This document shows positions 1 to 64,000 of a stretch of 64,000 nucleotides of DNA, one piece after another; position 1 is the first letter of the stretch, and every line of letters starts with the position of its first letter. A program made the position numbers and the translations under genes. Source of the stretch: Bifidobacterium mongoliense DSM 21395 (GTDB lineage Bacteria > Actinomycetota > Actinomycetes > Actinomycetales > Bifidobacteriaceae); NCBI RefSeq assembly GCF_000741285.1, contig NZ_JGZE01000011.1:62113-126112 (forward strand), written 5' to 3'. The notes beneath the pieces are model-generated. The model was not told where the DNA came from, ran no database searches, and was given only the letters and a program-made list of their open reading frames with translations.

Positions 1-69
1 CGCCACGATCCATTCAAAGGCAGGACGGCCCTCATGCGTCTCGGAGACGAACGGATGCTTGATGCTCAT
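1..69 (-). CDS. Hypothetical protein, N-terminal fragment (runs off left edge)
   Basis: Only the first 23 codons are inside the window; the protein begins MSIKHPFVSETHEGR. The ATG at 69 is preceded on the minus strand by a strong AGGAGG ribosome binding site four bases away, which supports a real start. It follows purH on the same strand, about 200 bp downstream, and a 9-bp inverted repeat lies between. The fragment is too short to assign a family, so no function is proposed. Confidence 0.6.
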   Translation of the reverse strand, partial: MSIKHPFVSETHEGRPAFEWIVA

Positions 70-111
70 GAGACCTCCTGCCGTCAAGGATGACGGCCAA
101 TCGATATCGGG

Positions 112-146
112 CAACCATGATGATCGAACGGTGTCGTTCATGGTTG
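112..146. repeat. 9-bp perfect inverted repeat upstream of the left-edge gene
   Basis: CAACCATGA at 112-120 is the exact reverse complement of TCATGGTTG at 138-146, with a 17-base spacer. It lies between purH and the left-edge gene, about 45-75 bp upstream of that gene's start. It could be an operator or a weak hairpin. No T-run follows on either strand, so it is not a convincing intrinsic terminator. Confidence 0.4.
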
Positions 147-271
147 ACGGTGACCGTCGTGTGGCGATCGACCACTTGGCCCGGTGCCCCGCGGGACTTG
201 TCCATCCGTTCTTCCGCTCGTTGTTTTGTCGGTGTATCGAGCGGGAGACGGTACGGGAGGGCACTGGTCAC

Positions 272-1933
272 TCAGTGGAAGAAGTGCCTGGTTCCGGTGG
301 TGTACATGGTCACACCGGTCTCTCGGGCCGCGGCGAACACCGCCTCGTCACGGATCGAGCCTCCCGGCTGCACGATGGCCGTCACACCGGCATCGATGAG
401 CACCTGGGCGCCGTCGGGGAACGGGAAGAAGGCGTCGGATGCCGCCACCGATCCCTGTGAGCGGTTGGCGCCGTCGGCGAGGGTGTTGGCCCGGTCCACC
501 GCGAGATGACAGGAGTCGACCCGATTGACCTGGCCCATGCCGATGCCGACGGTGGCCTGGTCGTGCGCGAGGAGAATGGCGTTGGACTTCACGCAGCGCA
601 CGGCCCGCCATGCGAAGGTCAAATCGCGCATCGTCGCCTCGTCTGCGGCCTCGCCGGACACCAGGGTCCAGTTGGCGTGGTCGTCACCCGGAGCGTCGAT
701 GCGGTCGGTGCTCTGTACGAGGATGCCGCCATTGATGTCCCGGAATTGGATGGCCGTGTGGGGTGGCTGGTCGACCGTCAGGATGCGCAGGTTCTTCTTC
801 TTGGTCTGCAGGAGATGCAGGGCCTCGGGTTCGTAGTCCGGGGCGACGATGACCTCGGTGAAGATCGGTCGGACCTGCTCGGCCATCGCCAGGGTGACCG
901 TGGTATTCGCCGCAATGACCCCGCCGTAGGCGCTCATCGGGTCGCAGGCGTGCGCCTTGCGGTGGGCCTCGGCCACATCGCTGCCCAATCCCAGACCGCA
1001 GGGGTTGTTGTGTTTGACCACGGCGACGGCGATATGGGGGGCGAAATCCCATACGGCGCGCCATGCGGCGTCCGCATCCACATAGTTGTTGTAGCTCATG
1101 GGCTTGCCGCCGAGCTGCCGGGCGTGGGCGAAGCCATGCTGATCGAGCGGATCGACGTAGAGTGCCGCCTGCTGATGCGGGTTCTCTCCGTATCGCAACA
1201 GGTGCGCCCGGTCCCAGGTGCGGGTGAACGCAGCCGGGAAGAGGTCGTTGTCGGGTTGCCCACCCGCCGGAGCGTGGCCTTCGTCCGAAGCCGTGCCCAC
1301 GGTTGCGGGGATTTCACCGAGCGTGGCCGGTTTCGGCCAGTGCGTGGCCGTCCATTCCCTGATGGTCGCGTCGTAGGCCGCCGTGTGCGCGAACGCCTTC
1401 GCGGCGAGCCAGCGCCGTTCCTCGAGGCTGAAACCGGAGCCGTCGGCGACGCGGGCGGCGATGAGCGCATAGTCGTCCGGGTCGGTGATGACGGCGACGC
1501 TTGCACTGTTCTTCGCGGCGCCTCGGACCATGGAGGGGCCGCCGATGTCGATCTTCTCGATGACGGACGCGTCATCCGCTCCCGATCGCACCGTGTCGGC
1601 GAATGGGTAGAGGTTCACGATGACGGCGTCGAAGGGCTGCACGTCGAGCCTGCGCAGCTGTTCCGCGTGGTCGTCGTTGGTCATGTCCGCGAGAATGCCC
1701 GCATGGATATGGGGGTCGAGCGTTTTGACGCGGCCATCGAGGCATTCGGGGAATCCCGTCACGTCGCTCACGTCGGTGACCGTCACGCCCAGAGAGCGCA
1801 GGGTCTTGGCCGTGGAACCGGTCGAGACGACCGCCGTTCCGGCATTGATGAAGGCCTTCGCGAGGTCTTCGAGTCCGTCCTTATGGAAGACGGAGACCAG
1901 AACCCTTCGTATCGGTCGATGTGTTGTCGTCAT
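272..1933 (-). CDS. purH: Bifunctional AICAR transformylase / IMP cyclohydrolase
   Basis: This enzyme catalyses the last two steps of de novo purine synthesis, formylating AICAR with 10-formyl-THF and cyclising FAICAR to IMP in the cytoplasm. The 553-residue product has the N-terminal cyclohydrolase (MGS-like) domain over about residues 1-150, with RGAAKNS at 137-143. The transformylase domain follows, with RYGENPHQ at 247-254 and a KHNNPCG motif beyond it. The start at 1933 is chosen for its AAGGAGGT ribosome binding site; the frame stays open upstream but that stretch does not resemble PurH. The first 53 bases overlap the end of the preceding membrane-protein gene, so the two are probably translationally linked. 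Length and motifs are normal for the family. Confidence 0.97.
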
Positions 1934-3293
1934 CGTGGACCTCCTTGGTATGTGGTATGGACATGATGACACGTGGCGTGGATGCGGCATCCCCCGTCTC
2001 GGCCGCGGCGGACTCCTCGGGGAGGGATGCCGCGGGTGCCGTATCGTCGATATGGGTTCCGTATCGCTGCGCCAGGAGACGGAACCCATGGACCGCGGCT
2101 ATGGTCACCGCGGTGACCAGCCAGGCGGTCATGAGCCCCAGGGCGGTGGGATGGCCCAGGACCCTGGTGGACGCCATCGCGTCGGCGCCGACGTGGCCCA
2201 GTCGGTCGCGGCCCAAGGCCCCGCTCGACAGGCCGAACAGCGACACGGTCGCGACGATGAGCACGACGCAGGCCAGGCAGAAGGAACCAGCGGCATAGAC
2301 CATCGAGACCACGACGTTGAGGGGTGAACGTTCGGGGACATCCGGGTCGATGGTCCGTATCGAGAATCCACGATGCAGCAGCAGGGTGAGTCCACCGGCG
2401 ATCGCGGACACGACGATGGGCATCGCGATGAGCGTGAGGCGCAGGCGGTCGTCGGGAATCGCCTGCGGCAACAGACCGAAGACCGGTAGGGGCGGCAACG
2501 ACGAGGATCCGCCGTTCCACAGGGAGAACGCGGCGAGGTCGCCTATGGAGAAGCCGCCGCCCGACACCCATGACATGGCCCAGATGCACAGATTGGGCAG
2601 CCAGGCGAGCGAGCACACGGTCGTGAGGATCCTCGAGCCCGTGCCCATACCGGACATGTGGAAGACGCGCCCCATGGCTGCGTGGTTCGCGATGATCCAT
2701 GCCAGCGTCGTGATCGTCCCGATGAGCAGATACCACGCGATGAGTCCCAATCCGAGCAGTGCGCCCAGACGCAGGGTATCTCGCAGGCGGGCGGATACGT
2801 TCGCATGCCACCATACGCGCGCCCGCTCGAGGATGGTGGAGCCCGGAACCGCACCCAGTGCGAATCCGATGGTGAAGACGAGCGCGCCCTTGCACGCCAC
2901 GAGCCAGAGCGAATCGCTCAGCACGAGCGGGACGCCGTGGGCCATGCCCACATCGACGACGAGCCATACGATCGCTCCCGGGATATACCCGTGCCAGGAG
3001 CAGGGGACGCGACGTCTGACGAACGAGGCGAGCAACGCGATGAGCAATACGGTCAGCAGCAGGGGGATGATGGTGAGTTTCAGGCTTCCGGCTTCGAATC
3101 CCACGCCCTGGGTGAGCAGCACGATGGCTGCGGTGAGTTCCGGTGTCGCCTGGGAGAGATTGCCTCCACCCTCCTCCATCGAGGCGACGAGCAGGGTGAG
3201 CGCGAGGAAGAATCCCAAAGCGATGGCATAGATCGCCATGGAGTCCATCGCGGCGATGGCCCCCATGCACCAAGCTTTGAGATGGCCCCTCAT
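1881..3293 (-). CDS. Polytopic membrane protein (DUF6350-like, function unknown)
   Basis: The 470-residue product begins MRGHLKAW and has roughly ten hydrophobic segments spread over residues 1-430, followed by a polar, charged tail of about 50 residues. It resembles the actinobacterial integral membrane proteins found between sucD and purH, usually labelled DUF6350; that family name is recalled from context, not searched. The ATG overlaps the sucD stop by four bases (ATGA), so translation is coupled to sucCD. The last 53 bases overlap purH in another frame, so the purH ribosome binding site lies inside this gene. No catalytic motif is visible. Transport or envelope roles are possible but unsupported. 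Confidence 0.8.
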
Positions 3294-4216
3294 CGGCGGG
3301 CGGCGCCGTCGAGGATATCGCGCATGATCTGCGCCGTTTGGCCCGGGGTGCGGCCGACCTTGATGCCTACGGCCTCGAGGTGTTCCTTCTTCGCCTGTGC
3401 GGTTCCCTTGCCTCCGGAGACGATGGCACCGGCGTGGCCCATCTGTTTGCCTTCGGGTGCGGTGAATCCGGCGATATAGGCGACGACCGGCTTGGTCATA
3501 TGCTGCGTGGCCCAATCGGCGGCGTCCTGTTCGGCGTTGCCGCCGATCTCGCCGATCATCACGACCGCCTTCGTGGCATCATCGGCCTCGAAGACCTCCA
3601 GAGCCTCCTGCAGGGTGGTGCCGACGATGGGATCGCCGCCGACGCCGATGCAGGCGGTGAATCCGATATCGCTCAGTTCGCCCATCATCTGATAGGTCAG
3701 CGTCCCCGATTTCGACACGAGACCGAGAGGACCGTAGCCTACGATCCCTTCGGGGATGATGCCCAGGTTCGCGCCAGGTTGGCCGTCGGGCCGGTCGAGG
3801 GTCATGAGTCCGGGGCAGTTGGGGCCGATGATCCGGATGCCTTTGCGCAAGGCGAGTTCCACGCAGTATGCGGTGTCGGCGACGGGGATGCCTTCGGTGA
3901 TCACCACGATGAGCGCGATGCCCGCCTCGATGGCTTCGAGCATGGCGTCCTTCGCGAAACTCGGCGGCACGAAGATCACGCTGGCGTTCGCGCCCGTGGC
4001 CTGCTTGGCCTGGGCGCATCCGGCGAACACCGGGATGTCGATGGTCCCCGCCTCGTCGGCGAGTGGGAACGCGACCGAGGTGCCGGCCTTGCGGGGGTTG
4101 ACCCCGGCGACGATGGGGGTGCCCGCCAGAAGCATGCGGGCGGTGTGGGTCATGCCCTGACGCCCGGTCATGCCCTGGACGATCACGGGTGTATGCGGTG
4201 CGATGAACAGGCTCAT
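3290..4216 (-). CDS. sucD: Succinyl-CoA synthetase, alpha subunit
   Basis: With SucC this subunit interconverts succinyl-CoA and succinate, coupled to nucleoside di/triphosphate. The 308-residue protein starts [15 protein letters not shown]. It has the N-terminal CoA-binding fold ([13 protein letters not shown]) and the phosphohistidine loop [10 protein letters not shown], with the catalytic His near residue 261. The start at 4216 overlaps the sucC stop by four bases (ATGA), giving tight coupling and equal expression of the two subunits. Bifidobacteria lack a complete citrate cycle, so the likely role is supplying succinyl-CoA for biosynthesis rather than respiratory flux; that is inference from the lineage. 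Confidence 0.96.
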
Positions 4217-5409
4217 CGACGTGCCTCCTTTGCCGCAGCGGCGAGGGTGACGGCCGTGGCCGCCGCCTCTTCCATGGATGCGCGGACATGTAGGTTCGGG
4301 TTTCCGGCCTCGTCGAGAATCCGCAGCCCTTCGGCCGCGGCGTTGCCGTCGAAGCGGATGACGATCGGCTTGGTGACCACCAGATCCTTGGCGGCCAACA
4401 GGATGCCCCGGGCGACCTGCTCGCACGAGGTGATGCCCCCGTACACGTTGACGAAGGCGGACTCGACCTGGGGGTCGGACAACACGATGGACAGGCTTTC
4501 CCCCATCGTCTCTGCGGAGGCCCCTCCCCCGATGTCCAGGAAGTTCGCGGGTTTGATGCCGTTGCCCTGATCCTCACCGGCGTCGGAGACGGCGTCGAGC
4601 GAACTCATCACGAGACCCGCCCCGTTGCCGATGACGCCGACTTCACCGCGCAGATGCACGTAATGCAGGCCATGCTGCCGTGCGCGCGACTCAAAGGGGT
4701 CGGGCAGGATCGGATCGACGAAACGCTTCCACCCGTCGTGGCGGAACGCTGCATTGTCGTCAAGCGATATCTTGGCGTCCAACGCGCACAGCGATTTCGA
4801 CGACTCGTCGTCGGGATCGCCGATCTTCGCCAAAGGGTTGATCTCGACGAGCGTGGCGTCGCTGTCCTTGAAGCAGCGCCACATGTTGAGCAGTATGGTC
4901 GCGGCCTGGTCGACGTCGGCGTGGTAGAAGCCGATGCTGGCGGCCATCTTGTGGGCTGCGGCGAGGTCGAAGTCCTCCAACGCGTCGATGTGCAGACGCT
5001 TGACGGCCTCAGGATGCTCCTTGGCCACCTGTTCGACCTCCGTGCCGCCGTTGGCGGTGGCCAGCACGTCGAAGTCCCGCGAGGCGCGGTCCAAGGAGAT
5101 CGACAGGTAATACTCGTGCAGGATGTTCTTGGCTTCCGCCACCAGCACGCCGCTGGTCTTGTGGCCATGAATGCTCATGGGCAGGATCTGCTCGGAGTTC
5201 ACAATCGCTTCATCGCGGTCCTTCGCCAGCTTGACGCCGCCGGCCTGCCCACGGTGCCCGATCTTCACCTGTGCTTTGATCACGCACGGGTAGCCGATGT
5301 CATCCGCGGCCTGCGCGACTTCGTGCGAGTTCTGGGCGAATATGGCCCGTGGCGTCGCGATGCCGTGCTCCTCGAGCAACTGTCGTGCCTGGTATTCATA
5401 CAGATCCAT
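4213..5409 (-). CDS. sucC: Succinyl-CoA synthetase, beta subunit (ATP-grasp)
   Basis: This is the nucleotide-binding partner of SucD. The 398-residue protein opens [17 protein letters not shown], typical of the SucC ATP-grasp domain, and carries [18 protein letters not shown] for nucleotide binding. [11 protein letters not shown] provides the metal-binding Glu/Asn, and the C-terminal flavodoxin-like domain has LDIGGGAS and NVYGGITSC. An AAAGGA ribosome binding site precedes the ATG. It is the first gene of sucC-sucD-membrane protein-purH, all joined by short overlaps. It is slightly longer than the usual 385-390 residues but otherwise intact. Confidence 0.96.
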
Positions 5410-5474
5410 GAGAATCCTTTCGCAATCCGAATGCGGGCTGATGTCTGTGCTTCGCCGACCCTACGCCGGCATCG

Positions 5475-6041
5475 TCACGAGCGTGCTCGTGGGATGGGCC
5501 CCAATGATGCCGTGCCTTCAAGACCATCCAATCCCATGACGAAACTGAAGCCGGCTACCGTGCCGCCGCAGCGCTCCACCAGATCGGCCGCCGCCTTCGC
5601 GCTGCCGCCGGTGGCGATGAGATCGTCGACGATGAGCACACGCTCACCGGGGGTGATCGCCGAAACCTCGACCTCGACCTGGGCCTGGCCGTATTCCAAG
5701 GAATACTCCTCCCGTACCGTCTGAGGAGGTAATTTGCCCGCTTTGCGGACGGCGATGAAGCCCTTGCCCAGGTTGGCGGCCAACGCCGGACCGAAGAGGA
5801 AGCCGCGAGCCTCGAGACCGGCCACGCTGTCGAAGGAATCCTCGGGAACCGGCAAGGCGAGTCGCAGCGCCCGGAGCATGATCCTCAGCCCGCGGGGATC
5901 ATTGATGACCGGCATGAAGTCGCGGAACAACACCCCTGCCTTGGGGAAACCGGGGACGGAGCGGATCAGTGAGATGAGATACCGAGCGTCCTGTTCACCG
6001 ACGCATTCGAGTTTTTCGATGCTGATGTCGGATGATGCCAT
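5475..6041 (-). CDS. apt: Adenine phosphoribosyltransferase
   Basis: This salvage enzyme makes AMP from adenine and PRPP. The 188-residue product contains the PRPP-binding signature VLIVDDLIATGGSA and the purine-PRT core with GLEARGFLFGPALA. Its start MASSDISIEKLE at 6041 gives the normal family length; the open frame upstream is not Apt-like. It lies 65 bp upstream of sucC and about 100 bp downstream of yajC on the same strand, so it may be cotranscribed with either neighbour. No regulatory site is evident. Confidence 0.95.
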   Translation of the reverse strand: MASSDISIEKLECVGEQDARYLISLIRSVPGFPKAGVLFRDFMPVINDPRGLRIMLRALRLALPVPEDSFDSVAGLEARGFLFGPALAANLGKGFIAVRKAGKLPPQTVREEYSLEYGQAQVEVEVSAITPGERVLIVDDLIATGGSAKAAADLVERCGGTVAGFSFVMGLDGLEGTASLGPIPRARS

Positions 6042-6138
6042 GAAAATACACCTTCGTGTCTGGAAACGGTCAGAGTGTCGGCCGCGGGGCGGTTGACGAC
6101 CCCGCGGCCGATCGTTGTCGTCGAATGGGCGCGGGGTC

Positions 6139-6612
6139 TCAGGCCTTCGCCGGGACCTCGTCGCTCCCGTTCTCGCCCGTCGAGGAGACGGCCTCGTCCG
6201 GAGTCTGCTCGTACGGTTGCTGGGCGGCCTCGTCCGCGGTGCTGGTATCGGACGCCGAGAGCTTTGCCGGGGCATCGACGTCGGCGACGCCATCATCCTG
6301 CGTGTCCACTGGGTTGCCGTTCTCGTCGACGTCATCGTCATCGATGAAGGCGGGACGCTCATAGGTCTTGTTCACGGCGGCGAACTTGAACCGCAGCAGG
6401 GAGCCCTCGGAGTCGATCACGATCTCCTCGTACTTGGTATCCACCGACACGACCTTGCCGATGACCCCGCCAATGGTGGCGACCATGGTACCGGGGGCGA
6501 GATTGGCCCGGAAATCCTGCATCTCGCTGCGCTGTTGCTTCGCTTTGCGGGACTGCCACCACATCATGACGCCGAAGGCGATGACGATGACGATGAGAAA
6601 GATCGACTCCAT
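6139..6612 (-). CDS. yajC: Preprotein translocase accessory subunit YajC
   Basis: YajC associates with SecDF in the cytoplasmic membrane and assists protein export. The 157-residue protein has one N-terminal transmembrane helix (MESIFLIVIVIAFGVMMWW). The conserved cytoplasmic domain with GTMVATIGGVIGKVVS follows, then an acidic, Asp/Glu/Ala-rich tail of about 50 residues typical of actinobacterial YajC. The start at 6612 is supported by a GTTAGGAG ribosome binding site; an upstream in-frame ATG at 6675 would place polar residues before the helix and is less likely. It sits between ruvB and apt, but no secD or secF follows. Confidence 0.92.
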   Translation of the reverse strand: MESIFLIVIVIAFGVMMWWQSRKAKQQRSEMQDFRANLAPGTMVATIGGVIGKVVSVDTKYEEIVIDSEGSLLRFKFAAVNKTYERPAFIDDDDVDENGNPVDTQDDGVADVDAPAKLSASDTSTADEAAQQPYEQTPDEAVSSTGENGSDEVPAKA

Positions 6613-6685
6613 GTGAGGAACTCCTAACGCGTACGGGCTCAAGGAACCCTGCACAATCAATAAATGAACATCCAAAACACCGATG

Positions 6686-7765
6686 TTAGGTTAGCTGGCT
6701 GACATCATCGCGGGGTGTGAGACCGAGATGCTCCCACGCCTTGGCCGTCGCCACGCGGCCCTTCGGGGTGCGCACCAGGAACCCCTCGCGCACCAGATAC
6801 GGTTCGCACACCGTTTCGACGGTGTCGGCCTCCTCCCCGACCATCGCGGCCAGGTTGTTCAGCCCCACCGGACCGCCGTTGAAACTGGTCACGATGGCCC
6901 GCAACACGGCGATATCGAGGCGGTCAAGTCCCTCGGAGTCGATCTGGTACAGCGCGAGGGCATCGTGCACGGCGTCGGTGTCGATGGAGTCGAGCTCATG
7001 CACCGTCGCCCAATCCCTCACACGGCGCAGCAGGCGGTTGGCGATACGAGGCGTGCCGCGGGACCGCAACGAGAGCTGCCGCGCCGCCCCCGGGTCGAGG
7101 CTCAGCCCCAGTACGGCGGCGGAACGTTCGATGAGCTTCTCCAGCTCGTCGCTCGGGTAGAAGTCCAAATGGGCGGTGAATCCGAACCGCGCGCGCAGCG
7201 GCGAGGGCAGCATGCCTTCCCTGGTCGTCGCTCCGATCACCGTGAAACGGGGCAGGGTCAACGGAATCGACGAAGCCCCCGGACCCTTGCCGACCATGAC
7301 GTCGACGCGGAAATCCTCCATGGCGATGTACAGCAGCTCCTCGGCGGGCCTGGGCAGGCGGTGGATCTCGTCGATGAACAGCACCTCCCCCACGTCGAGC
7401 GAACTGAGGATGGAGGCGAGATCGCCCGCATGCTGGATGGCCGGGCCGGAGGTCACGCGTATCGCGACACCCAATTCGTTGGCGACGATCATCGCCAAGG
7501 TGGTCTTGCCCAAACCGGGAGGACCCGCCATGAGAATGTGGTCAGGCGGAGTGTCCCTTTTGCGCGCGGCGTCGAGGAACAGCTGAAGCTGGGCCTTGAG
7601 TCGGGGCTGGCCGATGAAGCCATCGAGCACCTGAGGGCGCAGTTCCTCGTCGCTGATCGGTTCGTTGCCCTGGGGCTGCGACGACACCATGCGCAGCGAC
7701 TCCTCGGCGCTGTCGCTGTTGCTGCGGGCCGCGTCCTGCGGCGTCCCGTTCATTGCCACGACCAT
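6686..7765 (-). CDS. ruvB: Holliday junction branch-migration helicase RuvB
   Basis: RuvB is the hexameric AAA+ motor that drives branch migration at Holliday junctions bound by RuvA. The 359-residue product has Walker [12 protein letters not shown], Walker [10 protein letters not shown], the sensor region [19 protein letters not shown] and a C-terminal winged helix ending in RTPKGRVAT. The start at 7765 (MVVAMNG) has a GGGAG site upstream; an ATG four codons later is possible. About 127 bp separate it from ruvA, a longer gap than usual in this operon. The LexA box ahead of ruvA should control both genes. Confidence 0.96.
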
Positions 7766-7892
7766 CCTGCTCCCATCGTTCTGGATCTTCCATCAAGTAT
7801 GCACGTCTCGTCGTCGGTACGGGCCGCCGACTCACTGCGACCCGCGTCCTTCCCCCGGTGCGTTCTGCCGCGACGCGTTTGGCTCCTGCGCG

Positions 7893-8507
7893 TCATCGGC
7901 CCCGGTCAAGCGCGGCCAAGGCCAGCCTGAGCACACGGGGAACATCCTGAGGGGTGAGAGGCTCGGCGATATCGTGATCCCCGACGACGTCACGCACGGC
8001 CCGCTCGGCGTCCTGGGCATGCCAACCCAGCGAAATCAGTCCCTCCACGACCTGCGCGGTGCCCGTGTCCACCGGGGGCGCCGCCTCGGGTGACGTCTCG
8101 TCCGGTTCCAGGTTGATCGACCCCTTGAGTTCGAGAATGATCTTCTGCGCGCCTTTCTTGCCCAGACCGGGGGCCCTGGCCAGCGCGGCGGCGTCGCCGT
8201 CTGCCACGGCCTTCGCCAGTGCGGAAGGGCTCAGCGTCGAGAGCAGGGACAGCGCGACGCGTGGCCCGATGCCACTGACCTTCTGTAATTGCAGAAACAT
8301 GCGTTTCGACGCCTGGGTGAGAAACCCATACAGAGCCAATGAATCCTGTGAGACGCTGAGCGACGTATAGACCGTGCCGTCCTGCCCGGCATGCAGATGG
8401 CTGAGATCCGCGGCGGGCATGCGTACCTCGTATCCCACACCGCCGACCTCGATGAGCGCCATGGACGCATCCACCGCATGCACACGGCCGTTGAGCATTC
8501 CGATCAT
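7893..8507 (-). CDS. ruvA: Holliday junction DNA-binding protein RuvA
   Basis: RuvA tetramers bind the four-way junction and load RuvB. The 204-residue protein begins MIGMLNGRVHAVD (OB-fold domain). It carries helix-hairpin-helix segments VSGIGPRVALSLL and APGLGKKGAQKI near residues 75-130, and ends with the flexible domain III (LGWHAQDAERAVRD). It is separated from ruvC by 46 bp that contain a perfect LexA palindrome, so ruvAB probably have their own SOS promoter besides read-through from ruvC. Length and domains are standard. Confidence 0.96.
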   Translation of the reverse strand: MIGMLNGRVHAVDASMALIEVGGVGYEVRMPAADLSHLHAGQDGTVYTSLSVSQDSLALYGFLTQASKRMFLQLQKVSGIGPRVALSLLSTLSPSALAKAVADGDAAALARAPGLGKKGAQKIILELKGSINLEPDETSPEAAPPVDTGTAQVVEGLISLGWHAQDAERAVRDVVGDHDIAEPLTPQDVPRVLRLALAALDRGR

Positions 8508-8533
8508 GCCCGCTCTCCCCCGTCAGACGTCAT

Positions 8534-8549
8534 TCGAACAACTGTTCGA
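8534..8549. promoter_or_regulatory. LexA (SOS) box ahead of ruvAB
   Basis: TCGAACAACTGTTCGA fits the actinobacterial LexA consensus TCGAAC-N4-GTTCGA exactly. It lies in the 46-bp gap between ruvC and ruvA, 27 bp upstream of the ruvA ATG. The same 16-mer in reverse complement occurs upstream of uvrA (39377-39392), which strengthens the assignment. Confidence 0.88.
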
Positions 8550-8553
8550 TATC

Positions 8554-9132
8554 CTACATGCCTCGGTCGACGCTGTGGCGGCGCTTGCTTGTCTGCGCGG
8601 CCTCGGCCCACTGGCGCTGCGCGGTGGTCAGATGCTGTTCGCGCTCTCCGCCCGCCAACGCCCCCGCAGGCCGTAGCGCATGGCATATGGCCTGCGCCAA
8701 CGCATCGGCCGCATCGGCCGGTTTCGGCAGGACGTTGAGATTGAGGATCCGGGCCACCATGCGTTCGATCTGGATCTTCTCGGCGCGTCCGTTACCCGTG
8801 ATGGCGAGCTTGACCTCCGTGGGGGTGTGCAGCGCGACCGGAATTCCGCGTTGGGCCGCCGCGAGCATGGCCATGCCCGCGGCCTGCGCCGTGCCGAGCA
8901 CCGTGTTGTGGTTCTCCTGGGCGAACACGCGTTCGATCGAAACCGTGTCGGGGGCGAACCGTTCGATCTTCTCCGCCAGGCCGTTGTATATGGCCAGCAG
9001 ACGCAGATCCTGCGATGTCTGGGGATCGGAACGCACCACGTCGACGTGAATAAACGAAAGCCGACGCGATGCGCCGGCTTCGATCACGCCGACCCCGCAC
9101 CGTGTCAGTCCGGGGTCCACGCCGAGAATCAT
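8554..9132 (-). CDS. ruvC: Holliday junction endonuclease RuvC
   Basis: RuvC is a dimeric RNase-H-fold nuclease that resolves Holliday junctions. The 192-residue protein starts [15 protein letters not shown], which places the catalytic Asp at residue 6. It has the acidic motif [12 protein letters not shown] in the middle and [14 protein letters not shown] near the C-terminus, completing the metal-binding tetrad. The start at 9132 is set by family length and a GGAGGAG site about ten bases upstream; the stop of yebC lies 8 bp before it. The order yebC-ruvC-ruvA-ruvB is typical of actinobacteria. Confidence 0.95.
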
Positions 9133-9140
9133 CACGGGGA

Positions 9141-9899
9141 CTACTCCTCCGTGTCCAGCTGGGCCATCACCTCGTCGGAGGCGGTCCAATTGCTGTATAC
9201 GTTCTGCACATCATCGAGATCGTCGAGGTTGTCGATGAGCTTGACGACCTTGCGGGCATCATCGGCCGACAGGTCGATCTCCGACTTGGGTTCCATCACC
9301 AGATCGGCTGAATCGTAATCGATGCCGCTCTTCTGCAGCGCCTCGCGCACGGTGACCATGTCGCTCGGACCGGTGATGACGGTGTAGACCTCGCCCTCGT
9401 CCTTGACGTCATCGGCGCCGGCTTCTGCCGCGACCTCGAACAGCTTGTCGAAGTCCACGCCCTCGGACGGCACGACGATCTGGCCCTTGCGCTCGAAGTT
9501 GAAGCTCACGGAACCCGTGGTCGCCAGGGAGCCGTTGCTTTTGGTCAGCGTGGAACGCACGTCGGCCGCGGCACGGTTGCGATTATCGGTCAGGCATTCG
9601 ATGATGAGACCGACGCCGGCAGGGGCGTAGCCCTCGTACACGATGGTCTCGTAACTCGCGGCGCCCGCTTCCTCGCCGGAGCCGCGCTTGACGGCGCGGT
9701 TGATGTTATCGGCCGGCATCGAGCTCTTCTTGGCCTTGACGATGGCGTCATACAGCGTCGGGTTGCCGTCGGGGTCGCCACCGCCCATACGGGCGGCAAT
9801 CTCGATATTCTTGATGAGTTTGGCGAACATCTTGCCGCGCTTGGCGTCAATGGCGGCCTTCTTGTTTTTGGTGGTCGCCCACTTGGAATGCCCTGACAT
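9141..9899 (-). CDS. YebC/PmpR family DNA-binding or translation-associated regulator
   Basis: The 252-residue protein opens with the invariant [23 protein letters not shown]-type N-terminus and has the three-domain YebC fold, including the conserved GYAPAG segment and the C-terminal ENVYSNW-like region (here QNVYSNW). Family members were described as transcriptional regulators (PmpR) and more recently as factors that help ribosomes through proline-rich stretches; which applies here cannot be told from sequence. It immediately precedes ruvC and follows the pimA homologue on the same strand. It is intact and of normal length. Confidence 0.94.
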
Positions 9900-9952
9900 A
9901 ATGCTCCTAGCAGGTATACGGATACGTTAAACGTGATGATTCTAGAGCCCTT

Positions 9953-11181
9953 TCACGACAATGCCCGTGCGTATACGCCCAGCACGGCATCCGTGACGCT
10001 GCTCCAATCGAAGGCCTCGGAACGGCTCGCCCCGGCCTGCCCCAGGGCCGTGCGCCGCTCGTCGTCGTTCAGCAGGGCGAGGATGGCCCCGGCGCAGCCT
10101 GAGCGTGACCGGTCTCGAACAGGGACACCGTGTGGTCATCGCCGCCGACGGCGCGGAACGCATCGAGGTCGGAGGCGACGACCGGACATGAAGCGCTCAT
10201 CGCCTCCACGAGCACGATGCCGAAGCTCTCACCGCCCAGCTGAGGGGCCACATAGACGCTGAGGGAACGGTAGAAACGGGCCTTGTCCGCATCGCTCAGG
10301 CGTCCCAGGAATTCGAAATGGCGTGACAGCCGGCCGCCGGCATCGTGGTGGCGCACGATACGACGTCCCGCCTCAGACCCGTCGCCGGCGCATAGGAAAC
10401 GGGCGTTCGGCACGCGTTCGAGAACAGTCCTGGCCGCCTCGGCGAATACGGCGAACCCCTTGCGCTCCTCCCCCATCCGTCCCAGGAATCCTATGGTGGG
10501 GCGTGTGGAGGTGCCCGTCCAAGCGGGATTGGCGTGCGCCCCGAGGAATTCCGCCCGGTCGACGCCATTGGGAATCACCTGGGTGGGGACTGCGGTGGGC
10601 AGGTAATGCCGGGCGATGCTCCGCGCGGCCTCGCTGACGCATATGGCCTGATCCAGAGGCGCCAGATAGCGGCGCAGGTACGGTTCGAAACAGCGCAGGG
10701 CCCGCGGGTAGGTGTCGAAGGCCGAATGGAATGTGCCCACAAGCGGCGGGTGATGACGCATGACCAGGGGTTTGTGGCTCAATGAGGGGGCTTCGGGCTC
10801 GTGCAGGTGCAGGATGTCGAAGCCGCCCTGTTCCACCCATCGTCTGGTCTGGGCGCCGGCGAAACCGAAATAGCTCAGTCTGGCGACCGAACCGTTGTAG
10901 GGCATGCTGAAGGAGGTGCCGTTGGTGTCGACCCACAGGGGCATATCCGTGGTGCGCCGCCCCGGTGCCAACACCTCGACGTGGTGTCCTCGGGAGCGCA
11001 ACTGGCGGGCGAAATCCCTGATATGGAACTGGACGCCGCCGGGGGTCTCGAAGGAATAGGGCGAAATGATGCCGATGCGCAACTTCCGTCCGTGCAGCGG
11101 ATCACCGTCGGCGATGGGCCGCGACGCGAATGTCGACGGTCGGCGTATGGCCACCTGGTCGATTCGTGATGTCGTCGTCAT
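9953..11181 (-). pseudogene. pimA: GT4 glycosyltransferase, PimA-like (phosphatidylinositol mannosyltransferase), frameshifted
   Basis: This GT4-family enzyme is expected to transfer the first mannose from GDP-mannose to phosphatidylinositol at the membrane. The frame from 11181 shows the GT-B N-domain (GIISPYSFETPGG, VEVLAPG). It also has the C-domain motifs IPNGVDRAEFLG, GFLGRMGEERKG and ESFGIVLVEAMSA (EX7E). It then hits a stop at 10069, about 40 residues early. The missing C-terminus is present in another frame from about 10095 down to a TGA at 9953, including LALLNDDERR and AFDWSSVTDAVLGVY. The total of 1229 nt is one base short of a multiple of three. The lesion lies near 10085-10110 in G/C-rich sequence, so it may be a sequencing error. 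The ATG overlaps the patA stop by four bases. Confidence 0.85.
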
Positions 11182-12226
11182 GCTCCGACGCTCCGTTCCC
11201 GGGTGTCGCAGTCCGCACACGCATCGGAGCCCAAGGCCTTGTCGCGGACACGGGCGAGCACGTCCGCGGGGACGTCGCGCAATCGGTCGAGATCGAGATC
11301 CTCGAGGAATATCGGTTGCAGCATGTGCCAGTCCTCCGGGTGGTCCTCGACGCCGGCAGCCCACCGGTCTACCCACGCCTGGGTGATGGCCGCAATGGCC
11401 TCGTGTCTCGGCAGTGTGCGGAAGCGGTCGATGTCAAGCGGTCCGGTGATACGAATGACATAGCCGTGTGACGAGGACGCCCGGCTACGGCGCTCGCCGG
11501 TGAGCGTTTCCCGGTGGATGTTCGCGACGAACAGCGGGGTGTGCAGGTCGTAGGCCAGCGTCGCCGGGCCCCGGGCCACGCGGATGGTCGATCCGAAGGC
11601 CCTGACGAATTCCCCACGGGCCCCAGATCACGATCGGCGAGGAGCGGCACCAGCACATGCGGTTCGGCCATGGCACGCTTCAGGCGTTCGGTCAGGCCCT
11701 GTTGACCGGTGAGCAGGATCGTCATGCCGAGCCGCTCCCGTATGGCGACGAAGGCGTCGAGCATCGCCCGGTTGGACAGGCGCTCCGCGACGGTCGTGAC
11801 GGGGGCCAGCGCGTCATGCGCCCAGAATCCCGCGTAATCCCAGTTACCCTGATGTCCCATGGCCATGGGGGCGGATCCCGGATGGTCGTGGATCAGCCGT
11901 CGCAGTGGAGCGAACCCGTCTCCGTCCGGTCGTATGCGGGCGAGCAGCTCCCCACGGCTGCGGGCGCCGACCGACAGTGCTTCGGAGAAATAGGAGAAAT
12001 ACGAACGCATGGCCCTGCGGGACAGCCGTCGTATTCCTGCTCGGTCGACGGCATCGGTACCATCGCGGTGAGCGATGACGTGACGAAGATTGCGTTCCAG
12101 CTGCCGTACCCCTGTGGTCCGCGCCAGCCAGGCGGCGTCGGCCGCCAGAAGGAACGGTGCCCGCACGAACGCTTCGGGCATATGGGAGGCGCCACGCATC
12201 ACGGCGATCACAATGGTGTCGAGCAT
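11178..12226 (-). pseudogene. Lysophospholipid acyltransferase-like protein (PatA/LpxL family), frameshifted
   Basis: The family acylates phosphatidylinositol mannosides (PatA) or lipid A (LpxL). The 5' frame from 12226 begins MLDTIVIAVMRGASHMPEAF and contains the acyltransferase motif HQGNWD (HX4D) and LLADRDLG. It then loses frame near 11612-11624, where two GGGG runs lie on the coding strand. The rest continues in the next frame with EFVRAFGSTIRVARGPATLAYDLHT and reaches the stop at 11178. Adding one G restores a product of about 349 residues. The gene follows pgsA after 13 bp and overlaps pimA by ATGA, matching the mycobacterial pgsA-patA-pimA order. It is either a real mutation or a homopolymer sequencing error. 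Confidence 0.85.
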
Positions 12227-12239
12227 CGCGAGTCCGGTT

Positions 12240-12983
12240 TCAGCGGCGTCGCGCGTCGGTCGTCCGCACCCGTCGGGTGACGGGGTCGGGGCGGACGGGG
12301 TCCGTGCCGGTCTCCTGCGCGGAGGCTTCCGTCGCACCGTCGCGGGCCATCTGACCGTGGACCGTCATCACGCGCTGGAACACGGTGATCGTGCCGAGCA
12401 CGGCGAGTATCAGCATCGCCACCATGAGCACGATCCCGTTGTGCAAGGCACCGGCCAACGCCATGCCGACCAGGATGACGACCAGCCGATCCGATCTCGT
12501 GGCGATGCCGTTCTTGGCTTCGTAGCCCACCGATTCGGCCCTGGCGCGCGTGTAGGACGTCACGAACGACGTCATGATCGCGTAGAGGGCCGCCAGTATC
12601 CCGATGATGCCGATGTAGTCGGGGCCCGCATGCGCGCCGGCATCGTACCACCAGTCGTGATGCAGGTAGAAGAACAGCACCACGGCCAGCAACACCGCCC
12701 AATCGGCGATACGGTCGAGCGTCGAATCGAGGAAGGCGCCGAACGGTGTGCCTCCCGAGGTGATGGCCGCGACCGATCCATCGAGCGAATCGAAGACGAC
12801 GAGCACCGTGAGCACGATCGCCCCCGCCAGCAGCCATCCGGTGACGCCGGTGACGATGGCCACGACCGTCGTCCCCAGCGCGCCGACCACGGTGACCATG
12901 TCGGCCGTCACCCCCAGGCCCGCCAGTAGACGGGCGATGGGTGCGATGAGCCTTTTGAACGGGGCGCGAAGATGTTCTAGCAT
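12240..12983 (-). CDS. CDP-alcohol phosphatidyltransferase (PgsA-like, probable phosphatidylinositol(phosphate) synthase)
   Basis: This is an integral-membrane enzyme that joins a CDP-diacylglycerol to an alcohol head group; its position before patA and pimA points to inositol (phosphate) as acceptor. The 247-residue protein has about six hydrophobic segments. Its CDP-alcohol motif reads DSLDGSVAAITSGGTPFGAF, then LDSTLD. All Asp and Gly positions of D-x2-DG-x2-AR-x8-G-x3-D-x3-D are kept, but the Arg is Ala; the codon is GCC. The downstream DxxxD is normal. It starts 25 bp after the thrS stop, so the HIT-family gene often found between thrS and pgsA in actinobacteria is absent here. The C-terminus is Arg-rich and variable. 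Confidence 0.85.
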   Translation of the reverse strand: MLEHLRAPFKRLIAPIARLLAGLGVTADMVTVVGALGTTVVAIVTGVTGWLLAGAIVLTVLVVFDSLDGSVAAITSGGTPFGAFLDSTLDRIADWAVLLAVVLFFYLHHDWWYDAGAHAGPDYIGIIGILAALYAIMTSFVTSYTRARAESVGYEAKNGIATRSDRLVVILVGMALAGALHNGIVLMVAMLILAVLGTITVFQRVMTVHGQMARDGATEASAQETGTDPVRPDPVTRRVRTTDARRR

Positions 12984-13008
12984 GTCGTCCTTGGTCCGGG
13001 GTGGTGCG

Positions 13009-15039
13009 CTACTTGGTCAGCGCGGCGAAGTCGTCCGCGCTGTTGACCTGCGCGCGCCGTGCGATGATGTCCAGGATCCAGGCCTTCGCCTGGTCCTGCG
13101 GCACGCCGTTGAGCTGGCTGCCATCACGGAACCTGAAGCTCACGGCCTGTTTGGCCACGTCATCGCCGCCGACGATGAGGGTGAACGGCACCTTCGACTT
13201 CGAGGCGTTGCGGATCTTCTTGCCGAAGCGGTCGTCGGAGTAATCGATCTCGCAACGGACGAGATGATCTTCGAGATCCTCCACGAACGACTTGAGATAC
13301 GGGGTGAATTCATCGGCGACGGGGATGCCCGTGACCTGCACGGGGGCCAGCCACACCGGGAACGCGCCGGCGTAATGCTCGAGCAGGATCGCGAAGAAGC
13401 GTTCGATGGAGCCGAAGAGGGCGCGGTGGATCATGACGGGCTGCTGATGGCTGCCGTCGGCGGCGACGTACTCGAGGCCGAACAGCTTGGGCTCGTTGAA
13501 GTCGAGCTGGATCGTGGAGATCTGCCAGGTGCGGCCGATGGCATCGCGGGCCTGGACCGAGATCTTCGGGCCGTAGAAAGCGGCGCCGCCCGGGTCGGAG
13601 ACGAGCTCGAGACCGGATTCCTTGCCGACCTCCTCGAGGGTGGACGTGGCCTCCTGCCAGATCTCGTCGGATCCGACGAACTTCTTCGGGTCCTTCGTGG
13701 AGAGCTCGAGGTAGAAGTCGTTGAGGCCGAAGTCCTTGAGCACCTTGAGGATGAAGTTGAGGATGCTCTTGAGCTCGTCCTTCATCTGCCCGCGGGTGCA
13801 GTAGATGTGCGAATCGTCCTGGGTGAGCGCCCTCACGCGGGTGAGGCCGTGGACCTCGCCGCTCTTCTCGTAGCGGTAGACCATGCCGAATTCGAACAGT
13901 CGCAACGGCAGTTCGCGATAGGAGCGCTGGCGGGACTGGAAGATGAGGTTATGCATGGGGCAGTTCATGGGCTTCATGTAGTAGTCGACGCCCGGGCGGG
14001 TGGTGTTGCCCTGCTCGTCCTTCGTCTCGTCGAGGTGCATCGGCGGGAACATGCTGTCCTTGTACCAGCTCAGGTGGCCTGAGGTCTGGTAGAGCGCGGC
14101 CTTGGTGATGTGCGGGGTCTGCACGAAGCTGTAGTGCGCCTTGCGGTGCATCTCGCGCGAGTAGTCCTCCATGGCGTTGATGATGGCGGCGCCCTTGGGG
14201 TGGAACACGGGCAGGCCCGGTCCGATCTCATCGGGGAAGGAGAAGAGATCCATCTCCTGGCCGAGCTTGCGGTGGTCGCGCTTGGCGGCCTCCTCCATGC
14301 GGGTGCGGTAGGCCTTGAGCTCGTCCTTGTTCGGCCACGCGGTGCCGTAGAGGCGCTGCATGGTGGGGTTGTGCTCATCGCCGAGCCAGTAGGCGGCGGC
14401 GGAGCGTTCGATGGCGAACGCCTTGATGTACCGGGTGTTCGGCAGGTGAGGCCCCTTGCACAGGTCGGTCCATACGACCTTGCCGTCACGGTCGATGTTG
14501 TCGTACATGCTCAGCTCGCCGGTGGATACTTCGGTGGCCGCCTCGTCGTCGATTTCGGCTTCCTTCTTGCCGATGAGTTCGAGCTTGTAGGGCTGGTCGC
14601 GCTCCTCCTCGCGGGCCTCCGCTTCGGTCACCACGCGGCGACGGAAGGACTGCGACTGCTTGACGATGCGGCGCATATGCTGTTCGATCTGCTTGAGATC
14701 GTCGGGGGTGAAGGGGGTGTCGACGTCGAAGTCGTAGTAGAAGCCGTTCTCGATCACGGGTCCGATGCCGAGCTTGGCGTCGGGGCGGATCTCCTGCACG
14801 GCCTGTGCCATGACATGGGTGGCCGAGTGGCGCATGATGGCCACGCCGTCGGGGCTTTCGAGCCTGATCGACTCCACGTCGTCGCCGTCGTGCAACGGGG
14901 TGTACAGGTCGCGTGGCTCACCGTTGAGGCGGACCGCGATGATGTCCTTGTCCTGCGAGAAGAGTTCCACTCCGGTCTGGTGTGCATCCACCTCCTTCGC
15001 TTCGCCGTCGAGCTTGATGGAGATGGTCTGTTCCGCCAT
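13009..15039 (-). CDS. thrS: Threonyl-tRNA synthetase
   Basis: ThrS charges tRNA-Thr. The 676-residue class II synthetase starts [15 protein letters not shown] (TGS domain) and includes the editing-type N2 domain with [10 protein letters not shown] around residues 95-250. The catalytic core has [10 protein letters not shown] (zinc Cys), the motif 2 region [14 protein letters not shown] and motif 3 [11 protein letters not shown]. An anticodon-binding domain completes it. It is complete and of usual length. It heads the run thrS-pgsA-patA-pimA-yebC. No T-box is visible in the 127-bp leader, but a strong hairpin lies there. Confidence 0.97.
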
Positions 15040-15096
15040 GAGATATGTCCTTTGCTATGGGGCCCGCGTTACAAGGTGCAGGCCTGGACTGTGAAT

Positions 15097-15148
15097 CAAC
15101 AGCACCACCCTAGGAATGCAACGGGACAATCCACGGGTGGTGCCGTTG
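15097..15148 (-). promoter_or_regulatory. Strong hairpin between sodA and thrS
   Basis: Two 14-base arms, 15097-15110 and 15135-15148, pair along their whole length with one G-T wobble around a 24-base loop. The structure starts about 20 bases after the sodA stop and ends about 60 bases before the thrS ATG. It may be the sodA terminator, although no T-run follows on the minus strand, or a regulatory leader of thrS. No T-box sequence accompanies it. Confidence 0.55.
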
Positions 15149-15166
15149 GGACAGGCGCTAGCGGGC

Positions 15167-15766
15167 TCAGGCGGTGGCGGCGGCGAAACGCTCGGCGGCG
15201 TCCTGCCAGTTGGCGACATTCCAGAATGCGGAGACGTAGTCACCGCGCACGTTCTGGTAGTCGAGGTAGTAGGCGTGCTCCCAGACGTCGAGCTGTAGCA
15301 GCGGCGTCACACCGATGGGTGCGTTGCCCTGCTGATCGAAGAGCTGGAAGACGACGGGCCTGCCGCCGGTGTGGTCCCATGCCAGGATGGCCCAGCCGGA
15401 CCCCTGCACGCCCAGCGCCGTGGCGTTGAACTGCGCCCTGAACTTGTCGAACGAGCCGAAGGCGTCGTCGATGGCCGACGCGAGTTCGCCTTCGGGGGCG
15501 CCTCCCCCGTCCGGCGACATGTTCTTCCAGAAGACGCTGTGGTTGAGATGGCCGCCCAGATTGAAGGCGAGATCCTTCTCGAGGCGGTTGATGTTGGCGA
15601 AGTCGTTGCGGTCACGAGCCTCCTGCAACTGTTCCAGGGCGGTGTTGGCCCCGGTGACGTAGGCCTGATGGTGTTTGTCGTGATGCAGCTGCATGGTGCG
15701 GCCCGAGATATACGGCTCCAAAGCGGAGTAATCATAGGGAAGGTCGGGAAGGGTGTACGTGGACAT
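15167..15766 (-). CDS. sodA: Superoxide dismutase, Fe/Mn family
   Basis: This cytoplasmic enzyme dismutates superoxide to hydrogen peroxide and oxygen. The 199-residue product has all metal ligands: His in MQLHHDKHH (about residue 28), His in [10 protein letters not shown] (about 75-80), and Asp/His in [14 protein letters not shown] (about 160-172). The GGH context and the DQQGN segment are closer to the manganese than the iron type, though cambialistic use is possible. The ATG at 15766 has an AAAGGA ribosome binding site. The gene stands alone between the tRNA cluster and thrS. SOD is rare among gut bifidobacteria but recorded in oxygen-tolerant, insect-associated ones, so it is informative about lifestyle. 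Composition matches its neighbours. Confidence 0.96.
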
Positions 15767-16010
15767 AGCGGCGTCCTTTCCATGAACGGGTGTCGAATGA
15801 CCTCACCGTCAAGCGTATCAACAAGCCGTCGTTGGGAGCCTTGCTTCGCGATGTATTGCGCTCTGGGCGAGACGCGGCCGCGGAGGTCGCCGAAGTCAAG
15901 AGGGACGCCGGAGCCGGCCATGAACGATGCAGAAGAAGCCGAGATGGCGGACGGCCCACGGAAAATCCATAAGCGACGACACACAAGATGAGAAGGAAAG
16001 GAGAATACCG

Positions 16011-16083
16011 TGGGTGATGCAGGAATCGAACCTGCGACCCCTTCCGTGTGAAGGAAGTGCGCTAGCCGCTGCGCCAATCACCC
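16011..16083 (-). tRNA. tRNA-Val (anticodon CAC)
   Basis: The 73-nt sequence folds into a full cloverleaf. The acceptor arms are GGGTGAT and ATCACCC, the anticodon stem CTTCC/GGAAG encloses loop TTCACAC with anticodon CAC, and the T-arm contains GGTTCGAATCC. No CCA is encoded. It is the last of four tRNA genes read in the order Gly, Cys, Val, Val. Confidence 0.95.
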
Positions 16084-16140
16084 TAAACCGACGACACCTG
16101 GAACCCAGACGACGTCACAGCCGAATTGCTTCAGCTAGCG

Positions 16141-16212
16141 TGGGCGATACAAGATTCGAACTTGTGACCCCTTCCGTGTCAGGGAAGTGCGCTACCACTG
16201 CGCCAACCGCCC
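16141..16212 (-). tRNA. tRNA-Val (anticodon GAC)
   Basis: The 72-nt cloverleaf has acceptor arms GGGCGGT and ATCGCCC with one G-T pair. The anticodon stem CTTCC/GGAAG encloses loop CTGACAC with anticodon GAC, and the T-arm has AGTTCGAATCT. It lies 57 bp upstream of the tRNA-Val(CAC) gene, with which it shares D-arm and anticodon-stem sequence. CCA is not encoded. Confidence 0.95.
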
Positions 16213-16262
16213 GGGTCATGCTTACGTGGATGAAACCGATGGAATCAATCGCATCACGCAAG

Positions 16263-16333
16263 AGGTGGGTACGAGAGTCGAACTCGTCTATACGGCTTTG
16301 CAGGCCGCTGCCTAACCGCTTGGCTAACCCACC
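16263..16333 (-). tRNA. tRNA-Cys (anticodon GCA)
   Basis: The 71-nt cloverleaf has acceptor arms GGTGGGT and ACCCACC with discriminator U, as is usual for tRNA-Cys. The anticodon loop CTGCAAA carries anticodon GCA. It is second in the four-gene cluster. Confidence 0.95.
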
Positions 16334-16361
16334 GATAGGTCGTCAACTCTTTCGGACCTCG

Positions 16362-16434
16362 AGCGGACAACGGGACTTGAACCCGCGGTCTCGACCTTGG
16401 CAAGGTCGCGCTTTACCAACTAAGCTATGTCCGC
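16362..16434 (-). tRNA. tRNA-Gly (anticodon GCC)
   Basis: The 73-nt cloverleaf has acceptor arms GCGGACA and TGTCCGC. The anticodon stem CGACC/GGTCG encloses loop TTGCCAA with anticodon GCC. It is the first gene of the cluster and lies directly downstream of a good promoter. Confidence 0.95.
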
Positions 16435-16480
16435 ATATGTGCTCTTCAGTGGAAAACCCGCCGCCGAAGCACGAGTAACT

Positions 16481-16508
16481 ACTATAACCACATCCATGAC
16501 ATTTGCAA
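16481..16508 (-). promoter_or_regulatory. Promoter of the tRNA-Gly-Cys-Val-Val cluster
   Basis: On the minus strand TTGCAA (16508-16503) and TATAGT (16486-16481) are separated by 16 bases, a good match to a housekeeping sigma-70-type promoter. The -10 box lies 46 bp before the tRNA-Gly gene. Confidence 0.65.
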
Positions 16509-16655
16509 ATCGTGGGTGTTCCGGGCGTGTCAGCGTCGTTGTGAATCGTCGTGCTCCCCGGGATTCCAGGGTTAACGACGCCGTTATCCCACAGCCCATT
16601 CACCCGTGGCATAAGCGCGGATCGGGGTCCGGGCCCGCCGGTTACATTAGAAGGC

Positions 16656-17501
16656 ATGACACAAGAGACGACATCACCGGGAGCCGTGATGCTCTGCGCG
16701 TTCGAAGGTTGGAACGACGCGGGGCAGGCGGTGACCAACGTGATCCATCATCTGGTATCCCGTTACGATGGGCGTGAGGTGCGTCATATTCGCTGCGACG
16801 GGTATTACGATTACCAGGCGGTGCGGCCCATGGCCTGCTCCGTGACGGGGCGGCGCAAGATCCTGTGGCCTCAGACGACGTTCTACGAGATCACCGTGGC
16901 CCCCGGAGTCCGCATCTTCGCTCAAATCGCTCCCGAACCGAACTACCGATGGCAGGAATACTGCAGGCAGAGCCTGCGCATCGCCGAGGAGTTCGACGTC
17001 GACCACATCGTCACCATGGGTGCCATGTTCGCCGACTGCCCGCATACGCGGCCATTGCCGCTCGATCAGTCGGACCGGGGATGCCAGTGCGATATGGACC
17101 GCGAATATAACGGTCCCGTGGGTATTCCCACGGTGCTTGACGATATGGCCTGTTCGCAGGGATGGGACACCACAAGCCTTTGGGTCTCGGTCCCCCAGTA
17201 TCTGGGGGGCGACGAGTGCGCGCAGGCGACCTTGCAGATCCTCGACCGGCTGTCCGTGTTGCTCGGGGTCGATTTGGACGTCGGCGATCTGCCGGACCGG
17301 GCGAATCAGTGGAAGGCCCAGGCCTCGGTCCTCACCCGTTGCAACGACGAGCTCTCCTCCTACGTCCGCAATCTGGAGCGGGAATACGATCTGGCCAAGG
17401 TCGCCCACGACGTCGCCGATCTCGGTGCTCCACAGGCCGAGCAACTGGTGCGTGAGACCGAGGAATATCTCTCGAATATGGGAGACGGGCCTCGCCGCTG
17501 A
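16656..17501 (+). CDS. PAC2 family protein (proteasome-assembly-chaperone-like)
   Basis: The 281-residue protein starts MTQETTSPGAVMLCAFEGWNDAG; the FEGWNDAG segment is the hallmark of the PAC2 fold in actinobacteria. A conserved TMGAMFADCPHTRP motif follows near residue 125, and the C-terminal third is a charged helical region. Homologues occur in nearly all actinobacteria, including those without proteasomes, and their function is unresolved; ATP-grasp neighbours have been proposed but none is present here. The start at 16656 has only a weak AGAAGG site. The gene stands alone on the plus strand and ends at a large hairpin shared with uppP. Confidence 0.88.
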   Translation: MTQETTSPGAVMLCAFEGWNDAGQAVTNVIHHLVSRYDGREVRHIRCDGYYDYQAVRPMACSVTGRRKILWPQTTFYEITVAPGVRIFAQIAPEPNYRWQEYCRQSLRIAEEFDVDHIVTMGAMFADCPHTRPLPLDQSDRGCQCDMDREYNGPVGIPTVLDDMACSQGWDTTSLWVSVPQYLGGDECAQATLQILDRLSVLLGVDLDVGDLPDRANQWKAQASVLTRCNDELSSYVRNLEREYDLAKVAHDVADLGAPQAEQLVRETEEYLSNMGDGPRR

Positions 17502-17568
17502 GAGCCGTCCGTACTCCGGTGGCCATGCGTGTCTCTCCAATGACGCAGTAGACACGGATATCCATGAT

Positions 17569-17620
17569 TCACCTATGGTTTGGGCCCGTCGGCATGCAAT
17601 CCGACCCAAACCATAGGTGA
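17569..17620. terminator. Bidirectional hairpin between PAC2 gene and uppP
   Basis: The arms 17569-17584 and 17605-17620 are perfectly complementary over 16 bp, and the 20-base loop contains a further 4-bp stem (TCGG/CCGA). It lies between convergent genes, 18 bp past the uppP stop. There is no T-run on either side, so termination may be hairpin-dominated. Confidence 0.75.
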
Positions 17621-17638
17621 CCGTGTGATGTCGCGGTG

Positions 17639-18517
17639 CTACGCGCCGGTGACCACCCCGACGGCCGGCAGCACGCCGGAGATGATCAGCACGGCCACGA
17701 CGACGGCCAAGGCGATGCGATAGATCGCGAAGGCCTTATAGGAGAACGTGGATACGAATTTGAGGAAGCCGATGATGACGACGTATCCCACGACGAAACT
17801 GACGATCGTGGCGGCGATCGTGGCACCCCAGCCGGGGAACATGACATCGGTGCGGTAGTTCTTCACGGCATCGATCGCCTCGAAGATGCCGGCTCCGAAC
17901 ACGGCGGGTATCGCCATGAGGAAGCTCACCCGCACCGCCGCCTCACGGGTGTAGCCCATGGCACGTCCGAAGGTGATGGTGCCGCCGGAACGCGAGACGC
18001 CGGGGATGAGCGCGAGCATCTGGCCGATGCCGAACACCAGGGCCTCCTTCAATGTCATGTCATCGATGGATTTGATCTGGCGCGAGCGCGCATCGGCGAT
18101 CCACAGGAGAATGCCGAAGAGCAGCAGGACGGTGACGGTGATCCACAGGTTCCGGAGCGTCGTTTCTATGGTGTGTTTCAACAGCACCCCGGCGATCACG
18201 ATCGGCAACGTGCCCACGATGATGTACCAACCGAGCAGGGCGTCCTTATCGCCGGCCCCCATGCGGTCGCGCCAATCCTTGGCGTTCCTCGAGAAGAGTC
18301 GGGAACCCCAGTGGGACAGGATGCGCACGATGTCGTGGCGGAAGTACAGGATGACCGCCAATTCGGTGCCGATCTGGATGATCGCGGTGAACGCCGCGCC
18401 CGGGTCCGACCCCAGCATGAGGTCGCCGATGATTCGGATATGCGCGCTGGACGAGACCGGCAGGTATTCGGTCAGCGCCTGCACCAGGCCCAACAGGACC
18501 GCCTGGAAGAAATTCAT
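17639..18517 (-). CDS. uppP: Undecaprenyl-diphosphatase (UppP/BacA)
   Basis: This membrane enzyme converts undecaprenyl diphosphate to the monophosphate, recycling the carrier lipid for peptidoglycan synthesis; overexpression gives bacitracin resistance in other bacteria. The 292-residue protein begins MNFFQAVLLGLVQALTEYLP and has both signature motifs, EYLPVSSSAH near residue 18 and PGVSRSGGT near residue 185, with about eight transmembrane helices. The start at 18517 follows an AGAGGGG site. It is monocistronic, convergent with the PAC2 gene and divergent from the fructosamine-kinase-like gene. Confidence 0.96.
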   Translation of the reverse strand: MNFFQAVLLGLVQALTEYLPVSSSAHIRIIGDLMLGSDPGAAFTAIIQIGTELAVILYFRHDIVRILSHWGSRLFSRNAKDWRDRMGAGDKDALLGWYIIVGTLPIVIAGVLLKHTIETTLRNLWITVTVLLLFGILLWIADARSRQIKSIDDMTLKEALVFGIGQMLALIPGVSRSGGTITFGRAMGYTREAAVRVSFLMAIPAVFGAGIFEAIDAVKNYRTDVMFPGWGATIAATIVSFVVGYVVIIGFLKFVSTFSYKAFAIYRIALAVVVAVLIISGVLPAVGVVTGA

Positions 18518-18767
18518 AACACCCCTCTTTGTGTCCGCCGCTTGGGAGGACTGCATTTGTGTCGTACAACGGTTCCACCATACTCATCGCCCGGCATAAC
18601 CACACTCGTCCACGGTGCGATTGTCCCTCAGCCCACACACAATGAGAGCCGGTGGTCACGCCGCGCGGCTTGCGGTCCCCGGTGACGGTTCCGGGCGGGT
18701 CATCTCGGCGGGAATCGTCCCGGATTCTTTCCGCATGAGGTGATGTGGCCCGAGGAAAGGATGGACT

Positions 18768-19565
18768 ATGGAACGGTATCGCAAAAGTCGAGCATTCGCG
18801 CCCCAGGGGTTCTTCGAATGCGAGGGGCGGGGCCTGCAGTGGATGGCCCAGGCGGAGCCTTCGGGAGGTCCCCGTGTCGTGAAGGTCTTCGATTGGTCCG
18901 ACGATTGGCTCGACATCGAACGGGTCGAGTCTTGCTCCCCCACACCCAAGGCGGCGTATGAATTCGGTGCTGCCCTGGCCCATATGCACGATACGGGAGC
19001 ACCGTCCTTCGGGGCCCCGCCCGAGGGGTACGACGGGGTGTGCTACTTCGGCCCCCTGCAGGATCCGGTGCCCATGGACACGGGATCCTGGAAGGATGCG
19101 GCCGCCTATCTTGCCGAGGGGCGGTTGTTGCCGATGGTGCGTCTGGGCATCCGGCGCGGGTCTCTCGACGACTCCGACCTGGCACTGACGCAGCGCGTGA
19201 TCGACCGCCTGCCCGAACTGCTGGGGCGTGCCGCGGACGACAAGCCGGCGCGCGTGCATGGCGATCTCTGGAGCGGCAACGTCATGTGGACGGCCGACCG
19301 GGGCCGCACCGAAGCGGTGCTCATCGACCCGGCCGCGCACGGCGGTCATCGTGAGGAGGATCTGGCCATGCTGCATCTGTTCGGCATGTCGTATCTGTCC
19401 CAGATCATGGATGGCTACCAGTCCGTTCACCCGTTGAAGTCCGGGTATCGCGACCGCATCACCCTCTGGCAGCTGTATCCCATCGCGGGGCATTGCGTCT
19501 TCTTCGGTGGCGGCTACGTCAGTGAATACCGCTCGATGTGCCGGGCGCTGCTCGAACAACGCTGA
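18768..19565 (+). CDS. Fructosamine kinase / aminoglycoside phosphotransferase-like protein
   Basis: The 265-residue protein belongs to the protein-kinase-like fold used by fructosamine 3-kinases. The catalytic loop HGDLWSGNVMW (about residue 163) supplies the catalytic Asp and metal-binding Asn, and VLIDPAAHGGHREEDLAML supplies the DFG-equivalent Asp. Family members phosphorylate ketoamines so that glycated proteins can be repaired or degraded; the actual substrate here is unknown. The start MERYRKSRAF has a GAGGAAAGG site about ten bases upstream. It stands alone, divergent from uppP and convergent with dnaJ. The N-terminal nucleotide-binding lobe is short. Confidence 0.85.
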   Translation: MERYRKSRAFAPQGFFECEGRGLQWMAQAEPSGGPRVVKVFDWSDDWLDIERVESCSPTPKAAYEFGAALAHMHDTGAPSFGAPPEGYDGVCYFGPLQDPVPMDTGSWKDAAAYLAEGRLLPMVRLGIRRGSLDDSDLALTQRVIDRLPELLGRAADDKPARVHGDLWSGNVMWTADRGRTEAVLIDPAAHGGHREEDLAMLHLFGMSYLSQIMDGYQSVHPLKSGYRDRITLWQLYPIAGHCVFFGGGYVSEYRSMCRALLEQR

Positions 19566-19590
19566 ACCGGGCGGTACCGTGTAGTGGGGT

Positions 19591-19634
19591 CCTGTTGTAT
19601 GGCGGACGCAGCGTCGTGCCCGCCATACAACAGG
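19591..19634. terminator. Bidirectional hairpin between fructosamine-kinase gene and dnaJ
   Basis: CCTGTTGTATGGCGG at 19591-19605 is the exact reverse complement of 19620-19634, with a 14-base loop. It sits between convergent genes and ends 8 bp from the dnaJ stop, so it probably terminates both transcripts. Confidence 0.8.
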
Positions 19635-19642
19635 AGAGGCGT

Positions 19643-20800
19643 CTAACCCAGTGCGCTCTTGAGCTTGCTGAAGAAGCCCTTCTTGCCCACCGTGGGCTTC
19701 GAACTCTGCGCGATGCGGCCCGCCCCCGAGTCGTGTGATTGCGCGAACCGTTCGATGAGTCCACGCTCATCGTCGTTGAGCTTCGTGGGGATGAGCACGT
19801 TGACGTGGGCGATGAGATCACCGCGCTCTTCGTTGCGACGCATCCGCGCCACGCCGAGGCCGCGGACGGTCACCGTCTGCTCGGGCTGGCAACCCGCCGG
19901 GATGGCGATGGTCTCTTCGCCGTCGAAAGTGTCGATGTCGACGTCGTGGCCGAGCACCGCCCAGCTCATGGGGACCTGAACCCAGCAGTGCAGGTCATCA
20001 CCCTCACGCGTGAACCGCTTGTCCGATTTGACGCGGATGTCGATGTACAGGTCGCCGGCGGCCCCGCCGCCCTCACCGACCTCACCTTGGTTGGACAGAC
20101 GCAACCGAGAGTTGTCCGCGATGCCGGCGGGCACGTTCACGCCGACCTCGCGTTGGCTGCGCACCCGACCGTGACCCATGCAGGTCTGGCACGGGTGGGT
20201 GATGATGGTGCCGTGGCCCTCGCAACGTTCGCAGGGCGCCGTGGTCATCATCTGGCCCAGCATGGTGCGCACGACCTTCTGGCGCGTGCCCCGGCCCTGG
20301 CAATCCGGGCAGGTCGAGGGCTTCTTGCTGTCGGCGGAACCGGATCCGCCGCACTGCGGGCACAGCACGAATGTGTTGATGGTGACGTGCTCGGTGCCGC
20401 CGAACACCGCGGTCTTCAGATCGATGGACATGCCGGCGAGGGCGTCGCGTCCCGGCTGGGTGCGTGGGACCGGCCCCTGGGAGCCGCCGCCGAACGCCCC
20501 GCCGAAGAACTGGCCGAAAATATCCCCCATGTCGCCCATATCGAAGCCCTGGGCGCCGTATCCGCCGGCGTTCGGGTCGTTGGGGTCGACGCCGGAGTCG
20601 TACATCCGCCGCTTGTCGCTGTCGGAGAGCACCTGGTAGGCGTTGTTGACCTCTTTGAACTTATCCTCGAATTCGGGGCCCGCGATATCGGGATGATACT
20701 TGCGGCTCATCTTGCGATAGGCCTTTTTGATCTCCTCGTCGCTCGCCGTGCGTTCGACGCCCAACACCTCGTAATAATCTGCCAATGCCTTGTCCTTCAT
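19643..20800 (-). CDS. dnaJ: Chaperone protein DnaJ
   Basis: DnaJ is the Hsp40 co-chaperone that stimulates DnaK ATPase and delivers substrates. The 385-residue protein has the J domain with HPD (about residues 8-75) and a Gly/Phe-rich linker ([12 protein letters not shown]). Four zinc-finger repeats follow ([32 protein letters not shown]), then the substrate-binding C-terminal domains. It lies 36 bp downstream of hrcA and so falls under the same CIRCE control. Being next to hrcA rather than in a dnaK operon, it is the hrcA-linked paralogue (often called dnaJ2). The gene is intact. Confidence 0.96.
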
Positions 20801-20836
20801 ATTGTCGTTCGGGAGTTATTGTGCCATGAACCGGGG

Positions 20837-21943
20837 TCAGTGCCCGTCGTCGTCCTCATCCTGGGCCAGTAGGCCGGTCAGGTATCGGGCCACCGTCCTG
20901 ACCGCCGTCATGGTCGCGCCGTAGTCCATATGCGTCGGTCCGATGGAACCGACGAAGGCCACGGGATCCGCATGTTCGCCCTTGGCCTGGCGCTCCGAGC
21001 CCGTTTCCGTATCGGTGCCGGTCTCGTCCGCCGTCTCGGGGCTGCGTCCATAGCCACTGCTGACGACGGAGGCGTGGATGAGACCGGGGTTGTGCGTCTC
21101 GGAACCGATCGCCACGCCGACGCCGCCCTGGTCCTCCCCCAGCGTGCTCATGAGACGCATGAGCACCACCTGCTCCTCAAGGGCGTCGAACAGGGGCGCG
21201 AGGTCTCCGATGGTGCGTTGGTGCGCGAGCTGGGACGTGCCCGCCATATACAGGTCGCTGGTCTGTTCGTCGTCGGCCATGCTCGTCAGGGCGTCGGCCA
21301 ACGCCCCGGCGAGCCGTCGTCTCGGCGACGAGAGGGTGTCGAGCGCCAACGTTCTGATCCGCTGCGCCGCCGTGAAGAGACGCAGGCCCGTGCAATCGGC
21401 GTTGATCAGCGAGCAGAAGTCGTCCAGATCCGATTGCGTGCAGGGCTCCGGCATCGTCAGCGTGTGCTGGGCCACGCCTCCCGTGTCCGTGATGACGACG
21501 GCGAGCAGACGCGAGTCCGACAAGGGGACGAGTTCGACGTGGCGCAGCGTGGATTTCGACAAGGAAGGCGAGGAGATGACGGCTACCTGTCCCGTGATGT
21601 CGGCCAGGATCCGGGCCCCGCGTTGCAAGGTGTCCTGCAGGCTCACCGACCCCCCGAGGAAGCGCGTGATGCCGCGTCGTTGCGCCTGGGTCAGCGGCAC
21701 AAGCGTCGACAGCCGGTCCACGAAGTACCGGTAGCCGTGCTCGGTCGGTATACGGCCGGCGGAGGTGTGCGGCTGGACCAGATACCCCTCATCCTCGAGG
21801 GCGGCCATGTCGTTGCGTATGGTGGCGGAGCTCACTCCGAGATCATGGTGGTGTGCCAGTGCCGATGAGCCCACCGGTTCCTGTGAACGGATATAGTCTT
21901 CGATGACGGCGCGCAAGACCAGCATGCGACGTGAATGGACCAT
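20837..21943 (-). CDS. hrcA: Heat-inducible transcription repressor HrcA
   Basis: HrcA binds CIRCE elements and represses heat-shock genes until titrated by misfolded protein and GroEL. The product begins MVHSRRMLVLRAVIEDYIRS, a typical winged-helix N-terminus with GVSSATIRNDMAALEDEGYL. It ends with a GAF-like domain carrying GSIGPTHMDYGATMTAV. The start at 21943 is chosen because AGGAG lies seven bases upstream; two upstream ATGs (21949, 21988) are poorly spaced. The 368-residue length is normal. There is an acidic, Thr/Glu-rich insert of about 25 residues near the C-terminus (DETGTDTETGSE). A CIRCE operator lies about 80 bp upstream, so the hrcA-dnaJ unit autoregulates. Confidence 0.95.
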   Translation of the reverse strand: MVHSRRMLVLRAVIEDYIRSQEPVGSSALAHHHDLGVSSATIRNDMAALEDEGYLVQPHTSAGRIPTEHGYRYFVDRLSTLVPLTQAQRRGITRFLGGSVSLQDTLQRGARILADITGQVAVISSPSLSKSTLRHVELVPLSDSRLLAVVITDTGGVAQHTLTMPEPCTQSDLDDFCSLINADCTGLRLFTAAQRIRTLALDTLSSPRRRLAGALADALTSMADDEQTSDLYMAGTSQLAHQRTIGDLAPLFDALEEQVVLMRLMSTLGEDQGGVGVAIGSETHNPGLIHASVVSSGYGRSPETADETGTDTETGSERQAKGEHADPVAFVGSIGPTHMDYGATMTAVRTVARYLTGLLAQDEDDDGH

Positions 21944-22019
21944 GGCCATGCTCCTCTCCCGGATTGCCTCGAATGCGTCGGCGCTCACGCTCGAGGGCGC
22001 CTTATACCTTGCTATTGTA

Positions 22020-22046
22020 TTAGCACTCGATGTTACGGAGTGCTAA
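22020..22046. promoter_or_regulatory. CIRCE operator
   Basis: TTAGCACTC, nine bases, GAGTGCTAA: a perfect copy of the CIRCE consensus recognised by HrcA. It overlaps the expected promoter of hrcA-dnaJ (minus strand) and lies about 200 bp upstream of tkt on the other strand. Confidence 0.97.
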
Positions 22047-22246
22047 TGCGTTCGTTCCTGGAGAATTCCGCACGTCTCGGATGTTCGGTTGTGAGCGTTC
22101 ACCGGTGAGGTGTGCGCGAACACGCCTATCACTGGAATCCAAGTCGGCTGCGAAAGCTAGCATGGAGGTGCAATGTGAGGGCATGGACAGCACGGCATAA
22201 GCCGGAGGCGTCGGGCCCGAAGTATTGGAAGGAAAGTAGATCACAT

Positions 22247-24346
22247 ATGACCGATTTCACCTGGTCTGAACTGGACGAACGTGCAGTGAAGATGGCAAAG
22301 GTCCTCTCCGCGGACGCGGTCGAGAAGGCGGGCAGTGGCCATCCCGGCTCCCCCATCTCGCTGGCGCCGGTGGCGTACACGCTGTTCCAGCACTACATCA
22401 AGCACGATCCCAAGGACTCCGCATGGGCCGGCCGCGATCGTTTCATCCTCTCCGGTGGCCACGCCTCGCTCACGCAGTACGTGCAGCTGTTCTTCTCGGG
22501 CTATGACGTCACCCTCGACGATCTCAAGCACTTCCGTGGCGGCGCCGACACGCGCACCCCGGGTCACCCCGAGTATGGCCTGACCGACGGCATCGAAATG
22601 ACCACCGGTCCGCTGGGCCAGGGCCTGGCCTCCGCCGTCGGATTCGCTTACGGACAGCGTTTCCAGCGCGGTCTGCTCGATCCCGAAGCCCCCGCCGGCA
22701 CCTCGCCCTTCGACCACAAGGTCTGGGTCATCTGCGGTGAAGGCGACGTCGAGGAGGGTGTCTCCTCCGAGGCCAGCTCGCTCGCGGGCAACCAGGGTCT
22801 GGGCAACCTGACCGTGATCTTCGACGCGAACCACATCCAGATCGAGGGCGACACCAAGCTCACCTTCTCCGAGGATATCCTCAAGCGCTATGAGGCCTAC
22901 GGCTGGTACACGGACGAGGTCAGCTTCGTCCAGCCCGACGGCTCCTACAAGGAGGACACGGAGGCTCTCGCCGCCGCGATCGACAAGGCCGAGCAGGTCA
23001 CCGATCGTCCGAAGTTCATCAAGGTCGACAGCCTCATCGCATGGCCGACCCCGGGCAAGACGAATGATGAGTCCTCCCACGGATCGAAGCTCGGCACGGA
23101 AGCCGTAGCGGGCCTCAAGAAGGTTCTCGGCTACGATCCCGCCGTCAACTTCGCCATCGATGACGAAGCCCTCGCCCACGCCCGCAAGGTCGCCGATCGC
23201 GGCGCCGAAGCGCACCGTGAATGGGACGCCAAATTCGATGCGTGGAAGCAGGCGAACCCCGACAAGTACGCGCTGTACGAGCGTCTCGTCGCCGGTAAGC
23301 TGCCCGAAGGCTTCGACAAGGCCATCGATGATCTTGAGTCCTCCTTCGAGGCCGGTCCCAAGGTCGCCACCCGTAAGGCCTCCGGTGCGGTGATCAACGC
23401 CATCGCCGCCGTGATGCCCGAACTGTGGGGCGGCTCCGCCGACCTCGGTGGTTCGAACAAGACCAACATCGACGGCGCCAAGTCCTTCGGCCCGAACGCC
23501 GATGCGACCCGCACCTGGCCCGAGGTCTCCGAGTACGGCCGTCAGCTGCACTTCGGCGTGCGTGAGTTCGCCATGGGCGCCATCACCAATGGCATCCTGC
23601 TGGGCTCCAACACCCGCGTGTTCAACGGCACGTTCTTCCAGTTCTCCGACTACGAGCGTCCGTCCGTCCGTCTCGCCGCGCTCATGAAGGTCCCGAACCT
23701 GTACGTCTGGACCCACGATTCCGTGGCCCTGGGCGAAGATGGTCCGACGCACCAGCCGATCGAGCATCTGGCCACCTTCCGCGCCATGCCGCAGATGGAG
23801 GTCGTGCGCCCGGCCGACGAGTACGAGACCACTGAAGCGTATCGTCACTTCTTCGAGAAGGACAACACGCTGCCGACCGCCATGGTGCTCACGCGCCAGG
23901 GTGTCCCGACGCTCGCCGAGACCGCCGAGAAGGCCAAGGATGGCGTCAAGCGTGGCGCCTATGTGCTGGTCGATGTCGAGGGAACCCCCGACGTGATCAT
24001 CATGGCCAGCGGTTCCGAGGTCCAGTGGGCCGTGGCCGCCGCGAAGACACTGGCCGGTGAGGGCGTCAAGGCCCGCGTCGTGTCGATGCCGTCCATGGAG
24101 TGGTTCGAGGAGCAGGACAAGGCGTACCGCGAGTCCGTACTCCCGGCCTCCGTCAAGGCCCGCGTCTCGGTCGAGGCCGGGGTTGCGATGCCGTGGTACA
24201 AGTACCTCGGCGGGGATGGCAAGGCCGTCTCCATCGAGCAGTTCGGCCTGCAGGGCGACGGTGCGCAGAACATGATTGATCTGGGCATCGATGAAGCGCA
24301 TGTGGTGGCGGCCGCCAAGGCCTCCATCGCCGAAGCCAAGGCCTGA
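22247..24346 (+). CDS. tkt: Transketolase
   Basis: This thiamine-diphosphate enzyme exchanges two-carbon units between sugar phosphates. In bifidobacteria it works with transaldolase to convert fructose 6-phosphate and erythrose 4-phosphate into pentose phosphates for phosphoketolase. The 699-residue product has GSGHPGSP near the N-terminus, the ThDP motif GEGDVEEGVSSEASSLAGNQ with its terminal Asn, and the transketolase signature GEDGPTHQPIEH. The start MTDFTWSELDER at 22247 follows GGAAGGAAAG. Codon use is strongly biased to C-ending codons, as expected of a highly expressed gene. It is followed by tal after 88 bp. Confidence 0.97.
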   Translation: MTDFTWSELDERAVKMAKVLSADAVEKAGSGHPGSPISLAPVAYTLFQHYIKHDPKDSAWAGRDRFILSGGHASLTQYVQLFFSGYDVTLDDLKHFRGGADTRTPGHPEYGLTDGIEMTTGPLGQGLASAVGFAYGQRFQRGLLDPEAPAGTSPFDHKVWVICGEGDVEEGVSSEASSLAGNQGLGNLTVIFDANHIQIEGDTKLTFSEDILKRYEAYGWYTDEVSFVQPDGSYKEDTEALAAAIDKAEQVTDRPKFIKVDSLIAWPTPGKTNDESSHGSKLGTEAVAGLKKVLGYDPAVNFAIDDEALAHARKVADRGAEAHREWDAKFDAWKQANPDKYALYERLVAGKLPEGFDKAIDDLESSFEAGPKVATRKASGAVINAIAAVMPELWGGSADLGGSNKTNIDGAKSFGPNADATRTWPEVSEYGRQLHFGVREFAMGAITNGILLGSNTRVFNGTFFQFSDYERPSVRLAALMKVPNLYVWTHDSVALGEDGPTHQPIEHLATFRAMPQMEVVRPADEYETTEAYRHFFEKDNTLPTAMVLTRQGVPTLAETAEKAKDGVKRGAYVLVDVEGTPDVIIMASGSEVQWAVAAAKTLAGEGVKARVVSMPSMEWFEEQDKAYRESVLPASVKARVSVEAGVAMPWYKYLGGDGKAVSIEQFGLQGDGAQNMIDLGIDEAHVVAAAKASIAEAKA

Positions 24347-24434
24347 GACCATCCCGGTCGGGACGCACATTTTACCGATGTCGTCCCGACCGGATGCATC
24401 ATCTGAAATTTCCATCAATAAGGAGTACATGAAT

Positions 24435-25538
24435 ATGAGTGAAGCAACGCAGCGCACCAGTGATTCCGGTGTCTCGATCTGGCTGGACGACCTGTCCCGC
24501 ACCCGCATCGAGTCCGGTTCTCTCCAGGATCTGATTGCACATAAGAACGTCGTCGGCGTGACGACCAACCCCTCCATCTTCCAGAAGGCACTGAGCCAGG
24601 TCGGTCCGTATGACGAGCAGCTCAAGCAGCTCGGCAAGGTCGACGTCGAGACCGCCGTCCGTGAGCTGACCACCACCGATGTGCGCAATGCCACCGACAT
24701 CTTCAGCGAGGTCGCCGAGAAGAGCGACTACGTGGACGGCCGCGTGTCCATCGAAGTGGACCCCCGCCTCGCCCATGACACCGAGACGACCAAGAAGCAG
24801 GCCGTTGAGCTGTGGGAGAAGGTCAATCGTCCGAACGCCATGATCAAGATCCCAGCGACCCTCGAGGGCCTGCCGGCCATCACCGCGACGCTGGCCAAGG
24901 GCATTTCGGTCAACGTCACCCTGATCTTCTCGCTCGAGCGTTACGAGCAGGTCATGGATGCCTTCATCGAGGGCATCGCCCAGGCCGCCGCCAATGGCCA
25001 CGACCTCAAGCACATGGGATCTGTCGCCTCCTTCTTCGTGTCCCGCGTGGACACCGCCGTCGACAAGCTGCTCGAGCAGAACGGCTCCGACGCCGCCAAG
25101 GCTCTGGAAGGCAAGGCCGCCGTGGCCAACGCCCGCCTCGCCTACCAGCTCTTCGAGAAGAAGTTCGCCGAGGATCCGCGCTGGGCCGATCTCGAAGCCA
25201 AGGGCGCCAAGAAGCAGCGTCCGCTGTGGGCCTCCACCGGCACCAAGAACGCCGCTTACTCCGACTGCAAGTACGTCGACGAGCTGGTCGCCCCGTTCGT
25301 GGTCAACACCATGCCTGAGAAGACCCTCAACGCCCTCGCCGATCACGGCAACGGCGCCGAGAGCATCTCCGGCACCTACGAGGAGAGCAAGGCCGTCATG
25401 GACAAGCTCGCCGAGCTGGGCATCAACATCAAGGACGTCACCGATCAGCTCGAGTCCGCCGGTGTGTCCCAGTTCATCAACTCCTGGGATTCGGTGCTCG
25501 CCGACACCCAGGCCGGCATTGATCGCGTCAACGCCTGA
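24435..25538 (+). CDS. tal: Transaldolase
   Basis: Transaldolase moves a dihydroxyacetone unit between sugar phosphates and completes the non-oxidative rearrangements of the bifid shunt with Tkt. The 367-residue protein is of the long actinobacterial type. It has GVTTNPSIFQKAL at the N-terminus, VSIEVDPRLAHDT, and the Schiff-base Lys in MIKIPAT. The start MSEATQRTS at 24435 lies nine bases after AAGGAG; another ATG at 24429 is only three bases away from it. Codon bias matches tkt. A strong 18-bp hairpin follows about 50 bp after the stop. Confidence 0.96.
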   Translation: MSEATQRTSDSGVSIWLDDLSRTRIESGSLQDLIAHKNVVGVTTNPSIFQKALSQVGPYDEQLKQLGKVDVETAVRELTTTDVRNATDIFSEVAEKSDYVDGRVSIEVDPRLAHDTETTKKQAVELWEKVNRPNAMIKIPATLEGLPAITATLAKGISVNVTLIFSLERYEQVMDAFIEGIAQAAANGHDLKHMGSVASFFVSRVDTAVDKLLEQNGSDAAKALEGKAAVANARLAYQLFEKKFAEDPRWADLEAKGAKKQRPLWASTGTKNAAYSDCKYVDELVAPFVVNTMPEKTLNALADHGNGAESISGTYEESKAVMDKLAELGINIKDVTDQLESAGVSQFINSWDSVLADTQAGIDRVNA

Positions 25539-25586
25539 ATGACTCCCGGCATCGCCGATCGTTGATCGGCGGTACCTCGCATTGCG

Positions 25587-25631
25587 AATCGTCCCCCGTA
25601 CATGTCCGTGTGGCATGTACGGGGGACGATT
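25587..25631 (+). terminator. Hairpin terminator of tkt-tal
   Basis: The 18-base arms 25587-25604 and 25614-25631 are perfectly complementary with a 9-base loop. The position 48 bp past the tal stop fits termination of a highly expressed transcript. Only a short T-run (GCGTTTGG) follows. Confidence 0.85.
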
Positions 25632-25664
25632 GCGTTTGGGGAATGGCTCAGTGCACATCGGCTC

Positions 25665-25783
25665 AGTGGGCAACGGCCAAGTGGGCAACGGCCGGCGAAC
25701 ATAGCACGGTGCCATAACACGGCACCGTGCATACTGGTCCACATGCATCGTCCGTGCGTACGGCACAGTGCACACGGACGATG
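25665..25783. repeat. Cluster of short direct and inverted repeats in the tal-HAD gap
   Basis: AGTGGGCAACGGCC occurs twice in tandem (25665-25678, 25680-25693). GCACGGTGCC and its complement (25704-25713, 25721-25730) form a perfect 10-bp hairpin with a 7-base loop. CATCGTCCGTG and its complement (25746-25756, 25773-25783) form an 11-bp hairpin with a 16-base loop. No convincing gene is present between 25540 and 25995; this cluster and the following minisatellite account for most of that gap. Confidence 0.7.
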
Positions 25784-25885
25784 TACACCGGTTTCCCTCG
25801 TATACGGTCCTGTACACCGGTTTCCCTCGTATACGGTCCTTGTACACCGGTTTCCCTCGTATACGGTCCTGTACACCGGTTTCCC
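25782..25885. repeat. 29-bp tandem repeat (minisatellite), about 3.5 copies
   Basis: The unit starts TGTACACCGGTTTCCC and ends GTATACGGTCC. Copies 1-3 (25782-25810, 25811-25839, 25841-25869) are identical, with one extra T between copies 2 and 3. A fourth copy from 25870 matches only its first 16 bases and then degenerates into GC-rich sequence with further ACGGCC echoes up to about 25990. There are no spacers, so this is not a CRISPR. The unit contains the palindromes ACCGGT and GTATAC. Confidence 0.9.
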
Positions 25886-25995
25886 TTGTGCACGGCCCCA
25901 CTCGTGCACGTACCTTGTATATCGGGTTCTTGTCGTACCATGGCCCCCTCCGCACACGGCCCTTACATGTCACGGTACACACGGCCTGCACGTAT

Positions 25996-26832
25996 CTAGA
26001 GCAAGGCTTCGATCCAGCGGGCCACGCCGTCGTCGTTGTTGGAGGGACAAATCCCGTCGGCGATGGCTTTGAGCTCCGGATGGGCGTTGGCGACCGCCAC
26101 GCCGTATCCGGATCGGGAAAGCATGTCGATGTCGATGGTGTCGTCGCCGAAAGACACGGTGTCGTGTTCGGACACGCCAAGACGGCGGCACAGGGTGTCG
26201 AGGGCGTCACCTTTGTTCGCACGGGGGTTGGAGAGCATCCACATGATGCCTTCGCTGATGCTGACGGCGAAATCGGATGGTATGAGCGCGGCGAGTTGGT
26301 CTCGCTGCGATGCATCGGGCAGGATAATGATCTTGTCGGCCATGCCATCAGGCACATCGGTGAAATCCGTCAGCCGATACGACTGCGTCTGCCACAGTAC
26401 ACGCACATCGAAGTTCGTATAGCGCACGTCGTGCATCACGATGCCCAAGCGCAGCCCGGGCATCGCATCGAGCAGATCACGGCACACGGCGCAGCCCCGG
26501 CTTGCCGGGAAGCCCACTCGCAACAGATGACCGTCGTCGGGGGTGTCGGGGCCGATGAGCATCGCCTCGTCCGAATACGACGGTTTGGTGTCAATGAGCG
26601 CACCGTTGAGGTAGGCGCATGCGTCCACGGGGAGGCGATTGATCATGGGAAGTGCCGTGCTGACCGGCCGTGCGGTGGAGACTGCGAATTTGATGCCCTG
26701 GTCATGTGCGCGTTCGATGGCCGCGACGCAGCGGCCGGTCAGGAAGCGCTCCTCGAAACTCGCCGCATCGTGAAGCAACGTGCCGTCAAGGTCGGCGACG
26801 AGAAGCCGGGGCATGGGTCGTTTCGTGGTCAT
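25996..26832 (-). CDS. HAD-superfamily hydrolase, Cof type (sugar-phosphatase-like)
   Basis: The 278-residue protein has the HAD nucleophile motif LVADLDGTLLHD near residue 10, motif II in FAVSTARP, and motif IV FGDDTIDIDML near residue 235. A Cof-type (C2B) cap lies between them, with a Cys-rich stretch GCAVCRD. Such enzymes dephosphorylate sugar phosphates, flavin precursors or other small phosphomonoesters; the substrate cannot be inferred. The start MTTKRPMPRLL follows GGGGGAGC. It is isolated inside the repeat-rich accessory region, with over 450 bp of non-coding DNA on one side and more than 1.1 kb on the other. Confidence 0.88.
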   Translation of the reverse strand: MTTKRPMPRLLVADLDGTLLHDAASFEERFLTGRCVAAIERAHDQGIKFAVSTARPVSTALPMINRLPVDACAYLNGALIDTKPSYSDEAMLIGPDTPDDGHLLRVGFPASRGCAVCRDLLDAMPGLRLGIVMHDVRYTNFDVRVLWQTQSYRLTDFTDVPDGMADKIIILPDASQRDQLAALIPSDFAVSISEGIMWMLSNPRANKGDALDTLCRRLGVSEHDTVSFGDDTIDIDMLSRSGYGVAVANAHPELKAIADGICPSNNDDGVARWIEALL

Positions 26833-27079
26833 ACCTGCTCCCCCAGTGACGATACGTCGGTGATGGTGTACTGTTCCTGATTGCCCATCATGTCAAGACA
26901 CCGAGACGCGATCGCATCTGTCGGCACGAGATCGGCCTCCGGTCGTCGTTTCCGGCATGGTGAGACTTGGGAGCACGTCCTGCGCTGGCCTTCGAACATC
27001 GCATCCACCAGCGGTCCGCCTGTATTGTTGGTCCGTCAAAGTGATACCAGGATCGTCTGCGAGCGACGAGGATCGGTGA

Positions 27080-27373
27080 GTGTGCAACGAGTCGATAAGT
27101 GGCTGGTGCAAGTCTTCGCTGCACTGACACAAGTCGTCGGTTACCGCACAAGGGTCGACGATTGAGCGTCGCAAGTCGATGATTCACCGTCACAAGTCGA
27201 CGATTGGGTGACAAAGATGGGCGATTGAGCGCCGCAAGTCTTCGGTTGACTGATGTAAGTCGTCGGTTCGCGCACCAAAATCGTCAGTTAGCCGACACAA
27301 GTCGACGGTTCGCGAACAAAGATCAGCGATTCAGTGGCACAAGTCGTCGGTTCGCATAGACAAGTCGGGTGAT
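27080..27373 (-). repeat. 14-unit 21-bp array, reading as a heptapeptide repeat with two in-frame stops
   Basis: On the minus strand, one frame from 27373 to 27080 reads as fourteen consecutive seven-residue units near the consensus N-R-R-L-V-x-x (for example NRRLVPL, NRRLVSA, NRRLTSV, NRRLAAL, NRRLVTV, NHRLATL, NRRLVSV). No unit carries an insertion or deletion. Two units contain TGA where Arg CGA is expected (27323-27325, 27284-27286). No complete gene spans the array now. It could be the remnant of a repeat-protein gene, or DNA-level sites spaced two helical turns apart. The whole 26833-27981 interval otherwise lacks credible genes. Confidence 0.8.
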
Positions 27374-27429
27374 ACGAAAATCGAGGGGCCATATTCCGCG
27401 GTTGTTTTTTGCTATCACCCGACTTGTCT
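27358..27429. repeat. 17-bp perfect inverted repeat at the upstream end of the 21-bp array
   Basis: AGACAAGTCGGGTGATA at 27358-27374 is exactly complementary to 27413-27429, with a 38-base spacer containing a T6 run. The left arm is part of the first unit of the 21-bp array. It may be a hairpin, a boundary of the element, or the target of a DNA-binding protein. Confidence 0.75.
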
Positions 27430-27533
27430 GATCGGTATGAGACGCGGCCTTCCATGTTCCGGACACCCCGACGGACAACGGAACACAGTCCTTGGCCTGG
27501 GGAACGAAAGAGATGCCGTCAACGCATATGTCG

Positions 27534-27614
27534 AGGTTCGCGCCGCCGGGGTGGGGCCGAGTTGGCGCAGGCACAGGGCAAGATGCAGGAATAGGTTCGC
27601 GCCGCCGGGGTGGG
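27534..27614. repeat. 22-bp direct repeat, two copies
   Basis: A 22-base sequence beginning AGGTTCGCGCC and ending GGGGTGGG occurs at 27534-27555 and again, identically, at 27593-27614, 59 bp apart. It lies in gene-free DNA between the 21-bp array and a 17-bp tandem repeat. Confidence 0.75.
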
Positions 27615-27678
27615 ATCCCAGGTTTTTAGGGCGGAGTGCATATTGCCGCGGACTTAGCGGGTGACGATGTGACTTACC

Positions 27679-27741
27679 GGTTCACGCGACGCGACGGTTC
27701 ACGCGACGCGACGGTTCACGCGACGCGACGGTTCACGCGAC
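27679..27741. repeat. 17-bp tandem repeat, 3.7 copies
   Basis: The unit GGTTCACGCGACGCGAC is repeated at 27679-27695, 27696-27712 and 27713-27729, with a 12-base partial copy to 27741. The copies are identical, so the array is young or kept uniform. No coding frame is evident. AT-rich sequence with further inverted repeats follows (27901-27980). Confidence 0.88.
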
Positions 27742-27857
27742 TATCGGGACTCCACGACTCGAAACGTTCATAAGACTCACGTGAATCGCACGAAGCATTA
27801 CGATGCATACGGCGCAGCGATTCACACCGCTCACACGACGACATACACAAAACGAAA

Positions 27858-27882
27858 CGGGCATCGATATCGTCGATGCCCG
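27858..27882 (-). terminator. Intrinsic terminator downstream of secG
   Basis: CGGGCATCGA (27858-27867) pairs with TCGATGCCCG (27873-27882) around a 5-base loop. On the minus strand it is followed by a T-rich tail (TTTCGTTTTG). It lies about 100 bp past the secG stop and fits a rho-independent terminator of the tpiA-secG transcript. Confidence 0.85.
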
Positions 27883-27981
27883 CCATAGTAGTGCCGATGG
27901 AGTGGATAAATCGGCTGAAGTGATAATCAACTGATTTATGATTAGCTGAGTGGATAATCAGTTAATCAGCTAACTGGATAA

Positions 27982-28239
27982 TCACCCGAGATTGAACCGT
28001 GACATGAGATCGAGCCCGATGGCCACGGCCACCCACAGGACCGCGATGATCACAGTCCAGCGGTTGAGGTTCTTCTCCGCGACGCCTGACGTGCCGGCAT
28101 TCTGGGTGAGCCCGCCACCGAACATGTCGGACAGGCCGCCACCCTTGCCCTTGTGCATAAGAATCAACAAGGTGAGCAGCAGACTGAAGATAACGATTAC
28201 GACGCGAAGCACCAGCTTCACTATGACCATGGCTGACAC
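27982..28239 (-). CDS. secG: Protein-export membrane protein SecG
   Basis: SecG is the small third subunit of the SecYEG translocon. The 85-residue protein has two transmembrane helices, about residues 5-26 and 60-80. They are joined by a cytoplasmic loop with the conserved KGKGGGLSDMFGGG motif. A GTG start at 28239 is preferred because GGAGG lies seven bases upstream; the ATG three codons later (28230) would be too far from it. It follows tpiA after 109 bp on the same strand, a common actinobacterial arrangement (pgk-tpiA-secG). An AT-rich region follows the stop. Confidence 0.93.
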   Translation of the reverse strand: MSAMVIVKLVLRVVIVIFSLLLTLLILMHKGKGGGLSDMFGGGLTQNAGTSGVAEKNLNRWTVIIAVLWVAVAIGLDLMSRFNLG

Positions 28240-28348
28240 GGACGAACCTCCATAACGACGATACTTCTGCAAGGATACCCCAAGGTGCCGGACCAACGGG
28301 CCGACCCGGCGTGATTCGTGCGGCATGTTTCACACGGGATGCACGACA

Positions 28349-29143
28349 TCAGCGGGTGGTCTTTACGGTGAGGCGGGCGATGCGCGCCAATTCCTCGACG
28401 TCGAGCGAGGCCCCGCCTATGAGGAAGCCGTCGACATCCGGTTCGGCGATGATCTGCGTGCAGTTCTTCGAGGTCACCGAACCACCGTAGAGGATGCGCA
28501 CCACCTCGGCGACATGCGGGCCAAAGGTATCCCTGAGATCGTCACGTATCGCCTTCGCCGCGTCCTGTGCGGTCTGCGGAGTGGCCACCATCCCCGTGCC
28601 GATCGCCCATACGGGTTCGTAGGCAACGATCAGGCGCGCGGCCTCCTCGTCGGACAGGTCGCGCGTGACGTCGTGCGCCTGGCCCACGGCGAACTCCAGT
28701 TCGATGCCCTGGCGGCGTTCTTCGAAGCTCTCCCCCAGGCAAAGGATCGGCTGCATGCCGGCAGCGAGCACGGCGCGCACTTGGTCGACGATGTTGGCGT
28801 CGTCCTCCGGATGGTATTTACGGCGTTCGGAATGCCCCACGATGACGTAGCGGCATCCCAGACGAGCCAGCATATCGGCGGAGACATCCCCGGTGAACGC
28901 CCCTTGGGTGGTTACGGAGACAGATTGGGCGCCGTACGTGATATGCAGATGGTCGGCCTCGACGAGCACCTGCACGCTGCGCAGTGCCGTGAAGGCGGGG
29001 AACAGCGACACTTCGCAACGCCGGTAGTCGAACTTCGCGTCGCGAAGCAGCCAGGCGAACTTCTGCACGAAATAGGTTGCCTCGAGATGATCGAAATTCA
29101 TCTTCCAGTTACCCGCAACCAATGGAACGCGCGTCGCGCTCAT
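28349..29143 (-). CDS. tpiA: Triosephosphate isomerase
   Basis: This enzyme interconverts dihydroxyacetone phosphate and glyceraldehyde 3-phosphate. The 264-residue protein has the substrate Lys in GNWKMN, the catalytic His in VIVGHSERR, the catalytic Glu in YEPVWAIGTG and the phosphate loop in LYGGSVTSKN. It is complete and of normal length. An 18-bp hairpin separates it from pgk, so it may have its own promoter or depend on partial read-through. Confidence 0.97.
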   Translation of the reverse strand: MSATRVPLVAGNWKMNFDHLEATYFVQKFAWLLRDAKFDYRRCEVSLFPAFTALRSVQVLVEADHLHITYGAQSVSVTTQGAFTGDVSADMLARLGCRYVIVGHSERRKYHPEDDANIVDQVRAVLAAGMQPILCLGESFEERRQGIELEFAVGQAHDVTRDLSDEEAARLIVAYEPVWAIGTGMVATPQTAQDAAKAIRDDLRDTFGPHVAEVVRILYGGSVTSKNCTQIIAEPDVDGFLIGGASLDVEELARIARLTVKTTR

Positions 29144-29208
29144 GCCCCGCCCCTGTCTTTCCTGTACCGCGGCCGTATCGCTCCTGCGATATGACTATCA
29201 TGCTAGCA

Positions 29209-29274
29209 GACCGGCGTAGCCGGGTCGCAACCTCGAAGGCTTGAAGCCCCGGTCGTGACCCGGCTACGCCGGTC
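29209..29274 (-). terminator. Hairpin between pgk and tpiA
   Basis: The 18-base arms 29209-29226 and 29257-29274 are perfectly complementary, with a 30-base loop. The structure begins 7 bp past the pgk stop. No T-run follows. It may terminate or attenuate pgk transcription before tpiA, or stabilise the pgk 3' end. Confidence 0.75.
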
Positions 29275-29281
29275 GCTTATG

Positions 29282-30487
29282 CTACTCCAGAACCGACAGG
29301 CCCGGGAGCGTCTTGCCTTCGAGGAACTCGAGCGAGGCGCCGCCACCTGTGGAGATGTGCGAGAAGCCGTCCTCCGGGAAATGCATGTTGCGCACCGCGG
29401 ATGCGGAGTCGCCGCCGCCGACGATCGTGAAGGCGCCTGCGGCCGTCGCGTCGACCAGCGCCTGGGCCACGGCCCGGGTGCCTTCGGCGAACTGCGGGAC
29501 CTCGAAGACGCCCATCGGCCCGTTCCAGACAACCGTGCGGGAATCGACGATCTTGTCGTGGAAGAGCTTGGCGGACTTCGGTCCGATGTCGAGTCCCATC
29601 TTGTCGGTGGGTATGGCGGCGGCGTCGACGACCTCGGGGTTGACCGGGGTGTCGCCCGCCGGGAACCCGGCGTTGACGACGATGTCGACGGGCAGTACGA
29701 GTTCGATGCCGTTGCGCTCGGCTGTTTCGATGTAGCCCTTGACCTTCTCGAGCTGGTCCTCCTCGAGCAGGGAGGTGCCGACCTCATAGCCCTTGGCCTT
29801 GAGGAAGGTGTAGGTCATGCCGCCGCCGATGATGAGGCGGTTGGCCTTGGTGAGCAGGTTCTCGATGACACCGAGCTTGTCGGAGACCTTGGAACCGCCG
29901 AGCACGACGGTCAGCGGGCGCTGGGGGTTGTCGGTCGCCTTGGACAGTGCCGTGACCTCCTTTTCGACCAGCAGTCCGGCCGCCGAAGGCAGGTCGGCAG
30001 CCACGTCGTAGTTCGATCCCTGGGCGCGGTGCACGACACCGAAGCCGTCGGAGACGAAGACGTCCGCCAGAGCGGCGAGTTTCTTGGCGTAGCCCGCGCG
30101 GACGGCGGCGTCCTTGCTGGTCTCCTCGGGATTGAACCTGACGTTCTCGAGCATGACCACGTCGCCGTCGGCCATGCCGGCCACGGCGGCCTGGGCGGCC
30201 GGACCGTAGGTGTCGGCGGCCAGCGGGACCGTGATACCGAGCAATTCGCCGAGGCGGGCCGCGACGGGTGCCAGGGTAAGGTCGGGGACGACCTTGCCCT
30301 TCGGACGGCCGAGATGGGCCATCAGGATGACCTTGGCACCTTGCTCGCGCAATGCCTTGATCGTAGGCAGGGCGGCCTTGATGCGGCCGTCATCGGTGAT
30401 CGTCGTGCCGTCTAGCGGGACGTTGAAGTCCGCACGCACCAGCACACGCTTGCCCTGGAGATTGCCGAGATCCTTGAGAGTCTTCAT
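29282..30487 (-). CDS. pgk: Phosphoglycerate kinase
   Basis: Pgk transfers the acyl phosphate of 1,3-bisphosphoglycerate to ADP, an ATP-generating step below the bifid shunt. The 401-residue protein starts MKTLKDLGNLQGKRVLVRADFN, has the substrate motifs RADFNVPL and HLGRPKG, the hinge LGGSKVSDK and the nucleotide loop GGGDSASAV. The start follows AAAGGA. It has the C-ending codon bias of a highly expressed gene. gapA is not in the window. Confidence 0.97.
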   Translation of the reverse strand: MKTLKDLGNLQGKRVLVRADFNVPLDGTTITDDGRIKAALPTIKALREQGAKVILMAHLGRPKGKVVPDLTLAPVAARLGELLGITVPLAADTYGPAAQAAVAGMADGDVVMLENVRFNPEETSKDAAVRAGYAKKLAALADVFVSDGFGVVHRAQGSNYDVAADLPSAAGLLVEKEVTALSKATDNPQRPLTVVLGGSKVSDKLGVIENLLTKANRLIIGGGMTYTFLKAKGYEVGTSLLEEDQLEKVKGYIETAERNGIELVLPVDIVVNAGFPAGDTPVNPEVVDAAAIPTDKMGLDIGPKSAKLFHDKIVDSRTVVWNGPMGVFEVPQFAEGTRAVAQALVDATAAGAFTIVGGGDSASAVRNMHFPEDGFSHISTGGGASLEFLEGKTLPGLSVLE

Positions 30488-30588
30488 AGATATCCTTTCC
30501 TAACCGTCCGATCGAGCGTCGCCGCTGACCGTCCGGGAAGAGTCCGACGTGATGTACGCCACACTGATGATACAAGCCGCAATGAACA

Positions 30589-30623
30589 AGGCGCCCGCGG
30601 CGCGGGATGCGTCACGGGCGCCT
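30589..30623 (-). terminator. Intrinsic terminator downstream of whiA
   Basis: AGGCGCCCG (30589-30597) pairs with CGGGCGCCT (30615-30623). On the minus strand the stem is followed by TGTTCATTG. It lies 23 bp past the whiA stop, so pgk probably has a separate promoter in 30488-30588. Confidence 0.75.
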
Positions 30624-30645
30624 GGGGCAAGCGGTGTTCGTCGGT

Positions 30646-31593
30646 TCAGTCGTTCTGCATGCGTGCCTTGCGCGTTTTGTCGCTCAGCTGCAGGAGACGC
30701 CGGATGCGGCCGGCGATGGCGTCCTTCGTGATGGGCGGATCCGCGAGGCGGCCGAGTTCCTCCAAGCTCGCATCGGGGTGGTTCAGACGCAGTTGACCGG
30801 CGTTCTTGAGATTGTCGGGCATGTCGTCGCCCAGTATCTCGAAAGCCTTGCGCACCTTCTCCCCCGCCTCCGCGGCGGCCTTGGCGCTGCGGCGCATGTT
30901 GGCGTCATCGAAGTTGGCGAGGCGGTTCGCCTTGCCTCTCGCTTCGCCGTCCGAACGCTTGCCGGTCCATTCTCGCGCCGAACGGGAGGCCCCCATGATG
31001 ATGAGCATGCGTTCGATGGCGTCGGGGTCGCGTAACGTGACCCGCTCCGAGCTGCGTACCTGTCGGGCCCTCGCACTGATGCCCAGTCTGCGGGCGGCCC
31101 CCTGCAGGGCCAGTGCGGTCTCGTGGGTTGGGCAGATGATCTCCAGGTAGCTGGCCTTGCCCGGGTCCGAGATGGCGCCTCGAGCGAGGAAGGCACCGCG
31201 CCAGGCTGCCTTGATCTGTGCGATGTTACCGCTCACGATATCGGCGGGCAGGCCCTTGACCAGACGCATGCGGCGGTCGAGCAGCCCCGTCTGCAGGGCC
31301 AGTGCGGTGGCCCCCCGTTCCACGAAGACGTCATAGCGCCGGACGACGCCGCCCGGTGTCTGTCGTGCTGCCTCCCGGACCACGGCCTCCTTCTGGAAGT
31401 ACGCCGTGATGGTTCGCTCGAGCCAGGATGCCGCCGCGGGAGAATCGAATTGTGCCCGTATGATCGCCTGGTTGTTCACGGGTCGCAACCCGCCGCCAAA
31501 ACGCATCATCGCCGAGGCCTGCGCCATTTTTGCAGCCGGCGAATCGTTGTCGATTGCAGCGAGTTCGTCTTTGACATCGTCGAGAAGTGCCAA
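30646..31593 (-). CDS. whiA: WhiA-family DNA-binding protein (sporulation/cell-division regulator homologue)
   Basis: WhiA couples a degenerate LAGLIDADG homing-endonuclease fold to a C-terminal helix-turn-helix. In streptomycetes it activates sporulation genes; in non-sporulating Gram-positives it is linked to cell division. The product begins (TTG) [15 protein letters not shown], the normal WhiA N-terminus, and has [23 protein letters not shown] in the middle. It ends with an HTH containing [25 protein letters not shown]. The TTG at 31593 lies seven bases after AGGAGG; the 42 upstream codons do not look like WhiA. The 315-residue length is typical. It follows rapZ, but the yvcK gene that often lies between the two is absent. 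Confidence 0.92.
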
Positions 31594-31760
31594 GAACCGA
31601 CCTCCTACTTCCCTTATATTCCGTGCCCGGACTGATTCATGAAACGCCGTACCGGGCTTTTGCCACGGCTTTCTGTGATATCGAATGTGTTGGACAAGAC
31701 CATCGTAAGCATCCAGCATACGAACATGATTATCTCACGCTCCGACCCCGCCCACGTTCT

Positions 31761-32714
31761 TCATGCGACGTCCGGATGCTGTCGCCGATGCAGTTCCCGC
31801 GCCGATACGGTCACGGATAGGCCATGCTTGCGCAGCCGCTTCGCGAGTGCGTCGCTCATGGCCACGGAGCGGTGCTGGCCGCCGGTGCATCCGATCGCTA
31901 TCGTCACGAAATGCTTGTCCTCGCGGGCGTACCCTCGTATCGCGATGAGCACGGCCTTCTCGTAGGCGTCGAGGAACTCCGTGGCCCCCTCGCTGCCGAG
32001 GACGTAGTCGCTCACCGGGGCGTCCTGACCGTTGAGTTCACGGAGGTTGGGTACCCAGAAGGGGTTCGGCAGGAACCGGACATCGGCCACGAAATCCGCG
32101 TCCAGAGGGACGCCGTATTTGAATCCGAAGCTGAAGATATGCACGGCGACGGTTGAAGGACCCGAACCGAGCAGCGCTTCGTACAACGTCGTCGAGAGCT
32201 GGTGGATGCTCAGATTGGAGGTGTCGATGACCGAATCGGCGCGCTCCTTGAGGTTGGACAGCAGCTCCCGCTCCTCCATGATGCCGTCGATGAGGCGGTT
32301 GCCATGCTGCAGGGGATGCGGGCGTCGTACCGATTCGTAGCGCTTGATGAGGACCTCGTTGCTGGCGTCGAGGAACAGGATGCGCGTCTTGACGCCCAGA
32401 TCGTCGAGATGGCTGAGCACGGCCGAAAGATCGTCGAAGTAGCTGCGTGACCGCACGTCGATGACGGCGGCGAGCCGGTGGACCTTGGAAGCGGACGCCG
32501 TCATCATGTCCACCAGCGGTACGAGCAGTTTCGGCGGCATGTTGTCGACCACATACCAGCCCATGTCCTCCACGCTGTCCGCGGCGCGCGATCGCCCCGC
32601 CCCGCTCATGCCCGTGATGAGGAGCACCTCGAATTCATCGGCCGGTTTCGGGTCGTCGGGCCGCTCGCCACGCCGCACCGCTCCGGTGCCGCGTTCCTTC
32701 CCTGCATCCGCCAT
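31761..32714 (-). CDS. rapZ: RNase adapter protein RapZ-like, nucleotide-binding
   Basis: The P-loop reads ITGMSGAGRS, with Arg in place of Lys as in other actinobacterial members. It is followed by EDMGWYVVDNMPP, LDASNEVLIKRYESVRRPHPL, and the C-terminal domain with FSFGFKYGVPLDAD and IAIGCTGGQHRSV. In Enterobacteria RapZ guides RNase E to GlmZ and senses glucosamine 6-phosphate; that circuit is unlikely here and the actinobacterial role is unknown. The ATG at 32714 begins two bases after the aroE stop; a GTG at 32720 overlapping aroE is an alternative. The 317-residue product has a basic, low-complexity N-terminus of about 25 residues before the P-loop domain. Confidence 0.9.
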   Translation of the reverse strand: MADAGKERGTGAVRRGERPDDPKPADEFEVLLITGMSGAGRSRAADSVEDMGWYVVDNMPPKLLVPLVDMMTASASKVHRLAAVIDVRSRSYFDDLSAVLSHLDDLGVKTRILFLDASNEVLIKRYESVRRPHPLQHGNRLIDGIMEERELLSNLKERADSVIDTSNLSIHQLSTTLYEALLGSGPSTVAVHIFSFGFKYGVPLDADFVADVRFLPNPFWVPNLRELNGQDAPVSDYVLGSEGATEFLDAYEKAVLIAIRGYAREDKHFVTIAIGCTGGQHRSVAMSDALAKRLRKHGLSVTVSARELHRRQHPDVA

Positions 32715-32716
32715 GC

Positions 32717-33706
32717 TCACATTGCCTCCCATAACGCTGTTCTCATTGCATTCTCCAGTACGACGTCGACCTCGTGCCCATCCGTCGGTGAGAATCCCTC
32801 CCGGGGCCATGACACGGTTCTCGGATCCCCGCCGCGACTCGTCGCCGTCATACGATGCACCTGACCGATCGCCTGATACAGCAACATCTCCTCGCCGCCA
32901 ATGCTCAGGCCGCCGGCCTGCGACCACCTGTGGCCCAACAGGCTGGGATGGGGGTCGTATGCCACGTCCAGCAGCATCGCGCCGCGCTTCGGTGTGAGGG
33001 GAGCCGTTCCGTCCTGTGCGGTCACATTCCCGGTCGTCTCAGGGGCGACGCGCCGGGCCAGGGGGTCCGCCGCATGGGCGGGCAGGGTGCTGATGACAAT
33101 ATCGGCTTCGGCGATGCATCGTAGTGACCCGTCCAGCACCGTCGTTTCCAGCGTCATCCGGTCCGAGCGCTGCCGTGCGAAGTCGCGCAGCGTCGTCCTC
33201 GATTCGGGATGCCGCGCCGCGACGACGACATGCAGGTCGCGTGCCATCATGCTGACGGCGGCCAAGGCGGACAAGGCGGTGTTGCCGTTGCCGAGGATGA
33301 CCACGTCAAGGCGATCGCCGACCGGTTGTACGCTCCCCCGGCTGTGTTCCCGGGCATGGGACAGGGCCAGACGAATCCCGTCGACATCGGTGTTGAACAG
33401 GAGCGGCCCATCATCCCCTCCGAGGACCACGGTGTTTGCCACGCGCAGTTCGCTGCTCCATCGATCGCATGGGGTGCCAAGAGTCATGACGGTGCGTTTG
33501 AGGGGCATGGTCAGGCTCAGCCCCGCCCACCCGTCATCAAGCGCCGACAGGAAGGCGGGCAGCCCATCCTCGTCCATTTCGATGCGATCGTAGCGCCATC
33601 CCCTCAGGTCGAGCACCCGGTACGCGGCCTGATGCAGGACCGGGGACAACGAATGCCCAATCGGCTTGCCCAGCACGGCGCAACGACGGTTTTCGTCAAT
33701 GGGCAT
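32717..33706 (-). CDS. aroE: Shikimate dehydrogenase
   Basis: AroE reduces 3-dehydroshikimate with NADPH in aromatic amino acid synthesis. The 329-residue protein has the shikimate-binding KPIGHSLSPVLHQAAY, the catalytic Lys in LTMPLKRTVM, and a Rossmann domain with VILGNGNTALSALAAV in place of the usual GxGGxG. It also has DVAYDPHPSLL and, at the C-terminus, GEEMLLYQAIGQVH. It is about 40 residues longer than E. coli AroE. The start MPIDENRRCAVLG at 33706 follows GAGAGGAG; an upstream ATG at 33730 lacks such a site. It lies between uvrC and rapZ, as in other bifidobacteria. A quinate/shikimate dehydrogenase variant cannot be excluded. Confidence 0.92.
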   Translation of the reverse strand: MPIDENRRCAVLGKPIGHSLSPVLHQAAYRVLDLRGWRYDRIEMDEDGLPAFLSALDDGWAGLSLTMPLKRTVMTLGTPCDRWSSELRVANTVVLGGDDGPLLFNTDVDGIRLALSHAREHSRGSVQPVGDRLDVVILGNGNTALSALAAVSMMARDLHVVVAARHPESRTTLRDFARQRSDRMTLETTVLDGSLRCIAEADIVISTLPAHAADPLARRVAPETTGNVTAQDGTAPLTPKRGAMLLDVAYDPHPSLLGHRWSQAGGLSIGGEEMLLYQAIGQVHRMTATSRGGDPRTVSWPREGFSPTDGHEVDVVLENAMRTALWEAM

Positions 33707-33759
33707 GACGCGCTCCTCTCCCCACGGCATCCAGAGCCGTGGTCTCCACCGGCCCCATG

Positions 33760-36293
33760 CTACTCGGCGCGATGCAATGCCTGATGTATCGTCTCGGCCC
33801 GGCTGCGGCCGATGCCGTCGACCCGCTCGAGGTCCTCCACGCTCGCCTTACGCAACTCCCTGACGGAGCCGAAAGCGGCCAGGAGCCGTTTCTGGTAGGC
33901 GATGCCGATGCCCGGTATGTCATCGAACGCCGATCGCAGCGATCCCTTCCTGCGCACCTGACGGTGGTAGGTGATGGCGAACCGGTGCGCCTCGTCGCGG
34001 ACCCGCTGCAACAGATACATGCCTTCGGACTGACGTTTGAGGATGATCGGGTATTCGTCATCGGGCACCCACACCTCCTCGAGACGCTTCGCCAAACCGC
34101 ATACGGCCACATCGTGCACGCCGCTGTCGTGCAACGCGCGGGCCGCCGCCAGGACCTGGGGCCTGCCGCCATCCACCACGATGAGGTTCGGGGTGTAAGC
34201 GAAGTGATGCGGGGCGGCGTTCTGGGCCACCACTCTGTCGCCCAGTTCCGCGCCGTGGCCTCGCCTCCGGTCGTCCGCTGTGGATCGCTCTGTGCGCTCA
34301 TTCCCGTGGCTGACAACTCCGGTGCCGGCAGCGACTGTGCCGGTTGTGCCGTTCCCGGTTGTGCCGTCACTGGTCACGCTGGGCGATGCGGCGGCTTTCG
34401 CCGTGCCGATCGCCGCCGGGCCACCGTTGGCACGCCGCGGTTCGGGCGCCGACCCCCCGTGTCCGATGCTCTCACCGGAATCACCGGCTATATTGCCGTG
34501 CTTGAACCGTCGGGTCAGCGTCTCGTACATGGCGCTCAGATCGTCGAGCGCCCCCTTGCCGTCCTCGCCGCGGATGGCGAAACGACGGTATTCGGATTTT
34601 CGGGCCACGGCGTCCTCGAACACCACCATGGAGGCGACCTGGAAGGCGCCGCCGATCGTGTTCGAGATGTCGTAGCATTCGATGCGTAACGGCGCCTGTT
34701 TGAGCCCCAGGGCCCGGGCGACGTCGTTCATGGCCTCGGTCCTGGCGCCCAGGTCGGCGATGCGGTTCATCTTGCTGCGTTGCAGGGCCTGCGCGGCGTT
34801 TTCGTTGGCGCGCTCCATGAGGGTGTGCTTCTCCCCCCGGCTCGCGACGTGGATGGCGACGTTGGCCCCGCGCAGGCCGCGCAGCCACTGTTCGAGCTGG
34901 GCCCGGTGCGCGGGCTCGACGGGCACGATGATCTCCGGTGGCACCGGGGATATCGGGGCGAGCAGGTCGGCGCGTCCGGTCTGCTCCTGGCGTTCGCGCC
35001 GTGACCTGGTCGCCTGGGCCCGGGCCGTGGCGTCGGTGGCGGTCAGGGATTGCGTGGACCCGACCGCGTCGCGTTGCTGGGAGATGGTGATGGTGCCGGG
35101 AGTGGACAGCGCCGGGCTCGGGTCGATGCTGGCGTCAGGATCACGTCCGTTCCCCTGTTGTGCGGTGCCGTCACGGTCGTCCGGGAGGTTCGCGTCGTCC
35201 GTGACGGCAGCGTCTTGGTACAGGGGCCGTGGCGTCGGCGGCGGCGAGGGGATGTTGAGCGGCAACGCCGGTCGTTCGGCGTCGCGATCCTTGGTCAGAT
35301 CGGTGTACACCTGCACGATGAGATCGGCCATGAGATCGGCGTCGGCGATGTCCTCGACCCGCTCGACGCTCCAGTTGCGTTCCCCCCGTATCGATCCCGC
35401 CCTGACGAAGAACGCGTGGATCGAGGCCTCGAGTTCGTCGCTGCGCAGGCCGAAGACGTCGATGTCCGTGTCGGAATCGAAGACGACGGCGTTCTGTTCG
35501 CCGACGGTTCGCAGCATGGCGATCTGATCACGCAGGCGCGCCGCGCGCTCGAATTCGAGGTCTGCGCTCGCCCGCTTCATGTCCTGGGTGAGCTGGCGGA
35601 TGAAACTCGGTCCGAGCCGCCCCGTCAGCACGCCCACCAGCCGCTCGCAGTCGCGGCGGTGCTCGTCGAGTCCGATGCGACCCACGCACGGTGCCGAACA
35701 CTTGCCGATGGAGGCGAGCAGGCACGGGCGACCCGACAGCTTGGCCCGGTTGAACACCGCCGGGGTGCAGGAGCGCACCGGGAAGGTCTTGAGCAGCATG
35801 TCCAGGGAATGGCGCAGGTCCCACACTTTCGCGTAGGGGCCAAAGTACCGGGTGTCATGCCGCTTGCGGTTGCGCGTCACCCACACCCTGGGCACCTCCT
35901 CCCCCACGGAGACGGCGAGGTAGGGGTAGGTCTTGTCGTCGCGGAACACGACGTTGAACCGGGGGTCGAACTCCTTGATCCACGTGTACTCCAAGGTGAG
36001 CGCCTCGAGCTCGGTGCCGACGACCGTCCATTCCAGGCTGCGTGCCGTGAGCACCATGGTCTGGGTGCGTGGATGCAGCTGCTGCAGCGGCTGGAAGTAG
36101 TTGGTCAGCCGGTTGCGCAGGTTCTTGGCCTTGCCCACGTAGATGACGCGGCCCTCGGCGTCCCTCCACTTGTAGACGCCTGGTTTGGCGGGGATGTCGC
36201 CGGTCTTGGGTCTGAACAGGTCGCGTGAATCGCCGAGTTGTTTGGCGGTCTTGCGCCATTCACCCGGGCTGTGCCGTTCGAAGACGCCGTGGC

Positions 36294-36297
<4 letters not shown>
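33760..36297 (-). CDS. uvrC: Excinuclease ABC subunit C
   Basis: UvrC makes both incisions in nucleotide excision repair. The 845-residue protein has the GIY-YIG nuclease domain ([21 protein letters not shown], about 40-60) and the Cys region [10 protein letters not shown] (199-208). The UVR motif [13 protein letters not shown] comes next (246-258), then the RNase-H-like domain with [13 protein letters not shown] (538-550) and [12 protein letters not shown] (704-715), and tandem helix-hairpin-helix motifs to the end. It is roughly 150-200 residues longer than usual because of two low-complexity inserts, about 350-448 (Pro/Asp/Thr-rich) and 603-690 (Gly/Thr/Ala-rich). The ATG overlaps the uvrA stop by ATGA, so it shares the SOS-controlled uvrA transcript. 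Confidence 0.96.
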
Positions 36298-39344
<3,047 letters not shown>

Positions 39345-39376
39345 CGTGCTCAGGATACCGCATATCGAGGCAACGT

Positions 39377-39392
39377 TCGAACAGTTGTTCGA
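39377..39392. promoter_or_regulatory. LexA (SOS) box ahead of uvrA-uvrC
   Basis: TCGAACAGTTGTTCGA fits TCGAAC-N4-GTTCGA and is the exact reverse complement of the box ahead of ruvA (8534-8549). It lies 33 bp upstream of the uvrA start and 170 bp upstream of the divergent ABC-F gene. Confidence 0.9.
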
Positions 39393-39563
39393 TTCCGGTC
39401 GTTCCGTGGTCCGATTCGCACCCCATGCGTATCATGGTCGTTTGGATTCTGTGCCGGCCGGGTCTCCGGCCGCACAATTGCGGCGATACGCCGGACGGAT
39501 GCGGCGCACGGCGTCGCGTGCTTCGGCGGACAGCCATCATACGGAAGGACGATTGGGCAGGGC

Positions 39564-41165
39564 ATGGCTATCGAAGGACAAGGGCTTGAGATTCAAATCG
39601 GCGCTCGCACATTGCTGCACCCCACGGACTTCCATGTCGTCCGCGGCGACAAGATCGGTCTGGTCGGTCGCAACGGTGCAGGCAAAACCACGCTGACCCG
39701 TGTGATCACCGGCGATATGCTCCCCGCATCAGGCCAGGTGCGCGTCACCGGCCATCTCGGCTATCTGCCGCAGGACACCCATGCGGCCGATCCCGAGCAG
39801 ACGGCGCTCGACCGCATGATGAGCGCGCGTGACATCGCCTCCATCATCGTGCGGCTCCGTCGTGCCGAGAAGGACATGACCAGCCCCGACTCCGATGTCA
39901 TGACCAAGGCGATGGACCGCTACGACAAAGCCATGCAGGACTTCGAGAAGGCTGGTGGATACGCCGCGCAGTCCCAGGCCATCTCCATGGCCGACAGCCT
40001 CGGCCTGCCCCAGAGCGTGATGCAGCAGAAGCTCGGCACCCTCTCGGGCGGCCAGCGCCGCCGCATCGAGCTGGCACGCATCCTCTTCTCCGACGCCGAT
40101 ACCCTCATTCTCGACGAGCCGACCAACCATTTGGACGCCGACTCCATCGAATGGCTCCGTGGTTATCTCAAGCGTTTCGAGGGCGGGTTCCTTGTGATAT
40201 CCCATTCCACGGAGCTGCTCGACGAGGTGGTCAACAAGGTGTGGCATCTCGACGCCCAGCTCGGGGCGATCGACATGTACTCCCTCGGCTGGAAGGCCTA
40301 TCTGCACCAGCGTGTCGTCGACGAGGAGCGCCGACGCCGCGAGCGCGAGGTGGCCGAGAAGAAGGCGGATCGCCTGATGAAGCAGGGCATACGCCTGCAT
40401 GCGAAGGCCACGAAGGCCGTCGCCGCGCAGAACATGATGCGTCGCGCCGAGCGACTCCTGTCGCAGACGAGCGAGGCCGAGCGCAAGGAGAAGGTCGCCG
40501 ACATCCGCTTCCCCGAACCGGCGCCGTGCGGACGCACACCGATCACCGCCAAGGGCATTTCGAAGGCCTACGGATCCAACATCGTGTTCGCCGGGATCGA
40601 CCTCGCGATCGACAAGGGGTCGCGCGTGGTGATCCTGGGATACAACGGCGCCGGCAAGACGACCACGTTGCGCATCCTCGCCGGCGAGGAGACGGCCGAT
40701 ACGGGCGACGTCGTCTACGGGCACGGCTGCAAGATCGGCTATTTCGCTCAGGAGCACGACACCCTCGAACTCAACGCCACGGTGCTTGAGAACCTGCAGC
40801 ATGTGGCCCCCGAGCTCGATGACACCCACGCCCGCTCGATCCTGGGCAGCTTCCTGTTCTCGGGTGAGGACGCGATGAAACCCGCCAGTGTCCTGTCGGG
40901 CGGTGAGAAGACGCGTCTGGCGCTCGCCACCTTGGTGACCTCGCGGGCGAACGTCCTGCTGCTCGACGAGCCGACGAACAACCTCGATCCGGTGTCTCGC
41001 GACGAGATCCTCAAGGCCATCGCGAAATACGAGGGCGCGATCATCCTGGTGACCCACGATGAGGGCGCCGTGGAGGCGCTCAATCCCGAGCGCGTCCTGC
41101 TCATGCCCGACGGCGACGAGGACCTGTGGAACGACGAATACCTCGACCTCGTGGCCGAGGAGTGA
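39564..41165 (+). CDS. ABC-F family ATPase (ribosome-associated type)
   Basis: The 533-residue protein has two fused ABC modules and no membrane segments: Walker A GRNGAGKTT and GYNGAGKTT, signatures LSGGQRRRIELA and LSGGEKTRLALA, and Walker B LILDEPTNHLD and LLLDEPTNNLD. A charged inter-domain linker is rich in Arg, Lys and Glu (about residues 245-310). ABC-F proteins act on the ribosomal E site as translation factors or antibiotic-protection factors. Nothing here discriminates between those roles; the short linker makes a housekeeping factor as likely as resistance. The start MAIEGQGLEIQ at 39564 gives the normal length; an open frame extends far upstream but is antisense to uvrA. Confidence 0.92.
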   Translation: MAIEGQGLEIQIGARTLLHPTDFHVVRGDKIGLVGRNGAGKTTLTRVITGDMLPASGQVRVTGHLGYLPQDTHAADPEQTALDRMMSARDIASIIVRLRRAEKDMTSPDSDVMTKAMDRYDKAMQDFEKAGGYAAQSQAISMADSLGLPQSVMQQKLGTLSGGQRRRIELARILFSDADTLILDEPTNHLDADSIEWLRGYLKRFEGGFLVISHSTELLDEVVNKVWHLDAQLGAIDMYSLGWKAYLHQRVVDEERRRREREVAEKKADRLMKQGIRLHAKATKAVAAQNMMRRAERLLSQTSEAERKEKVADIRFPEPAPCGRTPITAKGISKAYGSNIVFAGIDLAIDKGSRVVILGYNGAGKTTTLRILAGEETADTGDVVYGHGCKIGYFAQEHDTLELNATVLENLQHVAPELDDTHARSILGSFLFSGEDAMKPASVLSGGEKTRLALATLVTSRANVLLLDEPTNNLDPVSRDEILKAIAKYEGAIILVTHDEGAVEALNPERVLLMPDGDEDLWNDEYLDLVAEE

Positions 41166-41259
41166 GACCGGCCACCGGACACCCCGACGGTGGGATCCGC
41201 ACGCCGCACCTTCGTTGCGCAGCCGACTAGAATGAAGGCACGCAACCAAAGGGGTCGAT

Positions 41260-43251
41260 ATGATACACCATGGGGATTCAGTCCGGCGGCGGGCCTTGCG
41301 CCATGCCGCCTTCGACGTGGCGACGGTGCGCGCGATGGAGGCGCCGTTGTTGCGCAGCGGCGTGCCGCTTATGAGCATGGCGGCCGCGGCCGCGGCACGT
41401 GTCGTGCTGGCGTTGCTCGACGATATGGATGTCGACACCCATGAGGCAGGCGTCGTGTTGCTCGCCGGTGCCGGGGACAACGGCGGCGATGGTCTGCTCG
41501 CGGGTGCGCGGCTGCTGGGCGAGGGCGTGGCGGTCACGGCGGTGACCGTGGGCAGAAGCGCGCATGCGGCCGCGTTCTCCTCGTTCGTGCGTGCCGGCGG
41601 CAGCGTGTTGGTCCTCGATCAGGCCTCGACCATACCCGGCTGTGCTTCGGGATTCGGCGCCGGTGAGGCGGGCGAGCGCCTGCACACCGCCATCGGACTG
41701 GCTCAGGACGCCGATGTGCTCATCGATGCGATGACCGGCATCGGCGTAAGCGGGGCTTTGCGCGGCATTCCGGCGGCGCTAGCCAAGGCGCTCGGCCGCG
41801 ATGGCGGTGTCCCGGACCGCCCGGCGATGGGCGATGCGGCGCATGACGACGATGATGCGCCGCTGGTCGTGGCCATGGACACCCCTTCGGGCATCGGCGT
41901 CGACGACGGTACCCTGCCGGGGCCATACATTCCCGCGGATATGACCGTGATGTGCGGGGCGCTCAAACCGTGCGCGATGCTGCCGCCGGCCGCCTATGCC
42001 TGTGGAACGGTGTATCTGGCGGACTTCGGGTTCGACCTGCATGGGCATGATCCCGCGGTGCGCGCCATGGACGGTGCCCTCGCCGCACGATCGCTGCGTC
42101 TGCCCCGGCTGCAGGACGCCAAATATTCCCGCGGCGTCACGGGACTGATCACCGGCTCGACCCGGTACCCTGGGGCGGGTGTGCTGACGACCGATGCCGC
42201 CGCCCATGCGAATATCGGCATGGTGCGTTACATGGGTCCCTCCCGTGTCCAGGACATGGTCCTCACCCGCGTGCCCGAAGCGGTGCTCGGCAAAGGGCGC
42301 GTGGAATCATGGGTCGTGGGTTCCGGAGTGCCTTCCGCGCAGGATCCGCAAGCCCATGCCGACACCCAGCGTGAGATCATCACGGCGCTTCTGGCCCATT
42401 ATGATGTCGGTGAATACTCCACGGACGATCCCCGTGACGCAGATCCAAACGACGACGACGCGGATGACGCCGGATTGCACGATGAGGTCCCGGGCGGCGA
42501 CGCCGAGGATGGTGACGCCCCGTTCGCGAACGGATCCGCAGGCTATGCCATGCCGCCGATCTGCGTGGATGCGGGCGCACTGGACATACTGCCCTCCCGC
42601 GTGCCGCCCCAGGTCGTCATCACCCCCCATGCCGGTGAGCTGGCCGCATTGCTCTCCTTGCGCGGCGAGGCCCTGTCGGCGGCCGATGTGTTGGCCGATC
42701 CCTGGTCCTGGGCGAAGCGTGCCCACGAGATCACCGGGGCCACCGTGGTGCTCAAGGGTGCGATCACCCTCGTCGTTGGCGATCATGAAGACGGTGGCGT
42801 CGTCACCCTGGTATCGGGTGCGGCCCCGGCGTGGCTGGGCACCGCCGGTGCGGGGGACGTACTTGCCGGCACGATGGGAGCCCTGCTGGCCCAACAGGAC
42901 GGCGAGCTGCAGGAGGACGCCGACGCGTGCGTCGAAGCGGCCGCTGCCGCCTGCTACATCCACGGACGCGCGGCTGCCCTGGCCAGCGGCAGCGGCCAGC
43001 GCGGCTGGAGCGAGCCGACAATCGTCCGCATCCCCGTTCCGGCGCCCGCGATGAACGCCGCTCTCAGTGACGCCGGCCTCGGTGTCGGCGCCGTCGACAT
43101 CGACGACCTGAGCGATGACGATGCCGTCGATGCCGTCGGAAGCGACATGGATGACGACCTGGGGATGGACGAGGTGCCCGTCGGTCACCCGATCGTGGCT
43201 CACGATCTCATCGCGGCCCTCCCCCGCGTTGTCTCGGGGCTGCTGGGATGA
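41260..43251 (+). CDS. nnr: Bifunctional NAD(P)HX epimerase / ADP-dependent NAD(P)HX dehydratase
   Basis: This enzyme repairs hydrated NAD(P)H: the N-terminal YjeF domain epimerises NADPHX, the C-terminal ribokinase-like domain dehydrates it with ADP. The 663-residue product has VLLAGAGDNGGDGLLAGARLL (about 69-89) and VAMDTPSGIGVDDG in the epimerase half. LITGSTRYPGAGVLTTDAA and LGTAGAGDVLAGTMGALL mark the dehydratase half. It carries an unusual acidic, low-complexity insert near residues 390-425 (DPNDDDADDAG) and another Asp-rich stretch near the C-terminus. The start MIHHGDSVRRRAL follows AAAGGGG. The next gene begins 8 bp after its stop. Confidence 0.94.
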   Translation: MIHHGDSVRRRALRHAAFDVATVRAMEAPLLRSGVPLMSMAAAAAARVVLALLDDMDVDTHEAGVVLLAGAGDNGGDGLLAGARLLGEGVAVTAVTVGRSAHAAAFSSFVRAGGSVLVLDQASTIPGCASGFGAGEAGERLHTAIGLAQDADVLIDAMTGIGVSGALRGIPAALAKALGRDGGVPDRPAMGDAAHDDDDAPLVVAMDTPSGIGVDDGTLPGPYIPADMTVMCGALKPCAMLPPAAYACGTVYLADFGFDLHGHDPAVRAMDGALAARSLRLPRLQDAKYSRGVTGLITGSTRYPGAGVLTTDAAAHANIGMVRYMGPSRVQDMVLTRVPEAVLGKGRVESWVVGSGVPSAQDPQAHADTQREIITALLAHYDVGEYSTDDPRDADPNDDDADDAGLHDEVPGGDAEDGDAPFANGSAGYAMPPICVDAGALDILPSRVPPQVVITPHAGELAALLSLRGEALSAADVLADPWSWAKRAHEITGATVVLKGAITLVVGDHEDGGVVTLVSGAAPAWLGTAGAGDVLAGTMGALLAQQDGELQEDADACVEAAAAACYIHGRAAALASGSGQRGWSEPTIVRIPVPAPAMNAALSDAGLGVGAVDIDDLSDDDAVDAVGSDMDDDLGMDEVPVGHPIVAHDLIAALPRVVSGLLG

Positions 43252-43258
43252 TGAACGC

Positions 43259-43913
43259 ATGACCGATACCCCCGCATCCCCCCGCTGCACCGACGTCGTC
43301 TTCGATTTCTGCGGCGTGCTCATCGACTGGCAATGCGCCGCGTGCCTGCGGGGTCACCTGCCCGATGCCCTCGTCGAGCGCATCTGCGCCGATGACGACC
43401 CGTACGGTTTCTTCCATTATGAGGACCTCATGGACCGCGGACAGGACTTCGCCGACGTGCTCGCCCGGTACCGTGATGAATTCGGCGACGACATGGCGCG
43501 CATCTTCGACTACTACATCCGCCATTACGGGGATGCCCTGCCCCGTCTCGTCCCGGGAATGCGCGGGCTGCTCGAGGACCTGCACGCCGCAGGCACCGGC
43601 GTGTGGGGCCTGACGAACTGGTCCCACGAAACATTCCCCCGTGGCCTACGAGCGGTTTCCCAGGCTTGCCGAACTGCTCGACGGCGTCGTCGTGTCGGGC
43701 GTGGAGAAGATGCACAAGCCCAATGCGGACATCTACGAGCTGACGCTGCGGCGTTTCGGACTGGACGCGGCGCGATGCCTGTTCTTCGACGACACGGCGG
43801 CCAACGTCGAAGGGGCCCGGGCGATCGGCATGCCGGCGAGCAGGTTCACCGACGCCCAGTCGGCACGTGAGGAACTCGTATCCCTTGGCGCCCTGCCCGC
43901 GCATCGCGCCTGA
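43259..43913 (+). pseudogene. HAD-superfamily hydrolase (haloacid-dehalogenase-like), frameshifted
   Basis: The 5' frame starts MTDTPASPRCTDVVFDFCGVLIDW, containing the HAD nucleophile Asp. It runs through VPGMRGLLEDLHAAG and the motif II region GLTNWSHETFP. At a run of five C (43636-43640) the sequence leaves frame. The expected continuation VAYERFPRLAELLDGVVVSG..KMHKPNADIY, with motif IV LFFDDTAANVEGARAIGM, is in the next frame and stops at 43913. The total of 655 nt is one base more than a multiple of three, so removing one C restores a product of about 217 residues. It is either a real mutation or a homopolymer sequencing error. It lies 8 bp after the nnr gene. Confidence 0.85.
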
Positions 43914-44000
43914 TCATCTGTTCGGCTCCGAACGCGCGACCCTGGACGAACCCGGACGAACCCAGACGACCGGTAGTCCACGACTGCTATACATGACGAT

Positions 44001-44924
44001 ATGACCCTGCTGCAGCTGAAATACATTGTCAAGATCGTGGAGTGCGGCTCCATGAACGAGGCGTCGCACGAACTGTACGTCTCCCAGCCCGCGTTGAGCT
44101 CCGCCGTCAAGGAACTGGAGAACGAGCTCAGCATCGAGATCTTCACCCGTTCGTCGCAGGGCATCACCCTCACCGTCGACGGCGCCGAATTCCTCACCTA
44201 CGCACGCCAGGTCCTCGACCAGGCGGCGCTGCTCGAGGAACGGTACCGGAACGCCACGCCCCGCAAGCAGTTGTGCAGCGTGTCGACGCAGCACTACATG
44301 TTCGCCGTGGAAGCCTTCGTCGAGATGATCGACGACGCGCATGCCGACGAGTATGAATTCACCATCAGGGAGACGCGCACCAGGGACATCATCAACCAGG
44401 TGTCCTCGATGCTCGCCGACGTCGGCATCATCTACCTGTCCGACTTCAACCGGGACGTCATCGGCAAACTGCTGCGCGAGAAGCATCTCGAGTTCCATCC
44501 GCTGTTCCGCGCCCCGCTGCACGTCTTCATCTCACGCGACAACCCCCTCGCCTCACGGGCCAAGGTGACCATGGAGGATCTGCGCCCGTATCCCTTCATC
44601 CAGTACGAGCAGGGCGAGGAGGGCAGTTTCTATTTCGCCGAGGAGGCCGTCTGGCCCGACAACCCGCCCAAGCGGATCAACGTCACGGATCGGGCGACGA
44701 TCCTCAACTTCATCATCGGCCTCAACGGCTACACGGTGTGCACGGGCATCGACAACGGCGACCTCAACAATGAGCGTATCGTCACCGTGCCGCTCGACAG
44801 CGACGAGACCATGCTGGTGGGATGGCTCACCAACGAGCGCGCCCGGTTGACCCGTGCGGCGCAGGCCTATCTCGACAAGCTCGCCACTGTGGTCGCCTCG
44901 CACGGCTACGAGCTCATCCGCTAG
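44001..44924 (+). CDS. LysR-family transcriptional regulator
   Basis: The 307-residue protein has an N-terminal winged helix-turn-helix ([20 protein letters not shown], with [18 protein letters not shown]) and a periplasmic-binding-like effector domain. Members usually control a divergent gene or regulon. The adjacent pyr operon is convergent and shares its stop region, so the target is not obvious. The last four bases (CTAG) contain both its stop and the stop of pyrE on the other strand. The upstream gap of 87 bp may hold its promoter. The effector is unknown. Confidence 0.9.
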
Positions 44925-45631
44925 TTCCGGGACGCGCCGTATTCGTCGAGGTAGCGTGCGGCTCGCTCGTGGGTGTCGTGGTCGATGAGCGTGTCGCCGC
45001 GGGCGTCGGTCATATGCGCCGCCGCGGCCAGGATCTCGCGCATGGTGGCGATGGCCAGGACGGGGAAACCGAATTCGTGCGCGATCGCGTCGACGGCGGA
45101 GACGTCGCCCTCACCGGACCGTTCCATCCGATCCACCGCGAGCACCAGCCCGACGATCTCCACGTCGGCGCAGGCGCGGATCTTGGGCACGACCTCCCGC
45201 ACGGCGGTGCCCGCCGTCATGACGTCGTCGACGAGCAGGACCTTCATGCCGTCCTTCAACGGCGTCCCCACGAGGATGCCGCCATCACCGTGGTCCTTGA
45301 CCTCCTTGCGGTCGAAGGTGTAGCCCACCCCGACGCTGTGCAGCGAGGTCAACGCGATCGTCGTCGAGACCGCGATCGGTATGCCCTTGTAGGCCGGTCC
45401 GAACACGGTGTCGATGTCGCGCGGCAGGATGCCGGCCCGGATGGCGTCCACGATCTTCTCGGCGTAGAAGGCGCCCAGCGTGCTGATCGTGATGCCGTCG
45501 TCGAACGCGCCCGCGTTGATGAAGTAGGGCGAACGCCTGCCGGATTTGAGGGTGAAATCCCCGAAGCGCAGCGCTTGGGCATGCAGCAGGAATGAGGTGA
45601 AACGTTCGTCCAACGGTTCTTGGTTGGTCAT
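44921..45631 (-). CDS. pyrE: Orotate phosphoribosyltransferase
   Basis: PyrE joins orotate to PRPP, the fifth step of UMP synthesis. The 236-residue protein has the PRPP loop [15 protein letters not shown] and the catalytic-loop segment around [13 protein letters not shown]. The start [11 protein letters not shown] at 45631 follows a GGAGC-type site. It is the last gene of the pyr run, separated from pyrF by 161 bp where pyrK and pyrD would normally be. Its stop overlaps that of the convergent LysR gene. Confidence 0.95.
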
Positions 45632-45678
45632 GGGGTGATGATGCTCCTTGGGTTGTGGTCATGACGGTGGCGGCCATA

Positions 45679-45706
45679 ACGATGGTGTTCATGACGATGG
45701 TGTTCA
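45679..45706. repeat. Short direct repeat in the pyrF-pyrE gap
   Basis: ACGATGGTGTTCA occurs at 45679-45691 and 45694-45706 (period 15), inside a G/T-rich stretch with further ATGACG and ATGGTGG echoes (45661-45730). The 161-bp gap has no open gene. It marks the place where pyrK-pyrD usually lie in related genomes. Confidence 0.7.
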
Positions 45707-45792
45707 GGTGGTAATGGTGGTCGTCATGCAGTGGGGTTCAGCGTGGTGGGCGGGGCGGAAGGACGATCGATCGGACCGCCGCCGATCCTCGA

Positions 45793-46788
45793 CTAGCGCG
45801 ACGAGGCCTGGTCCAGTGCGTCACGCATGTCGATGGCGGCCCGTCGCGCCGAATGGGCCACGAGCTCCAGGGCGTCGTCCTGTCCCATCGAGGCTTGTCG
45901 TTCGGGTGCGGATCGCCAGGCGCCGATGATGCCGCGTGACGAACTGATGACCGCACCGCGGCCTTCGGCGTCGAACATGCCCGCCACGTCGTCGGTGGTG
46001 CCGCCTTGCGCCCCGTATCCGGGAACGAGCAGCATCGTGTGCGGCATGGACCGTCGCAGCGCGGCGGCGTCGGCTCCGAAGGTCGCCCCGAACACCCCGC
46101 CCACGCGGCTGTATCCGTACGCCCCTTCCGTGCCGCGGCCCCATGTCTCGACGAGGCCGGCGACGTGTTCGTATAGCCGGCCGCCGGAACCCAGTTCAAG
46201 CTCCTGCAGGTCCACGCTCGAGGGATTCGAGGTGTGCACGAGGACGAAGAGGTCCTTGTCGCAGGCGTCGGCGGCTTCGACGAATGGCGCGATGCCATCG
46301 ACGCCCAAATATGGGTTGACGGTGATGGCGTCCTCCCGCCAGGGATCGTAGCGGTTCGGAACGGATGCCGTGTCCTGACGCGTCCCCGGCAGGGCGGGGA
46401 CGCCGCTGAGATGATGGGCGTACGCCGCGGCGGTCGAGCCGATGTCGCCGCGCTTCACATCCCCGACCACATACAGGCCCCGTTCGTGCGCGTAGTCGCA
46501 GGTCATGGCGTAGGCGTCCACGCCGGCCGGTCCCAATGCCTCGTACATCGCGATCTGTGGTTTCACCGCGGGTACGATATCGCAGACGGCATCGATGAGC
46601 ACCTGGTTGAAGACGACGTAGGCCATGGCCAGTTGCACGGCGTCGATCTCCCGTTCGTCCTCGACGGTGTCGGCCACCTCGTCATGCAACGAGGCGATGA
46701 CCGGTTCGGGGACGAGCTGCGGCGTCGGGTCCAGTCCGACCACGCTGGGGTTGTGCATGCGTTCGATCGCGTCGATGAGACGGTCCAT
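45793..46788 (-). CDS. pyrF: Orotidine 5'-phosphate decarboxylase (type 2)
   Basis: PyrF decarboxylates OMP to UMP. The 331-residue protein belongs to the longer type-2 subfamily common in actinobacteria. It starts MDRLIDAIERMHNPSVVGLDP and has the catalytic VVGDVKRGDIGSTA motif with its Asp-Lys-Asp network. The C-terminal LLVPGYGAQGG phosphate loop is also present. It begins one base after the pyrC stop. Confidence 0.95.
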   Translation of the reverse strand: MDRLIDAIERMHNPSVVGLDPTPQLVPEPVIASLHDEVADTVEDEREIDAVQLAMAYVVFNQVLIDAVCDIVPAVKPQIAMYEALGPAGVDAYAMTCDYAHERGLYVVGDVKRGDIGSTAAAYAHHLSGVPALPGTRQDTASVPNRYDPWREDAITVNPYLGVDGIAPFVEAADACDKDLFVLVHTSNPSSVDLQELELGSGGRLYEHVAGLVETWGRGTEGAYGYSRVGGVFGATFGADAAALRRSMPHTMLLVPGYGAQGGTTDDVAGMFDAEGRGAVISSSRGIIGAWRSAPERQASMGQDDALELVAHSARRAAIDMRDALDQASSR

Positions 46789-46789
46789 A

Positions 46790-48241
46790 TCAGGCTCCTT
46801 GGCGGCGGGTTCGGGGAATGCGGCTGAAGACCAGTCGGGAATCCATGATCGTGGCGACCGGCAGTCCGCTCACATGCCATCCGCCGAAGGGTGTGTTGCG
46901 GGCCATGGAATGGAAGCGTTCCGGATCGATCGTCCATCGCTGCCCGGGGCAGAGCACGACCAGGTTGGCGCCCTGCGGATTCCGTGCGTCGACGCTGAGG
47001 TCACTCAGGCCGCCAAGGTCCACGACGCGCGACGGCCCGTGCGCCTGCGCCGCGAGGGCGTGGACGTCCGTGGGGGCGTGCCCCATGAATCGCGTCGGTG
47101 CGACCGCCATGAGTTCGATGAGTCGGCGCTCGTCGATGATCCCCCCGTCGACCAGGACGCTGTTGCAGACCGCATACGCGGTCTCCAACCCGATGATGCC
47201 GTTGGGGGCCTCGAGGAAGGTCCCCTGCTTCTCGAGGGTCGTGTGGGGGGCGTGGTCGGTGGCGAGCATGTCCACGGTGCCGTCGGCGATGGCCCTCAGC
47301 GTGGCCTCGCGATCGCCGCGGGAACGCAGCGGCGGGTTCATCTTCGCCAACGTGCCGTAGCGCGCCACATCCTCGTCGCACAAGGCGAGGTAGTGCGGTG
47401 CGGTCTCGCAGGTGATGGGCAGTCCCTCGCGCTTCGCCCCGCGCACCGCGTCGAAGGCCTTGGCGGTGCTCACGTGTTGGAAGTGGATGGGCGTGCCCGT
47501 GCGGCGCGCCGCATCGATGTCCCGTTCGACGATGGTCAGTTCGGTGGAGGCGGGGATGCCGGGCAACCCGAGTTTCCGGTTGACGCTCCCCTCGTTCATC
47601 ACGCCGGCCTCATGGTGCTCGCAGTGCTCGAGCAACCTCAGATGGGCGCCTCTGGCATGGGCGAGCGCCGCGTCGAGCACGGTGTCGCTGACGGCCGAGC
47701 CGTCGTCGCTCATGGCCGTCACGGGATGTCGCGAGCCTTGGTGCTCGGCCTCGCCGCCCACCAGGTACCGGCTCCAGTCGCGAGGATCCGAGGGGCGTTC
47801 CCCCGCCCGGTCGGCCGAGGCGCAGACGCTCAGATCGTAGTGGACGGGCAGGTCGAGCCCGTGGATGGTCTCGTAGTGTTGCAGATAGTCGATGGCGTCG
47901 CGAGCCCCGGCGTCGAGCACCTCGTCGGCACCGGTTTCGCCGCGGCGCGCGGGGGCCCCGTCGAGTGCCGGCAGGGTGTTGGGCATGACGAGCGCCTGAG
48001 TGTATCCGCCGGAAGCCGCCGCTCGTGCCCCGGAGATCATCGATTCCTTGCGCGTCTGCCCGGGGTCGCGGAAATGGACGTGGGGATCGGCCAGGCCGGG
48101 TGCGAGGATGTAGCCTTCGGCGTCGATGTCCCCATCGGTCAGGGCGTCCTCGTCGTGCAGGCAGGGTCCGTCGGCGTCGGGTATGCGCAGGTCGATGGTC
48201 CGGTCCTCGTCCCAGAGCCGCACGCCATGAAGGGTGGGCAT
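46790..48241 (-). CDS. pyrC: Dihydroorotase
   Basis: PyrC cyclises carbamoyl-aspartate to dihydroorotate, a zinc amidohydrolase step. The 483-residue type-I protein has the metal motif DPHVHFRDPGQ near residue 52, the substrate segment VMPNT, the His metal ligands in HFQHVST and CETAPHYLAL, and the catalytic Asp in MLATDHAPHT. It is somewhat longer than usual, mainly through an insert near 110-165 (GERPSDPRDWSRYLVGGEAE). It starts one base after pyrI. Confidence 0.95.
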   Translation of the reverse strand: MPTLHGVRLWDEDRTIDLRIPDADGPCLHDEDALTDGDIDAEGYILAPGLADPHVHFRDPGQTRKESMISGARAAASGGYTQALVMPNTLPALDGAPARRGETGADEVLDAGARDAIDYLQHYETIHGLDLPVHYDLSVCASADRAGERPSDPRDWSRYLVGGEAEHQGSRHPVTAMSDDGSAVSDTVLDAALAHARGAHLRLLEHCEHHEAGVMNEGSVNRKLGLPGIPASTELTIVERDIDAARRTGTPIHFQHVSTAKAFDAVRGAKREGLPITCETAPHYLALCDEDVARYGTLAKMNPPLRSRGDREATLRAIADGTVDMLATDHAPHTTLEKQGTFLEAPNGIIGLETAYAVCNSVLVDGGIIDERRLIELMAVAPTRFMGHAPTDVHALAAQAHGPSRVVDLGGLSDLSVDARNPQGANLVVLCPGQRWTIDPERFHSMARNTPFGGWHVSGLPVATIMDSRLVFSRIPRTRRQGA

Positions 48242-48242
48242 C

Positions 48243-48662
48243 TCAGATCTTCGCCTTCTCGTCGCAGTAGTCGCACCTGAACTCGGGCGGGTCCCGTCGG
48301 GCGAGGTGGAACATCTGGTCCAGTCCGGGTTCGCTGGTCGTCACGCATCGCGGGTTCCCGCAGGTAATGACGTTCACGATGTGCTCGGGCAGCGTGGGGG
48401 TGATCTTGTCCACGATGCGCCCGCCGCGCACCACGTCGATGGTGGCCTGTCCGGCGACGAAGCCGAGCACGTCGACGTTCACGGGGTGCCGCGTCTCGAT
48501 CTTGATGATGTCCTTGGAGCCGAACCGGTCGCTCGTGGTGTTCATGATCAACGCCAGACGGGTGTCCGTCGGATCGATCCGCAGATACTCCAGGACCTTG
48601 AGCGACTGGCCAGCCGGGACGTGGTCGATGATGATGCCGTTGTTGATGCTCGTCACTTCCAT
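48243..48662 (-). CDS. pyrI: Aspartate carbamoyltransferase regulatory chain
   Basis: PyrI binds nucleotides and allosterically controls PyrB. The 139-residue protein has the nucleotide-binding N-domain (GIIIDHVPAGQSLKVLEYL) and a zinc domain with CGNPRCVTT and CDYC supplying four Cys ligands. It starts in a TGATG overlap with the pyrB stop, ensuring balanced synthesis. PyrI is patchily distributed in actinobacteria but normal in bifidobacteria. Confidence 0.95.
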   Translation of the reverse strand: MEVTSINNGIIIDHVPAGQSLKVLEYLRIDPTDTRLALIMNTTSDRFGSKDIIKIETRHPVNVDVLGFVAGQATIDVVRGGRIVDKITPTLPEHIVNVITCGNPRCVTTSEPGLDQMFHLARRDPPEFRCDYCDEKAKI

Positions 48663-49669
48663 CAGACGCGCACCTCCTTCGCTTCGAGGGGTTCGTAGCC
48701 GGGCAGGGCATCGCCCACCACGGCGCTTTCCAGGGCCATGCGCATGAGCATGCCGTTCTTGACCTGTTCGAAATAGGCGGCCCGGGGATCACGGTCGACC
48801 TCCGCCGCGATCTCGTTGACGCGGGGCAGCGGGTGCATGACGGCCATGTGGGGTTTGGACAGCCGCAGCTTGTCCTCGTCGAGGATGTAGGTATCGCGTA
48901 GCCGCAGGTAATCGTCCTCGTTGAAGAACCGTTCCTTCTGCACGCGTGTCATGTACAGCACGTCGAGGTCGCCGATCGCGGCGGTCAGATCGTCGACTTC
49001 GGTGTAGGAGCAGGTCGGGTTGGCGTCGATGCGGTCGAGCACATACCGCGGCGTGCGCAGTTCCGGGGGACTGATGAGCACGAAGCGCACATGGCCGAAT
49101 CGGCACAGCGTCTCGATGAGCGAATGCACCGTACGGCCGAAGGTCAGGTCACCGCACAGACCGATGGTCAGGTCCGTGATCCTGCCGAATCGGGATTCCA
49201 GGGTCGCCAGGTCGGCGAGGGTCTGGGTGGGGTGCATGTGCCCGCCGTCCCCGGCGTTGATGACCGGTACGGTGGCGGCGCGGGAGGCGACCAGCGCGGC
49301 GCCCTCCTTGGGATGGCGGATGGCGACGACGTCGACGTAGTTCGAGACGGTCTTGAGGGTGTCCGAGATCGATTCGCCCTTGCTCACCGAGGAGAGCTGC
49401 GCGCCGGCGAAACCGATCACCTGCCCGCCCAATCGCAGCATGGCGGTCTCGAAGCTCAGCCGGGTCCTGGTGCTGGGCTCATAAAACAAAGTGGCCAGCA
49501 CCCTGCCATCGCAGATGTGGGCCACTGTGGAACGGTGCGCATCGATGTATTGCGCCTGATGGAGCAATTCAAGGATCTGACCGGTCGATACGTCATCCAG
49601 CGTGACGACGCTGGAACCGATAAGATCGGATAACGGGGATCCTGATGGGGAGGGATGTACAACGGGCAA
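48662..49669 (-). CDS. pyrB: Aspartate carbamoyltransferase catalytic chain
   Basis: PyrB makes carbamoyl-aspartate, the committed step of pyrimidine synthesis. The 335-residue product has the carbamoyl-phosphate loop FYEPSTRTRLSFE, a KGES loop and NAGDGGHMHPTQTLAD. A TTG at 49669 is taken as start: AAAGGTGAG lies just before it and it leads directly into LPVVHPSPSG and the PyrB fold. No ATG lies suitably close upstream. It is the first gene of pyrB-I-C-F-E, 55 bp after glnE. No PyrR-type attenuator is evident in that short leader. Confidence 0.94.
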   Translation of the reverse strand: MPVVHPSPSGSPLSDLIGSSVVTLDDVSTGQILELLHQAQYIDAHRSTVAHICDGRVLATLFYEPSTRTRLSFETAMLRLGGQVIGFAGAQLSSVSKGESISDTLKTVSNYVDVVAIRHPKEGAALVASRAATVPVINAGDGGHMHPTQTLADLATLESRFGRITDLTIGLCGDLTFGRTVHSLIETLCRFGHVRFVLISPPELRTPRYVLDRIDANPTCSYTEVDDLTAAIGDLDVLYMTRVQKERFFNEDDYLRLRDTYILDEDKLRLSKPHMAVMHPLPRVNEIAAEVDRDPRAAYFEQVKNGMLMRMALESAVVGDALPGYEPLEAKEVRV

Positions 49670-49724
49670 CGGCTCACCTTTCTCTGCACACGAATAAGGC
49701 GGCCACCTGACGTGACCTCGCCAA

Positions 49725-52700
49725 TCATACCCTTGGCCGCGACCATGTGCGCCCCGCATCGCCGTAGAACAGCCGTTCGACCACCTCGCGGCACTGCCGC
49801 ATCACCGCCAGCAGGTCATTGTCGAAATACTGGCCACGGTGCGCCGGATACCCCAGATAGACGGCCACGCCGCCGAGCGACTCCAGGTCGTCGGGGATGA
49901 TGTCGGCCGTCGACGGCCTGCCGCTCCACAGGTAGTTGCCGTTGCGGGCTGCCGTGCACATCCGCCATGCCCGGCGCAGGACGTCCGCGTCGGCGTGGTC
50001 GACCAGGTCGAGGGATTCGAGTTGCGCCAAGGCCGGCAGCGTCGAGGTGACCCGCAATTCGGGGTGTCGACCGGCATGGCACAATTGCAGGGACTGCACG
50101 GCCCATTCGACGTCCGACAGCCCTCCCCTGCCCAGCTTCAGATGGCGCTCGCGCCGCACGCCTCTCGGCAGTCGTTCCGCCTCCATACGGGCCTTGAGCC
50201 TGCGTATCTCGCCGATCTCGACATCGCCGGGAGGGGTGTCGGGATAGCGCAACGGATCGGCGATGCGCTCCAGGAAGTCGGTGGCCAGAACGCCGTCGCC
50301 CGCGGCGTGTCGCGCCCGCAGCAGGGCCTGGTGCTCCCAGGTGCTGGCCCAGTGGGCGTAATACTCCTCGCAGGAGGCATAGGAGCGCACCAACGGCCCG
50401 TTGCGGCCCTCCGGCCGCAGATCGAGATCCAATTCGAGACGTGGTTCGAGGGTGGAAGGGCCTTGCAGGACGGCCCGCAGCTGGTCGACGACGCTTTGGG
50501 CGAAGCGGTTGGCGTGTTCCTCATCGACGCCGTCCGCCCGTCGGTAGATGACGATGGCGTCGGCGTCGGAGCTGAAGTTCACCTCCGCTCCCCCGTACCG
50601 GCCCAGAGCCAGCACCGCCAGTGTCGCATGGGCGTCGGTTGCTCCATGCGCCCGGCATGATGCGCGGATGGACCATGCGAGCGCGCTGTCAATGAGCGCG
50701 TCGTAGACGTCGGTCATGGCATGCAGGCAGGTGTCGTCATCCATTGTCCGGTTGGCCCAGGCCAGGCCGATGCGTTCGATCTCCCGCCGCCGCATGGCCC
50801 GCAGCGATGTCGCGAACCCGGTGAGGTCCTCGGCGTACCGTGCATTCGTCGCCCGGCACTGCACGTCGAGGCTGTGCCGGCTTCGTGCCCGGAGCATGGC
50901 GTCGTCGCTGAGCCAGCCCACCGATTCCACCGATTTGGTCAGGGCGTCCCCCAGGTAGCGTGAATTCGACAGGACGTGGCACAACCGGCGTGCGGCCATC
51001 GGGGAATCGCGCAGCAGACCGAGATAGGGGCTGCCTTCGCCGAATCGTTCCTCGAGCCGTCGCCAGTGCAGCAGACCCATGTCGGGATTCTGCCCATGGC
51101 CCAGCCATTGCAGGACGGAGGGCAGCAGGATCCGGTTGATCCTCGACGCTCGCGACACGCCGACGCTCAACGCCCTGACGTGGCGGATGGCCGCATCGGG
51201 GTCGGCGAATCCGATGGCGGCGAACCGGTCGCGCATGGCCGACTCGCTGAGTTGGACCTGATCGTCGTCCAACTGGGCGTTGATGGGCAGCATGGGACGG
51301 TAGTAGATGTCCATGTGCAGGCGACGCACCTCGTTGAGCACGTCGTGGAACCGGGCGACCAGCTGGTCGGGCCGCATGTCGAAGGCCCTGGCCAGACGTC
51401 GCAGTTCGGGGTTCCGGCCAAGTTCGAGGGCCGTGCGCTCCCGGCCGCGCGACGGAGAATCCTGATCGTGAGCGGCGATGTCGGGGAACAGATGCGTGCG
51501 TTTGAGCCCCCACATCTGCTGGCGGTGTTCGATGACGCGTTCGAACCGGTAGTCGAGGGCCAGTCGGGCCGCCTGGTTGCGGGAGATGTATCCGCCCTGG
51601 GACAGCACGCGCAGTCCGGTGAGCGTATCGCTGCAGCGCAGGTTCGTATCGGTCCTGCCGTGAACCAGCTGCAGCATCTGCACGGTGAACTCGACGTCGC
51701 GCAGTCCGCCTTTGCCCAGCTTGACCTCCCTGTCGCGCAGGGGCGCGGGGATGAGGTCCTCGACCCGACGGCGCATCTGCTGGCAGTCGTTGACAAAATT
51801 CTCGCGATGCGAGGCCGACCACACCAACGGCCTGGTCATGGTCATGTATGTGGCGCCGATCTCGGCGTCGCCGGCCGCCGGGCGGGCCTTGAGCAATGCC
51901 TGGAACTCCCAGTTCTGGGCCCAACGGTCGTAGTATTCCCGGTGGGCGTCGAGGCGTCGCACCAGGGGGCCGTCCTTGCCTTCGGGTCTCAAGCCCCCGT
52001 CGATCTGCCACAGGGTGGGCTCCCCCACGCCCGCGATCGCCGATTGGCAGACGCGTTGCATGGTCGTGGCCAGGACGGTGCCCACGCGTGTCAGTCGGCC
52101 GAGTTCGTTCTCGTCCTCGGGGTTGGCCGGTTCCACCACGTAGATAAGGTCCACGTCGGAGACGTAATTGAGCTCCCGGGCCCCCAGCTTGCCCATCGCG
52201 ATGACGGTGAACCGGCAGCCATCGTCGTACTCGACCTCATGCCGGGCGATGGCGAGCGCCCCCTCGAGTGCGCAGTCGGCGAGGTCGGAGAGCTTGCCGC
52301 TGATCTCCGGCTGCGCGCCCATCGGGTCGGCGTGGGTGAGGTCCTCGGCCATGATGGCGGCGAGCTGGGTGTAGTAGCAGCGGCGCAGCGACGAGGTCGC
52401 CTGTGCCAATGGCTGGGTGGATCGCGGCATGGGGTCGTCCGGATTCGCGCCGATGGCCGCGAGCATGCAGCGGCGCCTTGCTCCCCGGTCATAGGCGCCG
52501 GTGGCCAGGGGGTCGAACGTCGCGGCGGTCACCAGATCGGGTCTGCTGCGCATGAGGGTGCCCATGGCTTCGGATCCGCCCAGCACCGCGATGAGACGGT
52601 TCATGGCTCTGCCGTCGGACAGTGCCGGCATCAGGTCGTCGCCGTCCCGGTGCCAGGCACCAACGAGCGTCACGAGCGTATGCAGGGCCGTGTTCGGGTC

Positions 52701-52856
52701 GCAGGCGTGCGACAAGGCGTTGAGCAGGGGGTGGATCCGTACCGCGTCCAAACCCGAGTCGACCAGGGAGTCCATGGCGGCAACGGTGTCGTCCATATCC
52801 TCGAGGCCCGCGTGAATGATGTCGTGCATCGTGAGTGCGAAGTTCGGGGAGGCCAT
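49725..52856 (-). CDS. glnE: Bifunctional glutamine synthetase adenylyltransferase / deadenylase
   Basis: GlnE attaches AMP to, and removes it from, glutamine synthetase in response to nitrogen. The 1043-residue protein has two nucleotidyltransferase domains: MGKLGARELNYVSDVDLIYV in the N-terminal (deadenylase) half and LALGRYGGAEVNFSSDADAIVIY in the C-terminal (adenylylase) half. Each is followed by a helical bundle (GKGGLRDVEFTVQ, GRGGLSDVEWAVQ). The start MASPNFALTMHD at 52856 gives normal length; the open frame continues upstream without GlnE similarity. Its target glnA is outside the window. Confidence 0.95.
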   Translation of the reverse strand: MASPNFALTMHDIIHAGLEDMDDTVAAMDSLVDSGLDAVRIHPLLNALSHACDPNTALHTLVTLVGAWHRDGDDLMPALSDGRAMNRLIAVLGGSEAMGTLMRSRPDLVTAATFDPLATGAYDRGARRRCMLAAIGANPDDPMPRSTQPLAQATSSLRRCYYTQLAAIMAEDLTHADPMGAQPEISGKLSDLADCALEGALAIARHEVEYDDGCRFTVIAMGKLGARELNYVSDVDLIYVVEPANPEDENELGRLTRVGTVLATTMQRVCQSAIAGVGEPTLWQIDGGLRPEGKDGPLVRRLDAHREYYDRWAQNWEFQALLKARPAAGDAEIGATYMTMTRPLVWSASHRENFVNDCQQMRRRVEDLIPAPLRDREVKLGKGGLRDVEFTVQMLQLVHGRTDTNLRCSDTLTGLRVLSQGGYISRNQAARLALDYRFERVIEHRQQMWGLKRTHLFPDIAAHDQDSPSRGRERTALELGRNPELRRLARAFDMRPDQLVARFHDVLNEVRRLHMDIYYRPMLPINAQLDDDQVQLSESAMRDRFAAIGFADPDAAIRHVRALSVGVSRASRINRILLPSVLQWLGHGQNPDMGLLHWRRLEERFGEGSPYLGLLRDSPMAARRLCHVLSNSRYLGDALTKSVESVGWLSDDAMLRARSRHSLDVQCRATNARYAEDLTGFATSLRAMRRREIERIGLAWANRTMDDDTCLHAMTDVYDALIDSALAWSIRASCRAHGATDAHATLAVLALGRYGGAEVNFSSDADAIVIYRRADGVDEEHANRFAQSVVDQLRAVLQGPSTLEPRLELDLDLRPEGRNGPLVRSYASCEEYYAHWASTWEHQALLRARHAAGDGVLATDFLERIADPLRYPDTPPGDVEIGEIRRLKARMEAERLPRGVRRERHLKLGRGGLSDVEWAVQSLQLCHAGRHPELRVTSTLPALAQLESLDLVDHADADVLRRAWRMCTAARNGNYLWSGRPSTADIIPDDLESLGGVAVYLGYPAHRGQYFDNDLLAVMRQCREVVERLFYGDAGRTWSRPRV

Positions 52857-52879
52857 GAGACCACGATACACGATGCCGG

Positions 52880-53179
52880 TCAGGGGCGGATGCCGGGCTG
52901 GTGCGCGGGGGCCGTGTCGTTGCCGTCCTGATCCGGGGCCTGTCCGACCTGCCGGTCGGGCCGGTCGGCGGCATCGTCGTGGTTCCAGTCGCTCACGGCG
53001 CGATACGCCGTGTATCCGATGACGATGAGCAGGCTGAGCGAGAAGACGATCGTCGTCCAGTGCCAGAGCGATCCGTCGGCGTTCGACTGCATGGTCGATT
53101 GGACGAGCCATACGACGCAGGCCACCGCGGTGACCGCGTAGAGTCGGGCCCGGACCCGTGTGGAGAGTTCCATGTTCAT
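52880..53179 (-). CDS. Small two-helix membrane protein, unknown function
   Basis: The 99-residue product begins MNMELSTRVRARLYAVTAVA. It has two hydrophobic helices, about residues 12-32 and 42-60, followed by a hydrophilic tail rich in Asp, Gln and Pro. The start has AGGAGG eight bases upstream, so translation is likely. It lies 88 bp after the ABC permease gene and 23 bp before glnE on the same strand. No family is recognised. It could be a last member of the transporter operon or an independent envelope protein. Confidence 0.7.
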   Translation of the reverse strand: MNMELSTRVRARLYAVTAVACVVWLVQSTMQSNADGSLWHWTTIVFSLSLLIVIGYTAYRAVSDWNHDDAADRPDRQVGQAPDQDGNDTAPAHQPGIRP

Positions 53180-53267
53180 GGTGTGCGACCTCCTGTGCAG
53201 GGGTAATGATGCGGATGGGCCGATGCCGGGCCCGGGGGCGCGGCATCGGCCGTGATTGGTGTGTGGG

Positions 53268-54491
53268 TCAGCTCTTCTTGCGCTTGGACATGATGTCCAC
53301 CGCGACGGCCAGCAGGAGCACCAGGCCCTTGATGGTCTTGACCACGGCGGTGTCCACGCCCATGATGGAGAGTCCCTGGTTGATGATGCCCATCACGAAC
53401 GCACCGACGACGGCGCCGGGGATGGTGCCGATGCCGCCGGTGACTGCGGTGCCGCCGATGAAGCAGGAGGCGATGGCGTCCATCTCGAACTCCATGCCGG
53501 CCTGGGCGGTCGCCGAGGCGAGTCGCGAGAGCATGCAGATGGCGGCGATGGCGGACAGCAGCCCCATGTGCACGAACAGGGTGAAGTCGACGCGCTTGGT
53601 GTTGATGCCCGAGAGGATGGCGGCCTTGCGGTTGCCTCCCACGGCGTAGACGTGACGACCGAACACGGTGTTCGTAAGGATGAAGTTGTAGGCCACGACC
53701 AGGAGGGCCACGATGACGAGCATGATCGGAATGCCGCCCTGATCCTCGTTGCCGGATGAGGCCAGCAGGTAGGTGACAAAGGCGATGACCACGGAGATGA
53801 TGACGATCTTGAGGATCGTGAGGTTCATCGGCTCCGCCACAAGCCCGACTTTTTCGACCCGCTTGCGCTTGGACAGCTGGCTCCACGCGTATCCGGCGAT
53901 GCACAGCACGCCCACCACCAGAGTCAACGCGTCGAACGGTCCCCAGAAGCCGAGGATGTTCGGCAGGTAGTTCCTGGCGATGCCGCGGAAGTCGTTGGAG
54001 GTGATCGGCACCGATTCGCCGACGATGACGGTGGCCAGACCGCGGAAGATGAGCATGCCCGCCAGGGTGGTGATGAAGCCCGGGATGCCCACATAGGCGA
54101 CCCAGAAGCCCTGCCAGACGCCGACGAGGAGGCCGACGACCAGCGACAGGCCGATGGCCAGCATCCAGTTCATGCCCTGCCGTTCCATCAGCAGGGCGCA
54201 TACGCCGCCGATGAACGCCACCAGCGAGCCGACGGAGAGATCGATATGCGTGGCGATGATGACCATCACCATGCCGATCGCCAGGATGATGACGTAGGCG
54301 TTCTGCTGGATGAGCGAGACGAAGCTGTTCGGCTTGAGCAGCACCCCCTTGGTCAGTATCTCGAAGACGATGACGATGACGAGCAGCGCGGCCACGATGC
54401 CGTACTGCCTCGCGTTGTTGGCCACGGTGGCCAACAGGCCGGCCTCCTTGGCGCCCTTCTTGGCCGAAGCCGTTGCGGTCGAGCTGTTCAT
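53268..54491 (-). CDS. ABC sugar transporter permease (MmsB/GguB/XylH type)
   Basis: The 407-residue protein has about ten transmembrane segments and the conserved loop motifs of the CUT2 monosaccharide permeases: THIDLSVGSLVAFIGG, NTVFGRHVYAVGGNRKAA and GTAVTGGIGTIPGAVVGA. The long central loop (about residues 190-225, Lys/Arg-rich) is typical of the GguB/MmsB subgroup. It overlaps the ATPase gene by ATGA. With the ATPase and binding protein upstream it forms an importer for a pentose or hexose such as arabinose, xylose or galactose; the exact sugar is not determinable. Confidence 0.92.
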   Translation of the reverse strand: MNSSTATASAKKGAKEAGLLATVANNARQYGIVAALLVIVIVFEILTKGVLLKPNSFVSLIQQNAYVIILAIGMVMVIIATHIDLSVGSLVAFIGGVCALLMERQGMNWMLAIGLSLVVGLLVGVWQGFWVAYVGIPGFITTLAGMLIFRGLATVIVGESVPITSNDFRGIARNYLPNILGFWGPFDALTLVVGVLCIAGYAWSQLSKRKRVEKVGLVAEPMNLTILKIVIISVVIAFVTYLLASSGNEDQGGIPIMLVIVALLVVAYNFILTNTVFGRHVYAVGGNRKAAILSGINTKRVDFTLFVHMGLLSAIAAICMLSRLASATAQAGMEFEMDAIASCFIGGTAVTGGIGTIPGAVVGAFVMGIINQGLSIMGVDTAVVKTIKGLVLLLAVAVDIMSKRKKS

Positions 54492-56041
54492 GCTGCCACT
54501 TCCTTTTCCTTGGTCATACCCTTCATCAGGTACTCCTGGGTGAACCCTTGCTGCTCTACATTGTCGGTGACGACGCCCTGGCTGACCGTGTAGATGCGGT
54601 CGCAGATGCCGATGAGCTCGGGAAGTTCGGAGGATATCACGAGGATCGCCTTGCCCTGATCGGCGAGCCGATCGATGATCTCATAGATCTCGTACTTCGC
54701 GCCCACGTCGATGCCACGTGTCGGCTCGTCGAGGATGAGGATGTCGGGATCCGAGATCACCCATTTCGCGAGGACCACCTTCTGCTGGTTGCCGCCCGAC
54801 AGTTTGCCGACGTTGACGTCGATGTCCGGCGCCTTGATGTTGAAATTCCTGCGGTACTCCTCCACCTGCTTGCGCTCGAGGTTGTCGTCCATGACGCCGT
54901 GCCTGCTCAGATGGCCCAGCGAGGCCATCGAGGCGTTCTCCCTGATGTTCTGCAGGAGGTTGAGGCCGTAGATCTTGCGATCCTCCGTGGCGTAGGCGAG
55001 GCCGGCGTTGATCGCCGACCGGACGTCGTGCAGATCCATGGCCTTGCCCTTGACGAACACCTCGCCGGAGATGTTCGAACCGTAGGAATGGCCGAACACG
55101 CTCATCGCCAGCTCCGTGCGCCCGGCGCCCATGAGACCCGCAAGTCCCACGATCTCGCCCGCATGCACGGTAATGTTGGCGTGGTCGACGACGATGCGCT
55201 CGTTGTCGAGCGGGTGGTGGACCGTCCAGTCCTTGATCCTCAGGAACTCGGCGCCGCCGGTATTCGTCCGGTGCGTCGGATAGAGATTCGTCAGGGACCG
55301 GCCGACCATCTTGCGGATCAGCTCGTTCTGGTCCATCGGGGTCTCGGGGGTGACGAACATCTCCCCCACCGTCGATCCGTCGCGGATGATGGTCACGTTG
55401 TCGGCGACGGCCGCGACCTCGTTGAGCTTGTGCGTGATGAGGATGGAGGTCACGCCCTGCTCGTCGCGCAGCTGGCGCACGAGATTGAGCAGGTGGGCCG
55501 AATCCTCGTCGTTCAGGGCCGCCGTGGGCTCGTCGAGGATGAGCAGGCGCACGTTCTTCGACAGGGCCTTGGCGATCTCGACCAGCTGCTGCTTGCCGAC
55601 GCCGATGTCCATGATCGCCGTGGAGGAATCCTCGTGCAGGCCCACGCGTTCGAGCAGCGCGTTGGCCTCGGAACGCGTGCGGTCCCAATCCACCACGCCG
55701 CCCTTCGCCCGCTCGTTGCCGATGAAGATGTTCTCGGCGATGGAGAGGAACGGACTGAGCGCGAGCTCCTGGTGGATGATGACGATCCCGTCGGCCTCGG
55801 AGTCGTTGATCGTCCGGTACCGGCATTCCTTGCCGTCGAAGCGGATGTCGCCCTGATAGCTGCCGTAGGGGTAGACGCCGGAGAGCACGTTCATGAGGGT
55901 GGACTTGCCCGCTCCGTTCTCCCCGCAGATCGCATGGATCTCCCCGCGCTGCACCGACAGGTTGACGTCGGTGAGCGCCTTGACCGGTCCGAAGGTCTTG
56001 GTGATGTGATCCATCGTGAGTATGGTGTCGTGTTCTGACAT
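54488..56041 (-). CDS. ABC sugar transporter ATPase, tandem-domain (MmsA/GguA type)
   Basis: The 517-residue CUT2 ATPase has two ABC domains. The first has Walker A CGENGAGKST and Walker B LLILDEPTAAL. The second has the degenerate P-loop GLMGAGRTEL usual in this family, with signature LSGGNQQKVVLA and Walker B ILILDEPTRGID. A single polypeptide therefore provides both nucleotide sites for the permease dimer. It starts 73 bp after the binding-protein gene and is coupled to the permease gene. Confidence 0.94.
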   Translation of the reverse strand: MSEHDTILTMDHITKTFGPVKALTDVNLSVQRGEIHAICGENGAGKSTLMNVLSGVYPYGSYQGDIRFDGKECRYRTINDSEADGIVIIHQELALSPFLSIAENIFIGNERAKGGVVDWDRTRSEANALLERVGLHEDSSTAIMDIGVGKQQLVEIAKALSKNVRLLILDEPTAALNDEDSAHLLNLVRQLRDEQGVTSILITHKLNEVAAVADNVTIIRDGSTVGEMFVTPETPMDQNELIRKMVGRSLTNLYPTHRTNTGGAEFLRIKDWTVHHPLDNERIVVDHANITVHAGEIVGLAGLMGAGRTELAMSVFGHSYGSNISGEVFVKGKAMDLHDVRSAINAGLAYATEDRKIYGLNLLQNIRENASMASLGHLSRHGVMDDNLERKQVEEYRRNFNIKAPDIDVNVGKLSGGNQQKVVLAKWVISDPDILILDEPTRGIDVGAKYEIYEIIDRLADQGKAILVISSELPELIGICDRIYTVSQGVVTDNVEQQGFTQEYLMKGMTKEKEVAA

Positions 56042-56114
56042 ATCATCACTTCCCGTGTGGTCGCCGGATGCGGGGCTCGCCGTGGCGGCTCCGCATCCGG
56101 CGCAAGGCGGCGAC

Positions 56115-57278
56115 CTAGTCGTTGCCCTTGGTGAGTTGGTCGAAACGTTCCTGCGTGATGTAATCCGCCTTCACGAGGTCGTCGAGGTTGTCCTTGGTGA
56201 TGTTTTGCGGGTCCAGCAGTTTCGAGGGCACGTCGATCTGATCGTTGTTGAACTTGCCGTTGATGCCGGAGACCTTCTTGCCCTGGGCGATCTCGATGAT
56301 CATCTCGTAGACGGCGTCGGCCAGCTTGTTCACGTCCTTGAACACCGTCTCGCCCTGCATGTCCTTGGCGATGTTCGACACCGCGAGCTCCATGGCGTCC
56401 TGTCCGGTGATCAGCGGCCAGGTGTCCGATCCGGGAACCATGTCGGGTCGCTTGGACTGGATGGCGTTGATGACGCCCTGACTGATGCCGTCGTAGGGGC
56501 TGAGGACGGCGTGCAGGCGCTCACCGTGCGCGTAGGTCGAATCGAGGATCGACTCCATGTCCTTTTGGGCCTGCTCGGCCTTCCATCCCTGCACGGAGAT
56601 GCGCTGCCAGTCCTTCACGCCGAAGTCCTTCTTGACTCCACCGCCGTGGTTGGACGGGGAGACCAGCACCCCGGACTCGAAGTAGGGCTTGAGCAGATCC
56701 CAGGCGCCCTTGAAGAAGTACTTGGCGTTATTGTCATCGGGGGAACCGGTGAACAGCTCGATGTTGAACGGGCCTTTGGCCCCCTTCTTCAGTCCGAGTT
56801 TGTCGATGATGTAATTGGCCTCCAGCACGCCGGTCTGTTCGAGCTGGAACGTGGCGTAGTAATCCACGGCCTTGGTGTTCATGATCAGGCGATCGTAGGC
56901 GATGACCTTGGCACCGGCGTCGCGGGCCTTCTCGACGGCGGGTCCCACGGCGGTGCCGTCCTTGGCGGCGACCACCACGATCTTCGCGTTCTTGTTGACC
57001 ATGTTCTCAATGTCGGCGTTCTGCTGCGCCGGCTTGTCGTCGGCGAAGGAGAGCACGACCTTGTATCCGGCCGACTCGAGCTTCTTCTTCAGGTTGGCGC
57101 CGTCCTTGTTCCAGCGTTCCTCTGACTTCGTGGGCATCGACACGCCTATGGTGTCTCCCTTCTGGATCGTGGTGCCGCCGCCTTGCGCGGAGCTGCCGCC
57201 CCTGGATCCGCCGCAGGCGCCCAGGCCTATGGTCAGGGCCACCCCCGCGAGGGCTGCGACTGTCTTCTTCCACTGCAT
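56115..57278 (-). CDS. ABC sugar transporter substrate-binding lipoprotein (ChvE type)
   Basis: The 387-residue protein starts MQWKKTVAALAGVALTIGLG followed by the lipobox Cys (LGAC), so it is exported and lipid-anchored. The mature part is a periplasmic-binding fold of the ChvE family, with GVSMPTKSEERWNKDG near the start, MVNKNAKIVVVAAKDGTAVGP, and LITGQDAMELAVSNI near the hinge. It should capture a monosaccharide for the permease and ATPase encoded next. The start at 57278 lies six bases after AAGGAG; an ATG six codons upstream is less well placed. A divergent ROK regulator lies 210 bp away. Confidence 0.93.
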   Translation of the reverse strand: MQWKKTVAALAGVALTIGLGACGGSRGGSSAQGGGTTIQKGDTIGVSMPTKSEERWNKDGANLKKKLESAGYKVVLSFADDKPAQQNADIENMVNKNAKIVVVAAKDGTAVGPAVEKARDAGAKVIAYDRLIMNTKAVDYYATFQLEQTGVLEANYIIDKLGLKKGAKGPFNIELFTGSPDDNNAKYFFKGAWDLLKPYFESGVLVSPSNHGGGVKKDFGVKDWQRISVQGWKAEQAQKDMESILDSTYAHGERLHAVLSPYDGISQGVINAIQSKRPDMVPGSDTWPLITGQDAMELAVSNIAKDMQGETVFKDVNKLADAVYEMIIEIAQGKKVSGINGKFNNDQIDVPSKLLDPQNITKDNLDDLVKADYITQERFDQLTKGND

Positions 57279-57363
57279 CTGATTCTCCTTCTTCATCGAG
57301 GGATTGCCGGGCTTCCGTGTCCGGCGGCGCTTCGTAACCGAAGCACAGGCACTATAGTACGGT

Positions 57364-57430
57364 ATTGCGTTCACAAGTCAAATCCAAATATGCGAATACG
57401 GTCATTATGTGTTTGCATGGTGAATACAAT
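57364..57430. promoter_or_regulatory. Candidate operator half-sites between sugar ABC operon and ROK gene
   Basis: ATTGCGTTCAC (57364-57374) and GTGAATACAAT (57420-57430) are inverted copies of ATTG-NN-TTCAC, 45 bp apart, in the otherwise AT-rich divergent promoter region. They could be binding sites for the ROK regulator encoded next to them. This is a pattern call only. Confidence 0.5.
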
Positions 57431-57488
57431 CGCCGGCAACCTCACGGCACGCCGGTCCCAGTGCGTTCATCGGGTTATGCTGAGGGGC

Positions 57489-58667
57489 ATGGGAAAACTG
57501 TTCGGTTCACAGACCGCGCTTCGGCAGGCGAACCGCGGGATGCTGCTCGAATGCATCCACCGCTCCGGCGCCATGACGCAGATCGAAATCGCGGAATCGA
57601 CCGGGCTCTCCCCCGCCACGGTGTCCACATTGGTACGCCAGCTCGTCGATGAGGGCAAACTCGTCACCCAGAACACCATTCGCAACGGCCGTAGGGCCAC
57701 ACTGGCCGCGTTGGCCCGCAGGGAGGGCCTGGGCGTCGGGATTTCGATCGCGCGTCGCGAACTGCGTCTGCAGATCGTCGACTACGACAACGCGGTGCTC
57801 GCCGAGCACGTACTGCCCTTGGCCCGTAATCACAAGACGGACACGACCATGGAACGGGCGCTGGTGCTGGTCAACGAGACACTCAGTACCATGGGTGCTT
57901 CGGCGGACGAGGTCAAGGGCGTCGGCCTGGCGGTCTGCGCCCCCGTGGACCACCGTACCCAGACCATCGCGGTGCCGGGTATCCTGCCGGGATGGGACGG
58001 CGTGGATATCAGGCACCCGTTCGAGACCGCCTTCCATGTTCCCGTGATCGTCGACAACGACTCGAACCTCGCGGCGGTATGCGAAGGCGCCATCGGCGCC
58101 GCACAGGAGACTTCGGATTTTCTGTGCATTGGAACGAGCGATGGTGTGGGGGCCGGCATCATGGTCGGTGGACACCTCCTGCGCGGCGTGACCGGCCTGG
58201 CCGGCGAGATCGGGCACGTACAGGTCGATCCCCTGGGTAGCATCTGCAGCTGCGGCAACCGGGGGTGCCTCAACACGGTCGTCGACGAGCAACGGTTGGT
58301 ATCCCTTCTGTCGGTGACCCACGGCGATATGAACCTCGACGATCTGGTGTCGTCGGCCTGTGATGGCGACCCCGGGTGCCGACGGGTCATCGCCGACGCG
58401 GCGGTCAGAATCGGCACCGTTGCGGCTGATCTGTGCATCGCCATAGACCCCGAGATCGTGGTGGTGTCCGGTGCGCTGTCCATGAGCGGCGAGATCTTCA
58501 CCGAGCCGTTCCAGCAGGCGTTGCAACGCCTGCTGTTCCCCAACGCCCTCACGCCGATCCAGGTCTTCGCGGCCCGGTACCCGATGACGGGTCCGGCCGT
58601 GGGCGCGGCGATAGCGGCTTTGGAATATGCTGATACACGTCATAAGGATGCAGGTCGTGGACGATGA
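57489..58667 (+). CDS. ROK-family transcriptional regulator
   Basis: The 392-residue protein has an N-terminal winged helix (GAMTQIEIAESTGLSPATVS) and a C-terminal ROK domain with VPVIVDNDSNLAAV, GTSDGVGAGIMVGG and the zinc cluster CSCGNRGC. The cluster ends in LNTV instead of the common LE. Such proteins repress sugar-uptake genes and release DNA on binding a sugar. Being divergent from the ABC importer, it most likely controls that operon and itself. The ATG at 57489 follows GAGGGG; an ATG four codons earlier has no site. Confidence 0.92.
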   Translation: MGKLFGSQTALRQANRGMLLECIHRSGAMTQIEIAESTGLSPATVSTLVRQLVDEGKLVTQNTIRNGRRATLAALARREGLGVGISIARRELRLQIVDYDNAVLAEHVLPLARNHKTDTTMERALVLVNETLSTMGASADEVKGVGLAVCAPVDHRTQTIAVPGILPGWDGVDIRHPFETAFHVPVIVDNDSNLAAVCEGAIGAAQETSDFLCIGTSDGVGAGIMVGGHLLRGVTGLAGEIGHVQVDPLGSICSCGNRGCLNTVVDEQRLVSLLSVTHGDMNLDDLVSSACDGDPGCRRVIADAAVRIGTVAADLCIAIDPEIVVVSGALSMSGEIFTEPFQQALQRLLFPNALTPIQVFAARYPMTGPAVGAAIAALEYADTRHKDAGRGR

Positions 58668-58694
58668 TGCCATGACAGGCCTGGAGGATACGCG

Positions 58695-59576
58695 ATGAAT
58701 ATGCGGGAGAAGACGCCGTTGCTGGAGTTGCGCGGCATCTCGATGCGCTTCGGGTTCGTCGATGCGCTCAAGTCGGTGGATCTCGTCATCGAGCCCGGCG
58801 AGGTGGTCTCCCTGGTCGGTGACAACGGGGCGGGCAAGTCGACGCTCGTCAAGATTCTTGGCGGGTTGCAGCAGCCCACATCCGGCGTCATGACATTCAG
58901 AGGCAGCACGGTGAAACTGTCGAGCGTACGTGACGCCGATGAGATGGGCATCGCCTCGGTGTTCCAAGGGCAGGAGTTCTGCGAGAACCTCAGCGTGGCC
59001 GCCAATATCTTCCTGGGCAAGGAGATCCGGCAGGCGCCCGGCATACGGGACGACACCACGATGATCGCCCGTGCGCGGGAGGTGCTTGGCGCCTTCGCCA
59101 CCACGATCGGCACCGGGCAGCCCATCGCGGCGCTGTCCATCGGCCAGAGGCAGACGGTTGCGTTGGCGCGCACACTCCTGCATGATCCCGCCCTGGTCCT
59201 GTTGGACGAGCCGACGGCCTCGCTGTCCGTGATCCAGACCGCGGAGGTGCTGACTTACATCAAAAAACTGCGTTCCCAAGGTCGGTCGGTGATCATGGTG
59301 TGCCATGATCTGCCCGATGTCTTCGCCGTGTCGGACCGTATTGTCGTCCTGCGACACGGACGGATCAACGGCGTGCACCGTACCGCGCAGACCAGTTATG
59401 AACAGATCATCGCCGAAATCGCCGGCGTCGCCGAGGGAGGCGACATGCAGGACGATCTCGCTCGACGCATGAGGCGTGATGTGTCCGCCCGCCGCAGCGC
59501 GCTCATCAGTCGGCGTCGCGCCGATGGGGAGCGCATCGGCATCGCGGATGGGGAATCGGAACCGGTGACGGCTTAG
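58695..59576 (+). CDS. Orphan ABC transporter ATPase, single-domain (FrcA-like sugar type)
   Basis: The 293-residue protein has one ABC domain: Walker A VGDNGAGKST, a Q-loop at SVFQGQEF, signature LSIGQRQTVALARTL, Walker B LVLLDEPTAS and the H-loop VCHDLPD. A basic, Arg-rich tail of about 50 residues follows. It resembles single-domain CUT2 ATPases such as FrcA rather than the tandem-domain ATPase nearby. No permease or binding protein is adjacent on its strand. It starts 27 bp after the ROK gene with GGAGG seven bases from the ATG, so the two are probably cotranscribed. It may be an alternative motor for the divergent transporter or a remnant of another importer. Confidence 0.88.
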   Translation: MNMREKTPLLELRGISMRFGFVDALKSVDLVIEPGEVVSLVGDNGAGKSTLVKILGGLQQPTSGVMTFRGSTVKLSSVRDADEMGIASVFQGQEFCENLSVAANIFLGKEIRQAPGIRDDTTMIARAREVLGAFATTIGTGQPIAALSIGQRQTVALARTLLHDPALVLLDEPTASLSVIQTAEVLTYIKKLRSQGRSVIMVCHDLPDVFAVSDRIVVLRHGRINGVHRTAQTSYEQIIAEIAGVAEGGDMQDDLARRMRRDVSARRSALISRRRADGERIGIADGESEPVTA

Positions 59577-59617
59577 TGCGCGCATCCGGCTTGGCGTCCG
59601 TCGTCGTCGGCATCGGT

Positions 59618-60481
59618 TCAGTCGATGGCGTTCGTGCCCGTGGCGAACAGTCCCCTGGTGTTGGCCCAGATGCGGCGGGTGATCGCCGGTCGGTTCATGG
59701 TGTACAGGTGGATGCCGTCGACGCCCTGAGCCACGAGATCCGTGATCTGCTGGGAGGCGTAGATGATGCCCGCCTCCCGCAGCGCCGACGGATCGTCGCC
59801 CCACCGTTCCAGAATCCTCGACAGCGACCGTGGCACGCGCGATGAGCAGAGGCGGACCATCCGCCCGACCTGCGCGGCATCGGTGACGGACATGATGCCC
59901 GCCTCAATGGGGACGGCGATGCCCGAGGCGCGGGCGATTTCAAGAAATGAGAGAAAATCGTCGTCATCGTAGAACAACTGCGAGATGAGGCGCTTGGCGC
60001 CCGCATCCACTTTGAGCTTCAGGGCCCCGATGTCATCCTTGCGGTTCTTCGATTGCGGGTGGCATTCGGGATAGCAGGCCCCGTAAATGGTCATGTCCGG
60101 GTGGGTGTCGGCGATGTACGCCGTCAGATCGCTCGCATGGGCGAAGACGTCCGTCGGAGGGCGATCGGGGTCGCGGTCCCCGCGCAGCGCCAACACGGCA
60201 TGTACACCAGCCGCCTCGAACGCATCGAGCGTCTCATCGGCCTGGTTCCGATCGAGATACTGCGCCGTGAGATGGGCGACCACCGGTATGCGGTATTCGT
60301 CGTGGATGGTGCGGGCGATACGCAGCGTCGCGGTGCGGTCGGCGCTTCTGCCGGTGCCGTAGGTCACCGAGATGAAGTCCGGATCGACGTCCTCGAGGCC
60401 GTCGAGCGTGTCGTAGATCGTGCCGATCGGGGCGTGGCGTCGTGGAGGGAACACCTCCAGGGAGAATGCGGGCCTGTGCAT
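59618..60481 (-). CDS. metF: Methylenetetrahydrofolate reductase
   Basis: MetF makes 5-methyl-THF, the methyl donor used by MetE. The 287-residue protein starts [15 protein letters not shown], has the FAD/substrate segment FISVTYGTG, HLTAQYLDRNQ, ALRGDRDPD, and QLFYDDDDFLSFLE. The ATG shares one base with the metE stop (TGATG), so synthesis is coupled to MetE. Its short length agrees with bacterial FAD-only forms. It is convergent with the orphan ATPase gene, 41 bp away. Confidence 0.94.
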   Translation of the reverse strand: MHRPAFSLEVFPPRRHAPIGTIYDTLDGLEDVDPDFISVTYGTGRSADRTATLRIARTIHDEYRIPVVAHLTAQYLDRNQADETLDAFEAAGVHAVLALRGDRDPDRPPTDVFAHASDLTAYIADTHPDMTIYGACYPECHPQSKNRKDDIGALKLKVDAGAKRLISQLFYDDDDFLSFLEIARASGIAVPIEAGIMSVTDAAQVGRMVRLCSSRVPRSLSRILERWGDDPSALREAGIIYASQQITDLVAQGVDGIHLYTMNRPAITRRIWANTRGLFATGTNAID

Positions 60482-62790
60482 CAGTGGCGTCCCAGGCGTG
60501 TGCGCACGGCGGCCGCGGCCTCGACCATATGCTCGAGGCTCGGCCAGGTCTCGGCCTCGGCCCGCGTTTTGAGCCCGCAATCGGGGTTGACCCACACCCG
60601 GTCGGGGTCCAGGGTGGCGACGATCCGGTCGAGGCGATCCTCGATCTCCCGTTCCGTGGGAATGCGGGGCGAGTGGATGTCGTAGACGCCCGGGCCCACT
60701 TCGGTGCGGAACCGGCTTTCACGCAGTGCGTCGAGCACGACCAGATCGCCACGTGAGGCCTCGAAGGAGATGACATCGGCATCCATGGCGTCGATATCCG
60801 CGATGATGTCGTTGAATTCCGAATAGCACATGTGGGTGTGGATCTGGGTGGTAGGGCCCACACCGGAATGTACGAGCCGGAAGGCCGGTATCGCCCAATC
60901 AAGGTATCCGGTGTGCCAGTCCGATCGTCGCAGCGGCAGCTTTTCGCGAAGGGCGGCCTCGTCGATCTGGATGATGCGGATACCCGCCCGTTCGAGGTCA
61001 AGGACCTCGTCGCGGATGGCGAGCGCCAATTGGGTGGCCTGCCGGGAACGGGGCACATCCTCGCGGGGCCACGACCAGTTGAGTATGGTCACCGGGCCGG
61101 TGAGCATGCCCTTGACCGGCCGGGTGGTGCGGCTCTGCGCGTAGGTGCTCCATCTCACGGTGATGGGCTCGCGCCGTGACACGTCACCCCAGATGATGGG
61201 CGGCTTGACGCAGCGGGTGCCGTAGGACTGGACCCAGGCCTGGGAGGTGAAGAGGAAGCCGTTGAGGTGTTGGCCGAAATACTCGACCATATCGTTGCGC
61301 TCGAACTCGCCGTGGACCAGGACATCGAGTCCGATGCGTTCCTGGTGGGCCACGACCTCATCGATGCGTCGGCGTATGGAGGCGTCGTAGGCCTCACGTG
61401 TGATCCGTCCGGCCCGCAGGTCGGCGCGTTCGGCGCGCACGGCCTTGGTCTGGGGGAAGGACCCGATGGTCGTCGTGGGCAGTACGGGCAGCCCGAGCGC
61501 CGCATGCTGGCGTATCCGGCGTTCATCGCGCCGCGGGGTGCGCACGAAGTCGTCGTCGGTGAGGGCATCGATACGGCGAGAGACCCCACGATCGGCGGTG
61601 ACGCGGGTGCCGTCGAACAGGGCGCGATTGCCTTGATACCTGTCGTCCCCGTCCCGTTCGCTCACAGGCAGTCCGGCCAGAGAGGCGAGTTGGGTGAGTT
61701 CACCGAGCTTCTCCACCGCGAACGCGAAATGATCCAGGACCTTCGCCGGCAGTTCCCGCTCCCCCGCGGTGCTGTACGGCACGTGCAGGAACGAGCAGGC
61801 GCTCGACACGACCACGCGGTCGCTGATCGATGCGAGGTCGTCCAGCAGGGCGAGCGTGTCGGCATAGTCGTTGCGCCAGATGTTGCGGCCGCTCACCACC
61901 CCGGCGAAGATGGTGGTGTCCTGCGGTACGCCGTGACGTCGCAGCGCGGCGAGGTTGGCGTCGCGTCCCTCGCACAGGTCCAGGCCGATGCCGTCGAATC
62001 CCATGAGTCTCACGGTGTCGTAGATGTCCGCGATATGACCGAAGTAGGTGTTGAGTTCGATGCGCACCCCGTTAGTCCGGGCGAACAGGATCTTGGCGTA
62101 CAGGCTCTTGAACAGCGAGGTGTCCTCGAGTGTTTTGTCGAAGACGAGCGCCGGTTCGTCGAATTGCAGCCAGCTCGCCCCCAGATCCGCGAAGGTCCGC
62201 ACGATTTCGGCGTAGGCCGTGGCGATGGCATTGATGATGCCACGGTCGAGTTCGAGTTCCCGCACCTGGGGGTCCCGGGCGAGCTTGAGGAAGGTGTAGG
62301 GGCCGACGAGCACCGGTTTGGTGTGCACGCCGATCGCCTCGGCCTCTCGGTATTCATCGAAGGGCTTGGTTCCGGACAGGGCGATCTGGGTGTCCTCCCC
62401 GATCTCCGGGACGAGATAGTGGTAGTTCGTGGTGAACCACTTCTTCATCGGCAGCGCCTCGACGTCGCCACGCGGCCCCTGATAGCCTCGGCCCATGGCG
62501 AAGGCGAGGTCCTCCCCGTGGTCGAAGGCAAGGCGGTCGAAGCGTCTCGGAACGGCGCCCAGCAGCATGGCCGTGTCGAGCACCTGATCGTACAGGCTGA
62601 AATCATTGCTCGGAATCAGGTCGATGCCGGCGTCGGCCTGAAGCCGCCAATGGCGTTCGCGCAGGGACCGGGCCGTGGATCGCATCTCATCGAGTCCCAG
62701 GGAGCCCTTCCAATAGCCCTCGATGGCCCGTTTGAGCTCGCGGTGTTCACCGATTCGGGGAAATCCTGAAACGGAAGTAAGTGTCGGCAT
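60481..62790 (-). CDS. metE: Cobalamin-independent methionine synthase
   Basis: MetE transfers a methyl group from methyl-THF polyglutamate to homocysteine without B12. The 769-residue protein opens [20 protein letters not shown]. The C-terminal catalytic domain carries the zinc ligands in [11 protein letters not shown] and in [10 protein letters not shown], as well as the conserved [16 protein letters not shown]. The start at 62790 follows GGAGGACGC. It forms an operon with metF. No B12 or SAM riboswitch is recognisable in the 217-bp leader, which does contain a duplicated CGTTATA. Confidence 0.96.
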
Positions 62791-62871
62791 GCGTCCTCCA
62801 ACCATGGTGATGTGGTGGGATTCAGCGTAGCAACTTTTGCTTGTTTCGAGGCATCAGTTCAGGCTGGGTGT

Positions 62872-62891
62872 CGTTATAACCTGCCGTTATA
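62872..62891. promoter_or_regulatory. Duplicated CGTTATA motif upstream of metE
   Basis: CGTTATA occurs at 62872-62878 and 62885-62891 (period 13), giving two TATAACG boxes on the minus strand about 85-100 bp ahead of metE. They may be a -10 element with a duplicated copy, or regulator sites. No matching -35 box was convincing. Confidence 0.3.
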
Positions 62892-63007
62892 CATGGTCGG
62901 GATGGTCGTGCCGGAGTGCGTGGTGTATCGGTGCGTGCCCTGTGGCGCCGCGGCCGATGCACGGTCGGATCGTCTCAACTCGGAATTGTCTCACCGCGGG
63001 TCGGGTG

Positions 63008-63559
63008 TCAGGGCAGGTGTTTGGGTTTGAGCACGGCGACGATGTGCGCCCCGTGTTCGCGCCAGGCGGCGATGGGCTCATCCGCACCCAGTATCACCAC
63101 CGAGGCAGGAGACAACCCCAGGTTGAGTTCATCGAACGCGGGCTCCTCGGGATCGGCGATCCATTGGCAGGCCATCGATATCGTGGGTTCATGGCCGATG
63201 ATCATGAGGGAATGGACCTTCGGTTTGGTCGTCGAGAGTTCGTCGAACACCGAGGAGAGCCCCTGATCGTACAGGTTGCGCCGGTAGTCGACGTGCGGGG
63301 CGTCGCCGAAGGTACGGAGCATGCGTTCCAGGGTGTGCTCGGCACGCCTGGCGCTTGAGCAGGCGATGCGGTCGGGCACAAGATCCATGCCCGCCAAGGC
63401 CCGTGCGATCGCCTTGGCCTGCTTGAGGCCCTTGTCGGTCAGTTCACGCTTGGCGTCCCCTCCGGCGTGAGAGGATTCCGTCTTCGCGTGGCGCATCATC
63501 AGCACCAGGTGCCCATATCGCCGCGCCCGTGCGGCCACGTCCTTCAGATCTATCGCCAT
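63008..63559 (-). CDS. SixA-like phosphohistidine phosphatase (histidine phosphatase superfamily)
   Basis: The 183-residue protein has the catalytic RHAKTE motif near residue 23, with the phospho-acceptor His, the second Arg in CSSARRAEHT and the second His in IIGHEPT. These features define the SixA branch of the histidine phosphatase superfamily. Members dephosphorylate phosphohistidine proteins or small phosphate esters; the target here is unknown. It is transcribed toward metE, with 217 bp between. Its start has only a weak ribosome binding site. Confidence 0.88.
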   Translation of the reverse strand: MAIDLKDVAARARRYGHLVLMMRHAKTESSHAGGDAKRELTDKGLKQAKAIARALAGMDLVPDRIACSSARRAEHTLERMLRTFGDAPHVDYRRNLYDQGLSSVFDELSTTKPKVHSLMIIGHEPTISMACQWIADPEEPAFDELNLGLSPASVVILGADEPIAAWREHGAHIVAVLKPKHLP

Positions 63560-63702
63560 GGCGTCATCCTCGCCTTCCCGGTGTCGCCGATTTCGCCGTC
63601 CCGCAGGTCACCCGTCGCATCCGCGCGACGGGAGGCCCCCAGGGCGACGGCACGCACGTCACCATCCATGCGGCGGCCGTTTTCCGGTTCGGTGATGCGT
63701 CG

Positions 63703-64000
63703 CTAGGCATGGTGTTCCGCATCGTTGGATGGCGCCTTGGTGGATGTGACATCGGTGGACGTCTCATCGTTGGATGTCGCAGCATGAGAACTCGAATCAC
63801 GTACGGCCTGGTCATCATGATCCGTGGCATCGTGCAGCAAGGCGGTCTGCACATCCAGGTCGCGCAGGACCTTGCGCAGCTTGCGGTCCGAAATGTCCCT
63901 CAGTTCGAGCTCCGCCAGCCGGGCCGCGCGTTCCTCGGGCGTCAGCGCGTCGATGTCGCTGTGCACGTCTTTGGTGGCGCGTTCGTGGCGTTTGAGCGCG
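63703..64000 (-). CDS. Hypothetical protein, C-terminal fragment (runs off right edge)
   Basis: The frame is open from the right edge to a stop at 63703 and gives about 98 residues. They include ALKRHERATKDVHSDIDAL at the edge, a charged helical segment (TPEERAARLAELELRDISDR), then a Thr/Ser/Asp-rich low-complexity tail. A GTG at 63966 could look like a start, but the frame continues upstream without a stop and in the same style, so the gene very probably extends beyond the window. No family is recognised. Confidence 0.6.
   Translation of the reverse strand, partial: ALKRHERATKDVHSDIDALTPEERAARLAELELRDISDRKLRKVLRDLDVQTALLHDATDHDDQAVRDSSSHAATSNDETSTDVTSTKAPSNDAEHHA

Follow-up and report, generated by a model that had tools for sequence, protein, structure and literature searches.

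We propose that the 21-bp repeat in the gap between the secG and HAD genes of the window (the whole 64-kb stretch of Bifidobacterium mongoliense DNA analysed here) is a copy of a composite, non-coding interspersed element, whose array would represent a helically phased row of putative protein sites; we give this reading about an even chance of being correct. The element is composed of n units of 21 bp, a 76-bp hairpin and a tail of ~40 bp (Table 1). According to our proposal, a 76-bp palindrome of a dispersed REP-like family would in this species carry a row of 21-bp DNA sites on one side, spaced two helical turns apart and bound on one face by a putative protein reading roughly TCGnCGRTT. The hairpin may mark the start of the row, with protein assembly proceeding outward from it, and a nucleoprotein or supercoil-buffering patch could form in this way between transcription units. 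Selection would hold the spacing and the core, while the remainder would drift. BIMEs bind proteins, and it is from this analogy and from the intergenic placement of the element that a supercoil or nucleoid role is suggested.

Table 1. Features of the element at the window locus, and loci of relatives used in the comparison of the secG-HAD gap.
Feature	Position	Strand	Remarks
21-bp array	27083..27355	+	13 units of exactly 21 bp; unit consensus over all arrays TGACACAAGTCGACGATTCAC
Unit 1 of the array	27335-27355		adjoins the hairpin
Most degenerate units of the array	27083-27124		the far ones
TGA, first from left	27284..27286	-	in the frame of the earlier note; from translation
TGA, second	27323..27325	-	in the frame of the earlier note; from translation
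76-bp hairpin (palindrome)	27356..27431	+	not in the earlier note
Hairpin arms	27358-27380 and 27407-27429		91% complementary over 23 nt
Tail	27432..27476	+	common to other copies (CGGnATGAGACGC...TTCCAT...TCCG)
Relatives' loci with a 316-338 aa frame in the secG-HAD gap			L061, L062, L065, L067, L069, L070, L071, L078, L079, L082, L089

The 21-bp periodicity of the window array is real and far from chance. Between 27060 and 27380 the same-base frequency amounts to 0.55, 0.53 and 0.56 at lags of 21, 42 and 63, compared with 0.17-0.31 at the remaining lags printed and a background of ~0.24. An earlier note on this DNA, made from the letters alone, had described an indel-free 21-bp period at 27080-27373 with fourteen units, and the period is indeed unbroken; thirteen units lie in phase, and the claimed fourteenth turned out to be the left arm of the hairpin, into which the 21-bp register of the array runs on. 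Eleven of the 13 units score above the leave-one-array-out threshold, every spacing being 21. Translation of 27574-26888 on the minus strand reproduced the NRRLV-type repeat of that note, with both TGA stops where it had placed them.

The element is dispersed over the genome. When positions 27080-27440 were used as a query against the own genome (2.17 Mb, 43 contigs), 56 matching pieces were obtained, and a covariance model of the hairpin gave 42 hits listed at 21 places, of which the 20 outside the window were also inspected. An array is present at 20 of the 21 hairpin places (locus L036 is a hairpin without array), with 0 to about 18 units per hairpin, and the arrays run in phase into an arm of their hairpin. 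The tail of ~40 bp, on the side of the hairpin opposite to the array, was recognised by eye in 13 of the 21 own-genome copies; at L033, array and tail flank a hairpin core that is inverted. Sixteen of the 20 proteins encoded beside 13 copies had a Pfam hit, and these belong to unrelated families (ribosomal S4, NusG, L11, chaperonin, ribosomal S20, LysE, DJ-1, MIP, SpoU, TGT, aconitase and others); one copy sits between the NusG and L11 genes.

For the analysis of the units, 168 of them were taken from 16 arrays (L033, L036, L038, L039 and L040 were not included). The earlier note had considered a remnant or fast-evolving heptapeptide repeat protein, and the frame in question does stay open for several units at a stretch, with variation at some third positions. 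However, stops occur in 25 of the 168 units and in 11 of the 16 arrays, and pN/pS is 0.82 in this frame, which is not the lowest value among the six frames (range 0.75-1.21, with 0.75 in another frame). Moreover, the arrays adjoin a hairpin at 20 unrelated, dispersed places. We thus find the protein reading unsupported and for practical purposes refuted, and assign it next to no probability; coding in any of the six frames is rejected because of stops and pN/pS. The case shows that a heptapeptide-looking repeat can arise without coding.

Alternatively, the array could specify small RNA structures, each unit folding as a short hairpin or pairing with a hairpin arm in a transcript. The hairpin itself folds strongly (-38.7 kcal/mol as RNA in the window copy, z -7.0), and the purine choice opposite a fixed T within the unit may resemble G-U tolerance. 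Yet when units were resampled from the same columns, the real arrays folded no better than the resampled ones (mean z 0.22 on the plus and 0.42 on the minus strand), a lone array of the 16 reaching z -3.1 on the plus strand, and the presumptive partner columns 8-18, 9-17, 10-16 and 11-15 lie outside the 25 strongest by mutual information. A hairpin within the unit is rejected on these grounds, resampled arrays folding equally well on average and mutual information not concentrating on the candidate pairs, and we regard the RNA reading as a whole as very improbable. A search of 25500-28600 with the covariance models of Rfam 15 (E up to 1) gave no match at the element. Since neither a coding signal nor folding beyond column composition was found, the array appears to act as DNA.

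The units combine a fixed core with a variable remainder. Among the 168 units, T10, G15 and T17 are conserved to 98%, 97% and 99%, followed by C11 (90%), T18 (89%), G12 (88%) and C4 (86%), whereas in the remaining columns the commonest letter reaches 39-76%, with a purine-purine choice at 7, 8, 9 and 16. As many as 162 of the 168 units are distinct. Leave-one-array-out scoring of all 21 own-genome elements found 205 units, and 178 of their 185 spacings are multiples of 21, of which 173 are exactly 21. All seven off-phase spacings are found among the outermost three spacings of the array concerned; chance may have produced the hit behind one of these (298 bp). The earlier note had named frequent indels at homologous loci as speaking against its reading; such indels are not seen among the own-genome copies. 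Judged without a separate count, the unit motif shows no obvious excess outside the arrays, a point against our main reading.

Furthermore, the arrays are polarised. The match to the consensus drops with distance from the hairpin, both by index (rho -0.35) and by relative position (rho -0.38, p 4.5e-7), and does so already over units 1-4, with scores of 25.2, 21.7, 20.9 and 18.6; the way in which the ends of arrays were set contributes to the low values of the last units. T10, G15 and T17 do not weaken between the proximal and distal halves of the arrays. Similarity between arrays is highest at unit 1, adjoining the hairpin (0.735), and slightly raised at units 2 and 3 (0.634 and 0.618). The earlier note had offered same-face sites as a reading of the 21-bp spacing, which fits, because phase is kept while letters change and the core is fixed; the binding as such is putative.

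The same units bear on the question if the array is an old minisatellite that decays without function, its units having been duplicated long ago and drifted to saturation. Within arrays, units are more alike than expected irrespective of their order: 15 non-adjacent pairs with at most two mismatches were counted where a Markov null predicts 2.3, and two adjacent pairs where it predicts 0.4. A four-unit block duplication in L022 (p 0.001; L039 is marginal), the loss of phase and consensus at the far ends and the presence of further tandem repeats nearby point in the same direction. Drift, on the other hand, should strike all columns as well as the lengths, but three columns stay at 97-99% while others are down to 39-57%, and the phase is kept. 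We therefore consider a functionless minisatellite improbable. Over 17 arrays, the combined p for block duplication is 0.11, and a test for duplication by lag only gave p <= 0.05 in L026 alone (0.02). Array growth by copying of neighbours is not supported, as adjacent units are hardly more identical (0.618) than units of different arrays (0.598).

The hairpin, in contrast to the array, belongs to a family with a wider distribution. A first model (R1) hit 24 of 112 congeneric genomes at E <= 0.01, 18 of them with at least five hits (both strands counted), while six genomes had one weak hit each, several of which look like other palindromes. From the R1 list, 75 loci of 14 other genomes were taken; of these, 72 entered the 91-row alignment, the other three fitting poorly, together with 19 of the 21 own copies (all but L028 and L029). 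The arms are paired in 89.7% of the alignment cells, changes on both sides are seen in 17 of the 20 stem pairs, and covariation is 0.281 versus 0.124 in shuffles, with none of 500 shuffles reaching the observed value. Picking the rows with a structure model biases the alignment towards pairing; the five standard pair types found at each of columns 14 and 15 go further than such a bias would. The palindrome is maintained by paired, compensatory change. In the 75 loci of the 14 relatives, the distance to a gene 3' end, as given by a rough ORF caller, is within 60 bp in 74 of 97 cases (median 20); enrichment between convergent genes is not significant (33/63 versus 16/42 other gaps of the same loci, p 0.17), which counts against our main reading. 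A second model (R2) was applied to 396 genomes of the order, under strict filters and with scoring of 12 candidates in each; the hairpin turned up in six genomes, which belong without exception to this genus, one of the 109 genera covered. Neither viral contigs (one pattern scan) nor plasmids and phages (distant searches) yielded the hairpin.

Arms and units have ACAAGTCG in common. In L039 (hairpin at 1088-1163), however, both arms are jointly switched from the usual ACAAGTCGGGTGATA type to another sequence, and the array units are ordinary despite this alteration, so that a single reader for arms and units is not needed.

Among the genomes searched, the array was seen solely in the own genome, where it is locus-specific. 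A two-unit pattern matched the own genome 43 times in forward and 33 times in reverse orientation (76 in total), compared with one match each in six of 111 other genomes, which is about the level of the reversed control (four matches in other genomes). The same pattern spaced as a 20-bp period, in effect a control, gave none in the own genome and two elsewhere. Likewise, a lag scan of the relatives' loci that were fetched showed no comparable array outside the own genome.

How the copies relate to each other matters for the possibility of a non-autonomous mobile element, in which hairpin and array would be the recognition end and the units repeated transposase-binding sites. Some transposon ends carry repeated sites, the hairpin arms resemble terminal inverted repeats, and the copies are dispersed at unrelated genes. 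In addition, some pairs have near-identical hairpins, and the nusG-rplK gap is longer here (1040 bp) than in six relatives (about 310-440 bp; the stretches of G098 and G102 in this comparison are without nusG). Nevertheless, agreement between hairpins does not extend to the arrays: the hairpins of L024 and L028 are identical at 75 of 76 positions, yet the unit order of the two arrays is unrelated (z -1.0), with a mean identity of 0.66 per unit. A transposase-bound mobile element would account for the dispersal, but not for this difference. Also, the REP-associated Y1 transposase (Y1_Tnp, PF01797) was detected in 0 of 15 genomes including the own one, control genomes being positive in 5 of 14 cases; an unsystematic search met no element-bounded partner gene, and no target duplication was seen, there being no alignable orthologous empty site among relatives that are ~75-76% identical over the coding query. 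Taken together, we judge the mobile element unlikely, if worth serious consideration. Copying of the whole element was rejected, as unit order does not follow hairpin likeness (z averages 0.09 and exceeds 2 in 9 of 171 pairs), and mean unit likeness tracks hairpin likeness weakly (Mantel r 0.42, 28 of 2000 permutations).

At the window locus, the secG-HAD gap is 1149 bp long, and a separate terminator-like site, at 27884-27856, belongs to secG, which lies on the right of the element. Both genes were present in 27 relatives. The gap is 64-212 bp in 16 of these, among them G098 and G102, which carry hairpins at other loci, whereas in the other 11 it measures 1.05-1.17 kb and is filled by an intact frame, which we take to be lactate-dehydrogenase-like. 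In the own gap this frame is missing, and nothing there resembles that gene significantly. As the relatives' gaps are mixed, the 1149 bp may either have been inserted or mark the site of a gene loss.

Hairpins are common to the copies and arrays are not, and the units nearest to the consensus adjoin the hairpin. Phase-locked protein sites, our preferred reading, could on these grounds be extended to a new class of element, in which the hairpin would anchor a row of 21-bp sites that is polarised and locked in phase, every site being unique; the row would be formed afresh at every locus and read by a putative protein. This extension is tentative and rather unlikely; if it holds, the element would represent a dedicated means of lengthening an array of binding sites and making it diverse.

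No published description of the element was found in the literature searched. CRISPR arrays have their cleanest units at one end and degenerate ones at the other, and the polarity seen here is similar; unlike in CRISPR, there is no constant repeat with long unique spacers, and the variable part consists of a few bases inside each unit. Plasmid iterons and the mycobacterial MPTR show direct repeats at a fixed period or a conserved core with a variable spacer, features shared by our arrays, but the latter are hairpin-anchored, non-coding and found at ~20 chromosomal sites. In the way it works, the element comes closest to the composite repeats BOX and BIME, though we class it as neither. BOX elements of Streptococcus pneumoniae, in the account of PMC3049150, are small intergenic composite repeats with structured ends, held to be non-autonomous, in which boxB modules in variable tandem copy number lie between boxA and boxC. 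Compared with BOX as described there, the element is likewise interspersed and intergenic, with a structured module and a tandem module in variable copy number, but the array lies outside a complete hairpin, abutting one arm, rather than between two end modules, and the 21-bp units are nearly all different and phase-locked. REP/BIME sequences of enterobacteria and pseudomonads, as presented in PMC2817692, are extragenic palindromes near gene ends, forming composite arrays. The dispersed extragenic palindrome near gene 3' ends is in line with this portrayal; in BIMEs, however, the palindrome is repeated, whereas here the repeated module is a direct-repeat half-site, and unlike in REP systems no Y1 transposase was found in the 15 genomes. 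By the definition quoted in PMC3049150, MITEs are short and dispersed with inverted terminal arms. The element is short and dispersed, too, with strong folding and terminal inverted arms whose stem pairs show double changes, but, measured against that quoted definition, it has a variable array outside the inverted repeat, and neither a target duplication nor, in an unsystematic search, a parent transposon was seen.

Two features make the element worth attention: a hairpin family in which compensatory evolution is strong and which our searches located in a single genus, and an array that is specific to this lineage and unusual in its signature, with units nearly all different, neighbours hardly alike, and phase and core fixed. 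If the array binds a protein, some 205 scored variants of the unit, held at a fixed spacing over 20 sites, would provide a direct route to a nucleoid or regulatory protein.

Several further observations were made around the copies. In L023 (about 300-1640), two array pieces are separated by the gene for a Mutator-type transposase (PF00872), which is read in two frames; in L032, the same end sequence borders the array on its left side (by eye). A tRNA gene is present in 7 of the 20 own-genome loci of ~2 kb each (L023, L024, L029, L031, L034, L036 and L040), and the 64-kb window has five tRNA genes, none near the element; tRNA genes are possibly in excess near copies, as judged without a genome-wide control. 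The copy in the nusG-rplK gap (L027) is the only one with a second, unrelated array, of period 20, on the tail side (lag-20 identity 0.53). Near the window element, further intergenic tandem arrays of 3.6-3.8 copies lie at 25637-25692 (period 15), 25782-25886 (period 29) and 27678-27741 (period 17, perfect), and to its right a perfect 22-bp direct repeat occupies 27534-27555 and 27593-27614, 59 bp apart.
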